Of a stretch of DNA of 64,000 nucleotides, positions 1-64,000 are shown piece by piece. The stretch comes from Salipiger abyssi (GTDB lineage: Bacteria; Pseudomonadota; Alphaproteobacteria; Rhodobacterales; Rhodobacteraceae). A program made the position numbers and the translations under genes. The DNA is taken from positions 17,401 to 81,400 of the forward strand of contig NZ_JAEKIS010000019.1 of the NCBI RefSeq assembly GCF_017311415.1. The letters run 5' to 3'. Under the pieces are notes generated by a model. The model saw nothing but the letters and a program-made list of their open reading frames with translations. It was not told where the DNA came from and ran no database searches. Positions within the stretch are counted from its first letter, which is position 1; each line of letters begins with the position of its first letter.

Positions 1-1
1 C

Positions 2-616
2 TTCCACGGGATCTGGGCCACAACCGGCGCACCGGTCGCGAGCGAGGATGCGGGCGCGCTCGCCAAGGCGCAGGACCGTCTGTCCAAGCTGACCACCAAC
101 AGCCGCGAGGCGCTGCTGCTGCACACGATCGAGGAATTCAGTCTCAGCCAGGTGGGCGAGGTCATGCAGATCTCGACCGAAGAGGCCGACGAGCTGGTGC
201 GTATGGCCCGGCACGAGATGGCGGATGCGGTCTCGGGCCGGGTGCTGATCATCGAGGACGAGGCGATCATCGCCATGGATCTCGAAAGCATCGTCGCCGA
301 TCTCGGCCACCGGGTGACCGGCGTGGCCCGCACCCGCGATGCGGCGGTGAAGCTCGCCGCGAAAGAAGCCCCGGATCTGGTGCTTGCCGATATTCAGCTT
401 GCCGACAATTCCTCGGGTATCGACGCGGTGAACGATATTCTGGGAGAGCTGGGCGAGCGCCCTGTGATCTTTATCACCGCCTTCCCCGAGCGGCTGCTGA
501 CCGGCGAGCGTCCGGAACCGGCCTTCCTCATCTCCAAACCCTATTCCGAGGATCAGGTGCGTTCTGCGGTGAGCCAGGCGATGTTCTTCTCCTCGACGGA
601 GACGTTGAAGGCCTGA
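2..616 (+). CDS. phyR: PhyR-type general stress response regulator (5' end outside window)
   Basis: The frame is open from base 2, so the start lies upstream. The first part (about bases 2-220) reads as the sigma-like SigmaR2/R4 domain of PhyR, ending in a helix-turn-helix like EEFSLSQVGEVMQIS. It is followed by a receiver domain with the acidic pair in IIEDE, the phospho-acceptor Asp in LVLADIQ (codon 389-391), Thr in FITAF and Lys in ISKPY. In alphaproteobacteria PhyR, once phosphorylated, binds the anti-sigma factor NepR through its sigma-like domain and so releases the ECF sigma factor EcfG. This order (sigma-like then receiver) is diagnostic of PhyR. NepR and EcfG, its usual neighbours, would lie left of the window. 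A hairpin follows the stop closely. Confidence 0.93.
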   Translation, partial: FHGIWATTGAPVASEDAGALAKAQDRLSKLTTNSREALLLHTIEEFSLSQVGEVMQISTEEADELVRMARHEMADAVSGRVLIIEDEAIIAMDLESIVADLGHRVTGVARTRDAAVKLAAKEAPDLVLADIQLADNSSGIDAVNDILGELGERPVIFITAFPERLLTGERPEPAFLISKPYSEDQVRSAVSQAMFFSSTETLKA

Positions 617-638
617 GCGCCCGCCGCTTGCGAATGAC

Positions 639-668
639 AAAGGCGCGCCCGCAACGGCGCGCCTTTTT
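639..668 (+). terminator. Intrinsic terminator after phyR
   Basis: AAAGGCGCGCC (639-649) pairs with GGCGCGCCTTT (656-666) around a 6-base loop and runs into five T. It lies between the convergent phyR and rarA genes and is nearly symmetrical, so it may act in both directions. Confidence 0.85.
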
Positions 669-695
669 GCTTGTGACGGGGCATGTGGCGCCTGC

Positions 696-2009
696 TCAGC
701 CGTTCCGCTCGCGCCGCAGCCGGGCGAAATATTCCACGCGCTTTTTCAGATCGCGCTCAAAGCCGCGTTCCACGGGCGCATAGAACTGCGTGCGGCCCAT
801 ATCCTCGGGGAAGTAATCCTGCCCCGAAAACGCATCCTCGGCGTCGTGATCGTAGGCATAGCCGCTGCCGTAGCCCTGTTCCTTCATCAGCCTGGTGGGG
901 GCGTTGAGGATATGTTTAGGCGGCATCAGCGAGCCGGTCTTTTTCGCCGCCGCGCGGGCGCCCTTGTAGGCGGCATAGGCGGCGTTGGATTTCGGCGCGA
1001 GCGCCAGATAGATCACCGCATTGGCCAGCGCCAGCTCGCCCTCGGGCGAGCCCAGCCGCTCATAGGTCTGCCAGCTGTCGATGCAGACGACCTGTGCCTG
1101 CGGATCGGCGAGGCCGATATCCTCCACCGCCATGCGGGTCAGCCGGCGGGCGAGAAAGCGCGGATCCTCTCCCGCCTCCAGCATCCGCGAGAACCAGTAG
1201 AGCGCCGCGTCCGGGTCGGAGCCGCGGATGGATTTGTGCAGCGCCGAGATCAGGTTGTAATGGCCGTCGCCGGATTTGTCGTATTGCGCCGCGCGCCGCA
1301 TCAGCCGGTGGGTCAGCGCATCGGTGTCGAGCTTGCCCGTCACCCGCCAGGCCATCACCTGCTCGATGAGGTTCAAAAGCGCGCGCCCGTCGCCATCGGC
1401 CATCTCCAGCAGCGCCTCGCGCGCCGCGCCGTCGAGGGGCAGAGGGCGGTCGAGCTCCTTCTCGGCGCGCTGCGCCAGCCGTTCGAGATCGGCGAGCGCC
1501 AGCCGTTCCAGCACCAGCACCTGTGCCCGCGACAAAAGCGCCGCGTTCAGCTCAAAGCTCGGGTTCTCTGTGGTGGCGCCGACGAGCAGGATCGTGCCGT
1601 CCTCCATATGCGGCAGAAAGCCGTCCTGCTGCGCCTTGTTGAAACGGTGGATCTCGTCGACGAACAGCAGTGTGCCCTGACCGTTGGCGCGGCGGTGCTT
1701 GGCCGCCTCGAAGACCTTGCGCAGCTCCGGCACGCCGGTGAAGATCGCGCTGATCTGCACGAAATGCAGCTCGGTCGCATCCGCCAGCAGCCGCGCGATG
1801 GTGGTCTTGCCCACGCCCGGCGGCCCCCAGAACACCAGGCTCGACAGCGAGCCCGAGGCCAGCATCACGCCGAGCGGCGCGTCGGGGCCGAGAACCTGCT
1901 CCTGCCCGATCACCTCGCCCAGCGTCTTGGGGCGCAGGCGGTCGGCCAGCGGGCGGGGCGCGGTGCTTTCGGGCGTTGCGCCGGGACCCTTGTCGAAGAG
2001 ATCGGCCAC
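696..2009 (-). CDS. rarA: Replication-associated recombination protein A (RarA/MgsA AAA+ ATPase)
   Basis: A clamp-loader-like AAA+ ATPase that acts at stalled replication forks. The sequence shows Walker [10 protein letters not shown] (residues 62-70), Walker B with DEIH at 118-121, sensor-1 region [10 protein letters not shown], and the C-terminal tetramerisation region ([18 protein letters not shown]-like [19 protein letters not shown]). Length 437 residues matches the family. I chose the GTG at 2007-2009 because MADLFDKG fits the usual N terminus; the frame stays open further upstream, but only into the end of the protease gene. The start lies 4 bases after the stop of that gene, so the two are probably co-transcribed. 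Confidence 0.93.
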
Positions 2010-2013
2010 AGGC

Positions 2014-3396
2014 TCAGGTCCGGAACCGCAGCGAGACCCGACCGCCGCCGCGCAGCGCGTCGATCCGCACGCGCGGGGCGGCGCGCTCCAGCAGCCGGCC
2101 CACATCGCCGGTCTTCTCCACCGCGCGGCCATTGATGGCGCGCAGCACGTCTCCGGGGCGCAACCCGATGCGCGCGCCGTAAGGGCCGGGATCGGTCACC
2201 ACCACACCGTCATCGGGCAGGGGCATGTTCAGCTCCGCGCCGACCGCCGGGTTGATCCGCGCCAGCGCCAGCCCGGGCAGGACCGCATCCTCATCCAGCG
2301 TCACCGCCTTGCGTGGGGGCGTCTCGGGGGCGGCGATCATCTCGACCTCTGCCATCTGCGGCGCACCGTCATGCAGGTAGCGTATGCGCGCCACATGACC
2401 GAGCCCGCGCACCGACATGCGGAACAGCATCTCGGGCGGGGTGTTGACCGGCTGGCCGTCCACATCCAGCACCACGTCGCCCACCTCCAGCCCGGCCTTG
2501 GCAAAGGGGCTTTCGGGATGCAGATCGGCGATCAGCACGCCATTCGGCAGGCCGAGCCCGAGGCTTTCGGAGAGATCGGCGTTCACCGGCTGGCCGATCA
2601 TCCCGGCCCAGGGCCGCTCGAAATCGCTATTGCCGGCGCGGGCCTGGTCGACGAACTGCGCCACAAGCGCAGAGGGGATGGCGAAGCCGATGCCGTTCGA
2701 GCCGCCGGAGCGGGTGAGGATCGAGGTGTTCACCCCGATCAGCCGGCCCTTGACGTCGATCAGCGCACCGCCGGAATTGCCCGGGTTGATCGGCGCATCG
2801 GTCTGGATGAAATAGCCGCGCGCATTGCCCGTGGCGGTGCCCGAGCGCGCCAGCCCCGAGACGATGCCGGAGGAGACAGTCTGACCCACCCCGAACGGGT
2901 TGCCGATGGCCAGCACCAGCTCGCCCACCTCCACCGTGTCACTGTCGCGCAGCGGCAGGAAGGGCATTTCGCCCGCATCCTCCAGCTTGAGGATGGCGAG
3001 ATCCGCCTCCTCGTCGCCGATCAGCACGCTGGCCTCGTATTCCGCGCCGTTGTTGAGCACCACGCGAATATCGGTGGCCTGGCCGACGACGTGATAATTC
3101 GACACGACGATCCCGTCTTCCGAGAGGATCACGCCGGAGCCCAGCGAGTTCTGCACCCGGGGGCGCCCGCCGAAATCGCGGAAAAGATTGCCGAAGAGCG
3201 GATCGCCGGCGAACGGGCTGCGCGACTGCACGACGCGGCGGGCGTAGATATTGACCACCGCCGGGGTGGCCTGTTTCACCAGCGGCGCGAAGCTGAGGGA
3301 GATCTCGGCCTGACTTTCCGGCACGCGCGGCTCGGGCGTCTGGGCGGCGAGCGGCGCGGCGGCGAGGCTGAGGGCGATAAGGCAGATGCGGAGCAT
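2014..3396 (-). CDS. Periplasmic Do/DegP-family serine endoprotease with PDZ domains
   Basis: A secreted trypsin-like protease/chaperone for envelope protein quality control. A signal peptide (MLRICLIALSLAAAPLAAQ) is followed by the catalytic domain with the triad His102 (SNYHVV), Asp132 (EADLAIL) and Ser208 (NPGNSGGA). Two PDZ domains follow, the first around LGLGLPNGVLIAD and the second around DPGPYGARIGLRPGDV. The ATG at 3394-3396 is preceded by AGGAGG at good spacing, which decides the start. 460 residues is typical for a DegP/DegQ/MucD-like member. Which of these it is cannot be decided from sequence alone. rarA follows immediately. Confidence 0.92.
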   Translation of the reverse strand: MLRICLIALSLAAAPLAAQTPEPRVPESQAEISLSFAPLVKQATPAVVNIYARRVVQSRSPFAGDPLFGNLFRDFGGRPRVQNSLGSGVILSEDGIVVSNYHVVGQATDIRVVLNNGAEYEASVLIGDEEADLAILKLEDAGEMPFLPLRDSDTVEVGELVLAIGNPFGVGQTVSSGIVSGLARSGTATGNARGYFIQTDAPINPGNSGGALIDVKGRLIGVNTSILTRSGGSNGIGFAIPSALVAQFVDQARAGNSDFERPWAGMIGQPVNADLSESLGLGLPNGVLIADLHPESPFAKAGLEVGDVVLDVDGQPVNTPPEMLFRMSVRGLGHVARIRYLHDGAPQMAEVEMIAAPETPPRKAVTLDEDAVLPGLALARINPAVGAELNMPLPDDGVVVTDPGPYGARIGLRPGDVLRAINGRAVEKTGDVGRLLERAAPRVRIDALRGGGRVSLRFRT

Positions 3397-3510
3397 GGTT
3401 GGACCTCCTGATCCTTCGCATATGCCCGCCTGACCCGGCGGATTCAAGCCGGGGCGCAGGAACGCGGATCGTGCCCCGGGCGTTGGGTCGAGGCAGCAAA
3501 GGAGGACCCC

Positions 3511-3711
3511 ATGGCAGAGCGACACAGATCCGAAGACGGCCGCCGCGAGACCGAAGAGTATCTCGACAAGGCGGACACGCCGGCGCAGCAGGGCCGCGAC
3601 GGCGGCCAGGTGGAGCGTAAGGTCGGCACGCGCGACCTGCTCAAGCGCGCGGAGCAGGACCGGCCCGGTGCGACGCGGGTCCGCAAATCCGACGAGAAAT
3701 CCGAATCGTAA
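3511..3711 (+). CDS. Small hydrophilic protein of unknown function
   Basis: 66 residues, strongly charged (many Glu, Asp, Arg, Lys), without signal peptide or membrane segment, and low in hydrophobic residues, so it is probably largely disordered. A strong ribosome site (AAAGGAGG) lies just before the ATG, which supports real translation. The host-attachment-family gene starts 12 bases after its stop, so the two form one short operon divergent from the protease gene. I do not recognise a family. Confidence 0.6.
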   Translation: MAERHRSEDGRRETEEYLDKADTPAQQGRDGGQVERKVGTRDLLKRAEQDRPGATRVRKSDEKSES

Positions 3712-3722
3712 GGAGAGTGACC

Positions 3723-4178
3723 ATGATCGAACTGAAGCAAGGCACCTGGGTCGTCGTGACCGACAGCGAAAAGGCGCTTTTCCTGCGCAATCTGACCGAT
3801 CACGAGAACCCCAATCTGGACCTGTTCGGCGAGGAGGTGCAGGAAAACCCCTCGGATCGAGAGCAGGGCGCCAACCGCCCGGGCCGGATGCAGGATGGCG
3901 GCGTGCAGCAGCGCTCCGCCATGGCCGATACCGACTGGCACGAGCTGCAAAAGGAGCGCTTTGCGGCGGATCTGGCGGAGCATCTATATGACGAGGCCCA
4001 TAAGGGCGCGTTCGAACGGCTGGTGCTGGTCGCCGCGCCCAAGGTGCTGGGCGATCTGCGCGAGGCGCTGCACAAGGAGGTGTCGGATCGGGTGATCGCC
4101 GAGGTGCCGAAAACGCTCACCAACCATCCGGTCGACAAGATCGAGGCGCTGGTGAAGAAGGAGCTCGAAACCGCCTGA
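3723..4178 (+). CDS. Host attachment family protein
   Basis: 151 residues that match the family annotated as 'protein required for attachment to host cells', known from Agrobacterium and widespread in Proteobacteria. Features seen are the N-terminal WVVVTDSEKALFLRN strand region, a loop with the pattern DREQGANRPGRMQD, the block FAADLAEHLY, and LVLVAAPKVLGDLR followed by EVSDRVIAEVPKTLTNHPVDKI near the end. The fold resembles an RNA-release-factor-like alpha/beta domain; the biochemical activity is unknown. The ATG at 3723 follows AGGAGAG at 3711-3717. A GTG two codons earlier is possible but overlaps that site. Confidence 0.8.
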   Translation: MIELKQGTWVVVTDSEKALFLRNLTDHENPNLDLFGEEVQENPSDREQGANRPGRMQDGGVQQRSAMADTDWHELQKERFAADLAEHLYDEAHKGAFERLVLVAAPKVLGDLREALHKEVSDRVIAEVPKTLTNHPVDKIEALVKKELETA

Positions 4179-4202
4179 TTGGCAGGGGCCGGTTGCGCAA
4201 AG

Positions 4203-4239
4203 AAAAAGGCGCCGCGGGAGCGATCCCTGCGGCGCCTTT
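4203..4239 (-). terminator. Terminator of the rpsM-rplQ operon
   Basis: AAAGGCGCCGCGGGA (4205-4219) pairs with TCCCTGCGGCGCCTTT (4224-4239) with one bulged base. Read on the minus strand the hairpin ends in a T run (complement of 4203-4207), just past the rplQ stop. It also sits at the end of the convergent host-attachment gene. Confidence 0.85.
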
Positions 4240-4261
4240 CCTGTTCCGAACCGGTCGAAGA

Positions 4262-4681
4262 TCAGTCTTCGGCGGCTTCCAGCGCGGCCAGGCGGGCCTT
4301 GTCGGCGGAGCCTTTGGCGTCGACATCGCGGTCGACCAGCTCGATGATCGCCATCGGCGCCATGTCGCCATAGCGGAAGCCGGCCTTCAGCACGCGGCAA
4401 TAGCCGCCCGAACGCTCGGCGTAGCGCGGGCCGAGGATCTCGAAGAGCTTGGCGACGTGGATGTCCTGCTTGAGCTGGGCGGCGGCCTGACGGCGCGCGT
4501 GCACATCGCCGCGCTTGCCGAGGGTGATCAGCTTGTCGATGACGCGCTTGAGTTCCTTGGCTTTCGGCAGGGTGGTCTTGATCTGCTCATGCTCGATGAG
4601 CGAGCCGGCCATGTTCGCCCACAGCGCCTTGCGGTGCTCGTGGGTACGGTTCAGGCGGCGGTAACCTTTTGCGTGACGCAT
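4262..4681 (-). CDS. rplQ: 50S ribosomal protein L17
   Basis: 139 residues beginning [18 protein letters not shown], the hallmark N terminus of L17, followed by [31 protein letters not shown]. The last gene of the alpha ribosomal operon, in its standard place after rpoA. AAAGGAG lies 8 bases before the ATG. The C-terminal extension after [22 protein letters not shown] sequence is Ala/Lys/Asp-rich, as in other alphaproteobacteria. Confidence 0.98.
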
Positions 4682-4788
4682 GTTTCTTTCTCCTTTTGCC
4701 CTCTACGGGCGGTTTTGCTTTGTCCGGCAGCCCATGCGTGCGGGCCGCTCTCCTTGGGGCAGGTTGCCCTGTCTTTTGCCCAACCCGC

Positions 4789-4839
4789 CCCGGACGTGAT
4801 CCGGGGCCTCCGGGCGTGAGGTCCCGGATCACGTCCGGG
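4789..4839. repeat. Palindromic repeat in the rpoA-rplQ gap
   Basis: CCCGGACGTGATCCGGG (4789-4805) returns as its reverse complement at 4823-4839. Each arm is itself nearly palindromic (CCCGGA, 5 bases, TCCGGG). I recall similar CCCGGAcktGATCCGGGG elements as common dispersed repeats in alphaproteobacteria; within this window I see only this site. It could form a long hairpin in the operon transcript. Confidence 0.7.
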
Positions 4840-4852
4840 ACGGGGCCTTTTG

Positions 4853-4879
4853 CGTAGGGTGGGCAATGCTGCCCACCGC
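4853..4879. repeat. Dispersed GGTGGGCA palindrome, copy 1
   Basis: CGTAGGGTGGGCA, a 4-base centre, then TGCCCACCG: an inverted repeat with 8-bp arms (GGTGGGCA/TGCCCACC). The same unit recurs at 10305-10328, 10530-10558 and 56577-56602. All copies are intergenic. Confidence 0.75.
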
Positions 4880-4891
4880 TCGCCGTAGCGC

Positions 4892-5908
4892 TTAAAACTG
4901 GTCTTCCAGCTTCTTCGCGAGATCCTCGATGTTGTCCGGCGGCCAGTCCTCGACATCCATGCCGAGATGCAGACCCATGGAGGACAGCACTTCCTTGATC
5001 TCGTTCAGCGACTTGCGGCCGAAGTTCGGGGTGCGGAGCATCTCGGCTTCGGTTTTCTGGATCAGGTCGCCGATATAGACGATATTGTCGTTCTTCAGAC
5101 AGTTGGCCGAACGCACGGAAAGCTCCAGCTCGTCCACCTTCTTGAGGAGGAGCGGGTTGAATTCCAGACCGTCGTCGTCGTCCTGACGCGAGGCGCTTTC
5201 GGGCTCTTCGAAGTTCACGAAGATCGACAGCTGATCCTGAAGGATGCGCGCCGCATAGGCAATCGCGTCCTCGGGGGTGACCGAGCCGTCGGTCTCCACC
5301 TTCATGGTCAGCTTGTCATAGTCCAGCACCTGGCCCTCACGGGTCGGCTGCACCTCATAGGCGACCTTCTTGACCGGCGAATAGATGGCGTCGATCGGGA
5401 TCAGGCCGATGGGCGCGTCTTCCGGCTTGTTCTTGTCGGCCGAGACATAGCCCTTGCCGGTGTTGACGGTCAGTTCCACGTAGAAATCCGCACCGTCGTC
5501 GAGGTGGCAGATCACGTGGTCCTTGTTCAGAACGTCGATGCCGGCGGTTTCCGCGATGTCGGCAGCGGTTACGACGCCCGGGCCTTTTGCGTTGATCGAC
5601 AAGCGCTTGGGCCCCTCGACTTCCATACGCAGCGAAACGCCCTTGAGGTTCAGGACGATATCCGTCACATCTTCGCGCACACCGGCGACGGACGAAAACT
5701 CGTGCAGAACGTTGTCGATTTGCACGCTGGTGATGGCCGCGCCCTGAAGGCTCGACAGCAGCACCCGGCGCAGGGCGTTGCCCAGCGTCAGGCCAAAGCC
5801 GCGCTCCAGCGGTTCGGCGACGACCGTGGCCACGCGGGTCGGGTCTGCGCCGGGGCGAACCTCCAGCTGGGTCGGCTTGATCAGTTCAGCCCAATTCTTG
5901 TGGATCAT
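4892..5908 (-). CDS. rpoA: RNA polymerase alpha subunit
   Basis: 338 residues. The N-terminal assembly domain is seen in [17 protein letters not shown] and [28 protein letters not shown]. The C-terminal domain that contacts activators and UP elements includes [44 protein letters not shown] (read in parts). GGAGGG precedes the ATG at 5906-5908. Standard position between rpsK and rplQ. The gap to rplQ is 210 bases and holds two palindromic repeats, which is longer than usual for this operon. Confidence 0.98.
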
Positions 5909-6023
5909 ACGTCCCTCCATTCCTGTCCGTGCCCCATGTCCAAAAGGCGCAGACGCCCGAGGTTGAAATGACGAAGGCAGGGCCCCGCTCAATGGCAGGG
6001 CCCCACCTTGAAAAGTGATGCGA

Positions 6024-6416
6024 TCAGACGCGGCGGCGCTTCGGCGGGCGGCAGCCGTTATGGGCGATCGGCGTCACGTCGCGGATCGACGTGATGTTGA
6101 AGCCGACTGCGGCCAGAGCGCGCAGGGCCGATTCACGGCCCGAGCCGGGGCCCTGAACTTCGACTTCGAGCGTTTTCACGCCGTGTTCCTGCGCCTTCTT
6201 GCCCGCGTCTTCCGCGGCCAGCTGAGCGGCGTAGGGGGTCGATTTCCGCGAGCCCTTGAAGCCCATGGTGCCGGCGGACGACCAGGAGATCGCGTTGCCC
6301 TGCACATCCGAGATCAGGATCTTGGTGTTGTTGAAGGACGAGTTCACATGCGCCACACCGGCGGCGATGTTCTTGGAGACCTTCTTCTTGCCTCCGCGAC
6401 GGGTATCACGTGCCAT
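6024..6416 (-). CDS. rpsK: 30S ribosomal protein S11
   Basis: 130 residues with the S11 blocks [42 protein letters not shown] and [15 protein letters not shown], ending in the conserved [15 protein letters not shown] lies 9 bases before the ATG. Part of rpsM-rpsK-rpoA-rplQ. S11 forms part of the platform of the small subunit that contacts the mRNA exit region. Confidence 0.98.
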
Positions 6417-6431
6417 ATCTGAGTGCCTCCC

Positions 6432-6800
6432 TTACTTCTTCTTGCCGGCAATCGGCTTCGCCGGGCCCTTGCGGGTGCGGGCGTTGGTGTGGGTGCGCTG
6501 ACCGCGCACGGGGAGGTTGCGACGGTGACGCAGACCGCGGTAGCAGCCGAGGTCCATCAGACGCTTGATATTCATCTGCGTCTCACGGCGAAGGTCGCCT
6601 TCGACGGTGAAGTTGGCGTCGATATGCTCGCGGATGGCAAGCACTTCGGCATCGGACAGCTCGTTCACGCGGCGCGACGGCTCGATGTTCACGGCTTCAC
6701 AGATGGATTTGGCCGAGGTGTGGCCGATACCGGTGATATAGGTGAGGGCGATAGGTACCCGTTTGTTGGTCGGGATATTGACGCCGGCAATACGTGCCAA
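6432..6800 (-). CDS. rpsM: 30S ribosomal protein S13, TTG start
   Basis: 122 residues starting [15 protein letters not shown] if the TTG at 6798-6800 is the start. That exact N terminus and length are universal for S13, and AAAGGAA lies 8 bases upstream, so TTG is preferred over an ATG 11 codons earlier that would add an unrelated tail ([10 protein letters not shown]). Conserved [30 protein letters not shown] and the basic C-terminal tail are present. It is the first gene of the leftward rpsM-rpsK-rpoA-rplQ unit. Confidence 0.96.
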
Positions 6801-6855
6801 GTCTCTGTTCCTTTCGTTGCGGTTCCGTAGCACCAGAACCTTTTTTCACAACATG

Positions 6856-6929
6856 AGCCCGAAAGCCGTTCCGCCTTCGGGCTGTCCGCTGATGAGGTGA
6901 TCTGCGGAGGGGGAGCGACCCGCTCCGCA
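6856..6929 (-). promoter_or_regulatory. Two hairpins in the rpsM leader
   Basis: AGCCCGAA/TTCGGGCT (6856-6863 with 6876-6883) and TGCGGAG/CTCCGCA (6903-6909 with 6923-6929). Both lie between a candidate promoter and the TTG start of rpsM. They could be part of an autoregulatory ribosomal leader, but no known leader motif was matched. Confidence 0.35.
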
Positions 6930-6956
6930 TGTCTGATTCTCGGTTAGAGATGCGGG

Positions 6957-6985
6957 TGGGTATGAGGATTCGGAACGCGGGTCAA
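6957..6985 (-). promoter_or_regulatory. Candidate promoter for rpsM operon
   Basis: On the minus strand TTGACC (6980-6985) and TACCCA (6957-6962) are separated by 17 bases. The -10 box is weak, as is often the case in this group. A promoter is expected here because the BLUF gene, on the opposite strand, separates rpsM from adk. Confidence 0.35.
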
Positions 6986-7091
6986 GGGGATTATGGGAAC
7001 CGCTTGCAATGCCCTGGCGTTTGGTCCCTCATGAACAGCAAGTATCCAGACCGACACCCGACCCGGACGCCGCGCGCGTCGTAAGGCCAAT

Positions 7092-7487
7092 ATGATCACT
7101 CAGCTTCTATATACAAGCGCTTCGCGCCATCCGCGCGGGCATGCCTCGGATATCGACGTCCTTCGGGAAGCGATGACCCACAACGCCCGGGAGGGGGTGA
7201 CGGGGTACCTGCTGCGCGACGAGGACGGATTCTGTCAGGTGCTCGAAGGGCCGCGAGAGATCGTCGAACGCCTGTTCCTGCGGATCGCGCGGGATCTGCG
7301 CCATTTCGACGTGGTGCTGCGTATGCGCCGCACCGTTGCCGAGCGCGGCTTTCTGGGCTGGTCGATGGGCTATGCAAGCCTGTCGCCCGAGGACAGCGCC
7401 TTTCTCGCGACGCAGTTCGCCGAAGGCGAGGGCGGGGTGCTGCTCGCCTTCAACCGCATCGGGAAGGTGGCCTCCGCGCGCGGGTGA
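7092..7487 (+). CDS. BLUF-domain blue-light photoreceptor protein
   Basis: 131 residues, essentially one BLUF domain that binds FAD non-covalently. The flavin-network residues are present: Tyr7 (LLYTS), Asn31 (HNAREGVTG), Gln49 (FCQVLEG), and Trp90/Met92 (WSMGY). No output domain follows beyond a short tail, so it is a stand-alone short BLUF protein that would act through a partner. It sits on the plus strand between rpsM and adk, both on the minus strand, so it interrupts the ribosomal block. No clear ribosome site precedes the ATG (CGTAAGGCCAAT); AAGG at about 9 bases may serve. Confidence 0.92.
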   Translation: MITQLLYTSASRHPRGHASDIDVLREAMTHNAREGVTGYLLRDEDGFCQVLEGPREIVERLFLRIARDLRHFDVVLRMRRTVAERGFLGWSMGYASLSPEDSAFLATQFAEGEGGVLLAFNRIGKVASARG

Positions 7488-7515
7488 GTTGGGCGGAGCG
7501 AGCAGCCTGGAATGA

Positions 7516-7542
7516 GAAGAGCGGACACCGGGCCCGCTCTTC
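7516..7542. terminator. Hairpin between convergent BLUF gene and adk
   Basis: GAAGAGCGG (7516-7524) pairs with CCGCTCTTC (7534-7542). It has no T run on either side but lies exactly between the two convergent stops, so it probably ends both transcripts. Confidence 0.55.
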
Positions 7543-7573
7543 GATCTCTTGACTGTTGGGGCCGCGCTCGGGC

Positions 7574-8211
7574 TCAGCCGTCAAGCTTGCCGGCAATCGC
7601 CGTCTTGACGTCGTCGATCTCGCCCAGCCCGTCGACGCGGCAATGCTGGCCCTTGGCGTAGTAATAGCCGATCAGTGGCGAGGTCTGCTTGTAATATTCC
7701 ATCAGACGCTTCTTGAGGCTGTCGGCATTGTCGTCCGCGCGGCGCTTGAACTCGGTGCCGCCGCAGTTGGAGCATTTTCCATCCGCCGGGATCGGCTTGG
7801 TGATGTCGTTATAGACTTCGCCGCAATCGCCGCAGGTCGAGCGCGCGGTGATGCGCTCCACCAGCGCCTCGTCATTGACCCGCAGCTCGACCACCTTGTC
7901 GAGCGTCTGGCCCATATCGGCGAGCAGCTCCGCCAGCGCGTCGGCCTGTTTCAGCGTGCGCGGGAAGCCGTCGAAGATGAAGCCGGAGCCGCCGGCTTCG
8001 AGCTTTTCACGGATCAGGCCGATGACGATCTCGTCGGTGACGAGCTCGCCGCGGGCCATGACCTCTGCGACCTTCTTGCCCATCTCGGTGCCGCTGTCCT
8101 TGGCCTCACGCAGCATGTCGCCGGTGGAGAGCTGGGTCATGCCCCGCTCTTCGACGAGAATGCGTGCCTGAGTGCCTTTGCCCGCGCCGGGCGGTCCAAG
8201 AAGTATAATGT

Positions 8212-8215
<4 letters not shown>
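7574..8215 (-). CDS. adk: Adenylate kinase, zinc-binding LID type
   Basis: 213 residues. P-loop GPPGAGKGT (7-15), STGDMLR nucleotide-binding region, FDGFPRT, and a LID domain with four cysteines (Cys128, Cys131, Cys148, Cys151) in the spacing of a structural zinc site. The enzyme interconverts AMP + ATP and 2 ADP in the cytoplasm. The ATG overlaps the secY stop as ATGA, so translation is probably coupled. Confidence 0.97.
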
Positions 8216-9576
<1,361 letters not shown>

Positions 9577-9597
9577 GCGGGTCCTCTCTGAGGCGAA

Positions 9598-9634
9598 AAC
9601 GCCGCCGGAAGCGCTTTCCGGCTCCGGCGGCGTT
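9598..9634 (-). promoter_or_regulatory. Strong hairpin between rplO and secY
   Basis: AACGCCGCCGGA (9598-9609) pairs perfectly with TCCGGCGGCGTT (9623-9634). No T run follows on the minus strand. It lies 21 bases before secY and could tune secY expression or processing relative to rplO. Confidence 0.55.
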
Positions 9635-9687
9635 CGTGGAAAACGTGGGGCCTTATGTAAGCGGCACGCTTGCCGCTCACAACCCGC

Positions 9688-10158
9688 TTATTCGGCGGCT
9701 GCCGCTGCCGTGACTTTCAGAGCGCCGCCGGCTTTCTCGACCGCCTCGACCGCCGATTTCGACGCGCCGGTGGTTTCGATGGTCAGGGCCGAGGTCACTT
9801 CGCCCTTGGCCAGCACGCGGATGCCGTCGAGCTTGCGGCGCACGAGACCCGAGGAGATCAGGGTCTCTTCGGTGATGCTGCCGGCGTCGAGCTTGCCCGC
9901 ATCGACGAATTTCTGGATCAGGCCGAGGTTGACCACAGCGTAGCTCTTGCGGTTCGGCTTGGTGAAGCCGCGCTTGGGCAGACGCTGGTAGAGCGGCATC
10001 TGGCCGCCTTCGTAGCCGTTGATGGCCACACCCGAGCGGGATTTCTGACCTTTGATACCACGGCCACCCATCTTGCCCTTGCCCGAGCCCGGGCCACGGC
10101 CGATGCGTTTCTTCGAGCGGGTTGCGCCCGCGTTGTCGCGAAGTTCGTTGAGTTTCAT
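9688..10158 (-). CDS. rplO: 50S ribosomal protein L15
   Basis: 156 residues starting [34 protein letters not shown] (shown in parts), the L15 signature of a glycine/basic N-terminal arm, then [13 protein letters not shown] and the C-terminal domain. It is followed by secY. rpmD, which normally precedes rplO, is not found upstream here, so the ribosomal block seems to start anew at rplO. Confidence 0.97.
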
Positions 10159-10304
10159 GTCGCTTCTCCATTGCCGGATATGGCCCCCGAAGCGACTGGG
10201 CCAAACACGGCGTTTCTTGGTGTTTTGAATCGGTGGCGCAAAGCCACCGGGGGCGTATAGCGCCGAGGGGCCTGTCACGCAAGGGCGGTGTGGGGTGAGG
10301 AGGA

Positions 10305-10328
10305 GCGGTGGGCAGAGTGCCCACCATG
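10305..10328. repeat. Dispersed GGTGGGCA palindrome, copy 2
   Basis: GGTGGGCA (10307-10314), three bases, TGCCCACC (10318-10325). This copy lacks the CGTA flank of the others. Confidence 0.7.
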
Positions 10329-10529
10329 GTCGCAACGTTTGGCGTAGCCGCGCCATCGCCGGGCCGCGGGATGGCGATCCGGCAGACCGAACCTCTCGAT
10401 TTATTCCGGCCAAATCCGAAAGACCTCGACACACGGTGTCAACGTCACCAAATCGCCAGCCCGGGGGGGCGGGCCGGCGATGGCGCTGCGGCGCTGCGCG
10501 CCTTGATTCCGCGCCAGGGCGTCGCTCGG

Positions 10530-10558
10530 ACGTAGGGTGGGCAATTGGCCCACCGCAC
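10530..10558. repeat. Dispersed GGTGGGCA palindrome, copy 3
   Basis: CGTAGGGTGGGCAATTGGCC followed by CACCG: arms GGTGGGC (10536-10542) and GCCCACC (10548-10554). Same orientation of the CGTAGG flank as copy 1. Confidence 0.75.
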
Positions 10559-10577
10559 CCGGAGCCGTCTCGCCCGT

Positions 10578-10823
10578 TTACTCCGCGCCCTTCTCCAGCG
10601 CGTCGAGCCGCGCTTTCAGCGCTTCGTTCTCCTCGCGCGCCTTCTGCGCCATGGCGCGCACCGCGTCGAACTCTTCGCGGGTGACGAAATCGCGATCGGC
10701 CAGCCAGCGGTCGATCATCGACTTCATCGCCGTCTCCGCCTCGTCCTTGGCACCCTGCGCCACGCCCATCGCGTTGGTCATCAGCTGCGAGATGTCGTCG
10801 AATACCTTGTTGCGCGTCTGCAT
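10578..10823 (-). CDS. ubiK: Ubiquinone biosynthesis accessory factor UbiK (BMFP family)
   Basis: 81 residues. N-terminal amphipathic region ([23 protein letters not shown]) and a C-terminal coiled coil ([17 protein letters not shown]), the two-part pattern of the BMFP/UbiK family. UbiK of E. coli is a trimeric membrane-associated factor that aids late, aerobic ubiquinone synthesis. It is divergent from lgt. The [10 protein letters not shown] style central motif ([20 protein letters not shown]) is the family's best conserved part. Confidence 0.88.
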
Positions 10824-10920
10824 GGGAGACTCCTGATCCTGAACTCCCTTCCTATATGGGCCGCAACCGCTCCGGCCTCAAGGTTGACTTCCCCGCGAAA
10901 GCCACGGCACTGATGCGCCC

Positions 10921-11808
10921 ATGAAAGCCGCCATTCCCTTTCCGCCGCTCTCCTCCGAGCTGTTCTCGATCTCCATCGGGGGCTTCGAATTTGCCCTGCG
11001 CTGGTACGCGCTGGCCTATATCGCCGGCATCCTGATCGGCTGGCAGCTGGCGGCGGCAGCGGTGAAGCGCAGCGTGCTCTGGCGCAACGACACCCCGCCG
11101 ATGAGCGCGGCGCAGGTCGAGCAGCTCATGACCTGGGTGATTCTCGGCATCATCCTCGGCGGGCGGCTCGGTTTCGTGCTGTTCTACCAGCCGGCCTATT
11201 ACCTCGCCCACCCGGCCGAGATCCTGATGGTCTGGCACGGCGGTATGTCCTTCCATGGCGGGCTCTTGGGCGTGATCCTCGCGGTGCTGGGCTTCTGCCT
11301 CAGGAACCGCATTCCGCTGATGCCCACCGCCGACATGATGGCGCTCGCGGTGCCGCCCGGTCTGCTGCTGGGGCGGATCGCCAATTTCGTCAATGCCGAG
11401 CTCTGGGGCCGGCCCACCGATCTGCCCTGGGGGGTGATATTTCCCGGTGCGGCGGCGCAGGAGTGCGGGCAGGCGCTGGTCGCTGAATGCGCCCGCCACC
11501 CCTCGCAACTCTATGAGGCGGGGCTCGAGGGGCTGCTGCTGGGCGGGCTGCTGATCTGGCTGGCCTTCTTCCGTGGGGCTCTGAAACGGCCGGGCAGGAT
11601 CGCCGGCATTTTCTTTGCCGGCTACGGCATCGCCCGGGTGCTGGTCGAGCTGGTGCGCCAGCCCGACGCGCAATTCGTCTCGCCGGGCAATCCGCTGGGG
11701 CTGGCCTGGCATGTGAACGGCTACGGGCTCACCATGGGGCAGATCCTGTCGCTGCCGATGATCGTCATCGGCCTGTGGCTGGCCATCAGGGCAGGGCGCC
11801 GGACATGA
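10921..11808 (+). CDS. lgt: Prolipoprotein diacylglyceryl transferase
   Basis: 295 residues with about seven membrane segments. The Lgt signature is present: His106 and His112 in HGGMSFHGG, and [15 protein letters not shown] (151-165) that includes the essential Arg and Glu. Moves the diacylglyceryl group from phosphatidylglycerol to the lipobox cysteine, the first step of lipoprotein maturation; several lipoproteins (for example the Tad TPR proteins) in this window are its likely substrates. Its stop overlaps the next start as ATGA. Confidence 0.96.
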
Positions 11809-12866
11809 CCCCGCTGGAGGAGATCCTGCACAAGCGCATCGCCGCCGAGGGGCCGATGAGCATCGCGGAATACATGTCGCTCTGCCTCATGCATCCGCAG
11901 TACGGCTACTATCCGACCCGCGATCCGCTCGGCGCGGCGGGCGATTTCATCACCGCGCCCGAGGTCAGCCAGATGTTCGGCGAGCTGCTGGGGCTCTGTC
12001 TGGCGCAATGCTGGATGGATCAGGGCCGGCCCGAAACCTTTGTGCTGGCCGAGCTGGGGCCGGGCCGGGGCACGCTGATGGCCGACGCCACCCGCGCCAT
12101 GCGCGGGGTGCCCGGCATGCTGGAGGCGGCGCGGCTGCATCTGGTCGAGACCTCGCCGCGGCTGCGCGACGAACAGCGGCGGCGGCTGGGGCCGCTGATG
12201 CCGGTCTGGCACGAGAGCGTCGCCGATCTGCCCGAGGCGCCGCTCTTCCTGCTCGCCAACGAGTTCTTCGACGCGCTGCCGATCCGGCAATTCCTGCGCG
12301 CGGGCGATGCCTGGGCCGAGCGTGTCGTGGGGCTGCGCGACGGCGCGCTGCGCTTCGGGCTGACCGAGCCGGTGGCGCAGGCGGCGCTGGCGCCCCGGCT
12401 GGCGGATACGAGTGAGGGCGATCTGGTCGAAACCTGCGCCCCGGCGCAGGGAATCGCCGAAGAGCTGGGCCGCCGCATCGCCGCGCATGGCGGCGCGGCG
12501 CTGATCGTCGATTACGGCGCCGAGCGCAGCCTTGGCGATACGTTCCAGGCGCTGCGGCGGCATGAACGTGCCGACCCGCTGGCGGCACCGGGAGAGGCCG
12601 ATCTGACCGCGCATGTGGATTTCGGCGCGCTGGCCGAAGCGGCCCCCTGCGCCCATACGCAGCTCACCCCGCAGGGGCTGTTTCTCGAACGCCTCGGTAT
12701 CACCGACCGCGCCCGCGCGCTGGCCGCGAAGCTCTCGGGCGCGGCGCTCGAGTCCCATGTCGCGGCACATCGCCGGTTGACGCATCCCGCCGAAATGGGT
12801 TCGTTGTTCAAGACACTCGGATTCTTCCCCGAAGGTGCGACGCCACCGCCCGGATTGCTGACATGA
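11805..12866 (+). CDS. Class I SAM-dependent methyltransferase, NDUFAF7/DUF185 family
   Basis: 353 residues. N-terminal [18 protein letters not shown] and [18 protein letters not shown] are typical of the family, followed by the SAM-binding motif [12 protein letters not shown] and the [13 protein letters not shown] block. The mitochondrial relative NDUFAF7 methylates an arginine of a complex I subunit; whether this bacterial member does the same is inference. ATG at 11805 overlaps the lgt stop and is preferred over an earlier in-frame ATG inside lgt. The stop overlaps the pgeF start. Confidence 0.9.
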
Positions 12867-13618
12867 TGCTGGAAATCATCACCTCCCAAAGCCTCTCGCC
12901 GCTGCGGCACGGGTTCTTTACCCGCAAGGGCGGCGCCTCCTCGGGGGTGTTCGCCGGGCTGAACTGCGGTGCCGGCTCGTCGGATCAGTCCGAGATCGTG
13001 GCGATCAACCGCGCCCGCGTCGCCGAGGCGATGGACGTGCCGGTCAGCCATCTGGTCAATGTGCATCAGACCCATTCCGCCCGCGTGGTCACGGTTGATG
13101 GCCCGCATGACGGCCCGGTGCCCGAGGCCGACGGGCTGGTCACAGCGACGCCCGGCGTGGCGCTTTCTGTGCTGACGGCGGATTGCCAGCCGGTGCTGTT
13201 CGCCGATGCGCAGGCCGGGGTGGTGGGCGCCGCCCATGCGGGCTGGCGCGGCGCCATCGACGGGGTGCTGGACGAGACGATTTCCGCGATGGTGGCGCTC
13301 GGCGCCGTGCGCGAAAACATCAAGGCGGTGATCGGCCCGGCGATCAGCCAGCGCGCCTATGAGGTCGGGCCGGAATTCTTTGACGATTTCATGGGCGAGG
13401 ATCCCGGCAACGCCCGGTTCTTTGCTGGCGGGGCGGGGGACCGGCTGCATTTCGATCTGCCGGGCTACGGGCTGCACAAGATGCGCGAGGCCGGGATCGA
13501 GGCGGAGTGGACGCGGCACTGCACCTATTCCGATCCGGAGCGGTTTTTCTCCTATCGCCGCTCCTGCCATGAGAAAGAGGCCGATTACGGGCGGCTGATC
13601 TCGGTGATCCGCCTCTGA
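12863..13618 (+). CDS. pgeF: Peptidoglycan editing factor PgeF (multicopper polyphenol oxidase/laccase-fold family)
   Basis: 251 residues of the YfiH/YlmD fold. Metal-site residues are seen as His71 (NVHQTHSARV), Cys108 (TADCQPVLF) and His125 (AAHAGWRG). Family members have been reported as purine nucleoside phosphorylase/adenosine deaminase-like enzymes and, in E. coli, as a hydrolase that corrects misincorporated serine in peptidoglycan precursors. Third gene of the overlapping lgt operon (ATGA overlap at 12863-12866), which fits an envelope role. Confidence 0.9.
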   Translation: MMLEIITSQSLSPLRHGFFTRKGGASSGVFAGLNCGAGSSDQSEIVAINRARVAEAMDVPVSHLVNVHQTHSARVVTVDGPHDGPVPEADGLVTATPGVALSVLTADCQPVLFADAQAGVVGAAHAGWRGAIDGVLDETISAMVALGAVRENIKAVIGPAISQRAYEVGPEFFDDFMGEDPGNARFFAGGAGDRLHFDLPGYGLHKMREAGIEAEWTRHCTYSDPERFFSYRRSCHEKEADYGRLISVIRL

Positions 13619-13770
13619 CATCGGTGAGATTCGGAAACAAACGGGCGCGATGCCCGAAATTGTCCTCCATTGGTCAAAAACCCGCCTCAATTCGGCAGCA
13701 TGGTTTTCCTCAGGCACGCAGGGGGCACCTGCGCTGACAGGCAAAAGCAAAAAGACCAAGGAGCAGGACC

Positions 13771-13914
13771 ATGACCAAGCAAAGCCGTTTCATCAAATCG
13801 GTCGTCGCCAACGCCAAGAGCGCCGAGGTGACACTGCCCTTCGCGCGCGGTGCCCGCCGTGCCGAGATGATCGCGCGCCGCAAGGGGCAGGCGGCGATTC
13901 TCAAGCGCGCCTGA
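13771..13914 (+). CDS. 47-residue basic protein
   Basis: A short frame beginning MTKQSRFIKSVVANAKSAEV and ending in RAEMIARRKGQAAILKRA. It is rich in Arg, Lys and Ala with few acidic residues. AAGGAG lies 7-8 bases before the ATG, and codon choice matches host genes, which support translation. I recall short proteins of this type (MTKQSRFIKSVV...) in Rhodobacterales without a known function. It could bind nucleic acid, by charge only. It sits alone between pgeF and the Hint gene. Confidence 0.65.
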   Translation: MTKQSRFIKSVVANAKSAEVTLPFARGARRAEMIARRKGQAAILKRA

Positions 13915-14157
13915 AAAAGCACCTGAAAACCGCTCTCGATTCGCCAGAGATTCGGCGGATTGTGGCGGTAACGTTCAGAAATACCTGACAATCCTCGATA
14001 ATGAGCCGGATTGACCGCGAAAAATCGGTCAAATCCGGTTTAATTTTGACAGATCCGGGGCATTGCGGCGTAGTCGTGTTCAACGAAATCGCAATGTCCT
14101 TCTGTCGTTGTTGGTGGGGGCCAACACGGATGTGACCAGCCTTCGAGGGGTGTTCAC

Positions 14158-14949
14158 ATGTCTAGCCTTCACGAGTCTTTCCGTTCCGTCGATCGTGCGG
14201 TTTCTCTGCAAATTTCCCGTAACGCCGGTTCTCTTCGGGACGGGCGACCTCGTCGCGCCTCTTCTCTCATGCGCAAATACGAGGTCGCCGCGTTGTCGCC
14301 GGATCTCTCAATCGCCTTCAACAGCCATATCGCTCCGGCCTCGCCGCTCTTCGAAGAGGCCGCGACTGCCTTTGCGCGCGGCACGCTGATGCCGACCGTG
14401 CGCGGCCCGGTGGCGATCGAGGATCTGCTGCCCGGCGATTATCTCGAAACCAGCGAGGGCGCGCAGCCGGTCACCTGGATCGGCTCTACGACCTATGTGC
14501 CCGGTGTCGACGAGGATGCCACCACGCTGGCCTCTATGGTGCGCATCACCTCGGATGCGTTTGGGCCGGGGCGCCCGATGGGCGACGTTCTGGTCGGTCC
14601 CGCCGCGCGCATGGTGCTCCGGCGCGGGCGGCTGAAATCGCTGATCGGGCAGGAAAAGGTTCTGGTGCCAGTGTCCGATTTCGCCGATGGCGACCGCATC
14701 GTACGCGTCCGCCCCGGCGGGGCGGTGCAGCTCTTCCACGTCATGCTGGGCCGGCACGCGACCATCCGAGTCGGCGGGATCGAGATGGAATCCTATCACC
14801 CGGGCAAGGCGCTGTCGCAGATCAACGGCGACAACACCCGGGCCTTCTTCCTCTCGATGTTCCCCAATATCGACGCGGTGCAGGATTTCGGCGAGCTCAC
14901 CATGACCCGCACCTCGCGCGAGGTGATCGAGAGCCTGACGGCGGTGTGA
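14158..14949 (+). CDS. Hint-domain protein lacking the usual nucleophile cysteine
   Basis: 263 residues. After about 65 residues without recognisable domain comes a Hint (Hedgehog/intein) module of the kind common in Rhodobacterales: FARGTLMPTVRGPVAIEDLLPGD, then PVTWIGSTTYV and a C-terminal part with VLVGPAARMVLRR and LGRHATIRVGGIEMESYHPG. Family members usually begin the module with CFxxGT; here the matching residue is Ala71, so self-cleavage by the standard mechanism is unlikely. There is no obvious signal peptide or adhesin part. GAGGGG precedes the ATG. Function unknown. Confidence 0.82.
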   Translation: MSSLHESFRSVDRAVSLQISRNAGSLRDGRPRRASSLMRKYEVAALSPDLSIAFNSHIAPASPLFEEAATAFARGTLMPTVRGPVAIEDLLPGDYLETSEGAQPVTWIGSTTYVPGVDEDATTLASMVRITSDAFGPGRPMGDVLVGPAARMVLRRGRLKSLIGQEKVLVPVSDFADGDRIVRVRPGGAVQLFHVMLGRHATIRVGGIEMESYHPGKALSQINGDNTRAFFLSMFPNIDAVQDFGELTMTRTSREVIESLTAV

Positions 14950-14958
14950 GCCGACCGC

Positions 14959-15459
14959 TCAGGCGGAGCGGCTGAGCCGCTCTTCGAGCACGTCGAAAGG
15001 CACGCCCGGTTCGTCCTTGGCGCCGCGGATCACCAGCGATGTCTTGACGCTTCCGACATTCTCGGCGGTCAGCAGCTCTCCGGTCAGGAAGCTCTGGAAG
15101 GTCGAGAGATCGGGGGCGACGCATTTCAGGATGAAATCCACCTCGCCGTTCAGCATGTGACACTCGCGCACCAGCGGCCAGGCGCGGCAGCGCTCCTCAA
15201 AGGCGCGCAGGTCGCTCTCGGCCTGGCTTTGCAGCCCGACCATGGCAAAGACCTGCACCTCGAATCCCAGCTCGCGCGGGTCGACATCGGCGTGATAGCC
15301 ACGGATGAAACCCTGTTCCTCCAGGGTGCGCACACGGCGCAGGCAGGGCGGGGCAGAGATGCCCACACGTTTGGCAAGTTCGACATTGGTCATGCGACCG
15401 TCGGCTTGCAGCTCGGCCAGAATCTTTCGGTCGATCGGATCGAGCCGGTTCCCAGGCAT
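14959..15459 (-). CDS. Lrp/AsnC-family transcription regulator
   Basis: 166 residues. N-terminal helix-turn-helix (LDPIDRKILAELQADGRMTNVELAKRVGIS in parts, with SAPPCLRRVRTLEEQGFI) and the C-terminal RAM ligand-binding domain (VFAMVGLQSQ, VRECHMLNGEVDFILKCVAPD). Members sense amino acids and act as octamers. Divergent from trxB; a palindrome in the shared upstream region may be its operator. It converges with the Hint gene, with 9 bases between stops. Confidence 0.93.
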   Translation of the reverse strand: MPGNRLDPIDRKILAELQADGRMTNVELAKRVGISAPPCLRRVRTLEEQGFIRGYHADVDPRELGFEVQVFAMVGLQSQAESDLRAFEERCRAWPLVRECHMLNGEVDFILKCVAPDLSTFQSFLTGELLTAENVGSVKTSLVIRGAKDEPGVPFDVLEERLSRSA

Positions 15460-15515
15460 AGTCTTCCCTCATGTGAATTCGCGATTGTTATACCACCCCC
15501 AGCGCGCTGCGCAAT

Positions 15516-15539
15516 AATGTTTCATATTCGCGAAACATT
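15516..15539. promoter_or_regulatory. Palindrome between lrp-type gene and trxB
   Basis: AATGTTTC (15516-15523), eight bases, GAAACATT (15532-15539): perfect arms in an AT-rich stretch. Lrp/AsnC proteins often bind such AT-rich dyads and regulate themselves; the link is inferred from position. Confidence 0.5.
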
Positions 15540-15650
15540 GTTAATCAATGGGTGTTTTGCCGCGTCAGTTTGCGTCTGGGGTTTGCGCCGCCCCGTGCGG
15601 TAGCTATATGCAGGGCGGAACGCGAATGTCACTGCTTGCGAGGCACCACC

Positions 15651-16655
15651 ATGTCCGACACCCGCCACACCAAGGTTCTTATCATCGGGTCCGGCCCGGC
15701 CGGTTACACCGCCGGGGTCTATGCCTCCCGCGCGATGCTCGAGCCGCTTCTGGTGCAGGGTCTGGAGCCCGGCGGCCAGCTGACCACCACCACCGAGGTG
15801 GAGAACTGGCCCGGCCAGACCGAGATTCAAGGCCCCGAGCTGATGGTCAACATGGAGGCGCATGCGCGCGCCATGGGCACCGAGATCATCGGCGATATCA
15901 TCAGCAAGCTGGAGCTCGAAAAGCGCCCCTTCGTGGCGCATGGCGACAGTGGAACGACCTACACCGCCGACGCGGTGATCCTCGCCACCGGCGCGCGGGC
16001 GAAATGGCTGGGGCTGCCTTCGGAAGACGCCTACAAGGGCTTTGGTGTCTCGGCCTGCGCCACCTGTGACGGGTTCTTCTATCGCGGGCAGGAGATCGTG
16101 GTGATCGGCGGCGGCAACACCGCCGTGGAAGAGGCGCTGTTCCTGACCAATTTCGCCTCGAAGGTGACGCTGATCCACCGCCGCGACGAGCTGCGCGCGG
16201 AAAAGATCCTTCAAGACCGGCTGCTCAAGCATGAAAAGATCGTGCCGCTTTGGCATCACCAGCTTGAGGAAGTCGTGGGCGAGGACAGCCCCAAGGGCGT
16301 GACTGCCGTGCGGGCCAAGGATGTGCGCACCGGCGCGATCACCGAGATCCCGTGCAAGGGTGTGTTTGTCGCCATCGGCCACGCGCCGGCGAACGAGCTG
16401 GTCAAGGATGTGCTGGAGACCCATATGGGCGGCTATGTGAAGACCCAGCCCGACAGCACCGCGACGTCGATCCCTGGCGTGTTCGCCGCCGGCGATCTGA
16501 CCGACCACAAATACCGTCAGGCGGTGACCTCTGCCGGCATGGGCTGCATGGCCGCGCTTGAGGCCGAGCGCTGGCTGGCCGAGCAGGGCATCGACGAGGG
16601 CAAGGATGTCTCCGAGCCGCTGGGCTATGGTGCCGAAACGCCGGTCGCCGGGTGA
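15651..16655 (+). CDS. trxB: Thioredoxin-disulfide reductase
   Basis: 334 residues. FAD-binding GSGPAG (13-18), redox-active Cys136-Ala-Thr-Cys139, NADPH-binding [11 protein letters not shown] and the C-terminal [19 protein letters not shown] flavin motif. Reduces thioredoxin with NADPH in the cytoplasm. The ATG at 15651 gives the standard N terminus ([16 protein letters not shown]); an earlier in-frame ATG has no such support. Confidence 0.97.
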
Positions 16656-16679
16656 GGCGAGCTGATATGCTGTCGATCG

Positions 16680-16710
16680 AAAGGGGCGTGCCGCGGGCGC
16701 GCCCTTTTTT
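16680..16710 (+). terminator. Terminator after trxB
   Basis: AAAGGGGCGTGCC pairs with GGGCGCGCCCTTT across a short loop (one bulged G) and ends in six T at 16705-16710. Confidence 0.85.
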
Positions 16711-16825
16711 CTGAGCTGGCGGTGCCCGATCTCCGGGCAGGCCGCCGTTGCATAACCGCCACGTCGGCGGGAATCGGCCCGGGCGCGAGATTTGGGGTTT
16801 CGCGGTTGCAGCATTCGTGCAATGC

Positions 16826-16839
16826 GTTCACTCGTGAAC
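16826..16839. promoter_or_regulatory. GTTCAC-TC-GTGAAC dyad before the winged-helix/Sat gene
   Basis: A perfect 14-base palindrome centred 26 bases upstream of the start at 16859. Its size and place suit a dimeric winged-helix repressor such as the one encoded by the N-terminal part of the next gene. Confidence 0.45.
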
Positions 16840-16858
16840 ACACTTTGAGTCGCTTGCT

Positions 16859-18937
16859 ATGTCAACGCCTGGTGCGAAACCGATCACGGATGAGGAAGGC
16901 CCGCTCTTCCATCTCCTGCGACAGCTCGATCTGTCGCCGGATGCGTCGCAGCGGCAAATCTCCTCGGCGATCGGCGTTTCTCTGGGGCGGCTCAATGCGC
17001 AACTTCGTGCCGCTGCCGAAGCCGGGTTCATCAAAGTCAGCGAACGTGCCGGGCCGGATCGGCGCCAGCGCTTCGCCTATACGCTGACCTCGCGCGGAGC
17101 GGCGGAAAAGGCCCGTTTGACGGACCGGTTCCTCGCGAGGAAACTCCTGGAATACCAGGTGCTCCATGCAGAACTGACCGGCTCTGCCAGCAGCTACATT
17201 CCACCCACTGACAGGAACAGATTGATGCAAAACTACCTTGCTCCCATTCCGGAGCTGTTCGTTTCCTACGACAGCGCCCAGAAGCTGAAGGTCGAAGCGG
17301 GGGATCTTATCTCGCATGACCTGACCCCGCGCCAGATCTGCGATCTCGAGCTGCTGATGAACGGCGGTTTCCACCCGCTCAAGGGCTTCCTGAGCGAGGA
17401 AGACTACGACGGCGTCGTCGAGAACATGCGCCTCGCCGACGGCGCGCTCTGGCCGATGCCGATCACGCTCGACGTGAGCGAAGCCTTTGCCGAAAAGATC
17501 GAGATCGACCAGGACATCGCCCTGCGCGACCAGGAAGGCGTGATCCTCGCCACCATGACCGTCACCGACAAATGGGTGCCGAACAAATCGCGCGAGGCCG
17601 AAAAGGTCTTTGGTGCCGACGACGATGCGCACCCGGCGGTCAACTACCTGCACAACACCGCCGGCAAGGTCTATCTGGGCGGTCCCATCACCGGCATCCA
17701 GCAGCCGGTGCATTACGATTTCCGCGCCCGCCGCGACACGCCCAACGAGCTGCGCGCCACCTTTCGCAAGCTCGGCTGGCGCAAGGTCGTGGCCTTCCAG
17801 ACCCGTAACCCGCTACACCGCGCCCACCAGGAGCTGACCTTCCGCGCCGCGCGTGAAAGCCAGGCCAACCTGCTGATCCACCCGGTCGTCGGCATGACCA
17901 AACCGGGCGATGTCGATCACTTCACCCGCGTGCGCTGCTACGAGGCGGTTCTCGACAAGTACCCGGCCTCGACCACCACCATGTCGCTGCTGCCGCTCGC
18001 CATGCGCATGGCCGGCCCCCGCGAGGCGGTCTGGCACGGGCTGATCCGCAAGAACTATGGCGTGACCCATTTCATCGTCGGCCGCGACCACGCGGGCCCC
18101 GGCAAGAACTCGGCAGGCGAAGATTTCTACGGTCCCTATGACGCGCAGGAGCTCTTCAAGCAGCACGAGGAAGAGATGGGCATCGAAATGGTGCCGTTCA
18201 AACACATGGTCTATGTGGAAGAGCGCGCCCAGTACGAGCCCAACGACGAGATCGCCGACAAGGACAAGGTCAACATCCTGAACATCTCGGGCACCGAGCT
18301 GCGGCGTCGTCTTCAGGAAGGTCTCGAGATCCCCGAGTGGTTCTCTTTCCCCGAGGTTGTCGCCGAGCTGCGCAAGACCAAGCCGCCGCGCTCGCAGCAG
18401 GGGTTCACCGTGTTCTTCACCGGCTTCTCGGGCTCGGGCAAATCGACCATCGCCAACGCTCTGATGACCAAGCTGATGGAGATGGGCGGTCGTCCGGTGA
18501 CGCTGCTCGACGGCGATATCGTGCGGAAGAACCTCAGCTCCGAGCTGGGTTTCTCGAAAGAGCACCGCGACCTGAACATCCGCCGCATCGGCTATGTCGC
18601 GTCCGAGATCACCAAGAACGGCGGTATCGCGATCTGCGCGCCCATCGCGCCCTACGCGGCCACCCGCCGTGCGGTGCGTGAGGATATCGAGCAGTTCGGC
18701 GCCTTTATCGAGGTGCATGTCGCAACCACGATCGAGGAATGCGAGCGTCGTGACCGCAAGGGGCTATACAAGCTGGCGCGTGAGGGCAAGATCAAGGAGT
18801 TCACCGGGATCTCCGACCCCTACGATGTGCCCGCCAACCCCGAGCTGCGTGTCGAGACCGAGAATGTCGATGTCGACAACTGCGCCCATCAGGTGGTGCT
18901 GAAGCTGGAAAGCATGGGGCTGATCGCCGGCATCTGA
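16859..18937 (+). CDS. sat: Winged-helix (MarR-like, EPS-associated type) regulator in frame with bifunctional sulfate adenylyltransferase/APS kinase
   Basis: 692 codons without a stop. Residues 1-107 match small MarR-type 'EPS-associated' regulators (ASQRQISSAIGVSLGRLNAQL, ending LTDRFLARKLLEYQVLHAEL). After a 15-residue linker, Met123 (ATG at 17225) begins a complete sulfate adenylyltransferase (QTRNPLHRAH at 314-323; GRDHAG) followed by APS kinase (P-loop GFSGSGKST at 522-530). These make APS and then PAPS from sulfate and ATP. An AGGAA lies 7-8 bases before the ATG at 17225, and a start there gives 570 residues, the usual length. So the enzyme may be made alone, as a fusion, or both. See findings. 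Confidence 0.9.
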   Translation: MSTPGAKPITDEEGPLFHLLRQLDLSPDASQRQISSAIGVSLGRLNAQLRAAAEAGFIKVSERAGPDRRQRFAYTLTSRGAAEKARLTDRFLARKLLEYQVLHAELTGSASSYIPPTDRNRLMQNYLAPIPELFVSYDSAQKLKVEAGDLISHDLTPRQICDLELLMNGGFHPLKGFLSEEDYDGVVENMRLADGALWPMPITLDVSEAFAEKIEIDQDIALRDQEGVILATMTVTDKWVPNKSREAEKVFGADDDAHPAVNYLHNTAGKVYLGGPITGIQQPVHYDFRARRDTPNELRATFRKLGWRKVVAFQTRNPLHRAHQELTFRAARESQANLLIHPVVGMTKPGDVDHFTRVRCYEAVLDKYPASTTTMSLLPLAMRMAGPREAVWHGLIRKNYGVTHFIVGRDHAGPGKNSAGEDFYGPYDAQELFKQHEEEMGIEMVPFKHMVYVEERAQYEPNDEIADKDKVNILNISGTELRRRLQEGLEIPEWFSFPEVVAELRKTKPPRSQQGFTVFFTGFSGSGKSTIANALMTKLMEMGGRPVTLLDGDIVRKNLSSELGFSKEHRDLNIRRIGYVASEITKNGGIAICAPIAPYAATRRAVREDIEQFGAFIEVHVATTIEECERRDRKGLYKLAREGKIKEFTGISDPYDVPANPELRVETENVDVDNCAHQVVLKLESMGLIAGI

Positions 18938-18961
18938 GCCGCGTCATACCTGACGAACGAG

Positions 18962-18992
18962 AGGGCCATGCACATTGTGCGTGGCCCTTTTC
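18962..18992 (+). terminator. Terminator after sat
   Basis: AGGGCCATGCAC (18962-18973), three bases, GTGCGTGGCCCT (18977-18988), followed by TTTTC. Confidence 0.85.
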
Positions 18993-19150
18993 TTATGCCG
19001 GGTGAGGGGGCGCTGTGCGGGGCGGCCGCCGCTTTTGAGGCCGTTTGGGCCGTCTGGAATGGGTAGGGAGGATGAGCGCGGCAGCCGAACTCACGCGACG
19101 CGCCGCTCAGATGCGGAAGGATTTCGGTTGTCGTGATTTTCGGAGGGGTT

Positions 19151-19165
19151 TGGTAGCGGAGGAGG
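19151..19165 (+). repeat. Left attachment repeat
   Basis: TGGTAGCGGAGGAGG, identical to 27272-27286 at the 3' end of the tRNA gene. The bases beyond differ at once, so the shared core is 15 bp. Confidence 0.85.
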
Positions 19166-19282
19166 CTACCGATGCAATGTCTGCCAGCATCTAAGGCCGT
19201 CTAAAATACCATTTGTTCACAGCTACTTGATAAGCAAGCATGTCTGCTACCGTCTTGAAATGGGTGCCTAGTTCTGCCAGAT

Positions 19283-19314
19283 TTCTTAGGCAGAGATTAG
19301 GCAGAGGGTTAGGA
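19283..19314 (+). repeat. TTAGGCA motif pair before int
   Basis: TTAGGCA at 19286-19292 and again at 19297-19303, start to start 11 bases, plus a partial TTAGGA at 19309. They lie inside the left end and reach the integrase start codon, so they could be integrase or excisionase sites that also control int. Confidence 0.75.
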
Positions 19315-19315
19315 C

Positions 19316-20728
19316 ATGCGGGAAATCTATCGGCTAAGCGACAGGGCGGTGCGGGCAATCACAGGGCCAGAGCCGGGCAAGACGGTCATGCGCCTGAACG
19401 ACGGCGGCGGGCTGTTCCTTCGCGTCACCAAACACAAGAGCAAGCAAGGCGTCGAACGCGTGTCGAAGTCATGGGAATTCTTCTTCACGTTGAACAGCAA
19501 GACTTCCTGCACCGGCCTTGGCCCCTATGCGCCGAACGATAAAGCACCCGGCCTGACGTTGAAGGCAGCGCGGGACAAAGCGCACGAACTCCGCAAGATC
19601 GTCGCCGAAGGTCGCAACCCCGTCGCAGAACGGAAGGCGGCACGGGCGAACGCCGACGTGCGGAAGGTCGTAACGTTCGCCGACGCGTTGGACGACTATA
19701 CGAAGGGCGGGCGCGTTCAGGGTTTCAAGAGCGAACGCCACCGGCACAACTGGCGGGCCAGCATCGAAATCCATGCCCTGCCGAAGATTGGTGACATAGA
19801 CGTTGGCGCGATTAGCCGTAACGACATTGAAAGCGTGCTGGAACCCCTGTGGGCAACCAAGACCGAAACCGCCCGCCGCGTTCGTATGCGGCTGTCGAAA
19901 GTCTTTGAATGGGCGATCTATAAGGGTTGGCGCGAAACCGACGACCCGTCTTCGCTTAGTATGCTTAAGGTCTGGATTGACAACCAAGGCGCAGCCGAAA
20001 AGAGCCACCACCCCGCATTGCCGTTGGAAGATATGCCCGCATGGTTCGGCGAACTGCGGAAGCGCGACGGTATGGCGGCGCGGGCGCTAGAACTTCTGGC
20101 CCTGTGCGCCGTGCGGCAGGACAACGTTATCAACGCGACATGGGACCAATTCCACGACCTAGACGGCGATAGCCCGACGTGGCGGATTTCGTCGCGCGAC
20201 ATGAAGGTGAAGACCGACAAGGACGGAAAGCCCCTGCCCGAACACCGTGTGCCGTTGCCGAAAGCCGCCGTCGAAATGCTCCGCAGGCTGCCGCGCGAAG
20301 CTAGCCCCCGTAAGAAGGATGGCAGGACATTGGTATTTCCCGCCCCGCGTGGTGGCGAACTTTCCACGGCAGGTATCCGCAAGGTCTTGGAGCGGATGCA
20401 CAATGCGGAATTACGTGCCGGTCGGAAGGGATGGATTGACCCCAACGTGTTGACCAAGCCGGAAGACCCGAGCGAAGCCCCGCAACCGAAAATGGCTGTG
20501 CCCCATGGCTTCCGCAGCACCTTCAAGGACTACTGCGCGCAGCGTGGGTTCGACAATATCCAAAGCGAAATCGCTCTTGCCCACAACGTAGGCGACAAGG
20601 TGTTTCAAGCCTACCTTCGCACCGATCTTGTAGAGCAACGCCGCGCCATGATGAACGCATGGGCCGGATTCTGCCACGGCGACGAACCCACCGCCAACGT
20701 GGTTCAGCTTCGTGAGGCAACAGCATGA
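19316..20728 (+). CDS. int: Tyrosine-type site-specific integrase (P4 type)
   Basis: 470 residues. N-terminal arm-binding domain of the DUF4102 kind (LSDRAVRAI, NDGGGLFLRV, TLKAARDKAHELRKIVAEGRNP), a core-binding SAM-like domain (about 118-215) and the catalytic domain with Arg267 (CAVRQDN), His397 and Arg400 (HGFRSTF), His423 (ALAHNVGD) and Tyr433 (QAYLRTD). P4-type integrases recombine at the 3' ends of tRNA genes, which fits the attachment repeats here. It is the first gene inside the left end, at the opposite end from the intact tRNA gene. Its stop overlaps the next start (ATGA). Confidence 0.95.
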   Translation: MREIYRLSDRAVRAITGPEPGKTVMRLNDGGGLFLRVTKHKSKQGVERVSKSWEFFFTLNSKTSCTGLGPYAPNDKAPGLTLKAARDKAHELRKIVAEGRNPVAERKAARANADVRKVVTFADALDDYTKGGRVQGFKSERHRHNWRASIEIHALPKIGDIDVGAISRNDIESVLEPLWATKTETARRVRMRLSKVFEWAIYKGWRETDDPSSLSMLKVWIDNQGAAEKSHHPALPLEDMPAWFGELRKRDGMAARALELLALCAVRQDNVINATWDQFHDLDGDSPTWRISSRDMKVKTDKDGKPLPEHRVPLPKAAVEMLRRLPREASPRKKDGRTLVFPAPRGGELSTAGIRKVLERMHNAELRAGRKGWIDPNVLTKPEDPSEAPQPKMAVPHGFRSTFKDYCAQRGFDNIQSEIALAHNVGDKVFQAYLRTDLVEQRRAMMNAWAGFCHGDEPTANVVQLREATA

Positions 20729-21219
20729 CCGATAGCAGGCACGAAGACCTTGCCGCATTCATCGGTTGCACAGTCGCCGACGTTGAAACTGCATTCGGTG
20801 ACTTGTTCGGCTTCGCGCTGTGGGCAGCGGAACGTTCGGAAACCGGGGTGGCAAAGAAGGAAGCGACGAACCTGCGCGCCATCGCCGATGAACTGGACAA
20901 AGTGCCCGGTTCCGATCTTAGCGACATGCGCGACGAATTACAGATGCGCGCCAAGGCCGCAGAGCATTTCACAGACAATCGCGCATACCCCGCGACCAAA
21001 GGCCGTAGGGAACGGGCGCGGGTTATCGCCTGCGCCGTAGCACGCGTTTTCGTGGCGACCGGGCGCAACATCGGCAAGGGCACGTCACAGAACGATGCGG
21101 GCGAACCAACGTCGAAATACGGGCAGGCGGTCAAGCAAGCCCTTGAACTGTATGGAATTCGGGCGAATTGGCGTCAGCCCGCGAAGGACGCAGCGGCCCA
21201 ATATAGCAATACCAACTAA
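20725..21219 (+). CDS. Element protein of unknown function, coupled to int
   Basis: 164 residues, mostly helical by composition, no membrane segment or signal peptide. The middle is charged (RERARVIACAVARVFVATGRN). The ATG overlaps the integrase stop, so it is probably translated with it. I do not recognise the family. Position beside int makes a role in integration, excision or element control possible, without further support. Confidence 0.7.
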   Translation: MTDSRHEDLAAFIGCTVADVETAFGDLFGFALWAAERSETGVAKKEATNLRAIADELDKVPGSDLSDMRDELQMRAKAAEHFTDNRAYPATKGRRERARVIACAVARVFVATGRNIGKGTSQNDAGEPTSKYGQAVKQALELYGIRANWRQPAKDAAAQYSNTN

Positions 21220-21279
21220 CCCCCGATTTTTCATTTCAGTTGGCATTTTTTCAGGGCGCGGCGTTTCGGTCAATTTTCA

Positions 21280-21301
21280 CACATGCCCCCATAGACATGT
21301 G
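21280..21301. promoter_or_regulatory. CACATG/CATGTG dyad before alpA
   Basis: CACATG (21280-21285), ten bases, CATGTG (21296-21301), ending at the ribosome site of the AlpA-like gene. A possible operator for autoregulation. Confidence 0.35.
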
Positions 21302-21313
21302 AGGAACCTACCA

Positions 21314-21616
21314 ATGAGCACCCCGACCACCGACGCTAGCAAGCCCGGCCCCACCTTCACCCCCGCGCAGCTTGTCCCGAACGCCCTTCTGCGAACCCCC
21401 GCCGTTTGCACCGTCACCGGCATGGCCCGCCCGACGCTCTATCAGGCGATGGCCGAAGGGCTGTTCCCCCGACCGATCAAACTTGGCGAAAAGTCTTCGG
21501 CGTGGCCTGCGTCCGAAGTGAACGCCGTGCTTGCCGCCCGCATCGCCGGTCGCAGCAACGACGAAATCCGCGAACTTGTCACCGAACTGACCGCCGCGCG
21601 CAAACTCCGCGTTTGA
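21314..21616 (+). CDS. AlpA-like MerR-fold regulator/excisionase
   Basis: 100 residues. A DNA-binding helix-turn-helix of the AlpA/excisionase kind: LLRTPAVCTVTGMARPTLYQAMAEGLFPRP followed by LGEKSSAWPASEVNAVLAARI, the typical wing with a conserved Trp. Proteins of this family in P4-like elements activate int or act as directionality factors. GAGGA precedes the ATG at 21314; an open frame reaches further upstream but without family similarity. Candidate binder of the TTAGGCA/TGCCTAA pairs. Confidence 0.88.
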   Translation: MSTPTTDASKPGPTFTPAQLVPNALLRTPAVCTVTGMARPTLYQAMAEGLFPRPIKLGEKSSAWPASEVNAVLAARIAGRSNDEIRELVTELTAARKLRV

Positions 21617-21695
21617 CGCTATGGCAGCACCATACGCTGCCATTCTTCGTCGTAGTTATCTGAAAAACATAGATAAGTGCAGGGGCGCATTTACT

Positions 21696-21720
21696 TGCCT
21701 AAGCCCTGCCTAAGAACAGG
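21696..21720 (-). repeat. TGCCTAA motif pair before the primase gene
   Basis: TGCCTAA at 21696-21702 and 21707-21713, 11 bases apart, the second within TGCCTAAGAACAGG. It ends 6 bases before the primase start codon. Opposite orientation to the pair before int. Confidence 0.75.
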
Positions 21721-21726
21721 CACGAC

Positions 21727-23637
21727 ATGACCGCGCAAACCGCATTAGAGAACATACCCCAAGAACTGCGGTCGTATCCTCAATGGGTATGCCACGACGC
21801 AGCAAAACGCCCGATCAATCCCCACACGGGGCAGCTAGCCGACGTGTCCGACCCTACGACATGGGGCAGCTTCGACCAAGCCCGCACAATAGCCGAAGCC
21901 GGGCGGTGCGCAGGCGTCGGCTTCGTGTTCACCGATAGCGATCCGTTCGTTGGTATTGACCTTGACGTGTCCGAAGGCTCGGGACCGTCCGACGGGCAAC
22001 AACGCATCTTCGGGGCGTTCAACACCTACGCAGAACATTCGCCGTCCGCGCGTGGCCTGCATATTATCGCCAAGGGCAGGGTATCCGACGGCGGCGTGCG
22101 CAACAGCGCATTGGGCGTCGAAGTCTATTCGTCGGGCCGGTTCTTCACGTTTACGGGCAACGTTGTGCGTAGCGCACCGATTGCCGAATGCCAGCCACTT
22201 GTTGACGCGCTGTGCGCCGAAATCAGGCCACACCGGGACACAGGGGCGGGCGAAACGCCAAACCCATGCCCCGCGCCGCAGATCACCGACGAAACCTTGC
22301 GCGAACGCATCTGCGAAAGCGCCGCGAACCGGGACTACTACGAAGGCCGCGTGTCGGATTGGTCAGCCGCATACTTCGCCCTGATTTGCGCCGCGTGCCT
22401 CTTTTCCAGCGACGAAGCGCAGGTGCGCCGTATCGTTATGGCAAGCCCCTTGGTGCAGGACGCTCCGCCGAAGGGCCGTGAGACGCGGGCACAGAAGGCC
22501 GAACGCCTGTGGGCACGGGAATACGCCAGCGCCGCCCGCAGGGGCGCACAGGAACGGCAGGAACGCACGCAGGCGGTGGAGCATGGGCGACAACTGGCCG
22601 CTGGCCTGTCCGGGCAGCTAGCCCGCGCCACGGCCCCGGCACAGGGCCAGGACGAAAAGCCGGGCCGGTCGCTGCTACGTTCGGCCCGCGACCTGCAACA
22701 CCGGCACTTCCCCGCGATCCGTTGGGCCGTGCCGAATGTCCTGCCCGAAGGTTTGACCATTTTTGCGGGCGTGCCCAAGGTCGGGAAAAGTTGGTTCGCC
22801 CTTGATGTTGCCCGCGCCAAAGCCGACGGCGATTGCGTGCTTGGGCAGCAATGCGACCGCGGCGACGTGTTGATGCTGGCCCTTGAAGACAACGAACGCC
22901 GGTTGCAGGACCGTTTTCGTCGGATCACAGGCGGGGGCGACTTCCCCGACAACCTCGACTACGCGACCGAATGGCCGCGCCTTGACGAAGGCGGCGTAGA
23001 CTACGTTGCGAACTGGATTGAGGGTGCGGCGAACCCTTCGCTTATCGTCATTGACACGCTCGCCATGGTGAAGCCGGTGCCCACAGGGCGGAACAAATCG
23101 GCCTATGACCACGACGTGAGCGCGTTGAAGCCGCTGCACCGCCTTGCCAGCGAAAAACGCGTGGCAATCGTCGTGGTGACGCACACCCGGAAGGCGCAAG
23201 CCGACGAACCCGTAGAACGCGTAAGTTCGACACTTGGCCTAACCGGCGTCGCCGATACGATCATGCTTTTGGGGCGTGGCCCCCGCGAAGCTACCGGCAT
23301 TCTCTATGCCCGTGGCCGGGACATTGCCGAATTTGAACTTGCGGTGAAGTTTGAAGATCACCGTTGGCAGGTCGAAGGCGACCCGAAGCTAGCCTTCGCA
23401 GGCGACACGCAGAAAATCCTAATCGACGCCATGACCAAGGGCGCAACCACGCCGAAGGAAATGGAAGAAGCGACCGGGCTTTCGGGCGAAAACGTGCGCC
23501 AAACCCTGCAACGTATGGTCAAGGCACAGCGCGTTTTCCGGCATGGCTACGGGAAGTATGCCTTGCCCGCATGGACCGACACCCCGGCTTTCCTCCTAGA
23601 TACCCCCCATCACACTAGTCACAGTCACAATGGGTAG
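21727..23637 (+). CDS. Primase-helicase replication protein (archaeo-eukaryotic primase-like plus RepA-type AAA ATPase)
   Basis: 636 residues. The N-terminal part resembles the small primase-polymerase fold: GIDLD (76-80) as the metal-binding hhDhD, SARGLHI (107-113) as the sxH motif, then LGVEVYSSGRFFTFTG. A charged linker (about 240-325) follows. The second half is a RecA-like RepA helicase (AAA_25): Walker A GVPKVGKS (348-355) and Walker B LIVID (439-443), then LTHTRKA-like VVTHTRKA. The last 75 residues look like a winged helix (ATTPKEMEEATGLSGENVRQTLQRM). This would let the element start its own replication after excision. No other replication gene is seen. Confidence 0.88.
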   Translation: MTAQTALENIPQELRSYPQWVCHDAAKRPINPHTGQLADVSDPTTWGSFDQARTIAEAGRCAGVGFVFTDSDPFVGIDLDVSEGSGPSDGQQRIFGAFNTYAEHSPSARGLHIIAKGRVSDGGVRNSALGVEVYSSGRFFTFTGNVVRSAPIAECQPLVDALCAEIRPHRDTGAGETPNPCPAPQITDETLRERICESAANRDYYEGRVSDWSAAYFALICAACLFSSDEAQVRRIVMASPLVQDAPPKGRETRAQKAERLWAREYASAARRGAQERQERTQAVEHGRQLAAGLSGQLARATAPAQGQDEKPGRSLLRSARDLQHRHFPAIRWAVPNVLPEGLTIFAGVPKVGKSWFALDVARAKADGDCVLGQQCDRGDVLMLALEDNERRLQDRFRRITGGGDFPDNLDYATEWPRLDEGGVDYVANWIEGAANPSLIVIDTLAMVKPVPTGRNKSAYDHDVSALKPLHRLASEKRVAIVVVTHTRKAQADEPVERVSSTLGLTGVADTIMLLGRGPREATGILYARGRDIAEFELAVKFEDHRWQVEGDPKLAFAGDTQKILIDAMTKGATTPKEMEEATGLSGENVRQTLQRMVKAQRVFRHGYGKYALPAWTDTPAFLLDTPHHTSHSHNG

Positions 23638-23690
23638 CCCTCTCTAGATACCCCCCGTCACAGTAGTAACAGAGAGAGTGACTGTGACGG
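23596..23690. repeat. Direct and inverted repeats at the end of the primase gene; possible origin
   Basis: CTAGATACCCCCC-A/G-TCACA occurs at 23596 and 23644, 48 bases apart. In addition GTCACAGTCAC (23618-23628) is the exact reverse complement of GTGACTGTGAC (23678-23688), so the segment could fold or bind a dimer. It covers the last primase codons and the following gap. A replication origin beside the initiator gene is plausible but not shown. Confidence 0.6.
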
Positions 23691-23728
23691 CTGTGATTGT
23701 GATCCCTTAAAGAAAGGACCGCCCCGCC

Positions 23729-24310
23729 ATGTATGTTCACGACGCAATCACCCATAGCAGGCTTTCGGACCTATTCGACATGGCCGAAGACATGATACTT
23801 GGACGCGGCTGCTATTCGCCCGACGTGGTGGAGCAAGTGCTTTTCGACCGATACATGTATTTCGTGTCGGCTTATCTGTCGGGATGCACGCAATATCTTC
23901 TGACCGAAGAGCGTTGTGCAGGCGAAAGCTTTATCTGCGAACTGTGCGAGAAAGCCGGGGCGACGAAGTTTCTGCGCTATAGCTACAAGATGGCCGAACA
24001 ACTCATGGCGCAACCCCGCTTCTACTTCCCGAATTTTGAGCAAATGGCGACCGCAAAGTATCTGGACATGCTCAACAACATAGACGACGTTGACCGCCTG
24101 CGGTTTTCCGGCTTGGTGTTGTTCGCCGTTGCGCACATTCCCGGTGCCCGAAGCGACATGCGCCGCATTCTACGTCGTAGGGGCATTGACGGTGGCGAAC
24201 GGTATATCCCGACGCTTGTTGCCGACGAAACCATGACGCAGCGTATCCGCGCGGTGCAGGGGTTGCCCCCTGTGGGGAAGGGCCGAAAGCGCATTCGCAA
24301 GCACGCGTAG
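23729..24310 (+). CDS. Element protein of unknown function
   Basis: 193 residues with no recognised domain. Cysteines are fairly frequent (for example SGCTQYLL, ERCAGESFICELCEKAG), but no zinc-ribbon spacing is convincing. The C terminus is basic (GKGRKRIRKHA). AAAGGACC lies before the ATG. It follows the primase gene after the repeat region and precedes a 260-base gap with a TGCCTAA pair, so it probably ends the replication operon. Confidence 0.7.
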   Translation: MYVHDAITHSRLSDLFDMAEDMILGRGCYSPDVVEQVLFDRYMYFVSAYLSGCTQYLLTEERCAGESFICELCEKAGATKFLRYSYKMAEQLMAQPRFYFPNFEQMATAKYLDMLNNIDDVDRLRFSGLVLFAVAHIPGARSDMRRILRRRGIDGGERYIPTLVADETMTQRIRAVQGLPPVGKGRKRIRKHA

Positions 24311-24390
24311 AATATATGGTAGCCATATAGGCTGCCGATTTTCGGCATAACTACGTGTAACGAATCAGGATTTTCCCGACGCAGTTTCCC

Positions 24391-24414
24391 CGCCTATAGA
24401 TTGCCTAAGAACAG
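24391..24414 (-). repeat. GCCTA motif pair before the second gene cluster
   Basis: GCCTA at 24392 and TGCCTAAGAACAG at 24402, with GCCTA cores 11 bases apart. TGCCTAAGAACAG repeats 13 of 13 bases of the site before the primase gene. It lies in the 260-base gap before 24571, where a promoter for the next cluster is expected. Confidence 0.7.
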
Positions 24415-24570
24415 TCTGAAATATCAACGCGCTTTCGTTCGCATAAACTATTTTTGTCTTCATTTGTCTATTTTGAAACTCATGCCTGAATTCGTTTGAC
24501 CGCTTGGAATTGACCCGGCTTAGCTTTCGATAAGACGCCCATAATGGGCCGGAATTGACGGGTTCAGGCA

Positions 24571-24831
24571 ATGGAAAACGCAGCACCTACAGCGGCATGG
24601 GGCAACACCCCCCACCCCCAAGAGGGGAAAGCCCGTCGTGTGCGCGTGAAGCTGGATAGCGTGACCGACGCCCGCAAGGAAATGGCGAAGCTATACCGCG
24701 AAGCCCGCGCCGGGAAAATCGACGTGCAGGACGCAAGCCGCTTGGCAAACATTCTCATGCTTATAGGTCGCATGATCGAAGGCAGCGACTTTGAGCGCCG
24801 CCTAGAAGCCCTTGAAGCGGGGGAACGGTAA
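24571..24831 (+). CDS. Small element protein of unknown function
   Basis: 86 residues. The centre RVRVKLDSVTDARKEMAKLYREARAGKIDVQDASRLANILMLIGRMI (read in parts) resembles small helical proteins often found next to terminase or in integrated elements of alphaproteobacteria; their function is unknown to me. The stop overlaps the next ATG by one base. First gene of a four-gene cluster. Confidence 0.7.
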   Translation: MENAAPTAAWGNTPHPQEGKARRVRVKLDSVTDARKEMAKLYREARAGKIDVQDASRLANILMLIGRMIEGSDFERRLEALEAGER

Positions 24832-25091
24832 TGGCCTGCCCCGCAATCGCCGCACGCCTGAAACGGCTGGAAACCCGCAACCGACCGCCCGTCCGGGTTC
24901 ACGGTTCCGTCGCGCGGTTCACGCCCCAAGGCCAGCTTATCGGCACCATGCCGAAGGGGCCGTGCATGATCGTGACCGACCACGGGTCCGACGACGAATG
25001 GCAGGCCGCGCTATTGGCGCAGCAAGCCCGACTTATCAACGAAGCAAGCGAAACAATCGCAGAAGAAGAAGGAAATAGGCACAATGCGTAG
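24831..25091 (+). CDS. Small element protein of unknown function
   Basis: 86 residues starting MACPAIAARLKRLETRN. A central strand-rich part (VRVHGSVARFTPQGQLIG, MIVTDHGSDDEWQAAL) and a charged C terminus. No family recognised. It overlaps both neighbours (1 base before, 8 bases after), so the cluster is tightly coupled. Confidence 0.65.
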   Translation: MACPAIAARLKRLETRNRPPVRVHGSVARFTPQGQLIGTMPKGPCMIVTDHGSDDEWQAALLAQQARLINEASETIAEEEGNRHNA

Positions 25092-25809
25092 CGTCATGGG
25101 AAGCCCCGCAATCGGGCACGCAGAAGGGAATAGCGTTCATCTTGTCCCGTCGCGGGCAAACACGATCCAGAATTTGCGCACAAACACTTGGCTGCGCATC
25201 AAGCTTGGCGACCCGGCGAAGCTTCCGAGCGTGAAGAACGATCTTGAAGCCCTGTTTTCCAAGGTCACGGCGACGACCGAAAAGGCGCAGAAGCTAGCGG
25301 GCGACCGGACGCGCAACAAGGCGCAACAGCACATGGCCGCGCACGAACTTGCCGTGCAGCTTTCCAGCGACCTGCGGCGTCACGCCCAAATTTTCGGGAA
25401 GAAGGCCAATGAACTCAAAGACGACGGGCAGGCCGTCGCCGACGAAATCTTGGGACCGCGCGATAACTATGGCTATCTGCAATCCGAAATCCGGGGCTGG
25501 ATCAGGGACCAAATCAAGACACCGGAAGGGATGCAGAAGGTATCCAACGCCTACAAGGTGGATTTGCAGGTCGCATCCACCATCTATTCTTCGCCGTCGT
25601 TTCTCATGGATATGACCGACCAATTGCATTCGACCATGCGCTTGAAAGCCGTCGAACTTTTCGCGCCGTCGGGCTTCAAGCTGTTGAATGAAGGTGTCGA
25701 ACTTGCCGACAAGGTGCAGAACTACGAACGCGTCGTAGGCGACGTGCATTCGTCGTATTACTCGCACGAAGTCGTTGAAGCGGCACAGGCAAGCCGCGTC
25801 GAAGTCTAA
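25084..25809 (+). CDS. Element protein of unknown function, largely helical
   Basis: 241 residues, no signal peptide or membrane segment, long helical stretches (LEALFSKVTATTEKAQKLAGDRTR; HELAVQLSSDLRRHAQIFGKKANEL). It is the largest protein of the four-gene cluster. No enzyme motif is visible. A structural or capsid-interacting role, as in phage satellites, is possible but only a guess from size and position. Confidence 0.68.
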   Translation: MRSVMGSPAIGHAEGNSVHLVPSRANTIQNLRTNTWLRIKLGDPAKLPSVKNDLEALFSKVTATTEKAQKLAGDRTRNKAQQHMAAHELAVQLSSDLRRHAQIFGKKANELKDDGQAVADEILGPRDNYGYLQSEIRGWIRDQIKTPEGMQKVSNAYKVDLQVASTIYSSPSFLMDMTDQLHSTMRLKAVELFAPSGFKLLNEGVELADKVQNYERVVGDVHSSYYSHEVVEAAQASRVEV

Positions 25810-26309
25810 TGACCGCCGCGACGGACATAGCAAAGCTGGTCGCATGGATTGCGGCCAGTAGCCCGGCGAAGCGGCCCGCGCCGATGCACGGCTATGTGCA
25901 GGTGCCGCCCTATGCGTGCCTGTGGCCGATTGACCCCGCCGTTGCGGCCTATCCCGATTGGAGCGGGCTAGGGGAGCGCCAGTTGCCCTTGTGCGTGCCC
26001 ACAGCAGCCCTAGCCGCCCCGGTGATGGATCAGCGCCTAGGCTGGTCCTGTGCGGCCCTGCCAGCCGTTTCCGAGCGCCTGCACCATATCATGCACCATG
26101 TGCCGGAAAGCCGATGGGACGTGCCCACCTGCCTAGCTGTGGGCATCACTTCGCCCGCAACCACGATCAACGCCGCCCTTGCCGCCGAAGGCTTGGCCGT
26201 AGACCTGACCGAAACCGCCTTGCTTGCCGTGCCGCTCTATACCGTTACCGCGTCGGATCGTGCCCGCACCCTTGAAGTCTGCCGCAGCACCTACGCCGTC
26301 GCCGTCTGA
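25809..26309 (+). CDS. Element protein of unknown function
   Basis: 166 residues, rich in Ala, Pro and Val with many His and Trp residues (MHGYVQVPPYACLWPID; LHHIMHHVPESRWDVPTC). No recognised domain. It starts on the last base of the previous stop and ends the plus-strand cluster; a terminator follows. Confidence 0.65.
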   Translation: MTAATDIAKLVAWIAASSPAKRPAPMHGYVQVPPYACLWPIDPAVAAYPDWSGLGERQLPLCVPTAALAAPVMDQRLGWSCAALPAVSERLHHIMHHVPESRWDVPTCLAVGITSPATTINAALAAEGLAVDLTETALLAVPLYTVTASDRARTLEVCRSTYAVAV

Positions 26310-26339
26310 CATAGCTACCCGAAGTGCCAAGGGCAACTG

Positions 26340-26379
26340 ACCCCGGTTCGCGTTCAACGACGCAGCCGGGGTTTCTTTT
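26340..26379 (+). terminator. Terminator of the element's plus-strand cluster
   Basis: ACCCCGG (26340-26346) and CCGGGGT (26366-26372), followed by TTCTTTT. It lies between convergent genes. Confidence 0.75.
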
Positions 26380-27020
26380 CATTCGTCAGGCGCAGGACGC
26401 GGCGGGATATACGAAACTGGCCCCATTGTCTCAGCCCCTTCAAAGTAGAAAAGCCCAAATTCGTCGGCAAGTTTTTTGATAGCACTAGACTTCCAAATCA
26501 CTTTCGGCCCGCCGTGGTTGATAGCCCAAGCAACCATTCCCGGCTTTGGGTCATCTATCATCAGGTCAAACCAAACCTTTTCATCGGGCTTCCAAACCAC
26601 ATTGTCGGGCAGCAATGCTTTGAGGAAAGGCGCGCACCTTGCAATGTCGCACCAAACTTCGGCAAGCGTGTCCCTCAAACCGACGTCTCTACTGGACATT
26701 GTGACAAGTCGATAAACCATCGCCGCCCACATGAACCAAGCGAACCGACGCATATTGATCTCATCTCTAGCGGCAGACTGTTTTTCAGCGCATTCAATGA
26801 TGAAGTCATCTATCGAGAATGCCGAACCCTGTTGCTTTGCAACGTTGTGCATCGCGCCGACAATTGGAATCAGGTTTTGATACGCTACAAGCACATGCGC
26901 TTTTGTCGCGTTGTCCAATCCATCAAATAGTTCTTTGACGAAGTTCGCATAGTCAGCGTTCCCGCCGTTGAGTATTGCTCGCAACGGGTTCTCAGTCTTC
27001 TTTTTCAGGAACCCGAACAT
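26379..27020 (-). CDS. Minus-strand cargo protein of unknown function
   Basis: 213 residues from the ATG at 27018-27020, which follows GGGGGT at good spacing (a start five codons earlier is also open). The N terminus MFGFLKKKTENPLRAIL is basic and amphipathic; the rest is mixed helical (FAWFMWAAMVYRLV is hydrophobic but short). It is the only gene on the minus strand in the element and looks less GC-rich than its neighbours. Genes placed like this, next to the far attachment site, are often accessory (for example defence) genes, but no defence domain is recognised. Confidence 0.7.
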   Translation of the reverse strand: MFGFLKKKTENPLRAILNGGNADYANFVKELFDGLDNATKAHVLVAYQNLIPIVGAMHNVAKQQGSAFSIDDFIIECAEKQSAARDEINMRRFAWFMWAAMVYRLVTMSSRDVGLRDTLAEVWCDIARCAPFLKALLPDNVVWKPDEKVWFDLMIDDPKPGMVAWAINHGGPKVIWKSSAIKKLADEFGLFYFEGAETMGPVSYIPPRPAPDE

Positions 27021-27200
27021 CAAATACCCCCGCATTTACAGCCATAGTGATCTAAGCACTTCGAGGGCGCGGTTGGGAAGAGTTTTCGGGCCGAACCCAT
27101 GTCGTTCGACCGGACGGCGACCACAGAAGGGTGCGGCACGCGGTCACGTCTTCGTGAGCGCGTGCGGGGCTTTCGGGGCCGATTTAACGGCTGTCCGAAC

Positions 27201-27220
27201 CTAGGCAATTCTTAGGCAGG
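27201..27220 (+). repeat. TAGGCA motif pair inside the right end
   Basis: TAGGCA at 27202-27207 and, within TTCTTAGGCAGGG, at 27213-27218: 11 bases apart. TTCTTAGGCAG also occurs at the left end (19283). It lies 52 bases inside the right attachment repeat, where integrase arm sites are expected. Confidence 0.75.
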
Positions 27221-27271
27221 GCGATTTTCTGCGAAATTTTCTTAGCTATTTCAATATGTTATAAGGGTAAA

Positions 27272-27286
27272 TGGTAGCGGAGGAGG
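27272..27286 (+). repeat. Right attachment repeat within tRNA gene
   Basis: TGGTAGCGGAGGAGG, the complement of the tRNA 3' end, including CCA; identical to 19151-19165. The tRNA stays intact at this junction. Confidence 0.85.
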
Positions 27287-27348
27287 GACTTGAACCCCCG
27301 ACACGCGGATTATGATTCCGCTGCTCTAACCAACTGAGCTACTCCGCC
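27272..27348 (-). tRNA. tRNA-Met (anticodon CAT)
   Basis: 77 bases with encoded CCA. Acceptor GGCGGAG/CTCCGCT (first pair G-U), D arm GCTC/GAGC with AGTTGGTTA, anticodon arm GCGGA/TCCGC with loop ATCATAA, T arm GGGGG/CCCTC with TTCAAGT. CAT can be elongator Met or the lysidine-modified Ile2; it is not the initiator type, which would have an unpaired first position with CA. Elongator Met is most likely. It is the integration target of the element on its left. Confidence 0.93.
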
Positions 27349-27509
27349 ATACCGTGGAGCGGTGGGTATGATAGCGGGGGCAGAGCGTCAAGCAGAAAAA
27401 TGCAGGGGCGGGCCGCAAAAGAAAGCCGCTCCGGACGGCGTGAAAAATACCTGCTCCTTGAGGCGGCAAAACCGTGTAGGATCGGGAGCCTGAGCCTTAG
27501 GGAGGAGGA

Positions 27510-27914
27510 ATGATGAAACAGAAAGTCAGGTCTGTCGCGGTGGGTCTTCTGGTTGCGGGGGCATTGCCCGCGATGGCCGTGGCGCAGACGGTGAGCGACG
27601 TGCATTTCCCAAAGGGGCAATACGGCACGCATGTCAGCGGTCAGGTCACCGGCCACGATTACCACGACTACCGGCTGGGCGCGGGCGCGGGGCAGGAAAT
27701 GTTTGTCGAGCTCGACAGCGGCGGCTCGGCCTATTTCAACATCCTGCCGCCGGGCAGCGACAATGTTGCGATCTACAACAGCTCGATCAATGGCAACGCC
27801 ACCACGGTGACCCTGCCGGAAAAGGGCACCTATGTGATCCGCGTCTATCTGATGGGAAATGCCGAAGACAGCGGACAGACCGTGCCTTTTGAGCTCGACC
27901 TGTCGATCCAGTAG
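27510..27914 (+). CDS. Secreted protein resembling g-type lysozyme inhibitors (PliG-like)
   Basis: 134 residues. A signal peptide (KSVAVGLLVAGALPAMAVAQ-like, cleavage after AQ) and a beta-rich domain: VHFPKGQYGTHVSGQVTGHDYHDYRL, GQEMFVELDSGGSAYFNILPPG, VTLPEKGTYVIRVYLM (in parts). This order resembles E. coli PliG, a periplasmic inhibitor of goose-type lysozyme. The resemblance is from memory of the pattern, so the activity is tentative. GGGAGGAGG precedes the ATG. Confidence 0.65.
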   Translation: MMKQKVRSVAVGLLVAGALPAMAVAQTVSDVHFPKGQYGTHVSGQVTGHDYHDYRLGAGAGQEMFVELDSGGSAYFNILPPGSDNVAIYNSSINGNATTVTLPEKGTYVIRVYLMGNAEDSGQTVPFELDLSIQ

Positions 27915-27929
27915 GCCGCACAGGGGAGA

Positions 27930-27952
27930 TTGCGGGGCGGGATGCCCCGCAA
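27930..27952. terminator. Hairpin between convergent PliG-like and AAA genes
   Basis: TTGCGGGGC (27930-27938) pairs with GCCCCGCAA (27944-27952). No T run, but it lies exactly between two convergent stops. Confidence 0.55.
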
Positions 27953-27954
27953 GC

Positions 27955-29262
27955 CTATTTCACGATCTTTTCGTCGCGGACGAACATGTTGGCCCAGGCG
28001 CGGTCGACCAGCTCGGGCGTCATCTTGTAGGGCAGCCCTTCGAAATCGCACACCGCGATCATCTGATCGATCAGGAAGATTGGCTGATAGTTCGCATAGA
28101 CATTGTTGATCGTCGGATATTTCGTCTTGAGCAGATGCACAAGCGAGGCTTCGTCGAGCTGCATCTTTCTCTTGCGGGCGACCAGCGCGAAGATCTTGAG
28201 GAAATCCTCTTGGTTCGGCCCGTCGATCTTGATCTTGAAGAAGATCCGCCGCAGCGCCGCCTTGTCGAAGATCTCGTTGGGGTGGAAGTTTGTGGAAAAG
28301 ATCACCAGCGTGTCAAAGGGCACCTCGAATTTCTCGCCCGATTGCAGGGCGAGGATGTCCTTGTTCTCTTCCAGCGGCACGATCCAGCGGTTCACCAGCT
28401 TTTGCGGCGGTTCCGCCTGACGGCCGAGGTCGTCGACGATGAAGATGCCACCGGTGGCCTTGAGCTGAAGCGGCGCCTGATAGGTGCGCGCGGTGGGGTT
28501 GTAGACCAGGTCGAGCATGTCGAGCGACAGCTCGCCGCCGGTGATCACCGTGGGGCGCTCACACAGCACATAGCGCGTGTCGAAGCGCGTGGTGCGGCGC
28601 AGGCGCGAGGGGTCGTCCTCGGCGGATTCAGCGGCGGAATGCACGATCGGGTCGTAGACCGAGATCACCTGACCGGAATATTCGATGGCGCGGGGCACAT
28701 AGATCTTGTCGCCCATCGCATCGCGGATGCCGTTCGAGATAGAGGATTTGCCGTTGCCCGGCGGGCCGTACATCAGGATCGACCGCCCGGATCCGACGGC
28801 CGGGCCGAGATGCGCGATCAGGTTTTCCGGCAGCACCAAATCGCCCATGGCGCCGACCAGCTGGTCGCGGGTGATCTGGACGTTGCGGATCGACTGGCGC
28901 TTAACCTGTTCGGCATAGAGATGCAGGGGCACCGGCATCGGGCCGAAATACTCCGATTGCGACAGCGCGTCGAGCGCGCGTGCCTTGCCGGAATCGGTAA
29001 GCTGATAGCTCATCTCGTTGCTGGCATTGGCGCTGAGCGTGCCCATCGCCTCCATAAGCCCCTGCGAGCGCCCCAGGTCGATAAGCTCCTGGGTGATGCC
29101 CATCGGCAGGCAGACCGCCTTGGCCAGCTCGCTCACCGTGTTGGCGTTCTTGCGGAAGATGGTCTTGAGCATGATGTCACGCATGAAGACCGATGAGAGG
29201 CTCATCTCATCCAGACGTTTCGGAGGAGGAGGCGCCATGACGGCGCTGGGTTCCATATTCAT
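27955..29262 (-). CDS. AAA+ ATPase (MoxR/CbbQ-like) at the end of the Tad locus
   Basis: 435 residues. N-terminal part (about 1-150) with a winged-helix look (NANTVSELAKAVCLPMGITQELIDLGRSQGL in parts), then an ATPase with Walker A YGPPGNGKSS, Walker B IFIVDDLG and sensor VIFSTNFHP. Annotated in related genomes simply as 'ATPase'; it often lies beside tad genes. Its role may be assembly or remodelling of a complex; the link with the pilus is positional. Start at one of two close ATG codons (29262 or 29256). Confidence 0.85.
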   Translation of the reverse strand: MNMEPSAVMAPPPPKRLDEMSLSSVFMRDIMLKTIFRKNANTVSELAKAVCLPMGITQELIDLGRSQGLMEAMGTLSANASNEMSYQLTDSGKARALDALSQSEYFGPMPVPLHLYAEQVKRQSIRNVQITRDQLVGAMGDLVLPENLIAHLGPAVGSGRSILMYGPPGNGKSSISNGIRDAMGDKIYVPRAIEYSGQVISVYDPIVHSAAESAEDDPSRLRRTTRFDTRYVLCERPTVITGGELSLDMLDLVYNPTARTYQAPLQLKATGGIFIVDDLGRQAEPPQKLVNRWIVPLEENKDILALQSGEKFEVPFDTLVIFSTNFHPNEIFDKAALRRIFFKIKIDGPNQEDFLKIFALVARKRKMQLDEASLVHLLKTKYPTINNVYANYQPIFLIDQMIAVCDFEGLPYKMTPELVDRAWANMFVRDEKIVK

Positions 29263-29370
29263 CTCTGCAAGGCCCCATTCGGATCTGTTGCCGTGTAAGA
29301 AACAACAGCTTTGTGGCAAGAGATGGGCCGGCCTTGGGAATTGCAGCGGCCTCCGCGCCGCGCGCAGGGG

Positions 29371-29868
29371 TCAGCTGCCGTAGAAAACGCCGAGGATCAG
29401 ATAGAGCGCCAGCGTGCCGCCCAGGGCCATGCCCATGGGGAAGCGCTTGCCGCTCGACCAGCTTTTCCATTCGGGGGCGAGCCGTTGCAGCCCCGACCAT
29501 TTCGCGATGCGGTGGCTCAGGAAGGCGGCCAGCAGCGTTGCGGCGAAGAGCGCGAGCAGAAAGCGCAGGTCGCCGACATGGATCATCGGCGCGGCGGCGG
29601 CGGCGAATTTCGCGTCGCCCGCGCCCATCACGCCGCCGGCGTTGAGTGCGATGCCCGCCACCAGAACCGCCGCGAAATGGGTGTAGCGCCAGAGATAGTC
29701 GTCGAAGGGCAGGGCGATCAGCCCGACCAGAACGAAGACGACGACGAGCGCCAGGTTGGCCTGGTTGGTGATCCGCAGCTCCCGCATGTCGGTAAAGCAG
29801 ACATACAGGCAGAGCGGGATCACGAAAGGCGCGAACCAGAGCGCGGAGGCGGCGGAAATCGACAGCAT
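29371..29868 (-). CDS. cpaA: Prepilin peptidase of the Tad system (A24 family, CpaA/TadV)
   Basis: 165 residues with about five membrane segments. The two catalytic aspartates of the A24 family are seen in CFTDMREL and in GAGDAKF (the GxGD motif). It cleaves the short leader of the Flp pilins at the cytoplasmic face of the inner membrane. Start at 29868 (MLSISAASALWFAPF); it lies 4 bases after the stop of the TPR gene, so is the last gene of the tadZ-to-cpaA operon. Confidence 0.92.
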   Translation of the reverse strand: MLSISAASALWFAPFVIPLCLYVCFTDMRELRITNQANLALVVVFVLVGLIALPFDDYLWRYTHFAAVLVAGIALNAGGVMGAGDAKFAAAAAPMIHVGDLRFLLALFAATLLAAFLSHRIAKWSGLQRLAPEWKSWSSGKRFPMGMALGGTLALYLILGVFYGS

Positions 29869-29872
29869 CGGA

Positions 29873-30733
29873 TCAGTTTGAAATGTTCGATTCCAGCGCG
29901 GCCAGCGCCGTCGCGGCCGCATCGAAATGTTGCGGATGGGTCTCGATCGCATCGCGCAGCAGCCCTTTGCCGATCTCGACATCGCCGCGCTTGACCGCCG
30001 AGAGACCCAGCGTGTGCAAGAGCTCGGCGCGTTCGACCTGGGTCATCTGCATGACCGGCAATGTGTAGTTGCCCTGGGCGCCGCGCGCCAGAACCAGATT
30101 GTTCTTTGCTGTGAACATCGACGGATCGTGGCGCAGCGTGTCGTAGAACATCTTTTCGGCGCCGGCATAGTCGCCGCGGCTCAGCTTGGAATAGCCCCAG
30201 TTGTTCAGCACCGGCGCGGGGCGCGTGGTGAGCCCCACGGCGGTCTCGTAAAAGCTGTCGGCCTTTTTCCAGTCCTTGTGACTGTCCGCGATCATCGCCT
30301 CCAGGCGGTAGCGCTGATAGGTCTCGTGGGTCGGGGGGATAGAGGTCAGAACCTGTTCGGCTTTTTCCCAGTCGTTATTGCGGATCAGCGCATCGGCGAG
30401 GGCCACGCGGTCCTCGTCGGTCGCCTCCTCATGCTCGACGACGCGGCCCCAGGCGATGGTGGCTTCCTGGCTGCGCTTTGCCCGTACCAGCGATTTGGCA
30501 AGGCCGCGCATCAGGTCGATCCGGCCCGGGTCGATCTTGTTGGCGCGCTGGAAATAGGCGGCCGCCTCCGTCGGGTCTGCTGCCTTGAGCATGACATCGT
30601 TCAGCCCGGCGCCGTCGATGGCGTTCACACCGGCGAATTCGCGGTCGACCGCGTCCTTGTCTATCGTCTTTTCACAGGCGGAAAGGGTGATAACCCCTGC
30701 GGCGCAGAGGATCACAAGGGTAGGGTGGCGCAT
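29873..30733 (-). CDS. TPR-repeat lipoprotein of the Tad locus
   Basis: 286 residues. Lipoprotein signal MRHPTLVILCAAGVITLSAC with the lipobox LSAC, then repeated TPR-like pairs of helices (AAAYFQRANKIDPGRIDLMRGLAKSL; DSFYETAVGLTTRPAPVLNNWGYSKLSRGDYAGAEKMF in parts). Such proteins help the pilus outer-membrane complex (TadD-like). Second of two TPR lipoproteins here. Confidence 0.88.
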   Translation of the reverse strand: MRHPTLVILCAAGVITLSACEKTIDKDAVDREFAGVNAIDGAGLNDVMLKAADPTEAAAYFQRANKIDPGRIDLMRGLAKSLVRAKRSQEATIAWGRVVEHEEATDEDRVALADALIRNNDWEKAEQVLTSIPPTHETYQRYRLEAMIADSHKDWKKADSFYETAVGLTTRPAPVLNNWGYSKLSRGDYAGAEKMFYDTLRHDPSMFTAKNNLVLARGAQGNYTLPVMQMTQVERAELLHTLGLSAVKRGDVEIGKGLLRDAIETHPQHFDAAATALAALESNISN

Positions 30734-30763
30734 TTGTTGCGTCCTTTTACTGCTCTTGCCTCA

Positions 30764-31321
30764 TCAGCCGATGCGGTGGATCAGATAGGTTCCGCTGCCC
30801 CGCCGCTCGAGCCTGTATTCTTGTTCTTCGGCGTCAGCATAGCCCGGATTTTCAAATTTTGCGAGCGCCAAGCGCAGATTGTCGCGGATTGCGTCACTTT
30901 CGCCATTGTCGAGCGCGTAGGCACGCCGGAACACTTCCGCAGCCTCAGCGGTCTTTCCGCGTTCGATCAGCACGACGCCGAGATTGTTCCAGGCCTCTGC
31001 CCATTCGGGTTCCGCATCCACCGCCTTGCGCAGGAGCGTCTCCGACTGGTTCAGCCGCCCGAGCCCCAGATTGGCCGAACCCAGCGATGTCAGCACCTCT
31101 CCGGTCAGCCCGTGCTTGCCGGCGGCGCGGGTGTAGGCCTCGAGCGCCAGCTCGTATTCTCCCGCCTCCATCAGCTGATGGCCCACAATCAAGCCGTCCA
31201 CCGCCTCGCCGCGCGGGTCGACGGCGGGCGCGTAGGTCGGGTTGTCGGACGCAAACGGGCCGCCTGTGGAACAGGCGGCCAGCAGCAGGCTCGTCAGGCA
31301 GGCGGTCAGGCCTAATTTCAT
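30764..31321 (-). CDS. tadD: TPR-repeat lipoprotein TadD
   Basis: 185 residues. Lipobox LLAAC after MKLGLTACLTSL, then three TPR units (YELALEAYTRAAGKHGLTGEV, LNQSETLLRKAVDAEPEWAEAWNNLGVVL, TAEAAEVFRRAYALDNGESDAI in parts). TadD acts as pilotin-like factor for the secretin. It lies 4 bases after tadC, the usual place. Confidence 0.88.
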   Translation of the reverse strand: MKLGLTACLTSLLLAACSTGGPFASDNPTYAPAVDPRGEAVDGLIVGHQLMEAGEYELALEAYTRAAGKHGLTGEVLTSLGSANLGLGRLNQSETLLRKAVDAEPEWAEAWNNLGVVLIERGKTAEAAEVFRRAYALDNGESDAIRDNLRLALAKFENPGYADAEEQEYRLERRGSGTYLIHRIG

Positions 31322-31325
31322 CGCG

Positions 31326-32300
31326 TCACTTGAAGCTGATATTCCCGAGCTGTGTGATGCTCATCACCGACGGACCAACAAGAATGATCAGCAGCGGTGG
31401 CACCGTGAGCATCATAGTGGTCAGGGTCATCTTTGTCGGCAGTTTGTTTGCCTTTTCTTCGGCACGCATGACCCTTTTGTCACGCATTTCCGACGCATAG
31501 ACCCGCAGCGCGTCGGCAATCGACGTCCCGAAGCTGGCCGCCTGGTTCAGAACGGTCACGAAAGAGGCAACGTCCTGCACGCCGCAGCGCTCACCCATGT
31601 CGCTGAGCACGCTGCGCTTGTCCTTGCCGGCCTTCATCTCGTGACTGATGATCTCGAATTCATCGGCCAGCGCCGGGTAGGAGGCGCGGATTTCTCTGGC
31701 AACGCGTACGATGGACTGGTCGAGCGACTGACCCGCCTCGACGCAGACCAGCATCATGTCGAGCGCGTCGGGAAAGCCTTCCTCGATCTGCTTCTTGCGC
31801 TCTTCGACGCGCTTGGTGATCCAGTATTTGGGCGCGAGGTAGCCGATGGCGCCGGGGCCGACGATGTAGATCAGCTTGGTTTGCAGCGTCGCGTCGGGGC
31901 CGTCCTTGAACAGAAAGTAATAGATCGTGCCCACGATCAGCAGCCCTATACCCAGCACCATCTGCGCCAAATAGTAGAGCCGCACCGCATCGCGGGTACG
32001 ATAGCCCGCCTGCAACAGCTTGAGCCGCATCTGCCCGAGTTCCTCGGCGCTTTGCGGTTCGAGATACTGGGCGTATTTGTTGAGCTTTGCATGGCGGCGG
32101 TTGTCGCGCAGGATCGCTTTGGTTTCCGCGTCCATCCGGGCGCGACCGCTCTTGGCGAGCTTGTCCATCGGGTCGGGCTTCTGTTTCAGAAGCATCGGGA
32201 TGGTGGCGAGGATCAGCAGAAGGGCCAGGCCCGCGACGACCATCAGCGGTCCCGCCGGGCCGAGCGCCTCGGTGATCATGGTTCCAAGTGTGTCGAACAT
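31326..32300 (-). CDS. tadC: Tad pilus inner-membrane platform protein TadC
   Basis: 324 residues. Membrane segments at both ends and a T2SSF (GspF-like) cytoplasmic domain: FPDALDMMLVCVEAGQSLDQSIVRVA and EFEIISHEMKAGKDKRSVLSDMGERCGVQDVASFVTVLNQAASFG (in parts). With TadB it forms the platform on which the ATPase works. Confidence 0.95.
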   Translation of the reverse strand: MFDTLGTMITEALGPAGPLMVVAGLALLLILATIPMLLKQKPDPMDKLAKSGRARMDAETKAILRDNRRHAKLNKYAQYLEPQSAEELGQMRLKLLQAGYRTRDAVRLYYLAQMVLGIGLLIVGTIYYFLFKDGPDATLQTKLIYIVGPGAIGYLAPKYWITKRVEERKKQIEEGFPDALDMMLVCVEAGQSLDQSIVRVAREIRASYPALADEFEIISHEMKAGKDKRSVLSDMGERCGVQDVASFVTVLNQAASFGTSIADALRVYASEMRDKRVMRAEEKANKLPTKMTLTTMMLTVPPLLIILVGPSVMSITQLGNISFK

Positions 32301-32313
32301 GGCTGGGGCCTCT

Positions 32314-33279
32314 TCAGACTTTGATATTCACGAGCATCCGCATGACGATGATGTTCAACGTCAGGAAGATCGCCACGAGGAAACAGGCGGGAATGAACCA
32401 GGGGTGATCCATCACCTCGTCGTAGTAATGCGGGTCGGTCAGCTGGATGATCAGCAGCACGGCGACCGGAAAGCCCGAGAGGAACTTGCCCGACCATTGC
32501 GCCTCGGCGGTGATCGCCTTCACCCTGCGGAACAGCCGGAAGCGCGAGCGGATCACCTTGGCGAGCCCGTCGAGGATCTCCGCCAGGTTGCCGCCCGATT
32601 GCTGCTGGATCGAGACCGCCACGGCGAGGAAGCGCAGATCCTGCATGTCCAGCCGCTCGGCCATATGCTTGAGGCTTTCACCGATGTCGCGGCCATAGGT
32701 GGATTCGTCGGAAATCACGCCGAACTCGGTGGCCAGCGGATCCTTGATCTCGCGCGAGACGACCGCGATGGCCGAGCTGAACGGGTGACCCACCCGCAAC
32801 GAGCGCACCATCAGTTCCACCGCGTCCGGAAGCTGTTCCTCGATCAGGGCAAGGCGTTTCTTGGCCTTGTGGTTGACCCACATGAACACGCCGCCGACGC
32901 CCATGCCGATCCCCATCACGAGGCGCACCGGCAGGCCGGCCTCGGTGCCGATGGTCAGGCCGAGAAAGGCAAAGACGCTGACACCCGCCATGATGCCGAT
33001 CAGCTGGTTCGGAGTGAAGGCGAGGGCCGCCTTCTGCGCCCGGTCGGCGAGCAGCGAATAAAGCGGGATGCCGCGGCTTTCCAGGTGCTGGTCCATCTCC
33101 TTGCGGAGCTTGGCAAGCACCTGCTCGCGGTTGACGTTCTTGTCCAGCATCTCCAGCCGGCGGTTCACCCGGCTGTTGAGGCTGATAGAGCGCCCGAATG
33201 CCACGAGATAGACACCCTCGACGAGAACGAGGACGCCGAGGAAGATCAGACCATAGATGATCAGTTCTGCGGACAGCAT
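32314..33279 (-). CDS. tadB: Tad pilus inner-membrane platform protein TadB
   Basis: 321 residues. N-terminal membrane segment, two central ones (about 110-150) and two at the C terminus; T2SSF domain with LPDAVELMVRSLRVGHPFSSAIAVV and LRFLAVAVSIQQQSGGNLAEILDGLAKVIRSR (in parts). It is between tadA and tadC with gaps of 3 and 13 bases. Confidence 0.95.
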   Translation of the reverse strand: MLSAELIIYGLIFLGVLVLVEGVYLVAFGRSISLNSRVNRRLEMLDKNVNREQVLAKLRKEMDQHLESRGIPLYSLLADRAQKAALAFTPNQLIGIMAGVSVFAFLGLTIGTEAGLPVRLVMGIGMGVGGVFMWVNHKAKKRLALIEEQLPDAVELMVRSLRVGHPFSSAIAVVSREIKDPLATEFGVISDESTYGRDIGESLKHMAERLDMQDLRFLAVAVSIQQQSGGNLAEILDGLAKVIRSRFRLFRRVKAITAEAQWSGKFLSGFPVAVLLIIQLTDPHYYDEVMDHPWFIPACFLVAIFLTLNIIVMRMLVNIKV

Positions 33280-33282
33280 GGC

Positions 33283-34716
33283 TTACTCCGGGCGGAAGGG
33301 TTCGTAGACCGACGGCGGGATATCGTAACCCCACATCTTGAAGCGCTCCGAATAATGGCTGCGCACGCCGGTGGCGGTGAAATGGCCGATGATCTTGTTG
33401 TCGGGTGTCAGGCCGACGCGCTGGAAGCGGAACAGCTCCTGCATCGAGATCACGTCGCCCTCCATGCCGGTGATCTCGGTGATCGAGGTCATCCGGCGCG
33501 AGCCGTCCTGAAGGCGCGAGGCCTGCACGATGAGGTTCACGGCCGAGGAGATCTGGCTGCGCATCGCCTTGAGCGGCATTTCCACGCCGGACATGGCGAT
33601 CATGTTTTCCATCCGGCTGATGCCGTCGCGCGGGTTGTTGGCGTGGATGGTGGTCATCGAACCGTCATGGCCGGTATTCATGGCCTGAAGCATGTCGATC
33701 ACTTCCTCGCCTCGCGTCTCGCCGACGATAATGCGGTCGGGGCGCATCCGCAGCGCGTTCTTGAGACAGTCGCGCGGCGTGACCGCACCCTTGCCCTCGA
33801 CGTTTGGCGGACGGCTTTCCATCCGGCCCACATGGGTCTGCTGGAGCTGGAGTTCCGCAGTATCCTCGATGGTGAGGATGCGCTCGCTGTCGTCGATGAA
33901 GGAGGACAGCGCGTTGAGCGTGGTTGTCTTACCCGAACCGGTGCCGCCCGAAACGATCACGTTCAGGCGTGTGGCGACGGCGGCTTGCAGATATACCGCC
34001 ATCTCTTCGCTGAAAGCGCCGAAATTAATGAGGTCGTCGATCGACAGCTTGTCTTTTTTGAACTTCCGGATCGACACCAGCGAGCCATCCACCGCAATCG
34101 GCGGGACCATGGCGTTGAAACGCGAGCCGTCGGCGAGACGGGCGTCGACATAGGGGTTGGATTCGTCGACCCGCCGGCCCACAGCCGAGACGATCTTGTC
34201 GATGATGCGCATCAGGTGGCGCTCGTCCTTGAACACCACATCCGAGAGCGTCAGTTTCCCCGCGCGTTCGATAAAGATCTGATGCGGCCCGTTGACGAGA
34301 ATATCCGAGACGGTGTCGTCCTGAAGCAGCGTCTCAAGAGGGCCGAGCCCCTTGACCTCGTCATACAGTTCCTGGTTCAGCGTCGTGCGCTCTTCGCGGT
34401 TCAGAACGATGCTCTTGTCGTTCAGCGTCTCGGCGACGATGGCGCTGATTTCCTCGCGCAGCTCCTTCTCGCTGGCCTGGTCGATGGCCGCCAGGTTGAG
34501 GTTGTCGAGCAGTGCGCGGTGCAGTTCGAGCTTGATGTCGCCGAGCCGCTCCTTGCGCTTCTTTTCGCGGTCCTGCGGTTCGGCCTCGGCGGGCTTCTTT
34601 GCCATCGGCTTGCGCTGCGAAACCGGTTTTGGAGCTTTGGCCACGGGGGCCGGCCGGGGCGCTTCGGCGACCGGCGTGGCCTGCTTGACCGCGGTTTTTT
34701 TGTAACGTGAGAACAT
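33283..34716 (-). CDS. tadA: Tad pilus assembly ATPase TadA/CpaF
   Basis: 477 residues. A Lys/Pro/Ala-rich N-terminal tail (1-50), then the secretion-ATPase domain with Walker A GGTGSGKTT (257-265), Asp box LTIEDTAELQLQQTHVGRMESRPPN and Walker B RPDRIIVGETRGEEVIDMLQAMNTGHDGSM (in parts). It powers both extension and retraction in Tad systems that lack a separate retraction ATPase. Confidence 0.97.
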   Translation of the reverse strand: MFSRYKKTAVKQATPVAEAPRPAPVAKAPKPVSQRKPMAKKPAEAEPQDREKKRKERLGDIKLELHRALLDNLNLAAIDQASEKELREEISAIVAETLNDKSIVLNREERTTLNQELYDEVKGLGPLETLLQDDTVSDILVNGPHQIFIERAGKLTLSDVVFKDERHLMRIIDKIVSAVGRRVDESNPYVDARLADGSRFNAMVPPIAVDGSLVSIRKFKKDKLSIDDLINFGAFSEEMAVYLQAAVATRLNVIVSGGTGSGKTTTLNALSSFIDDSERILTIEDTAELQLQQTHVGRMESRPPNVEGKGAVTPRDCLKNALRMRPDRIIVGETRGEEVIDMLQAMNTGHDGSMTTIHANNPRDGISRMENMIAMSGVEMPLKAMRSQISSAVNLIVQASRLQDGSRRMTSITEITGMEGDVISMQELFRFQRVGLTPDNKIIGHFTATGVRSHYSERFKMWGYDIPPSVYEPFRPE

Positions 34717-34731
34717 GGATCAGGCTCCTTC

Positions 34732-35961
34732 TCAGGCGGCTTCCGCATCGGTCTGGCCGATGCTGTGAAGCTCTGCCGCCAGTTTGGCGATATCCTTGCG
34801 CAGCGGGTTCTTGGGCGCGCTGGCTGCCAGCGGCATGCCGTGATCGCCGGCCATGGCCACGGCCTTGCCGCCATCGGGCAGATGCACGTCGAGGCGGATG
34901 CCGAGGCTTTCGGCCATGCGCTTGGCGCGGCTCTTGCCCTGAAGATCGGTGAATTTCGGCGCCCGGTTGAGCACAAAGCGCAGCTTGTCGATCGGCAGTT
35001 CCTCGGCCTGGAGCGCGCGCTTGAGCCGCAGCGTGTTCTGGGCCGAGCGCATGTCGAGTTCGAGGAGGGCGAAATAGACCTGTGCTTCAAGCAGCACGGT
35101 CTCTGTCCATTGCACCAGGGTGCCCGGCATGTCGACGACGACGTAGTCGAAATGCTCGCGGGCCACGTCGAGCAGGGCTTTCACTTCCTCTGGGGTGATC
35201 ATGTCGAGCGGGATCACATCCGCCGGCGATGTCAGAACCTGAAGCTTGTCCTCAAAGGTCACCAGCGCCTGGCCGAAGCTGTCGCCGTCCATTGCGTCGA
35301 TATCGCTCAGCAGTTCCAGCACCGCTTCGCGGCGCGGCAAATCGAGATAGGTGGCGACCGAGCCGAATTGCAGCCCGAAATCGAGCAGGCAGACGCGCGG
35401 CGCGTGGTCCTTGCTGATTGTGGCGAGCTCCCATGCGAGGTTGACCGCGAATGTGGTCGCGCCGCATCCGCCGCACATGCCCTGTGCGGCGATCAACACA
35501 CCGTCGCCGCCGCCCGACAGCTGCACACCCTCGCGCGCCTGAGCCGCCGTCGGCCGCTGGCGCAGCCGCTCGACCGCGGCTGCCAGCTCGCCCTCGGGAA
35601 GCGGGTAGGGGACAAATTCGTCGGCGCCGCCGCGCAGCAGCTGGTGAAGTGCCGCCGGGGTCACATCCTCGGCGATCAGGACGACCTTCACATTGCGCTG
35701 CTTGGCGGCGGCGATCACCTCCGACAGCAGGCCAAGCTCGTCCTCATCCTCTTCGTCGATGGCAAGGGCAACGAATTCAATGCCTTGAGCGTCGGGCTGG
35801 CGCAGAAAGGCCAGCGCCTCGCCAAAGCCGAGATCGCCCCAGCCTTCGCCAAGCATGTCTTCCATATCCTCGATGAGAAGATCGAAATCCTGCACGTTCC
35901 GGCTGATCGTGCAGGCGACGATCGGGCTTGGATCGCTTTGCAGCGCAGTACTACTCGTCAT
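34732..35961 (-). CDS. cpaE: Pilus localisation protein TadZ/CpaE (receiver-like plus ParA-like)
   Basis: 409 residues. A receiver-like N-terminal domain (to about 130) and a ParA/MinD-like ATPase domain. The P-loop reads GMCGGCGATT (161-170) and so lacks the usual lysines of KGGxGKT, as known for CpaE-type proteins that mark the cell pole for pilus assembly. First gene of the tadZ-tadA-tadB-tadC-tadD-TPR-cpaA operon, with a terminator upstream that separates it from cpaB-cpaC. Confidence 0.93.
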   Translation of the reverse strand: MTSSTALQSDPSPIVACTISRNVQDFDLLIEDMEDMLGEGWGDLGFGEALAFLRQPDAQGIEFVALAIDEEDEDELGLLSEVIAAAKQRNVKVVLIAEDVTPAALHQLLRGGADEFVPYPLPEGELAAAVERLRQRPTAAQAREGVQLSGGGDGVLIAAQGMCGGCGATTFAVNLAWELATISKDHAPRVCLLDFGLQFGSVATYLDLPRREAVLELLSDIDAMDGDSFGQALVTFEDKLQVLTSPADVIPLDMITPEEVKALLDVAREHFDYVVVDMPGTLVQWTETVLLEAQVYFALLELDMRSAQNTLRLKRALQAEELPIDKLRFVLNRAPKFTDLQGKSRAKRMAESLGIRLDVHLPDGGKAVAMAGDHGMPLAASAPKNPLRKDIAKLAAELHSIGQTDAEAA

Positions 35962-36120
35962 TGCCTCTCATCCTTTACCTTTTAGGGCGGTCCCGGACGG
36001 CAAAGGTAAAGGCAGTCGAATAGGCTTTTACCCGCTTCCAGGGCCCTTGCTCCGAGTCGCCCCGGCGCAATTCTCCCTTCTCGGGTAAGATCCTTTAAAA
36101 TGTGGGCAACATTTGGGCCG

Positions 36121-36140
36121 AAAAACCGTAATTGTACGGT
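36121..36140 (-). terminator. Terminator after the OmpA-like gene
   Basis: On the minus strand ACCGTA, four bases, TACGGT, then TTTTT. It divides the Tad locus into two transcription units. Confidence 0.75.
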
Positions 36141-36168
36141 ATTGCCGGACGATATCAGTGCGGCGCGA

Positions 36169-36852
36169 CTAGGAGTCGTCGCCGCCCCCGCCGGTGCCCG
36201 AAAGCGTGCTCGCTTGGGTGGCGCTGCGAACATATTCGCGATAAATCACCTCGGCATATTTGCCGTCGAGCACGTTGGGATGGCCTTTCACGAAGCCAGA
36301 CACCTCGGTTACCGTGCGCCGGTTACGCCGTTCGCGCCCCTGGGTCACAATGAGCGGCTGCGATTCGCCGTAGGACACCACCGCTTCGAGCCGCGAACGC
36401 GAAATGCCCTGGCTGGCGAGATAGGCCACCGCAGCCTGAGCCCGGGCCATGCCCAGTCGCTTGTTGTAGCTGTCGGAGCCGACCAGATCGGTATGGCCAT
36501 AGACGCGGAATCGCACTTCGGGGAACTGGCGGATCCAGTTGGCCTGTTCACGCAGCGTGTTGCGCGCGCCGACATCGAGCTGGGCGCTGTTGAAGGCGAA
36601 ATTCACCATCGTCGGCACTTCCTGCGCGAAGCGCTTGCCGAGATCGAAGACATAGGCCTTTTCGCCGTTCATGATCTGGGTGTTGTTCATCGTGGCATTG
36701 CCGAAATCGCCGTTGTCAGCGACCGAGCCCGCCTCCTCGAAGAACTGGTTCCGCACCGGATCGGCGCCAGGGCCGCCGCAGGCCGCAAGGAGCCCAAGGC
36801 CAAGCCCGGCCACGCTATACCTGATCATTCTGCTGCGCCCCCGCATCGTCAT
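36169..36852 (-). CDS. OmpA-family lipoprotein of the Tad locus
   Basis: 227 residues. Lipoprotein signal around MIRYSVAGLGLGLLAAC (lipobox LAAC) and an OmpA C-terminal peptidoglycan-binding domain (VNFAFNSAQLDVGARNTL, VYGHTDLVGSDSYNKRLGMARAQAAVAYL in parts, QGRERRNRRT). It overlaps the secretin stop by one base. It probably anchors the secretin complex to the wall. A start at the inner ATG (36828) would give a shorter, more typical lipoprotein signal. Confidence 0.88.
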   Translation of the reverse strand: MTMRGRSRMIRYSVAGLGLGLLAACGGPGADPVRNQFFEEAGSVADNGDFGNATMNNTQIMNGEKAYVFDLGKRFAQEVPTMVNFAFNSAQLDVGARNTLREQANWIRQFPEVRFRVYGHTDLVGSDSYNKRLGMARAQAAVAYLASQGISRSRLEAVVSYGESQPLIVTQGRERRNRRTVTEVSGFVKGHPNVLDGKYAEVIYREYVRSATQASTLSGTGGGGDDS

Positions 36853-38270
36853 CAGTCCATCACATAGCCATAAGAGCCGGTGAAATCCTGCTTGGCAACC
36901 TCTGCCGCGCCGCCGGATGTCGGGCTTCTTTCGTCGGATGCGGTGCGACCGAACAGGAACAGGTCTTTTTCGGTCGGCGGCCGCACGCGGTCGGTCGGCA
37001 GGGCCAGCGCCTCGCCCCGGGTCGGGGTGACGAGATGCGGTGTGACGATGATCACAAGCTCTGACTGTTCGCGCTGATACTCGGCGCTGCGGAACAGTGC
37101 GCCCAGAACCGGGATGTCGCCGAGCCACGGCACCTGGCCGTTGAGATCACGGAAATCGTCCTGAAGCAGGCCGGCGATGGCAAAGCTCTCGCCGTCACGC
37201 ATCTCGACCGTTGTCGAAACCTCGCGGCGACGGAAGGCGTCGACGCTGAGCGAGTCGAGCACCACGCCGTTGGCGCTGTCGATCGAGGACACCGCGCCGA
37301 TGAGCTCCAGATTGATCAGGTCGCCATCGACGACGCGCGGGATAAAGTTCAGCTCGACGCCGAAGGGTTTGTACTCGATCGTCACCACACCATCGCCCTG
37401 CGACACCGGAATAGGGTATTCGCCGCCGGCGAGGAATTTCGCCTCCTGCCCCGAAAGAGCGGTCAGGTTGGGTTCGGCCAGAGTGCGGGAAACACCTTTG
37501 CTTTCAAGGGCTTCCAGAAGAATTCCCACTTCGAGCCCGCCGGCGTCAAAGCCGAGGAGCAGGGCGCCCTGATCGTCGCCGCTGACCTCGACCGGACTGC
37601 CGAGCCCGTTATTGCCGCTCAGCCAGGTGCCGGTTTCGGTGGCGAGATCGACGTCATCGCCGAAGATCGTGCCGCCAAGCGCCAGCGACGAGCGCAGCGC
37701 CTTGGATACCGAGCGCTGCATCTCCGCGAAGCGCACCTTCAGCATCACCTGCTGGACGCCGCCCACGGTCATCAGATTCGAAACCCGTTCGGGCGCGTAG
37801 CGCTGGGCGAGATCGAGGGCCCGTTGAAGCTTTTGCGCGCTCGACACGGTGCCGGACAGGACGATGCCGTCATTCGCGGTGCGCACTTCGATTGTCTCGT
37901 TGGGCAGGATCTGGCGCAGGCGTTCCTTGAATTCGGTCACATCGGCGGCGACGCGCACGTCCACATTGGTGATCAGCTGGCCATTCGCGTCGAAAATCGA
38001 AAGCGTCGTCGTCCCGGGCGTTTTGCCCAGCACATAGATGGTGCGGTCGGACAGCGACGAGATATCAGCGATGTTGGGGTTGGCGATAGACAGTTCCGCG
38101 AAAGGCGATCCGCTCTCGACAACCACCGCGCGGTTCATCGGCACGCTCAGAACGCTTTCGGTGCCGGTTCGGACAACTCGCAGGTTTTCCGCCTGAGCGG
38201 GGAGGGCGAGCGGGCTCGCCACCAGAGTCAGCCCGCAAAGGGCCGCCTTGAGAAACTTGTCAATTGTCAT
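36852..38270 (-). CDS. cpaC: Tad secretin CpaC/RcpA
   Basis: 472 residues. Signal peptide ending LALPAQA, an N-terminal secretin-associated domain (VPMNRAVVVESGSPFAELSIANPNIADI in parts), a BON-like domain (IEVRTANDGIVLSGTV) and the secretin domain with the conserved LAEPNLTALSGQEAKFLAGGEYPIPV and VPWLGDIPVLGALFRS. It forms the outer-membrane channel for the Flp pilus. Confidence 0.95.
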   Translation of the reverse strand: MTIDKFLKAALCGLTLVASPLALPAQAENLRVVRTGTESVLSVPMNRAVVVESGSPFAELSIANPNIADISSLSDRTIYVLGKTPGTTTLSIFDANGQLITNVDVRVAADVTEFKERLRQILPNETIEVRTANDGIVLSGTVSSAQKLQRALDLAQRYAPERVSNLMTVGGVQQVMLKVRFAEMQRSVSKALRSSLALGGTIFGDDVDLATETGTWLSGNNGLGSPVEVSGDDQGALLLGFDAGGLEVGILLEALESKGVSRTLAEPNLTALSGQEAKFLAGGEYPIPVSQGDGVVTIEYKPFGVELNFIPRVVDGDLINLELIGAVSSIDSANGVVLDSLSVDAFRRREVSTTVEMRDGESFAIAGLLQDDFRDLNGQVPWLGDIPVLGALFRSAEYQREQSELVIIVTPHLVTPTRGEALALPTDRVRPPTEKDLFLFGRTASDERSPTSGGAAEVAKQDFTGSYGYVMD

Positions 38271-38429
38271 GTGACCTGCCTTTCGATCACGCCTCGGAAG
38301 CAGGTCTTGGCGCCTGCATTTCCCGCGACTTTGCGTCAGTTTCGGTTTTTTTGCAAGAATCAAAGGCTTCGGCGCCGTCCCTTATGTGGGTATCTCGCAA
38401 CATGCTGCGTTGCAGAGCTGGCGGCAGCG

Positions 38430-38455
38430 CGCGAGGCGCCGTTGGGCGCCTCGCG
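38430..38455 (-). promoter_or_regulatory. Hairpin between cpaB and cpaC
   Basis: CGCGAGGCGCC (38430-38440), four bases, GGCGCCTCGCG (38445-38455): 11 perfect pairs, 24 bases after the cpaB stop. No T run, so it may be a partial terminator or protect the upstream mRNA rather than stop all transcription. Confidence 0.55.
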
Positions 38456-38478
38456 TTCAAGTGTCTGAATTCGTTAAC

Positions 38479-39336
38479 TCAGTTTGTGCAGGGGATCGGG
38501 ATCTCGACGACCTCGGACCCGCGCCGCACACGGGTGGTGCAAACCTCTGCGGCCTGCCTCTGGGCCTGCTGTTCGATCTCTCCGAGCCCCAGCAGCGAAC
38601 GCTGATCCACCTCGATGACATCGGCCACCGTCTCGTCATTGGTTCCCATCAGCGAGAGCGACAGCCGGCCGGTGCTCTGCGCCTGCGCCAGCCCAGCCAC
38701 CTGTTGCGGGCTGATTGCCACGGTCACGGTGCGCGCGATCGACGCGTTGGCACTGTCTGCGACGGCCGTCTGGTCGATGGCGATGAGGCGGATGCCGGTT
38801 TCGATCAGACGGGTGACATCGCCGCGCGGCAGGTTGGGGTCGCCGCCGGGCATGCGGCCCGTCCAGTAGATATCGACACGGTCTCCGGGGCGCAGAAACC
38901 CCGACACACCCGAGGTCACATCGACCTTGATGGCAAAGGCACGTTCTCCGGTTTTCAAGCGCGAGGTCAGACCGGCATCGCCGCCGGGTTCGCTCACGCG
39001 CGTGTTCAGTACCGCGTCGAACTTGTCCATGGCATGCAGAACCACGCGCGGTTCGTCGCCGTCGGAGAAAAGCGGGCTTTTCTCATCGAAAATACCCGCA
39101 GGCATGATCTCCGTCGGCCACGGCGCAAGGCGCACATCTTCTTCGGTGATCACTTCGCCGTATTTCAACGCGCGGGTCGCCACATAGATCGGATGGGTCG
39201 GTACTGCTTTCACAGCCTTCTGACGCTCGTGCTGGAGCGCGTTCTGATATGCGCCAAACTGCTTTTGCGCCAGATGAACGGCAAAGCCGGCAAGGCCCAG
39301 GCCCGCGATCAGCACAAGTCCGAATACCAGTCGCAT
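38479..39336 (-). CDS. cpaB: Flp pilus assembly protein CpaB/RcpC
   Basis: 285 residues. One N-terminal membrane segment (LVFGLVLIAGLGLAGFAV), an SAF domain (RALKYGEVITEEDVRLAPWP) and the RcpC part (RAFAIKVDVTSGVSGFLRPGDRVDIYWTG in parts). Periplasmic partner of the secretin. GAGAGGT lies before the ATG at 39334-39336. Confidence 0.94.
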   Translation of the reverse strand: MRLVFGLVLIAGLGLAGFAVHLAQKQFGAYQNALQHERQKAVKAVPTHPIYVATRALKYGEVITEEDVRLAPWPTEIMPAGIFDEKSPLFSDGDEPRVVLHAMDKFDAVLNTRVSEPGGDAGLTSRLKTGERAFAIKVDVTSGVSGFLRPGDRVDIYWTGRMPGGDPNLPRGDVTRLIETGIRLIAIDQTAVADSANASIARTVTVAISPQQVAGLAQAQSTGRLSLSLMGTNDETVADVIEVDQRSLLGLGEIEQQAQRQAAEVCTTRVRRGSEVVEIPIPCTN

Positions 39337-39497
39337 AATTCTACCTCTCGGGTTTCGCCTTGGGATGCGCGCCATCGTTTACGAAGCGCGGTCAATTCCC
39401 TGACTAGTCGATGATTATGGCCATAAGTGGGCCGCCGCGTAGCGGTTTCTGGGCGAGCGCGGTGGCTTGCCTGTCGACGGTCCGGCCGGTCCCAGAA

Positions 39498-39536
39498 CGC
39501 AAAAGGCCGCTTCGAATTCGAAGCGGGCCTTTTGCG
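39498..39536 (-). terminator. Strong terminator between pilin-like gene and cpaB
   Basis: CGCAAAAGGCC, then GCTTCGAATTCGAAGC, then a G and GGCCTTTTGCG: a long stem with one bulge. T residues close it on the minus strand. It separates the second pilin-like gene from cpaB. Confidence 0.75.
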
Positions 39537-39554
39537 ATTCATTGCTCAGCAGGG

Positions 39555-39761
39555 CTATTCGGGCGTTTCTTCGGTGGGGAACAGGCGCGCCTGTTCTTGT
39601 GCCATTGCCCCTCCGGCGGCCTCATCCATCGCCGCACTGTTGTCGCGGATCTGGTAAAAGGAGATCGCCGACATTACGACCACCGACGCGGTCAGGATAA
39701 CCCAGTCGACGGTCACGGCGCCGGACTCATTCTGGAAAAAAGTTCTCAGCATCCGAAGCAT
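39555..39761 (-). CDS. Second Flp-type pilin-like protein
   Basis: 68 residues. The same pattern as the main pilin: a charged leader ending in NESG, then AVTVDWVILTASVVVMSAISF as hydrophobic segment, and an acidic tail. Its leader resembles the cleavable leader of type IVb pilins, so it could be a minor pilin. It has its own terminator. Less similar in the C-terminal half to the 39867-40076 protein. Confidence 0.82.
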   Translation of the reverse strand: MLRMLRTFFQNESGAVTVDWVILTASVVVMSAISFYQIRDNSAAMDEAAGGAMAQEQARLFPTEETPE

Positions 39762-39818
39762 TTCCAGACCCTCAATACCGAACCGGTCACATTTCGTCTT
39801 GTCTGTTCAGCGGGTTCC

Positions 39819-39846
39819 CGCCGGACCGGTTCGAGCCGGTCCGGCG
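39819..39846 (-). terminator. Hairpin after the Flp pilin gene
   Basis: CGCCGGACCGG (39819-39829), six bases, CCGGTCCGGCG (39836-39846). No T run. It lies 21 bases after the pilin stop; such hairpins often keep pilin mRNA abundant while reducing read-through. Confidence 0.6.
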
Positions 39847-39866
39847 GTGAAAATGACGGCTGTCTA

Positions 39867-40076
39867 TCAGTCCGGTGCGGTGTAGTCGGTGCCGAACAGC
39901 GTGGTGCCTTCGCCCTGGATGGCAGTGCCGGCGGCGGAGATCATGGCGTCCGAGTTGTCGGAAATGGTGGTGTAGGCGCCGATCGCCATTGCGACCACGG
40001 CTGCGGTCAGCACGACCCAGTCAACCGTCACAGCACCGTCTTCGTCGTTGCGGAAGTTTTTGATGAAATTCAGCAT
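39867..40076 (-). CDS. flp: Flp-family type IVb pilin
   Basis: 69 residues. Leader MLNFIKNFRNDEDG, cleavage expected after Gly14, then AVTVDWVVLTAAVVAMAIGAY. In classical Flp pilins the residues at +5/+6 are Glu-Tyr; here they are Asp-Trp, a form I associate with Rhodobacterales. Strong ribosome site GGAGAG. First gene of the locus; the AT-rich region upstream should hold its promoter. Confidence 0.9.
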   Translation of the reverse strand: MLNFIKNFRNDEDGAVTVDWVVLTAAVVAMAIGAYTTISDNSDAMISAAGTAIQGEGTTLFGTDYTAPD

Positions 40077-40436
40077 GTCTCTCTCCGTAGGTAAGATATT
40101 GTCTTCTGTTGCTCACATCACCGCGTCGGACCGTTGTCTGGGCCTCTCTCATTGCCCCGTCCCGCTGCGGTATGAGGAGATATAGCCCCCGGAATCAGGC
40201 AGGAATTGGGCACAATTGGTTTGATTTTGTAGTTTGACGGGAATTTTGCCGGGGGGCGAGGTAAGTCATTGAAATGTAAAGTTTTAAAAATCTATTTTCC
40301 TGAATATTAGTAGTTCGCGCGTTGTTTTCCGGCGAAAATGGCACGGCACTGCATCGATTATGTCAACGATGTTGGCCCAAAGCGGCCTTTGTGTCAGACT
40401 GGTCGCAAAGAGAACAGACCAGAGGCAGGTCGAGCG
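40077..40436. other. 360-base gap between flp and slt; divergent promoter region
   Basis: No gene seen. The middle (about 40205-40320) is markedly AT-rich for this genome, with runs such as AAAGTTTTAAAAATC, consistent with promoters for the divergent pilin and transglycosylase genes. No specific box can be named with confidence. Confidence 0.55.
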
Positions 40437-41255
40437 ATGTTCCGAACCATGGGTCTGATGGCGCTAGTGGCCGTCTTCTGCGCCGGTGTGCTGCCGGCGG
40501 ACTCTCCGCCGCCTTTTCCGGAGTTTTCCGCCAAGCGCGTGAAACCGCCGAAACCGGGCGCCAAAAAGCGGGTCACGGTACAGATCGCGCCGGTTTCAGG
40601 AACGAAACCGGCGGCGCCGGTCGCGGAGAACGCCGCGCCCTCCGGTCGCGCCGGCGGGGAGGGCTCGTTCCCGTGGTTCTGGGAAACGGTCTCCCCGACG
40701 CTGGCGGCGAGCGGGCCGGGGCGGCTGGAACCGGCGTTGGTCAAGCTTTCTGCGCCGCCGCAGGGCCGCGGCGTGGCGGCGCCGCGGCTTCAGGATCTCC
40801 AGGGGCTGGCGCAGGCGCATGGCATTGAACTGCTGAAATCCACCGTGGGCACCCGCGTCTCGCCGGCGCTCGCTCTGGCGGTGATGTCGGTAGAATCGGG
40901 CGGGCGCGCCGATGCGGTGAGCGGTGCCGGCGCGCAGGGGCTGATGCAGCTGATGCCGGCCACCGCCAAACGCTTCGGCGTGCAGGATGCCTTCGACCCG
41001 GCGGACAATATCCGCGGCGGCGTGGCCTTTCTCGACTTCCTGATGCAGACCTTCGACGGCGACCCGATCCTGGTGCTGGCCGGCTACAATGCCGGCGAGA
41101 ATTCGATCCCCAAACACGACGGTGTGCCGCTCTATGCGGAAACCCGCGATTACGTGCCCAAGGTGCTGGCCGCCTTCAGCGTGGCGCGGGGCCTCTGCCT
41201 GACCCCGCCGCAGCTGATCTCCGACGGCTGCGTGTTCCGCCTCGCCGCGAACTGA
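40437..41255 (+). CDS. Lytic transglycosylase (SLT family 1)
   Basis: 272 residues. Signal peptide (LMALVAVFCAGVLPA), a Pro/Lys-rich linker, and the SLT domain with catalytic Glu in SVESGGRADAVSG, the GAQGLMQLMPATAKRFG block and VLAGYNAGE. Cuts peptidoglycan between MurNAc and GlcNAc in the periplasm. Its place next to the Tad locus suggests it may open the wall for the pilus. The ATG at 40437 gives a proper signal peptide; the earlier in-frame ATG does not. Confidence 0.92.
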   Translation: MFRTMGLMALVAVFCAGVLPADSPPPFPEFSAKRVKPPKPGAKKRVTVQIAPVSGTKPAAPVAENAAPSGRAGGEGSFPWFWETVSPTLAASGPGRLEPALVKLSAPPQGRGVAAPRLQDLQGLAQAHGIELLKSTVGTRVSPALALAVMSVESGGRADAVSGAGAQGLMQLMPATAKRFGVQDAFDPADNIRGGVAFLDFLMQTFDGDPILVLAGYNAGENSIPKHDGVPLYAETRDYVPKVLAAFSVARGLCLTPPQLISDGCVFRLAAN

Positions 41256-41273
41256 CCGGTGCGCGCGCCCGGG

Positions 41274-41297
41274 CTTTCATCTTTCGATAAATACTCC
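41274..41297 (-). repeat. Dispersed GGAGTATTT...GAAAGATGAAG element, copy 1
   Basis: On the minus strand GGAGTATTTATCGAAAGATG then AAAG. Found again at 43799 and 52542, always between genes. Confidence 0.65.
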
Positions 41298-41341
41298 AGC
41301 GCCCTCTCCATCCCGGCAGGACGTCCGGGCAGCGGCGCCGG

Positions 41342-42757
41342 TCAGCCGCGCAGAACCGCACCGGGGTTCATGATGCCCCTCGGGTCCAGTGCCGCTTTGA
41401 TGGCGCGCATCGCCGCCAGTTTTGCCGGATCGCCGTAACGCTCCAGATCCTCGACCTTGAGCCGGCCGATGCCGTGCTCGGCGCTCACCGAGCCGTCCAT
41501 CTCATGCACCAGATCGTGCACCGCATGCTTGATCTCGTCGCGCTGGTTGACATGCTCCTCGCGCCGCTGGCCCGGCGCGGGAAAGACATTGTAATGCAGG
41601 TTGCCGTCGCCGAGATGGCCGAAACAGTTGATCCGGAACTCCCCCAGCCGCGCCAGCATCGGCGCGCCACGGTCGATGAACTCCGGCACCGCGCCCAGCG
41701 GCAGCGAGATATCGTGCGAGGCGATGGCGCCGATGACCCGGTTGGCCTCGGGGATGCGCTCGCGGATCGCCCAGAAATCCTGACGCTGCTGCTCGGACTG
41801 CGCAACGATCCCGTCGATGACCAGATCTGCCGCGAACCCGGCGGCGAACAGCGCCTCCAGCGCCGCCTCCGGGTCGAGCCCGCGCGCCAGCCCCAGCTCG
41901 ACCAGAACGCACCAGTCCGGCGGCTCGGGCCAAGGCTGGCGCAGCTCCGGCAGCGCCTCGGTCAGAAAGTCGAGCCCCTGACGCGAGATCAGCTCGAAGG
42001 CGCTGATGCCCTCGCCAAGCTGGTCGCGGGCGATGGCCAGCAGCTCCAGCGCGGCGGCGGGGCCTGCGACGGTAAAGAGCGCGGTGCCGGTGGCGGCGGG
42101 GATCGGCGCGAGCTTCAGCGCGGCGGCGGTGATCAGTCCCAGCGTGCCCTCGGCGCCGATCAGCAGGTTGCGCAGATCGTAGCCGGTATTGTCCTTGCGC
42201 AGCCGTTTCAGCCCGTGCCAGACCGTGCCGTCCGGCAGCACCGCCTCGAGCCCCAGAACCTGGTCGCGGGCATTGCCGTAGCGCAGTACGTTGACGCCGC
42301 CGGCATTGGTCGCCAGCAGCCCGCCGATGCGCGCGGTGCCCTCCGAGGCGAGGGAGAGCGGAAACAGCCGTCCGGCCTCGCGCGCGGCCCGCTGCACATC
42401 GGAGAGCACCGCGCCCGCCTCGGCGAGCGCGACGTTTTCCTGCGGATAGACGGCGCGGATCGCGTTCATGCGCTCCAGCGAGATCAGCAGCGGCGCCGGG
42501 CCTTCCGGTGCGATCTGGCCGCCGACCAGCCCGGTGCCGCCGCCGAAGGGAAGGACGCCGACCCGCGCATCGTTGCAGGCCCGCAGGATGGTTGACGCCT
42601 CATCGGAGCTGCGGGGCAGGGCGACCCAGCCCGAGCAGCCGTGCCAGCGCCCGCGCGGTTCTTCGAGATAGCGCGGCTCGGCGCGGCGCAGGGTGTTGTC
42701 GGGCAGGCGGGATGCAAGACGTTCGGCAAAGCCGTCATCGGCGGGGGTCAGGGTCAT
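41342..42757 (-). CDS. FAD-linked oxidase/dehydrogenase (D-2-hydroxyglutarate or D-lactate dehydrogenase type)
   Basis: 471 residues. FAD-binding PCMH domain (PFGGGTGLVGGQ, GTARIGGLLATNAGGVNVLRYGNARDQVLGLEAVLPDG in parts, and NLLIGAEGTLGLITAA) and a C-terminal FAD-oxidase domain ending in HGIGRLKVEDLERYGDP and DPRGIMNPGAVL. Metal-site histidines appear in CFGHLGDGNLHYN and SAEHGIG. The substrate is a D-2-hydroxy acid; D-2-hydroxyglutarate is most likely, by family resemblance only. GAGAGG precedes the ATG at 42757; the frame extends further upstream through the tandem hairpins, which are unlikely to be coding. Confidence 0.88.
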   Translation of the reverse strand: MTLTPADDGFAERLASRLPDNTLRRAEPRYLEEPRGRWHGCSGWVALPRSSDEASTILRACNDARVGVLPFGGGTGLVGGQIAPEGPAPLLISLERMNAIRAVYPQENVALAEAGAVLSDVQRAAREAGRLFPLSLASEGTARIGGLLATNAGGVNVLRYGNARDQVLGLEAVLPDGTVWHGLKRLRKDNTGYDLRNLLIGAEGTLGLITAAALKLAPIPAATGTALFTVAGPAAALELLAIARDQLGEGISAFELISRQGLDFLTEALPELRQPWPEPPDWCVLVELGLARGLDPEAALEALFAAGFAADLVIDGIVAQSEQQRQDFWAIRERIPEANRVIGAIASHDISLPLGAVPEFIDRGAPMLARLGEFRINCFGHLGDGNLHYNVFPAPGQRREEHVNQRDEIKHAVHDLVHEMDGSVSAEHGIGRLKVEDLERYGDPAKLAAMRAIKAALDPRGIMNPGAVLRG

Positions 42758-42817
42758 GGTCGGTCCTCTCGGCGGCAGAGTGGTCCGGTTTTGCGGCGAT
42801 GCCAAGGGGAGCGGTGT

Positions 42818-42865
42818 GCAAATCTTTTGATGAAAAGATTTGCAAATTCTTTTCAAAGAATTTGC
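42818..42865. repeat. Two tandem, overlapping AT-rich hairpins
   Basis: GCAAATCTTTT/AAAAGATTTGC (42818-42843) and GCAAATTCTTT/AAAGAATTTGC (42842-42865) share two bases. Both have 11 perfect pairs and start and end alike, so they look like related units side by side. Between the MBL-fold gene and the FAD dehydrogenase gene. Confidence 0.8.
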
Positions 42866-42880
42866 CTCGCTGATCCCGGA

Positions 42881-43705
42881 TCAGTCGCGCAGCCAGGCCG
42901 GTTGCAGTACCACCACGGTCGGGCGCGGCGGCAGATCGCGCAGGCTGACCACCAGCTCGGCTCCATTGCGCCTGTCGATGGCGAATGTATCGGAGACATC
43001 GTCGAGAAACCGGCTCAGCGACTGGCCGGAAAACCAGTGCATCGGCAGGATGATCGAGCTCTTCAGCCGCTCCACCACCCGCACCATCGCGTCGAGCCCC
43101 ATGGTATAGCCGCCATCCACCGGCACCATCAGCACATCGAGCCGCCCAAGTGCCGCATATTGCGCATCGTTGGGTTCGTGATGCAGGTGCCCGAGATGGC
43201 CGATGCAGAGCCCCTCGACCTCGAAGACGAAGATCGAATTGCCCTTCTCCTCGACCCCGCCCATGGCCGAGCGGATATCGGTCGAGACATTGCGCACCAG
43301 CATTTCGCCGAGGTCGAGATGATGCTCGATACCTTCGCCGAACGCGCCCCAGCCGGGCAGCACATGCGGGATCGCCGGGTCTGGATTGGCGGTCCAGTGG
43401 GTGCCGTGGGCGTGGTTCATCGTGACGATATCGGGGATCAGTTCGGTATTGCCGATGAACCCGGTGTAGTCGGTCACCGCCTCCAGCCCGCCGCGCGTCT
43501 GGATCAGGAAACTGGCATGGGCGATATACTGGATGCGCACCGAGAACTCGGGCACCGGATCGGTCCAGGCGGCCTTGTGCAGGTAGCGCAGCCCGGGATC
43601 GGCATCGGCGATGGCGATGCAATGGGACGGGCGTCTCTGCTGCTGCGCGCTCGCGGGCAGGGCGGCGGTCAGCAGCAGGCTCAGGATCAGGCCGAGGCGC
43701 AGCAT
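42881..43705 (-). CDS. Secreted MBL-fold metallohydrolase-like protein
   Basis: 274 residues. Signal peptide ([20 protein letters not shown]). The UlaG-type metallo-beta-lactamase fold is seen in IQYIAHASFLIQT, AVTDYTG, the metal motif TMNHAHGTH (a variant of HxHxDH), IGHLGHLHHE, VPVDGGYTM and LPMHWF. The usual Asp of HxHxDH is not present in the standard place, so metal binding may be altered. Substrate unknown. Confidence 0.82.
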   Translation of the reverse strand: MLRLGLILSLLLTAALPASAQQQRRPSHCIAIADADPGLRYLHKAAWTDPVPEFSVRIQYIAHASFLIQTRGGLEAVTDYTGFIGNTELIPDIVTMNHAHGTHWTANPDPAIPHVLPGWGAFGEGIEHHLDLGEMLVRNVSTDIRSAMGGVEEKGNSIFVFEVEGLCIGHLGHLHHEPNDAQYAALGRLDVLMVPVDGGYTMGLDAMVRVVERLKSSIILPMHWFSGQSLSRFLDDVSDTFAIDRRNGAELVVSLRDLPPRPTVVVLQPAWLRD

Positions 43706-43798
43706 GGGCGGGTCTCCTTGTTGCGTGGGCTCAGCCTAGCAGGGAAACCGCGCCGCGCATCTGACATTTGCGTTGGTGCGGCGCGGTGCGCCGCAGGG

Positions 43799-43822
43799 GG
43801 AGTATTTTTCGGAAAGATGAAG
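43799..43822 (+). repeat. Dispersed GGAGTATTT...GAAAGATGAAG element, copy 2
   Basis: GGAGTATTTTTCGGAAAGAT then GAAG, between the MBL-fold and DUF2938 genes. Confidence 0.65.
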
Positions 43823-43835
43823 GCCGGGGGCTGCG

Positions 43836-44345
43836 TCAGCCGGGCAGCGTCATGGCGAGGCCGGTGAGCCAGAGGCCCGCGCCGAAGGAGAGATGGCTGA
43901 CGGCGCTGCGGCGGCGGGCGAGCCAGGGGGCGGGTGTGTTGCGCGCCGCGAGCCCGGCGCCGAGGCAGGGCTGGAGCAGCAGAAACGGCGCGGCCAGTGT
44001 CAGCAGCCCGAAGCCGAGCGCGGGAAGCGGCGTCGGGGCCGCGAGCCAGCCGGGTGTGACGATCCAGAGAAACAGTGCGGCGAAGGCGATGCCGGTGACA
44101 TAGTGCAGCGCCCAGCCCAGGGCGCGCTCGCCGGGGATCTGCGGGCTTTGCGCGATGGGGCGGTGGACCAGCCGGCCCCGGGGCAGATGGCCGAGCCAGC
44201 GGCCCAGCAGCGCGTAGTCGAGACCGGATATGCCCAGCACGCGTTTGCGGACAAGCGCGGTCAGATCCATGACCAGCGTCGCGCCGATGCCCAGGATCAG
44301 GGCCGAGAAGAGCAGGGTGAAAAGGTTGGGGGCGGGGGTCGGCAT
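43836..44345 (-). CDS. DUF2938-family membrane protein
   Basis: 169 residues with four to five hydrophobic segments. The family pattern GIGATLVMDLTALVRKRVLGI near the N terminus, LGHLPRGRLVH and GWALHYVTGIAFA are seen. Inner-membrane protein of unknown function. Divergent from a MerR-type regulator, which probably controls it through the dyad at 44391-44410. Confidence 0.85.
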   Translation of the reverse strand: MPTPAPNLFTLLFSALILGIGATLVMDLTALVRKRVLGISGLDYALLGRWLGHLPRGRLVHRPIAQSPQIPGERALGWALHYVTGIAFAALFLWIVTPGWLAAPTPLPALGFGLLTLAAPFLLLQPCLGAGLAARNTPAPWLARRRSAVSHLSFGAGLWLTGLAMTLPG

Positions 44346-44390
44346 CGTGACGGGCTCCTTGCAGAATCAGGCGATGCCCGTCGATATGCC

Positions 44391-44410
44391 ACTTCAAGTC
44401 AACTTGAGGT
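44391..44410. promoter_or_regulatory. MerR-type operator between DUF2938 and merR genes
   Basis: ACTTCAAGTC followed by AACTTGAGGT: a dyad very like the SoxR/MerR box (CCTCAAGTTAACTTGAGG). It lies 7 bases before the regulator start codon in the divergent region. Confidence 0.65.
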
Positions 44411-44417
44411 CAAGCCC

Positions 44418-44843
44418 ATGCTCGACATTGCCGAGGTCGCGCGGCAGAGCGGCATTCCCGCCTCGACGCTGCGCTATTACGAGGAGCAGGGGCTGATCCG
44501 CTCCGCCGGGCGGCGGGGGCTGCGGCGGATCTTCGAGCCCGATGTGCTCACCCGGCTGTCGCTGATTTCGCTCGGGCAGATCGCCGGGTTCTCGCTGGCG
44601 GAGATCGCAGAGATCCTGCGCGATCACGAGGCGCCGGCGATTGCGCGCGAGCGGCTGCTCGACAAGGCCGATGCGCTGGATCTGCGCATCCGCGAACTGA
44701 CCGCGCTGCGCGACGGGCTACGCCATACCGCGCGCTGCACCGCGCCCAGCCACTTGGAATGTCCGAGCTTTCGCCGGCTGATGCGCGTGGCGCTCGCCCA
44801 TGCCGCGCGGCGCAGGCGGGCGGCGGCGAGGGCGGCGGATTAG
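44418..44843 (+). CDS. MerR-family transcription regulator
   Basis: 141 residues. N-terminal MerR helix-turn-helix (LDIAEVARQSGIPASTLRYYEEQGLIRSAGRRGLRR in parts), a coiled coil (DKADALDLRIRELTALRDGL) and a C-terminal RCTAPSHLECPSF with two cysteines eight residues apart. SoxR has a four-cysteine iron-sulfur loop; that is not present, so the signal could be a metal or a small molecule. The start at 44418 fits the domain; longer frames upstream run over the DUF2938 gene. Confidence 0.9.
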   Translation: MLDIAEVARQSGIPASTLRYYEEQGLIRSAGRRGLRRIFEPDVLTRLSLISLGQIAGFSLAEIAEILRDHEAPAIARERLLDKADALDLRIRELTALRDGLRHTARCTAPSHLECPSFRRLMRVALAHAARRRRAAARAAD

Positions 44844-44849
44844 GTCCGC

Positions 44850-45437
44850 TCAGCCCACCTGGGTCTTGCCGCGCCGGTCGCCGCGCAGCGCCGCATAAAG
44901 CACATGGGTGCGCCAGCGCCCGTTGATCTGGAGATAGCTCTGCGCCACGCCCTCGTATTTGAAGCCCGAGCGCTCCAGCAGCCCGCGCGAGGCGACATTC
45001 TCCGGCAGGCAGGCGGCCTCGATCCGGCTCAGGTCGAGCCGTTCGAAAGCGTGATGCACCAGTGCCGCAATGGTCTCGCGCATATAGCCCTGGCGCGCAT
45101 AGGGCTGGCCGGTCCAGTAGCCCAGCACCCCCGATTGCGCCGGGCCGCGGCGGATATTGTCGAGTGTGATGGCGCCCAGGAGCTGCTCGTCCTCGCGGCG
45201 GAAGATGAAGAGCGGTATGGCCGTGCCGCCGGCGATGGAGCGATTGGCCCAGTAGACCCGGTTGGTAAAGGCGCGACGGGTGAGGTGATCGGGCGCCCAG
45301 GAGGGCTCCCACGGTGTCAGGTAGCCGCGGCTCTCCACGCGCAGCGTCACCCAGTTGGTGAAATCGCCGTGCTGCGGCGGGCGCAGCACCAGCCGCTCGG
45401 TGTCGAGCCGGAGCTTGCGCCGCCTCGCCAGCATCAC
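44850..45437 (-). CDS. GNAT-family N-acetyltransferase (RimJ/RimL type)
   Basis: 195 residues. LDTERLVLRPPQHGDF at the start, LLGAITLDNIRRG, the acetyl-CoA loop GYWTGQPYARQGYMRETI, and ENVASRGLLERSGFKYEG, all typical of RimJ/RimL-like enzymes that acetylate protein N termini. Its start overlaps the stop of the M16 peptidase by 4 bases, so it is the last gene of the surf1-thrC-M16-GNAT operon. Confidence 0.92.
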   Translation of the reverse strand: MMLARRRKLRLDTERLVLRPPQHGDFTNWVTLRVESRGYLTPWEPSWAPDHLTRRAFTNRVYWANRSIAGGTAIPLFIFRREDEQLLGAITLDNIRRGPAQSGVLGYWTGQPYARQGYMRETIAALVHHAFERLDLSRIEAACLPENVASRGLLERSGFKYEGVAQSYLQINGRWRTHVLYAALRGDRRGKTQVG

Positions 45438-46696
45438 GCCGCCCGGCGGGCCTGCAACGCCTCCAGCCCCGGGGCGCCGCTGACCGGCCCGTAAAGCGCC
45501 AGCGCCGCCGGGGCGCGCGCCGCCATGTCTTCGGCAAAGAGCCGCACGTCGCCGGTGGTGACGTTGTCGATCCGCGCCACGGTTTCCTCGATGGGCGGCA
45601 CCTTGCCCCAGATCTGCACCATGCGCGCCATGCGCTCGGCGCGGGAAGACGAGCTTTCCAGCCCCATCAGCAGCCCGGCCTTCATCTGGGCGCGGGCACG
45701 GGCGATTTCCTCGGGGCTGAGATCCTCGGCGGCGCGCTTCATCTCGTCGATGGTCAGCCCCGCCAGCGCGGCCAGTTCCTCGCCGCTGGTGCCGGCATAG
45801 ATCGTGGTCAGCCCGGTATCCGCATAGGCGCCGGTCTGTGCGAAGATTGTGTAGCAGAGCCCGCGCTTCTCGCGGATCTCCTGGAAGAGGCGCGAGGACA
45901 TGCCGCCGCCGAGCGCGATGGCATAGATCTGTGCGGTGTAGAAGCCCGGATCGCGATAGCCCGGCCCGTCGAAGGCGAGGGCGAAATGCGCCTGTTCCAG
46001 CGCTTTCTCGTGGCGGGTCTCGCCGCCGATGAAGCGGGCGGGCTCGGGCGCGGCGGCACGGCGCGGCGCGAGATCGCCAAAGATCGCCTCGGCCTGTTCC
46101 ACCAGCGCCGCGTGATCGACGGCGCCTGCCGCCGACAGGATCATCTGATCCGGCCCGTAATGCTCGGTGACGAAGGTTTCGAGATCTTCGCGCCCGAAGC
46201 CGCGCACATTGGCCGCCTCGCCGAGGATCGTGCGCCCCAGCGGCTGGCCCTGATAGGCGCGCTCCTGCAACCAGTCGAAGATCACGTCGTCGGGGGTATC
46301 CAGCGCCTGGCCGATCTCCTGAAGGATCACATGGCGCTCGGTCTCGATCTCGCGCCCGTCGAACACCGGGTTGAGCAGGATGTCGGAGATCACGTCCATC
46401 GCCAGCCTGGTGTCGTTCTCAAGCACGCGGGCGTAATAGGCGGTCACCTCGCGCGAGGTATAGGCGTTGATATAGCCGCCGACATCCTCGATGGCCTCGG
46501 CGATCTGCAAGGCGCTGCGGGTCTTGGTGCCCTTGAAGGCCATATGTTCGAGGAAATGCGCGACGCCGTTCTGTTCGAGCCGCTCGTTGCGACCACCGGC
46601 GGTGACCCAGATGCCGAGCGAGGCCGATTGCAGCCCGTCCATCGGCTCGGAGACGATGCGCAGGCCATTCTTGAGGGTGGTGAGTTCTACGGTCAC
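45434..46696 (-). CDS. M16-family zinc peptidase (processing-peptidase-like)
   Basis: 420 residues. The inverted zinc motif HFLEH (47-51) with a distant Glu in the region ETERHVILQEIGQALDTPDDVIFD (in parts), and the second-half GLCYTIFAQTGAYADTG substrate-binding region. Relatives include mitochondrial processing peptidase beta. It lacks a signal peptide, so is probably cytoplasmic. Overlaps the thrC stop by 4 bases. Confidence 0.94.
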   Translation of the reverse strand: MTVELTTLKNGLRIVSEPMDGLQSASLGIWVTAGGRNERLEQNGVAHFLEHMAFKGTKTRSALQIAEAIEDVGGYINAYTSREVTAYYARVLENDTRLAMDVISDILLNPVFDGREIETERHVILQEIGQALDTPDDVIFDWLQERAYQGQPLGRTILGEAANVRGFGREDLETFVTEHYGPDQMILSAAGAVDHAALVEQAEAIFGDLAPRRAAAPEPARFIGGETRHEKALEQAHFALAFDGPGYRDPGFYTAQIYAIALGGGMSSRLFQEIREKRGLCYTIFAQTGAYADTGLTTIYAGTSGEELAALAGLTIDEMKRAAEDLSPEEIARARAQMKAGLLMGLESSSSRAERMARMVQIWGKVPPIEETVARIDNVTTGDVRLFAEDMAARAPAALALYGPVSGAPGLEALQARRAA

Positions 46697-48081
46697 TTGG
46701 CAAGACGCTCCCGGATGAGGGTTTCCAGCGCGCCGAGATCGTTGGCGACGCGGGTGACGCGCTCGGGGCGGTCGAAGAGATCGGCCATGCGCTCGGGCAG
46801 GGGCGGGCGGATGCCGCTGGCTTTTTCCACCGCGTCGGGGAATTTCGCCGGATGCGCGGTGGCCAGCGTGATCATCGGGGTGTCGGGCACCCGGTGCTCC
46901 TCGGCCACCTTCACGCCGATGGCGGAATGCGGGCAGAGCAGCTCGCCCATGGAGGCATGCGCCTTGGCGATGGTGGCGAGCGTTTCCTCTTCCGAGGCGC
47001 GGCCACTCTCGAAATGCTCGCGCAGGGCCTGCAACGCGCCCTGGCTGACGTTGAAGCCGCCGTCTTTCAGCTCGTCCATGAGCTGCGCCACCGCATTGCC
47101 GTCGCGCCCGTAAGCGTCGAAGAGGGCGCGTTCGAAATTCGAGCTGACCTGAATGTCCATGCTGGGGCTGATCGAGGGGAAGACTTCGCCCTTGGCATAA
47201 GAGCCCGATGAGAGGCAGCGGTGCAGGATGTCGTTCTGGTTCGTGGCGACCACCAGCCGGTCGATGGGCAGGCCCATCTTCTTGGCGATATAGCCGGCGA
47301 AAATGTCGCCGAAATTGCCGGTCGGCACGGTGAAGCTGACCTTGCGGTCGGGCGCGCCCAGCGACACGGCGGCAGAGAAGTAATAGACCACCTGCGCCAG
47401 CACCCGCGCCCAGTTGATCGAGTTCACGCCTGCCAGCCGCACCTCGTCGCGGAAGGCGAAATCGTTGAACATGTCCTTGAGTTTGGCCTGGCAGTCGTCG
47501 AAATGCCCGTCGAGCGCCAGCGCGTGCACATTGGCCTCGGGCGGCGTGGTCATCTGGCGCCGCTGCACCTCCGAGACGCGGCCATGCGGGAAGAGGATGA
47601 ACACATCCACCGCGTCCAGCCCCTTGAAGGCCTCGATGGCCGCCGAGCCGGTATCGCCGGAGGTGGCGCCGACGATGGTCACCCGCTCGCCGCGCCGGGT
47701 GAGGGCCTCTTCGAAGAGCTGCCCGATGAGCTGCATGGCGAAATCCTTGAACGCCAGCGTCGGGCCGTGGAACAGCTCCAGCAGGAAATGCCCCGGCGCC
47801 AGCTGCACCAAAGGCGCGCGGGCGTTGTGGCCAAAGCCCGCATAGGCCCTGGCGATCAGATCGCCGAAGGTCTCGTCGGAAAAGCTGTCGCCGACAAAGG
47901 GCCGCATCACGCGAAACGCGGTCTCCTCATAGCTCAGCCCGTGCAGGGCGCGGATATCGTCTTTGGACATCTCGGGCACGGTCTCGGGCACGTAGAGCCC
48001 GCCGTCGCGGGCCAGCCCGGACAGCATCGCTTCTTCGAAGCTCAGCGACGGCGCCTGGCCGCGGGTGGAGATGTAGCGCAT
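46693..48081 (-). CDS. thrC: Threonine synthase
   Basis: 462 residues of the long (fungal/gamma type) class. MRYISTRGQAPSLSFEEAMLSGLARDGGLYVPE (in parts), PLP-binding Lys112 in HGPTLAFKDFAMQ, and SGDTGSAAIEAFKG. Converts O-phosphohomoserine to threonine. The common neighbour order surf1-thrC-M16 peptidase-GNAT is conserved in Rhodobacterales as I recall. Confidence 0.97.
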   Translation of the reverse strand: MRYISTRGQAPSLSFEEAMLSGLARDGGLYVPETVPEMSKDDIRALHGLSYEETAFRVMRPFVGDSFSDETFGDLIARAYAGFGHNARAPLVQLAPGHFLLELFHGPTLAFKDFAMQLIGQLFEEALTRRGERVTIVGATSGDTGSAAIEAFKGLDAVDVFILFPHGRVSEVQRRQMTTPPEANVHALALDGHFDDCQAKLKDMFNDFAFRDEVRLAGVNSINWARVLAQVVYYFSAAVSLGAPDRKVSFTVPTGNFGDIFAGYIAKKMGLPIDRLVVATNQNDILHRCLSSGSYAKGEVFPSISPSMDIQVSSNFERALFDAYGRDGNAVAQLMDELKDGGFNVSQGALQALREHFESGRASEEETLATIAKAHASMGELLCPHSAIGVKVAEEHRVPDTPMITLATAHPAKFPDAVEKASGIRPPLPERMADLFDRPERVTRVANDLGALETLIRERLAK

Positions 48082-48759
48082 TCAGGTCTCTCCGGTCTTT
48101 CTCTGCCGCGCGATGTAATAGGCGGTCATGATCAGCCACACCACGGCCAGCGAGAACCAGGTGATGGCATATTGCAGGTGATCGTTCGGGATGCCGCTGG
48201 TGTCCACCGGCAGCGGGTCGATCTCGGGATCTTTCGGATCGGTGGCGCGCGCGATGACCAGCAGCGGCTCGGTGCCCAGCTCTTCGGCCATGGCGCCGAT
48301 ATCGCGGGCGAACCAGATATTCGCGGCAACGTCGTTCTCGGGCGTCGCGGAATTGCGGTCGTCGGGCCAGTGCAGATTGCCCTGCACCTCCGCCGGGCCG
48401 GTGCGGCGCGGGGTGTCCTTGAATTCGTCGCGGGTAAAGCCGCGGTCGAGCAGGATCAGCCGGTCGTCTTCGGTGAGGAAGGGCGAGACGATGCGGTAGC
48501 CGGCGCCGATCTGTTTCTGGCTGACCAGCACGCGGATCTCTCCGGGCAGGATCTCTCCGCTGAGCTCCACCGGCTGATAGCGTTGCTCTCCGGGAGAGAT
48601 CATCACCGGCAGCGGTTCGGGATCGCCGGAAATCCGCGCCTCGATCTCGGCCAGCACGCCCTGTTTCCACTCCAGCCGCTGCATCTGCCAGATGCCGAGC
48701 CAGACAAGAATGCCGGCGCCGATGAGTCCGAAAAGCAGGGGGGCGATGAAACGGGTCAC
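48082..48759 (-). CDS. SURF1-family cytochrome oxidase assembly protein
   Basis: 225 residues. One membrane segment at each end (LLFGLIGAGILVWLGIWQMQRLEWK; ITWFSLAVVWLIMTAYYIARQRK in parts), with the SURF1 patterns GIWQMQRLEWK and LLDRGFTRDEF. Helps heme insertion into subunit I of cytochrome c oxidase. The stop touches the thrC start. Cytochrome oxidase genes, often upstream, are not in the window. Confidence 0.93.
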   Translation of the reverse strand: MTRFIAPLLFGLIGAGILVWLGIWQMQRLEWKQGVLAEIEARISGDPEPLPVMISPGEQRYQPVELSGEILPGEIRVLVSQKQIGAGYRIVSPFLTEDDRLILLDRGFTRDEFKDTPRRTGPAEVQGNLHWPDDRNSATPENDVAANIWFARDIGAMAEELGTEPLLVIARATDPKDPEIDPLPVDTSGIPNDHLQYAITWFSLAVVWLIMTAYYIARQRKTGET

Positions 48760-48861
48760 GCGGGCTCCGCAGGGGTGAATGTGACGCCTGCTTTATCGCG
48801 GGGATGCGGGGGGTATCAAGGCGCGAATGCCCTGCGGCACCCGCGCCCTTGGTGTTTTGGA

Positions 48862-48888
48862 CAAAACCGGACCGGTGTGCCGGTCCGG
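48862..48888 (-). terminator. Terminator after dsbA-like gene
   Basis: CCGGACCGG (48867-48875), TGTG, CCGGTCCGG (48880-48888); read on the minus strand it runs into TTTTG. It ends the dsbA transcript ahead of surf1. Confidence 0.75.
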
Positions 48889-48898
48889 CAGGGCGGTC

Positions 48899-49555
48899 TT
48901 ATTCCGCCGCCGCGACGCGCTCGTCGAGGATCTCGGCGAATTTGGAATAGGACATGTTGGTGTAGAGCTCGCCGTCGATCACGAAGGACGGGGTGGAGTT
49001 GAACCCGTCTTTCTCGACATTGGCCTGATACCAGGTCACCAGAGCCTTGAGCTGTTCGCCGTCGCTCATGCAGGCGTCGAGCGCATCGTTCTCAATGCCC
49101 GCGAGACGACCGATCTTGCGCAGTGCGTCGGCGACCTCGGCCTCGCTGCCCTTGCGTGCCCAGTCGTCCTGGCCGCTATAGATCATGTCGACGATGCCGA
49201 AATATTTCATCTCGCCGCCGCAGCGCGCCATCAGCGAGGCCCACATGTCGAACTTGTTGAAATAGGCCTCGCGGAAGGTGAACTTCACCTTGCCGGTATC
49301 GACATAGTTTTCCTTGATCTGCGGGAACACGGTCTCTTCGAAGGCGGCGCAGTGCGGGCAGGTGAACGAGCCGTATTCGATCACCTCGACCGGCGCGTCG
49401 GGATCGCCGAGGGTCATATCGGTGACCGTGACCTCCTCTGCGGCCTCCTGCGCGCTGGCGGCGCCGGGCAGGGTCGTGCCGCCCGGGACGGCGAGCCAGG
49501 AGCCGCCGGCGGAAAGAACGGCCGCGAGCGCGGCGGTGGTCAGGATACGCTTCAT
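48899..49555 (-). CDS. DsbA-family periplasmic thiol-disulfide oxidoreductase
   Basis: 218 residues. Signal peptide (MKRILTTAALAAVLSAGGSW), thioredoxin fold with the active site Cys66-Pro-His-Cys69 (GSFTCPHCAAF), helical insertion, and cis-Pro region FNSTPSFVIDGE. Introduces disulfides into exported proteins. Resembles the DsbA/'DSBA-like thioredoxin' group common in alphaproteobacteria. Follows the dciA gene. Confidence 0.94.
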   Translation of the reverse strand: MKRILTTAALAAVLSAGGSWLAVPGGTTLPGAASAQEAAEEVTVTDMTLGDPDAPVEVIEYGSFTCPHCAAFEETVFPQIKENYVDTGKVKFTFREAYFNKFDMWASLMARCGGEMKYFGIVDMIYSGQDDWARKGSEAEVADALRKIGRLAGIENDALDACMSDGEQLKALVTWYQANVEKDGFNSTPSFVIDGELYTNMSYSKFAEILDERVAAAE

Positions 49556-49596
49556 CTGTTTTCCTTCTTGTCTTCGCTCGCCCGCGCGGCGGGCCG

Positions 49597-50103
49597 TCAG
49601 CGTTGCGATTTGGTTATCACGTTTGCGCCCAGCCGTTCGAGCGCCTGGCGCAGCCCCTCGTCGGTCACGCCTTCGGTGGCGTTATGCGCCTCGGCGACGA
49701 TTTCCGGCGTGGGGGCGGGTTTGGCGTTTGGCTTGGCGCGATGCTCGAAGGCGACGCGGCCCTCGGCAAAGCCGGTGGCGGCGGTCTGGGTGACGCGGAT
49801 GCGGGCGATGGCGTTATAGCCATAGATCGCGTTGACCCGCTCGCGCAGCTCTTCCTTGCGCATCTCCAGCAGCGGCGCGTTGGCGCCGGTGGTCAGCAGC
49901 GTCAGCGTCGCACCGAGGCTGCCGCGGCCATAGCCGATCTCCACCGGGCGCGAGATCGCGGCCATCTCGGCCCCGGCGATTTCTTCCCAATGGGTGAGCA
50001 CACGGGATTGCGCAAAGCCGCGGCTTTCGCTGGCGCGGCGGATGTTCTGTTTCAGAAGCCCCCCGGTCTGGGCAAAGCCGTAGGTCGTGCTGCGCCGTTT
50101 CAT
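49597..50103 (-). CDS. dciA: DciA-family DnaB loading protein (DUF721)
   Basis: 168 residues. The DUF721 domain is seen as LLKQNIRRASESRGFAQSRVLTHWEEIAGAEMAAISRPVEI (in parts) and LGATLTLLTTGANAPLLEMRKEELRERVNAIYGYNAIARIRVTQT (in parts). DciA is the ancestral loader of the replicative helicase in bacteria without DnaC/DnaI. Divergent from mutY. Confidence 0.9.
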   Translation of the reverse strand: MKRRSTTYGFAQTGGLLKQNIRRASESRGFAQSRVLTHWEEIAGAEMAAISRPVEIGYGRGSLGATLTLLTTGANAPLLEMRKEELRERVNAIYGYNAIARIRVTQTAATGFAEGRVAFEHRAKPNAKPAPTPEIVAEAHNATEGVTDEGLRQALERLGANVITKSQR

Positions 50104-50178
50104 CTTGAATCCCTCTCTGTGGCGCTATTCTAGTGGGCGCGCCTGCGGGCGCCAGCCCGGAATCATCCAATCAAGGGA

Positions 50179-51234
50179 ATGTCAGATTTGCGTGAAACCG
50201 CCCGCGCCACGGATTTGCTCGACTGGTACGACCGCCACGCAAGGGATCTGCCCTGGCGGGTCGGACCGCGCGCCCGCGCGGCGGGGATGCGCCCCGATCC
50301 CTATCGTGTCTGGCTTTCGGAGATCATGCTGCAACAGACCACCGTGCCGGCGGTCAAACCCTATTTCGAGGCCTTTACCGCGCGCTGGCCGACGGTCTCG
50401 GATCTGGCGGCGGCGGCGGATGCGGATGTCATGGCCGCCTGGGCCGGGCTCGGCTATTACGCCCGCGCCCGCAACCTGCTGAAATGCGCCCGCGCCGTGG
50501 CCGAAGAGCATGGCGGGGTGTTCCCCGACAGCTACGAGGGGCTGCTGGGCCTGCCGGGCATCGGCCCCTATACGGCGGGCGCCATCGCGGCCATCGCCTT
50601 CGACCTGCCGGCCACGGTGGTGGACGGCAATGTCGAGCGTGTCATGGCACGGCTGCATGACGAGCACACGCCGCTGCCGCAGGCCAAGCCGGTGCTGACC
50701 GACATGGCCGCCGCGCTGACACCGCAGCAACGGCCCGGCGATTATGCGCAGGCGGTGATGGATCTCGGCGCCACGATCTGCTCGCCGCGCAACCCGGCCT
50801 GCGGGCTCTGCCCGTGGCGGCCTTCCTGCGCCGCCTGGGAGGCGGGCACCGCGGCGGAACTGCCGAAGAAGGCGCCGAAGAAGCGCAAGCCCACGCGGCT
50901 CGGCATCGCCTATCTGGTGCGTCGGGTGGATGGCGCCTGGCTGCTCGAACGCCGGCCGGACAAGGGGCTGCTCGGCGGCATGCTGGGCTGGCCCGGCAGC
51001 GAGTGGAACGAGGCGCCCGGGGAGGCGCCGCCGATCCGCGCCGAATGGAAGACGCTGCCCGGCGAGGCGCGCCACACCTTCACGCATTTCCACCTGCGCC
51101 TGACGGTCAAGACCGCGCTGGTGCCGATGGACCGCCCCGCGACGCGCGGCGCGTTCATCGAACTGGCGGAGTTCAGCCCCTCCGACCTGCCGACGGTGAT
51201 GCGCAAGGCTTACGATCTGGCGCGCGGAAGCTGA
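50179..51234 (+). CDS. mutY: A/G-specific adenine glycosylase
   Basis: 351 residues. HhH-GPD domain with catalytic Glu48 (SEIMLQQTTV) and Asp149 (VVDGNVERV), helix-hairpin-helix LLGLPGIGPYTAGAI, iron-sulfur cysteines 201, 208, 211 and 217 in the usual C-X6-C-X2-C-X5-C spacing, and a C-terminal NUDIX-like domain (LLERRPDKGLLGGMLGWPGSEW, HTFTHFHLRLTV) that reads 8-oxoG. Removes adenine opposite 8-oxoguanine. Confidence 0.97.
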   Translation: MSDLRETARATDLLDWYDRHARDLPWRVGPRARAAGMRPDPYRVWLSEIMLQQTTVPAVKPYFEAFTARWPTVSDLAAAADADVMAAWAGLGYYARARNLLKCARAVAEEHGGVFPDSYEGLLGLPGIGPYTAGAIAAIAFDLPATVVDGNVERVMARLHDEHTPLPQAKPVLTDMAAALTPQQRPGDYAQAVMDLGATICSPRNPACGLCPWRPSCAAWEAGTAAELPKKAPKKRKPTRLGIAYLVRRVDGAWLLERRPDKGLLGGMLGWPGSEWNEAPGEAPPIRAEWKTLPGEARHTFTHFHLRLTVKTALVPMDRPATRGAFIELAEFSPSDLPTVMRKAYDLARGS

Positions 51235-51351
51235 GCGCGGTTTTTCCGATTCAAAACCTCGGAAATGCGGCGGATCGTCTCGTGACGCGCTCCGGTCGCA
51301 GGAGTAAGCTCCCCCGGAACGCGCATCGGATCGCGCAAACGGAGACGGATC

Positions 51352-52494
51352 ATGATCTCTTCGGACAAGGTCGCCCGCGTCACCGCGGCGATGCCCTTCT
51401 GGCTCACCTATATCCTGCCGCCGCTGGTGATGCTGGGCGCGGTCAGGGGCGGGCTCTGGGTGCTGCTGCCGCCGCTCGCGACCTGGTATCTGTTCTCGGC
51501 GCTGGACGTGGCGCTGGGGCTCAACAAGGAAAGCGCCGATCCGCAGACCGAGGAAAGCCGGCTCTTCTGGTACCGGCTGGGGGTGATGCTCTGGGCGCCG
51601 GTGCAGTTCGTGACGCTTTATGCGCTGATCTGGTATCTCGGCCACAGCGATCACCTGAACGGCTGGGAGAAATTCGGGGTGATGTTCGGCACCGGGGTGA
51701 TGACCGGCACGGTGGGCATCGTCTATGCCCATGAGCTGCTGCATCAGTCGAACCGGCTGGAGCGCAACCTTGCCGACTGGCTGCTGGCGATGGTGCTCTA
51801 TTCGCATTTCCGCTCGGAGCACCTGCTGGTGCATCACGTCTGGGTCGGCACGCCGCGCGACGCGGTGACGGCGCGCTACAACGAGGGGTTCCACCGCTAT
51901 TATCCGCGGGTGCTGCGCGAATGCCCGGCCTCGGCCTTCCGCGCCGAGGCGGCCATGCTTGCGCGGCGCAAGCTGCCCTGGTGGCACCGGCGCAACCCGT
52001 TCTGGAAATACGCGGCCCTGCAACTGGCGATGCTGGCGCTGGCGGTGTTGCTGGCGGGCTGGTCGGGGCTTTTGTTCTTTGTCGTGCAGGCGGGGGTGGC
52101 GATCTGGCAGCTCGAGCTGACCAATTACGTGGAGCATTACGCGCTGACCCGGCGCCATCTGGGCGACGGCAGATACGAGCATGTGAAGCCGCATCACTCG
52201 TGGAACTCGGCGCATACGGCGACGAACTGGCTGCTGATCAATCTTCAGCGCCATTCCGATCACCATTACAAGCCCGACCGCCGCTTTCCGCTGTTGCAGA
52301 ATTACGAGGAACGCGAGGCGCCGCAGCTGCCCTATGGCTATCCGATCATGACCATGGCGGCGATGGTGCCGCCGCTCTGGCGCCGGATCATGAACCCGAA
52401 GGTCAGGGCCTGGCGCAAGGCCTGGTATCCCGACATCGAGGACTGGAAGCCCTACAATCGCGCCAGCACCCCGATGCCGCGCCGGGCGAGCTGA
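51352..52494 (+). CDS. alkB: AlkB-type integral-membrane alkane hydroxylase
   Basis: 380 residues with about six membrane segments and the di-iron histidine boxes HELLH (127-131), EHLLVHH (156-162), NYVEHY (258-263) and QRHSDHH (299-305), the last two being specific to the AlkB alkane 1-monooxygenase family. Hydroxylates the terminal carbon of alkanes and needs rubredoxin, which is not encoded nearby. The canonical EHxxGHH has Val in place of Gly, so the substrate may differ from classical AlkB. Alone between mutY and the nucleoside salvage genes. Confidence 0.9.
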   Translation: MISSDKVARVTAAMPFWLTYILPPLVMLGAVRGGLWVLLPPLATWYLFSALDVALGLNKESADPQTEESRLFWYRLGVMLWAPVQFVTLYALIWYLGHSDHLNGWEKFGVMFGTGVMTGTVGIVYAHELLHQSNRLERNLADWLLAMVLYSHFRSEHLLVHHVWVGTPRDAVTARYNEGFHRYYPRVLRECPASAFRAEAAMLARRKLPWWHRRNPFWKYAALQLAMLALAVLLAGWSGLLFFVVQAGVAIWQLELTNYVEHYALTRRHLGDGRYEHVKPHHSWNSAHTATNWLLINLQRHSDHHYKPDRRFPLLQNYEEREAPQLPYGYPIMTMAAMVPPLWRRIMNPKVRAWRKAWYPDIEDWKPYNRASTPMPRRAS

Positions 52495-52541
52495 GAGGCC
52501 GCGCGCTGCTCTGGGTGCCGTGCGGGCGGCGCGGTATATTT

Positions 52542-52564
52542 GGAGTATTTGGAGAAAGATGAAG
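52542..52564 (+). repeat. Dispersed GGAGTATTT...GAAAGATGAAG element, copy 3
   Basis: GGAGTATTTGGAGAAAGATG then AAG, in the gap between alkB and cdd. Confidence 0.65.
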
Positions 52565-52673
52565 GGGCGGGGCGGCGCCTCGCTCCTGCCGTGCGGGCAG
52601 GGGAATGCGGCCTTGCAATCAGGGCGTGGGCCTCGCAAACATGAGGCCCGGTTCCGGTTCAGGAGGCAGAGCG

Positions 52674-53066
52674 ATGGATCTTGAGAAAGCCGCGCGGGCG
52701 GTGCGCGAGAACGCCTATGTGCCCTATTCGCGCTTCAAGGTGGGGGCGGCGCTGCGCACGCCCTCGGGCGCGGTCTATGTCGGCTGCAATGTCGAGAACG
52801 TGGCCTATCCCGAAGGCACCTGCGCCGAGGCCGGCGCCATCGCCGCCATGATCGCCGCCGGCGAGACCGAGATCGCCGAGGCCTATGTGATCGCCGACAG
52901 CGCTCATCCGGTGCCGCCCTGCGGCGGCTGCCGGCAGAAGCTGGCGGAATTCGCGCGCTCGGAGGCGAAGGTGACGCTGGCCACGGTGGACGGGGCCGAG
53001 CTGGTTACGACGGTGGCCGAGCTGCTGCCCGGCGCCTTCGATCCGGGGCATATGGAGCGCGCATGA
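52674..53066 (+). CDS. cdd: Cytidine deaminase
   Basis: 130 residues, homotetrameric type. YVPYSRFKVGAAL, zinc and proton-shuttle motif in TCAEAGAIAAMI (Cys-Ala-Glu) and PCGGCRQKLAEF (two Cys). Deaminates cytidine and deoxycytidine to uridine forms. AGGAGG precedes the ATG at 52674, which is preferred over an ATG 23 codons upstream. First gene of the salvage operon; overlaps deoA. Confidence 0.97.
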   Translation: MDLEKAARAVRENAYVPYSRFKVGAALRTPSGAVYVGCNVENVAYPEGTCAEAGAIAAMIAAGETEIAEAYVIADSAHPVPPCGGCRQKLAEFARSEAKVTLATVDGAELVTTVAELLPGAFDPGHMERA

Positions 53067-54355
53067 TGGAGGCGAGGGCGGTGATCGCGGCGCTGCGGCG
53101 CGGAGAGGACCCGACGGCGGAAGGGCTGCGCTGGTTCGCCAAGGGGCTGGCGGACGGCTCTGTCAGCGCGGCGCAGGCCGGGGCCTTTGCCATGGGGATC
53201 TGCCTGCGCGGGCTCAGCGAGGAGAACCGCGTGGCGCTGACGCTGGCGATGCGCGATTCGGGCCATGTGATGCGCTGGGATCTCGACGGGCCGGTGGTCG
53301 ACAAGCACTCTACCGGCGGGGTCGGCGATTGCGTGTCGCTGGTGCTGGCGCCGGCGCTTGCTGCCTGCGGCGTCTATGTGCCGATGATCTCGGGGCGGGG
53401 CCTGGGCCATACCGGCGGCACGCTCGACAAGCTCGACGCAATCCCGGGCTATGCGGTGGCGCCCGACGAGGCGCGGTTTCGCCAGGTGGTGCGCGAGGCC
53501 GGATGTGCGATTGTCTCGGCCAGCGCCGAGATCGCCCCCGCCGACCGCAGGCTCTATGCTGTGCGCGACGTGACCGCGACGGTGGAGAGCCTCGATCTCA
53601 TCACCTCCTCGATCCTGTCGAAGAAACTGGCGGCGGGGCTGGAGGGGCTGGTACTCGACGTGAAGGTCGGCTCCGGCGCCTTCATGAAGACCGACGAAGA
53701 GGCGCGCGCGCTGGCGCAGGCGCTGGTGTCCACCGCCAACGCTGCCGGCTGCCCGACCACCGCCTTTGTCACCGATATGAACCAGCCGATTGCCGCGGCG
53801 CTGGGCAATACGCTGGAGGTGGACGCGGCGATGCGCGTGCTGACCGGGCGCGATCAGGGGCCGCTCTACGAGCTGACGCTGGCGCTGGGCGCGGCGCTGC
53901 TGGAGGGGGCGGGGATTGCCGATCCAGAGGCGAAGCTGCGCGCGGCGCTCGATGGCGGGGCCGCCGCCGAGCGCATGGGGCGCATGGTTTACGGGCTGGG
54001 CGGGCCGATGAATTTTGTCGAGGACTGGGGGCGTTACCTGCCCGAGGCGACGGTGATCCGTGAGATCCCGGCGCCTGTTTCCGGCCATGTCGCGTCGATT
54101 GACGGTGAGGCGCTGGGCCTTGCGGTGGTGCGGCTGGGCGGCGGGCGCACGGTCGAGACCGACCGGATCGACCCGGCGGTGGGGCTCTCGGATGTGGTGC
54201 GGCTGGGCGCGCGCGTCGAGCAGGGGGGGCCGCTGGCGCGGATTCACGCGGCGCGCGAGGATCAGGCCGAGGAAGCGATCCGCGTGGTGCAGAACGCCAT
54301 CGCGCTGGGCGATTCCGCCGAGGCCGGGCCGCTGGTCCGGGAGCGCATCGTATGA
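53063..54355 (+). CDS. deoA: Thymidine phosphorylase
   Basis: 430 residues. The family signature [21 protein letters not shown] (in two parts), the phosphate-binding KHSTGGVGD and [27 protein letters not shown] (in parts). Splits thymidine into thymine and deoxyribose 1-phosphate. The start overlaps the cdd stop (ATGA) and the stop overlaps deoB, so the genes are translationally coupled. Confidence 0.97.
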
Positions 54356-55557
54356 GAGCCTTTCTGGTGGTGATGGATTCGGTGGGCATCGGCGGCGCAC
54401 CGGATGCAGGGGCGTATTTCAACGACGGCCATCCCGATACCGGCGCCAACACCGTGTTGCACATCGCCGAGGCCTGCGCCCGGGGTGAAGCGGAAGAGGG
54501 GCGCAGCGGGCCGTTGCACCTGCCCAATCTCGACGCGCTGGGGCTGGGCCGGGCGGTGGAGCTGGCCAGCGGCAGGCTGCCGCCGGGGCTGGGCGCTGCG
54601 CCGCGCGGGCTCTGGGGCGCCGCGACGGAGCGCTCGAAGGGCAAGGACACGCCCTCGGGCCACTGGGAGCTGGCCGGGCTGCCGGTGCCCTGGGACTGGC
54701 ATTATTTTCCCGATACCCAGCCCGCCTTTCCGGCGGATCTCATGGCGAAGGTCTGCGAGATCGCGGGCACCGAGGGGACGCTGGCCAATTGCCACGGCTC
54801 GGGCACGGTGATGCTGGAACGCTTCGGGGCCGAGCATCTGCGCACGGGCTGGCCGATCTGCTACACCTCCGCCGACAGCGTGTTCCAGATCGCCGCGCAT
54901 GAGGAGCGCTTCGGTCTCGACCGGCTGCTATCGCTTTGCGAGAGCATCGCGCCGCTGCTGCATGAGATGAGGGTGGGGCGGGTGATCGCGCGGCCTTTCG
55001 TCGGGCAAGAGGGCAGTTTTGCCCGCACCGCCAACCGGCACGACTACGCCATCCGTCCGCCCGAGCCGGTGCTGACCAATTGGGTGCAGGAGGCCGGCGG
55101 CACGGTGCATGCGGTGGGCAAGATCGGCGATATCTTCTCGATGGAGGGGATCGACGCCTTGCACAAAGGCGACGATGCCACGCTGATGAGCCATCTCGGA
55201 CGGCTTGTGGATAACTCCGGGGACGGTTCTCTGACCTTCGCGAATTTTGTCGAGTTCGACAGCCTTTACGGGCACCGGCGAAATGTCTCGGGCTATGCCC
55301 GTGCGCTGGAATGGTTCGATGCCGAGCTTGGCCGGCTGCTGCCACGCTTGCGCAAAGGCGACATGTTGCTGATCACCGCCGATCACGGCAACGACCCTAC
55401 ATGGCGGGGCACCGATCACACCCGCGAGCGGGTGCCGGTGCTGGTGGCCGGCAAGGGCGCGGGCTGCGCCGGGCAGGTCGGGTTTGCCGATGTCGCTGCC
55501 AGCGTTGCGGCGCATCTCGGGGTTGCGGCGCGTGGCGCCGGGAGGAGTTTCCTGTGA
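54352..55557 (+). CDS. deoB: Phosphopentomutase
   Basis: 401 residues of the alkaline-phosphatase superfamily. Metal sites are seen in [30 protein letters not shown], and [20 protein letters not shown]. Moves phosphate from carbon 1 to carbon 5 of ribose or deoxyribose, feeding the products of deoA into central metabolism. deoC (aldolase) is not in the window. Confidence 0.97.
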
Positions 55558-56555
55558 TGGACGAAGAGCGTCTGGCGGCGATCCGTGCGCTGCCCAAGGT
55601 CGAGCTGCACCTGCATCTGGAGGGCGCCGCGCCGCCGGCGTTTATCCGGGGGCTGGCGCAGGAGAAATCCGTGCGGCTCGACGGGGTCTTTGCCGGGAAC
55701 GGCAGCTATGCCTACACGGATTTCGGGCATTTTCTGGAGGTTTACGAGGCCGCGACCTCTGTTCTGAAGGGGCCCGAGGATTACGCGCGCCTCGTCACCG
55801 CCGTGCTTGAGGAAAGCGCCGCAAACGGTGTGATCTATTCGGAAACCTTCCTGTCGCCAGATTTCTGCGGCGGCGGAGATCTCGGCGCCTGGCGGGATTA
55901 TCTGCACGCAATGCGCGAGGCGGCGGAGGCGGCGGAGCGCGATATGGGCATCGCCCTGCGCGGCATCGTCACCTGCATCCGGCATTTCGGCCCCGAGAAG
56001 GCCAAGCGCGCCGCGCTCTGCGCCGCCGAGACGGCGGGCGACTGGCTGGTGGGCTTTGGCATGGCGGGCGACGAGAACCGGGGTAGCCCGAAAGATTTCG
56101 CCTACGGCTTCGACATGGCGCGCGAGGCGGGGCTGAAGCTCACCTGCCATGCCGGCGAGTGGCGCGGGCCGCGCGAAGTGGCCGAAGCGATCGACGATTT
56201 GAGAGTCGCACGCATCGGCCACGGGGTGCGATCCATCGAGGATCTGGCGCTTGTGGATAAGATCGTGGAGAACGGGATTGTCCTAGAGGTTTGCCCGGGT
56301 TCCAACGTGACGCTCGGGGTTTACCCGAAGCTCTCGGCGCATCCGATTGAGAAACTGCGCGAACGCGGCGTGAAGGTGACCGTCTCGACCGACGATCCGC
56401 CGTTCTTTCACACCAGCATGGCCGATGAATACGAGGCGCTGGCGCGGGTCTTTGGCTGGGACGAGGAGGTCTTTGCCGAGATCGCCCGCACGTCCGCCGA
56501 GGCCGCGTTCTGCGACGAGGAGACCCGCGCGGCACTGCTCAAACGGCTGGGCTGA
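55557..56555 (+). CDS. add: Adenosine deaminase
   Basis: 332 residues of the metal-dependent amidohydrolase fold: zinc ligands in ELHLHLEG (His18, His20), CHAGEWRGP with catalytic Glu, IGHGVRS, and STDDPPFF with the last metal Asp. Converts adenosine to inosine; adenine deaminase activity cannot be excluded. ATG at 55557 overlaps the deoB stop by one base; a GTG just before it is also possible and better spaced from GGAGGAG. Confidence 0.94.
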   Translation: MDEERLAAIRALPKVELHLHLEGAAPPAFIRGLAQEKSVRLDGVFAGNGSYAYTDFGHFLEVYEAATSVLKGPEDYARLVTAVLEESAANGVIYSETFLSPDFCGGGDLGAWRDYLHAMREAAEAAERDMGIALRGIVTCIRHFGPEKAKRAALCAAETAGDWLVGFGMAGDENRGSPKDFAYGFDMAREAGLKLTCHAGEWRGPREVAEAIDDLRVARIGHGVRSIEDLALVDKIVENGIVLEVCPGSNVTLGVYPKLSAHPIEKLRERGVKVTVSTDDPPFFHTSMADEYEALARVFGWDEEVFAEIARTSAEAAFCDEETRAALLKRLG

Positions 56556-56576
56556 GCGGCGGCTGGCACGGCGGGC

Positions 56577-56602
56577 GGTGGGCAAGAATTGCCCACCCTA
56601 CG
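56577..56602. repeat. Dispersed GGTGGGCA palindrome, copy 4
   Basis: GGTGGGCAA (56577-56585), three bases, TTGCCCACC followed by CTACG. The longest arms of the four copies, in inverted orientation, between add and upp. Confidence 0.75.
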
Positions 56603-56705
56603 GGCCGCGGCCCTGTGGTTTCGGTTTCGCGCGCGGCACGCCGTTGCGGGGGCGGGGCGGCATCGCTATGGAAATAGGCGATACGCCAAGAAGGAGCGCC
56701 CGCGC

Positions 56706-57338
56706 ATGAAACAGCATCTCACCGTCGTCGATCACCCGTTGGTGCAGCACAAGCTGACCCTGATGCGCGAAAGGGACACCTCGACCGCGTCCTTCCGCCA
56801 GCTCCTGCGCGAGATCAGCCTGCTGCTCGCCTATGAGGTCACCCACGAGCTGCCGGTGACCAGCAAAAAGATCGAGACGCCGCTCTGCGAGATGGAAGCG
56901 CCGGTGATCGAGGGCAAGAAGCTGGTGCTGGTGTCGATCCTGCGCGCCGGCAACGGGCTGCTCGACGGGATTCTGGAGCTGGTGCCGGCGGCGCGGGTGG
57001 GCTTTGTCGGGCTCTATCGCGACGAGGAAACGCTGAAGCCGGTGCAGTATTACTTCAAGGTGCCGAAGAATTTGCAGGACCGTACGGTGATCGTGGTCGA
57101 TCCGATGTTGGCGACGGGCAATTCCTCTGCTGCGGCCATCGACCTGATGAAGGAGGCCGGCGCCAGGGATATCCGTTTCCTCTGCCTGCTGGCGGCGCCG
57201 GAAGGCGTGGCGCGGATGAAGGAGGCGCACCCGGATGTGCCCATCGTCACAGCCTCGCTCGATAGCCACTTGAACGAAAAGGGTTATATCGTTCCGGGAC
57301 TAGGGGATGCGGGTGACCGGATGTTCGGCACAAAATAA
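56706..57338 (+). CDS. upp: Uracil phosphoribosyltransferase
   Basis: 210 residues. Starts [21 protein letters not shown], and has the PRPP-binding [15 protein letters not shown] and the uracil-site [18 protein letters not shown] at the C terminus. Makes UMP from uracil and PRPP. Completes the salvage group; the 150-base gap with a palindrome may separate it from add. Confidence 0.97.
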
Positions 57339-57404
57339 GCCGTGCTTACGCTTTACAGCATCAAGCGGATATTGCATGCTGGCCGCATTTATCTGGGGGC
57401 AGAC

Positions 57405-58739
57405 ATGCGATTGAAAACACTGGCGATCCTTGCCTTGGCCGCGGCCCCGAGCATCGGCGCGGCACCGTCGCTGGCTCAGGGCATCACCACCATCGACACG
57501 CCGGCGGAACTGCCGCCGTCGAGCTATTCCGGCCGGCAGTATGTCGACAGCCGGGGCTGCGTCTTTGTGCGGGCGGGGTTCGATGGTGCGGTGATCTGGG
57601 TGCCCCGGGTGACCCGTGACCGGGATCAGGTCTGCGGCTATGCGCCGACCCTCGGCAAGACGACGCAGACCGCGGCGGCCCCGGCGCCGAAACCCGCTGC
57701 CAAACCCGCGCCGAAGACGGCGGCCAAACCCAGCCCGGCGCCTGCGCCGACCCGTGTGAGCCGCAGCGCGAAACCCATCGAGACCGTGGCCTCGAAGCCT
57801 GCGCCGAAACCGCGCGTTGTCAAGGCGCCGGCTTCCAAGCCGCCCTCGGCGCCGCCGCCGAAGACCGTGGTCAAGACCGTTCCGAAACCCGTTGCTCCGG
57901 CACCGCAGCCGCAGCGTGTGGTCAAGGTTGCGCCGGGGCGGGGCTGCCCTGCGAATTACACCGGCACGATTATGCGAGATGGCATGCAGGTACGCTGCGG
58001 CCCGCAATCGAGCCCCTTCGTCACCGAGATCCGCCGAGGCGAGGCGCCGAGCGCGGGCAAGAACGTCTATTACAATTACGGCAACGGGCGCGGCAGCTGG
58101 GACGACAGCCGTCTCGGCACGGTTACGGACGACCCGGTTGCCCTGGCTGGCCGGCCGGGCACGCGTATTGTGCCCGATCAGGTCTGGGAAAGCCGCTCCG
58201 AGGTGCCGCCGGTGGTGCCCGCGGGCTATCGCCCCGCCTGGGAGGACGATAGGCTGAATCCTTACCGCGCCTGGCAGACGGTCGACGGGTTCTATGCCAC
58301 GCAGAAACGCTGGACCAACACCGTGCCACGTCAGAACCTGCCCTATGCGCGGCGCATCCCCGCGCGTGAGCCCGTGGTGCTCTACCGGGCCGAGGCGCCG
58401 GCCATGTCACCGGTGATCGCCACCAGCGGGCGGAGCCCGGCACAGGAGCGCGCGTCGCGTAACCCTGTGATCTCGACCCGGTCGGCACCGGTGAACGCCG
58501 CCGCGCCCAGAAGCGCGCCGCGCTATGTGGAGATCGGGCTCTTTACCACCAAAGCCAAGGCGGCTGCCGCCGCGCGCCGTCTGACAGGCGCAGGCCTGCC
58601 GGTGCGCTATGCCCGGACGGGCGGCGATGCACCGCAGCAGCGCCGCGTCGTGGTCGGCCCCTATCGCAGTGCGTCGGCTCTGGATGCGGCGCTGAGCCGG
58701 GTGCATGCGACGGGGTATGTGCAGGCCTATACGCGCTGA
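57405..58739 (+). CDS. SPOR-domain secreted protein with Ala/Pro/Lys-rich linker
   Basis: 444 residues. Signal peptide (LKTLAILALAAAPSIGAAPSLAQ), a small domain with paired cysteines (SRGCVFVRAG, DQVCGYAP), a low-complexity linker of Ala, Pro and Lys (about residues 88-180), a second Cys pair (RGCPANYTG, QVRCGP) and a C-terminal SPOR domain (YVEIGLFTTKAKAAAAARRL, RRVVVGPYRSASALDAAL). SPOR domains bind denuded glycan strands at the division septum, so a role in cell envelope or division is likely. Confidence 0.9.
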   Translation: MRLKTLAILALAAAPSIGAAPSLAQGITTIDTPAELPPSSYSGRQYVDSRGCVFVRAGFDGAVIWVPRVTRDRDQVCGYAPTLGKTTQTAAAPAPKPAAKPAPKTAAKPSPAPAPTRVSRSAKPIETVASKPAPKPRVVKAPASKPPSAPPPKTVVKTVPKPVAPAPQPQRVVKVAPGRGCPANYTGTIMRDGMQVRCGPQSSPFVTEIRRGEAPSAGKNVYYNYGNGRGSWDDSRLGTVTDDPVALAGRPGTRIVPDQVWESRSEVPPVVPAGYRPAWEDDRLNPYRAWQTVDGFYATQKRWTNTVPRQNLPYARRIPAREPVVLYRAEAPAMSPVIATSGRSPAQERASRNPVISTRSAPVNAAAPRSAPRYVEIGLFTTKAKAAAAARRLTGAGLPVRYARTGGDAPQQRRVVVGPYRSASALDAALSRVHATGYVQAYTR

Positions 58740-58765
58740 GCCGGGCGCTTTCGGATTGAGCTCAG

Positions 58766-58796
58766 ACCCCCGCTGCGGAGACGTGGCGGGGGTTTT
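58766..58796 (+). terminator. Terminator after SPOR gene
   Basis: CCCCCGC (58767-58773) pairs with GCGGGGG (58786-58792), followed by TTTT. Confidence 0.8.
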
Positions 58797-58808
58797 CCGT
58801 TTGCGGGC

Positions 58809-59834
58809 TCAGCCGCCGCAGATGCTCTGCAACCGCACCCAGTCGGCATCGGAGAGCACCAGCCGGCTGCCCTCGCCGGCATAGGGATCGGCCTCGATCA
58901 GCGCGAGCGTGCTTTCACCGGTCATGTCGCGGGCAAAGGCATAGGGCGAGCTGCGGAGCTGTGCGGTGCCGAAGGCGCGCAGTAGCGCATCGGTGGGCAG
59001 CGGCGCCGCGTCGCGGGTGAGCAGCGTCTCGGCATAGGAATCGAGCGCACCGTCGGGCAGGCTGCCGGTGGTCAGCAGCCGCAGCGACGACCACAGCCCG
59101 GCATGCTCCAGCAGGTCGCCCAGCGGATCGGTACGGCGCGCGCGCAGCGCCTCGGCGAGGATATAGCCCGCCGCGATATCGGGGTCTTCGTGATCCTCGA
59201 TCAGCGCGCGATTCATCAGGATCAGCCCGCCGGGCAGATGCGCCGTCTCGCGCACGCCGCCGGGCAAGACAACCAGATCGTCCTGCCGGGTCTCGCCCAG
59301 CACCCGCAGCGCCAGGTGGCGCAGCGGCTGGCGCGCCTCTTCGGTCATGCAGGGCTGACCGGCGACGCGGGTGATCCGCGACAGCAGCGCCGTGCCGATC
59401 TCCTCGCGCTTGACCGTGGGCACGACGCGCTCGGTGTGCTTGAGCAGCGCGCCGGGCAGCCAGAACAGCGCGCCCGCCAGCAGCACCGTGGCCACACCGC
59501 CGATCAGGTAGAGCCGCAGCTTGCCGGGGCGCGGGCGGCGGCGGTCGATGGCGCGCAGCAGCCGCTCGATGGCCTCGATCATCGTGGTTTCGTCCTCGGC
59601 GAGTTCCAGCGTCTCGCCGGGATCGCCGTCGGGGTGATAGATCGCCGGGCGCTGGCCCTTGTTGGCGCGCCGCACGGCGGGCAGGGACCAGTGCGCCAGC
59701 GCCCGTCCGGAGAATTCGGAAATGGTCAGAGAGGCATCGCCCAGCGACACGATCACCTCCCGGCGCTGCGCTCCGGGTTCGGGCCGCCACAGGCCCGAGG
59801 CTTCCAGCCGTTCATATTGTTTGAGTGCCGTCAT
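58809..59834 (-). CDS. Membrane protein with a degenerate M48-peptidase-like domain
   Basis: 341 residues. A cytoplasmic N-terminal part (about 1-120), one membrane segment (LRLYLIGGVATVLLAGALFWLPGALL in parts), then a region like the M48 zinc peptidases: LPGGLILMNRALIEDHEDPDIAAGYILAEALRARR (in parts). In active M48 enzymes the last stretch has HExxH; here it reads AGYILAEAL, so the metal site is missing. Possibly an inactive relative with a scaffold role. Divergent from zinT. Confidence 0.75.
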   Translation of the reverse strand: MTALKQYERLEASGLWRPEPGAQRREVIVSLGDASLTISEFSGRALAHWSLPAVRRANKGQRPAIYHPDGDPGETLELAEDETTMIEAIERLLRAIDRRRPRPGKLRLYLIGGVATVLLAGALFWLPGALLKHTERVVPTVKREEIGTALLSRITRVAGQPCMTEEARQPLRHLALRVLGETRQDDLVVLPGGVRETAHLPGGLILMNRALIEDHEDPDIAAGYILAEALRARRTDPLGDLLEHAGLWSSLRLLTTGSLPDGALDSYAETLLTRDAAPLPTDALLRAFGTAQLRSSPYAFARDMTGESTLALIEADPYAGEGSRLVLSDADWVRLQSICGG

Positions 59835-59978
59835 GGCGGGCTGCTCTGCCTCGTTTCGGTGCAATGTAGCATGCGCGCGCGGCCATGGGCAATGCGGTGG
59901 CCACGGCGCTCCTCGCCGATGCGGGAATTTCCCGCGCCGCCCCATTGCCTGTCGCCAAACTTTGCGATAGCGAAGGTG

Positions 59979-59993
59979 TGTTATGTAATAACA
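59979..59993. promoter_or_regulatory. Probable Zur box before zinT
   Basis: TGTTAT-GTA-ATAACA, a perfect dyad like alphaproteobacterial Zur sites, 47 bases before the zinT start. A second dyad GTAAT-AAC-ATTAC overlaps it. Zinc-dependent repression of zinT by Zur is expected from the family. Confidence 0.7.
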
Positions 59994-60040
59994 TTACATT
60001 TACAGATAATCTGTGCTGACTGAAGAAAAGGTTCCCTTCC

Positions 60041-60715
60041 ATGCAAAAGACCCTCACCGGATCTCTTGGCGCCATTGCGCTGTCTTCGCTGCTCTGCCTG
60101 GCAGGCCCGATGCAGGCGCAAGCCGACGATCACGCGCATGACCACGATCACGCACATACCCATGACGACAGCGCCGATGCAGCGCAGATTTACAAGGGCT
60201 ATTTCCAGGATTCCCAGATCGCCGACCGTCCGCTCTCGGACTGGGAAGGCGAATGGCAGTCGGTCTATCCGCTGTTGCAGGACGGCACGCTCGATCCGGT
60301 GATGGCCGACAAGGCGGCGCATGGCGACAAGAGCGCCGAGGACTACCGTGCTTATTACGACACCGGCTATGCCACCGATGTCGACCGGATCGAGATCGAC
60401 GGCGCGACGGTGCGTTTCTTCACCGGCGCCGACAGCGTGTCGGGCACCTATGAAAGCGACGGCTACGAGGTACTGACCTACGATTCCGGCAATCGCGGCG
60501 TGCGCTTCATCTTCGAGAAGACCGAGGGCGACGATGCCGCGCCGGGCTTTATCCAGTTCAGCGACCACCGCATCGCGCCGTCGGTGTCTGACCACTACCA
60601 CCTGTACTGGGGCGACGACCGCGAGGCGCTGCTGAGCGAACTGACCAACTGGCCGACCTACTACCCCGCGACGCTCAGCCCCGAGCAGATCGTCTCGGAG
60701 ATGCTGGCGCATTAA
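60041..60715 (+). CDS. zinT: ZinT-family periplasmic zinc-binding protein
   Basis: 224 residues. Signal peptide (LGAIALSSLLCLAGPMQAQA), a histidine-rich stretch at about 30-41 (DDHAHDHDHAHTHDD), then the ZinT lipocalin-like domain: LSDWEGEWQSVYPLL, YDTGYATDVDRIEIDG, VRFIFEKTEG and FSDHRIAPSVSDHYHLYWGDDR (in part), which holds metal-binding histidines. Passes zinc to the ZnuA transporter protein under zinc shortage. Preceded by a probable Zur box. Confidence 0.95.
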   Translation: MQKTLTGSLGAIALSSLLCLAGPMQAQADDHAHDHDHAHTHDDSADAAQIYKGYFQDSQIADRPLSDWEGEWQSVYPLLQDGTLDPVMADKAAHGDKSAEDYRAYYDTGYATDVDRIEIDGATVRFFTGADSVSGTYESDGYEVLTYDSGNRGVRFIFEKTEGDDAAPGFIQFSDHRIAPSVSDHYHLYWGDDREALLSELTNWPTYYPATLSPEQIVSEMLAH

Positions 60716-60730
60716 GCCCGGCGCGAGCGG

Positions 60731-60756
60731 TGCCTGCCCGGATGCCCGGGCAGGCA
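60731..60756. terminator. Hairpin between convergent zinT and acyl-CoA synthetase genes
   Basis: TGCCTGCCCGG (60731-60741), four bases, CCGGGCAGGCA (60746-60756). No T run; placed between the two stops. Confidence 0.6.
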
Positions 60757-60762
60757 TGACGG

Positions 60763-62388
60763 TCAGAGATCCTTTGCTCGCGCCCGCAGCTGGAACTTCT
60801 GGATCTTGCCGGTAGAGGTCTTGGGCAGTTCCTCGAACACCACTTTCTTCGGCGTCTTGAACCCCGCCAGCCGCTCGCGGGAAAAGGCGATCAGCTCCGC
60901 CTCGCTGGCCTCGTGGCCAGGTTTCAGCTCGACAAAGGCGCAGGGCACCTCGCCCCATTTCTCGTCTGGCTTCGCCACCACCGCGCAGAGCAGCACAGAT
61001 TCATGCGCCATCAGCGTGTTTTCGACCTCGACCGAGGAGATGTTCTCGCCGCCGGAGATGATGATGTCCTTCGCCCGGTCGGCGATCTGGAGATAGCTGT
61101 CGGGATGCAGCACGGCGATGTCGCCGGAATGGAAGTAGCCGCCCTCGAAGGCCTCGCGGGTGGCCTTGGGCGCCTTGAGATAGCCCTTCATCACGCCATT
61201 GCCGCGATGCATGATCTCGCCCTTGGTCTCGCCGTCCATGGCGACGATGTTCATCTGCTCGTCCATGACAGTGACATGCTGCATGAAGGGCATGCCGACG
61301 CCCTGGCGCGCCTTCATCGCGGCGCGGTCACCGCCCTGCATGTGATCCCAGCTCCCCTGCCAGGCGCATTCCACATCCGGCCCGTAGGTCTCGGTCAGCC
61401 CGTAGACCTGGGTGACGTTGAACCCCATGGTCTCGATCTTGGCGAGCGTGGCGGGGGCAGGGGGCGCGCCGGCGGTGAAGACCTCGACCACATGGTCGAA
61501 GGCGCGCTTTTCCTCCTCCTTGGCGTTGACGATCATGTTCAGCACGATGGGCGCGCCGCCGAAATGGGTCACGCCTTCGTCGGCGATGGCGTCGTAGATA
61601 TTATGCGCGGCGATGTCGCGGCAGCAGACCACGGTGCCGCCCACGGCGGGCATCATCCAAGTGTGGCACCAGCCGTTGCAGTGAAACAGCGGCACGATGG
61701 TCAGGTAGACCGGATGCAGCGTGATGCGCCAGCTCAGCACCTGACCCATGGCGTTGAGATAGGCGCCGCGATGGTGATAGACCACGCCCTTGGGCCGCCC
61801 GGTGGTGCCCGAGGTGTAGTTGAGCGCGAGGCTCTCCCATTCGTCCTCGGGCAGGATCCAGTCGAAATCGGGATCGCCGGTGGCGAGGAACTCCTCGTAT
61901 TCCTGATATTCGCCCAGATGCGGCGCGCCGCCATGCGGGTCGGCGACCTCGATCACCGTGGGCGCCTCGGTCTCCATCATCTCGATGGCCTCGGCCAGAT
62001 GCGGGATGAACTGCGGATCGCAGAGCACCACCTTGGCCTCGCCGTGATCGAGGATATAGGCGATGGTGTCGATATCGAGCCGGGTGTTGATCGTGTTCAG
62101 CACCGCGCCGCAGGCGGGCACGCCGAAATGCGCCTCGGCCTGGGCGGGGATGTTGGGCAGGATGGTGGCCACCACATCGCCGGGGGCGATGCCGATTTTC
62201 GTCAGCGCGGAGGCGAGCCGGGTGACGCGTTCGTAATACTCGGCATAGGTCTTGCGATGCGGGCCATAGACCACCGCCATGTGGTCGGGATAGACCTGTC
62301 TGGCGCGGATCAGGAAGGAAAGCGGAGTGAGCGGCACGAAATTCGCCGCGCATTTTCCCAGTCCGGTTTCATTGGCAAGCCAGCCCAT
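60763..62388 (-). CDS. Acyl-CoA synthetase (AMP-forming)
   Basis: 541 residues. AMP-binding P-loop YTSGTTGRPKG (191-201), adenine-site QVYGLTETYGP, and the C-terminal DRAKDIIISGGENISSVEVE and LPKTSTGKIQKF with the catalytic Lys. Activates a carboxylic acid to its CoA ester. The subgroup (short N-terminal extension, LNTINTRLD) includes medium-chain and 3-methylmercaptopropionate-CoA ligases (DmdB) of marine Rhodobacterales; the substrate here is not decided. Confidence 0.92.
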   Translation of the reverse strand: MGWLANETGLGKCAANFVPLTPLSFLIRARQVYPDHMAVVYGPHRKTYAEYYERVTRLASALTKIGIAPGDVVATILPNIPAQAEAHFGVPACGAVLNTINTRLDIDTIAYILDHGEAKVVLCDPQFIPHLAEAIEMMETEAPTVIEVADPHGGAPHLGEYQEYEEFLATGDPDFDWILPEDEWESLALNYTSGTTGRPKGVVYHHRGAYLNAMGQVLSWRITLHPVYLTIVPLFHCNGWCHTWMMPAVGGTVVCCRDIAAHNIYDAIADEGVTHFGGAPIVLNMIVNAKEEEKRAFDHVVEVFTAGAPPAPATLAKIETMGFNVTQVYGLTETYGPDVECAWQGSWDHMQGGDRAAMKARQGVGMPFMQHVTVMDEQMNIVAMDGETKGEIMHRGNGVMKGYLKAPKATREAFEGGYFHSGDIAVLHPDSYLQIADRAKDIIISGGENISSVEVENTLMAHESVLLCAVVAKPDEKWGEVPCAFVELKPGHEASEAELIAFSRERLAGFKTPKKVVFEELPKTSTGKIQKFQLRARAKDL

Positions 62389-62498
62389 GGCGTCCTCCCT
62401 CGATAGCTCGTGCTCGGGACTATGCGCAGTCGTAGCGATGTGGAAAAGCCCCGAATCGGGGATTTTCGTCTTTGAAACGTAGGGTTATTCTGACGCCC

Positions 62499-63143
62499 AT
62501 GATCATCTCTCCGGGCCGCCGCTATATCTTTGTGCATATCCCCAAGACCGGCGGCACCTCAATGGCGGCGGCGCTGGAAGCACGGGCGCATCGCGACGAT
62601 ATCCTGATCGGCGATACGCCGAAGGCGCGCAGGCGGCGGGGGCGGGTGAAGCGGCTTTCCGCGCGCGGGCGGCTGTGGAAACATTCGACACTGGCGGATA
62701 TCGACGGGGTGCTGAGCCCCGGGGAGATCGGCGCCCTGTTCACCTTCACGCTGGTGCGCAACCCGTGGGACAGGATGGTGAGCTATTACCACTGGCTGCA
62801 AACGCAGCGCTTCGAGCACCCGGCGGTGCGGCTGGCGCAGGCACTTGATTTCGCAGATTTCCTGGCGCATCCGCAGATCGCCGCCAGCCTGCGCGCGGCC
62901 CCCTACGCCAGCTATATGCGCGATGTGACCGGTCGGGAGCGCGCGGATCTCTATCTGCGGCTGGAGCATCTGGAGGCAGATCTGGCGCCGCTTGAGGCGC
63001 ATCTGGGCTTTCGCCCGGAGATTGGACGCGAGAACGCCTCGGCGCGGGCGAAGGATTACCGGGGATATTATACCGAGGCGACGGCGGCGCTGGTCGGGGC
63101 TTTTTGCGCCGAGGATATCGCCCGGTTCGGCTATGCGTTCTGA
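62499..63143 (+). CDS. Sulfotransferase-family protein
   Basis: 214 residues. The PAPS 5'-phosphate loop HIPKTGGTS (13-21) and the 3'-phosphate motif FTLVRNPWDRMVSYYHW are those of the sulfotransferase-2 family (carbohydrate sulfotransferase-like), known in bacterial polysaccharide or lipid modification. PAPS could come from the Sat/APS kinase protein of this window. ATG at 62499 chosen; a TTG nine codons earlier is open but lacks a ribosome site. Confidence 0.85.
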   Translation: MIISPGRRYIFVHIPKTGGTSMAAALEARAHRDDILIGDTPKARRRRGRVKRLSARGRLWKHSTLADIDGVLSPGEIGALFTFTLVRNPWDRMVSYYHWLQTQRFEHPAVRLAQALDFADFLAHPQIAASLRAAPYASYMRDVTGRERADLYLRLEHLEADLAPLEAHLGFRPEIGRENASARAKDYRGYYTEATAALVGAFCAEDIARFGYAF

Positions 63144-63194
63144 AAGCGTCGCGCCCGGCGCTGCGGGCGTTGCACGGGCGGGCAGGTCGGTCTG

Positions 63195-63226
63195 CCTCCG
63201 GCGGGGATATTTGCAGCCAATGGAAG
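63195..63226 (+). repeat. Possible divergent member of the GGAGTATTT family
   Basis: CCTCCGGCGGGGATATTTGC followed by AGCCAATGGAAG. It shares the CGGCGGG(A)TATTTG start and the GAAG end with a repeat type I recall in Rhodobacterales, but matches the other three copies only loosely. Confidence 0.35.
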
Positions 63227-63412
63227 AACCGGAAGAGGGAAGACAGCCCGCCTTGCGTGGAGGCGGGCTGCCAGAAGCGCTGGGCTTCCACTGGCGCGGT
63301 CATCGGCGTCCCCGCCTGTACCGCATGACCGATATCGCCGGTTAACCTTAGGCGATTATATACTTGGAAAAGCAATCGACAATTCTTACATCAGCTTCAA
63401 GGGGATAGATCC

Positions 63413-63793
63413 ATGAACCTGACCGATCCCATGTTCACCGATAAAGACGCCGCCCGAGAGTATCTTGAGGCGACCCGTTGGGCGGATGGTGTATACTGCC
63501 CGCACTGCGGCGGCGCCGAGAAGTGCAAGAAGCTGGAAGGTAAGTCGCATCGCCCCAGCCTCTACCAGTGTGGTGATTGCCGCAAGCAGTTCACTGTGAC
63601 CGTGGCACCGTTTTCGAACGCTCTAAGGTGCCGCTCAACAAGTGGATGTTGGCCACCTTCCTCATGGCCTCGTCCAAGAAGGGCATTTCGGCCCACCAAC
63701 TGCACCGCTCCATCGGTGTCACTTACAAGACCGCGTGGTTCATGTTTCACCGCACCCGAGAAGCTACGCGCGAAGGCTCCCTCGGCCCCACAA
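63413..63793 (+). pseudogene. IS1595-family transposase, frameshifted and truncated
   Basis: The N-terminal zinc ribbon is intact (CPHCGG and CGDCRKQF) and is followed by FTVTV, the usual lead to GTVFERSKVPLNKWM. That sequence continues, but in another frame: one base is missing near 63604 (GTGGCACC where GTGGGCACC is expected). The second frame reads on as FLMASSKKGISAHQLHRSIGVTYKTAWFM and FHRTREATREGSLGP, then stops matching at 63794, where an IS3-family element starts. The catalytic domain is lost, so it is inactive. Confidence 0.88.
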
Positions 63794-64000
63794 TGTGGAG
63801 TAGCCCGCTGAAAGTGGTCCACCAACTGGGATAGATTATCCCTCAAATTGGAGGATCAGCGATGGCTGGAAAGCGAGAGAAGCCCGAAGAGATTGTATCG
63901 AAGCTTCGGCAGGTTGAGGTGTTGCAAGGGCAAGGGGCGACGATTGCCGAGGCGGTGCGCCAGATTGGCGTGACGCAGCAGACGTTCTATCGATGGCGGA
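63794..64000 (+). mobile_element. IS3-family insertion (left end; continues beyond window)
   Basis: Begins TGTGGAGTAGCCCGCTGAAA, the kind of terminal sequence (TGT start) seen in the IS407 group, exactly where the IS1595 transposase loses similarity. It contains the orfA start. The right end lies outside. Confidence 0.75.
63862..64000 (+). CDS. IS3-family transposase OrfA (3' end outside window)
   Basis: 46 codons visible: MAGKREKPEEIVSKLRQVEV and then a helix-turn-helix with IAEAVRQIGVTQQTFYRWR, as in IS407/IS511-like OrfA proteins. GGAGG lies 7 bases before the ATG. In this group OrfA and OrfB are joined by a programmed frameshift; that part is not in the window. Confidence 0.9.
   Translation, partial: MAGKREKPEEIVSKLRQVEVLQGQGATIAEAVRQIGVTQQTFYRWR

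What the first reader, a model, noticed from the sequence alone, without database searches (positions are those of the whole stretch)
19283..27220. TTAGGCA/TGCCTAA motif in 11-bp-phased pairs at four key sites of the element
Pairs at 19286/19297 (TTAGGCA), 21696/21707 (TGCCTAA), 24392/24403 (GCCTA cores) and 27202/27213 (TAGGCA) all have an 11-base period, one helical turn. The longer word TGCCTAAGAA (or its complement) occurs at all four. Positions are telling: inside both ends, at the int start, before the primase gene, and before the late cluster. One protein could thus link excision, replication and late expression. The AlpA-like protein or the integrase arm domain are the best candidates. 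No existing feature type explains it.
Basis: seen in the sequence. Interest (0 to 1): 0.78.

Follow-up and report, generated by a model that had tools for sequence, protein, structure and literature searches.

The report
Integrase arm sites as internal switches
An 8-kb satellite-like element carries the same paired, 11-bp-spaced DNA word at both ends, before its primase-like gene and before its predicted packaging genes, and relatives carry other words in the same layout, so the element's own integrase is predicted to read all four sites and would likely switch those genes as well as move the element.

Summary
Relatives do not keep the word but keep the layout: each has its own word on + at the int start and far end, and inverted before the primase-like gene and/or the late genes (internal pairs in 10 of 12 elements). 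End pairs match the annotated 'attP arm sequence repeats' of P4, and such pairs lie upstream of 63 of 96 integrases of this kind. Word similarity follows the integrase N-terminal domain more than AlpA. GTCY repeats with a 10-bp period, at the int promoter region and before orf6, are the better AlpA-box candidate, though covariation did not confirm that. Best reading: integrase arm-type sites, two recruited as internal operators through which integrase would restrain replication and packaging genes. Binding and direction of control are inferred. Integrase autoregulation is known; I found no report of internal arm pairs at such genes (8 paper searches).

The parts
19151..19165 (.). attL core, 15-bp direct repeat TGGTAGCGGAGGAGG (copy of the tRNA-Met 3' end)
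   Evidence: longest exact repeat between the two ends
19179..19202 (+). GTCY/ATCT repeats, 10-bp period, three units; candidate AlpA boxes between core and integrase arm site
   Evidence: assignment to AlpA inferred
19242..19255 (+). GTCT-N6-GTCT, 10-bp period, running into a -35-like TTGAAA of int; candidate AlpA box
   Evidence: promoter inferred, not found by the consensus scan
19286..19304 (+). site 1: TTAGGCAGagaTTAGGCAG, predicted integrase arm-type pair 11 bp before the int ATG (third imperfect repeat TTAGGAC 19309-19315)
19316..20728 (+). int, tyrosine integrase with PF13356 Arm-DNA-bind_3 N-terminal domain (residues 7-109)
20725..21219 (+). orf2, overlaps int by ATGA; resembles in position the PICMI 'iolg' gene; no family match
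21308..21616 (+). AlpA-family regulator/excisionase (PF05930)
21695..21713 (-). site 2: inverted pair TTAGGCAGggcTTAGGCAA (read on -), 13 bp before the primase-like gene's ATG; predicted integrase operator
21727..23637 (+). rep: primase-like N-terminal part (phrog_3022) and AAA_25 domain
23729..24310 (+). orf5, unknown
24391..24408 (-). site 3: inverted pair, one strong and one degenerate half, 162 bp before orf6; predicted integrase operator
24456..24469 (+). GTCTtcatttGTCT, 10-bp period, 115 bp before orf6; candidate AlpA box
   Evidence: same position, -114 to -116, in 6 of 13 satellites
24571..24831 (+). orf6, hallmark gene of this satellite group; no family match
24831..25091 (+). orf7, residues 33-74 match the end of phrog_5334 (terminase small subunit)
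   Evidence: E 1.3e-6
25084..25809 (+). orf8, unknown, 98-99% identical in L054 and L055
25809..26309 (+). orf9, unknown
26379..27035 (-). orf10, unknown accessory gene
27201..27219 (+). site 4: CTAGGCAAttcTTAGGCAG, predicted integrase arm-type pair inside the attR end
27272..27286 (.). attR core TGGTAGCGGAGGAGG
27272..27348 (-). tRNA-Met (CAT), integration target

Best explanation
The four pairs most likely are binding sites for the N-terminal arm domain of the element's own integrase: the pairs at the two ends (sites 1 and 4) would be the attP arm sites used for recombination, and the two inverted internal pairs (sites 2 and 3) would let integrase sit before the primase-like gene and the packaging cluster and likely hold them back while the element is integrated. 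Shown here: the pairs, their exclusive location in the element, the different word per element in the same layout, the inverted orientation of every internal pair counted, and words that follow the integrase N-terminal domain more than AlpA. Inferred: that integrase binds, that binding at the int start represses int (as reported for P4 and KplE1 IntS), that binding 13 bp before rep and upstream of orf6 represses them, and that AlpA, through separate GTCY boxes with a 10-bp period at the int promoter region and before orf6, pushes the other way (less int, excision, late genes on).
For: (1) GCCTA-N6-GCCTA: 4 in 5.2 Mb, all in the element. (2) Each relative has its own word at int start and far end on + and inverted internally: for example L054 GGGTAGA at 5180+, 7399-, 9784-, 12955+, the same four places and orientations as here. 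(3) With matrices built only from the int-start pair, the own word is found inverted before rep in 8 of 12 elements, before orf5 in 3 of 11 and before orf6 in 3 of 11; 14 pairs in 10 of 12 elements, all 14 on the strand opposite to int; the own matrix beat the other elements' matrices at 12 of the 14. (4) L054 and L055 share orf6-orf8 with this element (95-100% protein identity) and the 120 bp before orf6 align closely, but their integrases differ and the word before orf6 differs accordingly. (5) P4's record annotates two 12-bp direct-repeat pairs as 'attP arm sequence repeat', one next to the int start and one across the core, same orientation. (6) Upstream of 96 Arm-type integrase ORFs an 8-mer pair (7/8 or better, period 11 or 12) is found in 63, exact in 34, against 12.0% and 1.7% of 2065 control ORFs. 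(7) Word similarity: r 0.64 with integrase N-terminal identity, 0.59 with AlpA, 0.32 with the integrase catalytic part; partial 0.39 (N-terminal given AlpA) versus 0.22 (AlpA given N-terminal) (47 loci). Pairs alike in the N-terminal domain but not AlpA: mean word score 6.46 of 8 (59 pairs); alike in AlpA but not N-terminal: 5.43 (20 pairs); alike in neither: 4.14 (587 pairs). This element and L065 have 79% identical AlpA domains and different words (score 3.5). (8) A separate 10-bp-period repeat lies upstream of the arm pair (lag 10: 35 against 5.3 expected; lags 11 and 12 only in the last 45 bp). (9) Published autoregulation: P4 Int and Vis on Pint (PMC7286903, passages), KplE1 IntS and TorI (PMC2951348, abstract and passages).
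Against: No binding data. The partial correlation of the word with AlpA given the integrase is not zero (0.22, permutation p 0.006), and related sequences inflate both. Without the GGGGG-type words (23 loci) the signal shrinks (partial 0.22 for N-terminal, 0.10 for AlpA). The 10-bp boxes did not covary with AlpA better than with integrase (18 loci; partial 0.22, p 0.055, against 0.38, p 0.001), so their assignment to AlpA is not confirmed. Two of 12 elements (L072, L067) lack internal pairs, L060 has no clear pair at all, and the site before orf6 lies 162-198 bp upstream, not at the start codon. Some internal pairs have one weak half (site 3 here, both in L055, rep of L065). No sigma-70-like promoter was found at int, rep or orf6 by the consensus scan. 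P4 itself has no internal pair. In PICMI, int seems constitutive and AlpA acts on excision, not on transcription (PMC10803314, passages).
Confidence: 0.66

Rival explanations
1. AlpA binds all four pairs and acts as excisionase and as regulator of int, rep and the late genes, like Apl of phage 186 or Cox of P2.
For: AlpA-family proteins are excisionases and regulators; Apl operators are direct repeats one helix turn apart at att and at promoters (PMC7498355, passages). The word also correlates with AlpA (r 0.59; partial 0.22, p 0.006).
Against: Elements with alike AlpA and different integrase N-terminal domains have different words (this element and L065, 79% identity; L064 and L075, 67%), and L069 and L072 have 89% identical AlpA with different words. 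N-terminal 85% with AlpA 57% keeps the word (L054, L057). Pairs in both arms in the same orientation match the P4 arm repeats. A second, 10-bp repeat family is present and fits AlpA. L133, L140 and L141 have pairs but no AlpA in the fetched 8-20 kb.
Confidence: 0.17
2. The end pairs are integrase arm sites; the internal pairs are also bound by integrase but serve DNA architecture (synapsis, looping, direction of recombination) or titrate integrase, not transcription.
For: Integrase is bivalent (arm and core); the inverted orientation of all 14 internal pairs would keep them from acting as a false arm.
Against: The sites sit 13-21 bp before rep or 11-22 bp before orf5 start codons in most elements that have them, a place that suits an operator; looping has no need for that precision.
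Confidence: 0.12
3. The internal pairs are replication control sites (iterons or Rep boxes) that happen to share the word.
For: Site 2 abuts the primase-like gene and site 3 lies in a 260-bp gap without a gene.
Against: The word changes together with the int-start word in each element. In this element and L033/L056 the replication genes are unrelated enough that tblastn with this element's primase gave no hit there, yet site 2 is at the same distance.
Confidence: 0.04
4. Chance repeats.
For: Genome-wide total of four equals the simple expectation for 5.2 Mb.
Against: All four in 8.1 kb; same layout in relatives with other words.
Confidence: 0.01

Closest known systems
Satellite phage P4 attP arm repeats and Int/Vis control of Pint
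   Same: Two direct-repeat pairs (12-bp units), one at the int start and one across the core, same orientation, integrase with arm-binding domain; Int and the AlpA-family protein Vis both repress the int promoter (PMC7286903 passages).
   Different: P4 has no such pair before its primase gene alpha or the late genes (it has single repeats at 3621 and 3915), and has a separate repressor gene cI.
KplE1 prophage IntS/TorI
   Same: Arm sites overlap the int promoter, TorI sites near the -35, both proteins repress int (PMC2951348, abstract and passages); here the 10-bp repeats run into the -35-like box and the arm pair follows.
   Different: No internal arm pairs reported in the passages seen; arm motif differs.
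Phage 186 Apl / P2 Cox operators
   Same: One recombination protein binding direct repeats one turn apart at att and at lytic/lysogenic promoters (PMC7498355, passages).
   Different: There the multifunctional protein is the excisionase; here the evidence points to the integrase.
PICMI satellites (Vibrionaceae)
   Same: int, a gene overlapping int by ATGA, alpA, primase in that order (PMC10803314 passages).
   Different: Here integration at tRNA-Met, AAA_25-type replication gene, extra late cluster with a terminase-small-like piece; internal arm pairs not mentioned in the passages seen.
ICEMlSym-R7A IntS
   Same: Several IntS arm motifs in attP; IntS bound at attP shuts off intS (PMC11963761, passages).
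   Different: No arm motifs at replication or packaging genes in the passages seen.

Membership tests
Integrase arm-type sites (P4-like integrase) | Integrase carries an arm-binding N-terminal domain | tested here: met
   PF13356 Arm-DNA-bind_3, E 1.5e-15, residues 7-109
Integrase arm-type sites (P4-like integrase) | Direct-repeat pairs on both sides of the core in the same orientation, one next to int | tested here: met
   Sites 1 and 4; same as P4 record
Integrase arm-type sites (P4-like integrase) | Repeat sequence follows the arm domain between elements | tested here: met
   Stronger with the N-terminal domain than with the catalytic part or AlpA; weak in the 23-locus subset without GGGGG words
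Integrase arm-type sites (P4-like integrase) | Integrase binds the repeats | not testable with these tools
   needs gel shift or footprint
AlpA/RDF operators (Apl, Cox, Vis, TorI type) | Direct repeats spaced one helix turn | tested here: met
   11 bp for sites 1-4, 10 bp for GTCY boxes
AlpA/RDF operators (Apl, Cox, Vis, TorI type) | Sites 1-4 keep their sequence when AlpA is kept | tested here: not met
   This element and L065: AlpA domain 79% identical, words differ; L069 and L072: 89%, words differ
AlpA/RDF operators (Apl, Cox, Vis, TorI type) | GTCY 10-bp boxes follow AlpA between elements | tested here: inconclusive
   18 loci, partial 0.22 for AlpA and 0.38 for integrase
PICMI satellite | int, alpA and prim together | tested here: met
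   the primase-like match is by PHROG only
PICMI satellite | Primase of the DUF3987/DUF5906 type used in the PICMI model | tested here: not met
   Pfam gives only AAA_25 (model)
PICMI satellite | Integration next to fis | tested here: not met
   tRNA-Met; fis is optional in the published broad model
Phage satellite in general | Mobilised by a helper phage | not testable with these tools
   only gene content: int, AlpA, primase-like, terminase-small-like piece, no capsid or tail family match in the ten ORFs scanned

The most novel reading that the evidence does not exclude
The integrase is the master switch of a whole family of satellites: the enzyme that keeps the element in the chromosome also shuts its replication and packaging genes through inverted copies of its own arm sites, so no separate lysogeny repressor is needed, and every time an element acquires a new integrase its internal operators are rewritten to the new word.
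Probability: 0.33. Interest if true: 0.8.

Novelty: new variant of a known kind. Interest (0 to 1): 0.61.

Why it matters
If true, a recombinase would double as the element-wide regulator, tying integration state to replication and packaging in one protein. It would explain how small satellites do without a recognisable repressor, would give a rule for reading integrase specificity from sequence (the word before int equals the internal operators), and would offer many natural word swaps for testing arm-domain recognition. It also warns that paired repeats before satellite replication genes need not be AlpA or Rep sites.

Tried and rejected
AlpA as reader of the four pairs: weakened by words that differ between elements with alike AlpA. 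Conservation of the word itself in relatives: rejected; it changes. In the first 31 loci (L001-L031) the exact or one-mismatch GCCTA pair was found only in the element's own copy L002 at no mismatch, with single one-mismatch hits in L001 and L014. Covariation of the 10-bp boxes with AlpA: inconclusive and leaning to integrase. Sigma-70 and terminator scan: 2 promoter-like hits, both on -, against 2.8 in shuffles; 9 terminator-like against 10.9; nothing usable. PADLOC on orf2, orf5, orf9, orf10: no match. PHROGs on the orf6 alignment: no match. Empty integration site: not found; in G088 (same genus) left flank and tRNA-Met are 16.8 kb apart, so other DNA sits there. PDB by sequence: integrase matched one chain (2khv, residues 120-212, not the arm domain), AlpA only weakly 8c3t at E 0.024. 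No structure was predicted. A viral-contig scan with AlpA gave one distant locus; one with orf6 gave L052 and L053, L052 being phage-like and not followed.

Rows dropped before counts. One search gave 26 orf6 loci; 12 were used with this element as the 13-satellite set (L054, L055, L056, L057, L060, L064, L065, L067, L069, L070, L072, L075). Nine had no integrase ORF (L058, L059, L062, L063, L066, L071, L074, L078, L079) and five (L061, L068, L073, L076, L077) had one but were not taken into that set, three of them without a convincing pair (L073, L076, L077), L061 and L068 with unconfirmed 7/8 pairs. One search scanned 12 (L060 left out for lack of a pair); one search scanned 12 (this element, ten of them, and L034; L060 and L070 left out, L070 being close to L067). 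Matrices were built from the int-start and far-end pairs, so its far-end hits are partly circular (except L065); one search used the int-start pair alone. The 96 integrase ORFs include L032 and L033 (same places as L065 and L056), L036 (truncated copy of L168), a second ORF in L141, and the near-identical L053 and L070. The automatic '42 of 62 confirmed by a second pair' is loose (this element's own automatic confirmation was at a wrong place) and is not used as evidence. One search dropped L032 and L033, dropped unconfirmed 7/8 pairs, and took the pairs of this element and L065 as read by eye; 53 loci remained, 47 with AlpA within 8 kb. The random windows were drawn from the whole locus, true sites included, and its p-values have a floor of 1/301; those before orf6 are only 0.040-0.053. 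One search used one query (int33) that I had translated out of frame; it matched only its own locus and its duplicate and was not used in the integrase model.


Full report
What was checked. The four pairs exist as described and are confined to the element: GCCTA-N6-GCCTA occurs four times in the own genome of 5,212,682 bases, all four at the reported places. Simple base composition would give about four in the genome but 0.006 in 8.1 kb. The element runs from a 15-bp core at 19151 to the same core at 27272, the 3' end of a tRNA-Met gene. Its genes are an integrase with an Arm-DNA-bind_3 domain, an ORF overlapping it by ATGA, AlpA, a primase-like/AAA_25 gene, orf5, orf6, orf7 (a 42-residue match to a terminase small subunit family), orf8, orf9 and an opposed orf10. 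'Packaging cluster' rests on that one partial match.

Relatives. AlpA hits in 78 of 394 genomes of the family led to two elements of the same build, L032 and L033. The word TTAGGCA is absent there, but L033, at the same tRNA-Met target, has GGGTAG pairs at the int start, before its replication gene and inside the far end. orf6 is rare (4 of 394 genomes) and was used, being neutral to integrase and AlpA, to collect 26 loci from about 85,000 species genomes. L054 (Mameliella sediminis) and L055 share orf6-orf8 at 95-100% protein identity with the window's element but have other integrases.

One word per element. In each element the word of the int-start pair comes back elsewhere: L054 GGGTAGA at 5180+, 7399-, 9784-, 12955+; L056 GGGTAGA at 5066+, 7850-, 12148+; L064 GTTGGCC, period 12, at 5217+, 9400-, 12200+; L075 GTGGTAG at 5715+, 13119+; L072 GTGGGAC at 5143+, 12703+. 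With matrices from the two end pairs, the next-best hits over 16-20 kb are inverted pairs 13-21 bp before the replication gene (this element, L054, L055, L056, L057, L065, L069), before orf5 (L064, L065, L075; 11-22 bp) or before orf6 (this element 162, L054 198, L055 176 bp). With matrices from the int-start pair alone the result stands: before rep in 8 of 12 elements (L034 included), orf5 3 of 11, orf6 3 of 11; 14 internal pairs in 10 of 12 elements, all 14 opposite to int in orientation; the own matrix scored best at 12 of 14, the exceptions being the rep sites of L054 and L056 (the output does not name the better matrix, but L054, L056 and L057 share nearly the same word). L072 and L067 have no internal pair; L060 has no clear pair.

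Which protein. The P4 record annotates two 12-bp direct-repeat pairs as 'attP arm sequence repeat', at the int start and across the core, same orientation; the unit is TTGGGGGCATAA-like. The same kind of pair lies upstream of 63 of 96 integrase ORFs of my panel (7 of 8 or better), exact in 34, against 12.0% and 1.7% of 2065 control ORFs. Word similarity correlates with integrase N-terminal identity (0.64), AlpA identity (0.59) and the catalytic part (0.32); partial correlations are 0.39 for the N-terminal domain given AlpA (p 0.0005), 0.22 for AlpA given the N-terminal domain (p 0.006), and -0.05 for the catalytic part given the N-terminal domain. Contrasts agree: this element and L065, AlpA 79%, N-terminal 48%, words differ; L054 and L057, N-terminal 85%, AlpA 57%, same word. 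The effect is weaker in the 23 loci without GGGGG words.

A second repeat system. Between core and arm pair, 4-mers recur at a lag of 10 bp (35 against 5.3 expected in 13 satellites; 195 against 35.5 in 78 other integrase loci), while lags of 11 and 12 dominate only in the last 45 bp before int (27 and 37 against 1.5 and 1.6). In this group the 10-bp unit is GTCY: 16 RTCY-N6-GTCY before int (7 of 13 loci; shuffles mean 0.28, maximum 2) and 8 before orf6 (mean 0.44, maximum 4), the latter at -114 to -116 in 6 of 13 loci. The unit nearest to int runs into a -35-like TTGA in several elements, as TorI sites do in KplE1 (PMC2951348, passages). I therefore take GTCY as the AlpA boxes, but covariation did not confirm this.

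Mechanism. Known: P4 Int and Vis, and KplE1 IntS and TorI, repress the int promoter (PMC7286903 and PMC2951348; passages). Proposed: integrase bound to site 1 restrains int; bound to site 2, directly upstream of the ribosome-binding region of rep (an ACAGGC-like stretch before the ATG in this element, L055, L065 and others), it would block rep; bound to site 3 it would dampen the late cluster or oppose AlpA at the boxes 48 bp downstream. AlpA, once induced, would lower int, favour excision and open the late genes. No match to a repressor family was found among the ten ORFs, though six of them have no family match at all, so this is weak support. Promoters are inferred; the consensus scan found none there.

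Novelty. Arm-type sites and integrase autoregulation are known. Inverted internal arm pairs before replication and late genes are not reported in what I saw from eight full-text searches of the open library and passages of five papers; subscription papers are mostly not held there. I rate it a new variant of a known kind.

Noticed in passing
window 20725-20728: int and orf2 overlap by ATGA, as int and 'iolg' do in most PICMI satellites, where iolg is essential for excision; orf2 has no family match.
   Followed up: partly
G088:C4:321667-339017: A genome of the same genus has about 16.8 kb between the homologous left flank and the same tRNA-Met gene, so another insertion may use this target.
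   Followed up: no
L032 about 12098 (L065 about 4420): A single TTAGGCAGAG half-site like this element's word lies left of the L032 element, perhaps a relic of another element there (seen).
   Followed up: no
L054, L055 versus window 24500-26309: orf6-orf8 are 95-100% identical in protein across three elements with different integrases: a packaging-type module swapped as a block.
   Followed up: partly
L038 2848-12590: Another integrase element with AGCACTAA pairs (period 11) 9.7 kb apart, outside the satellite set.
   Followed up: no
L171 3915-3926 and 3621-3632: P4 has two single arm repeats, one inverted at the int start codon and one inside int.
   Followed up: no
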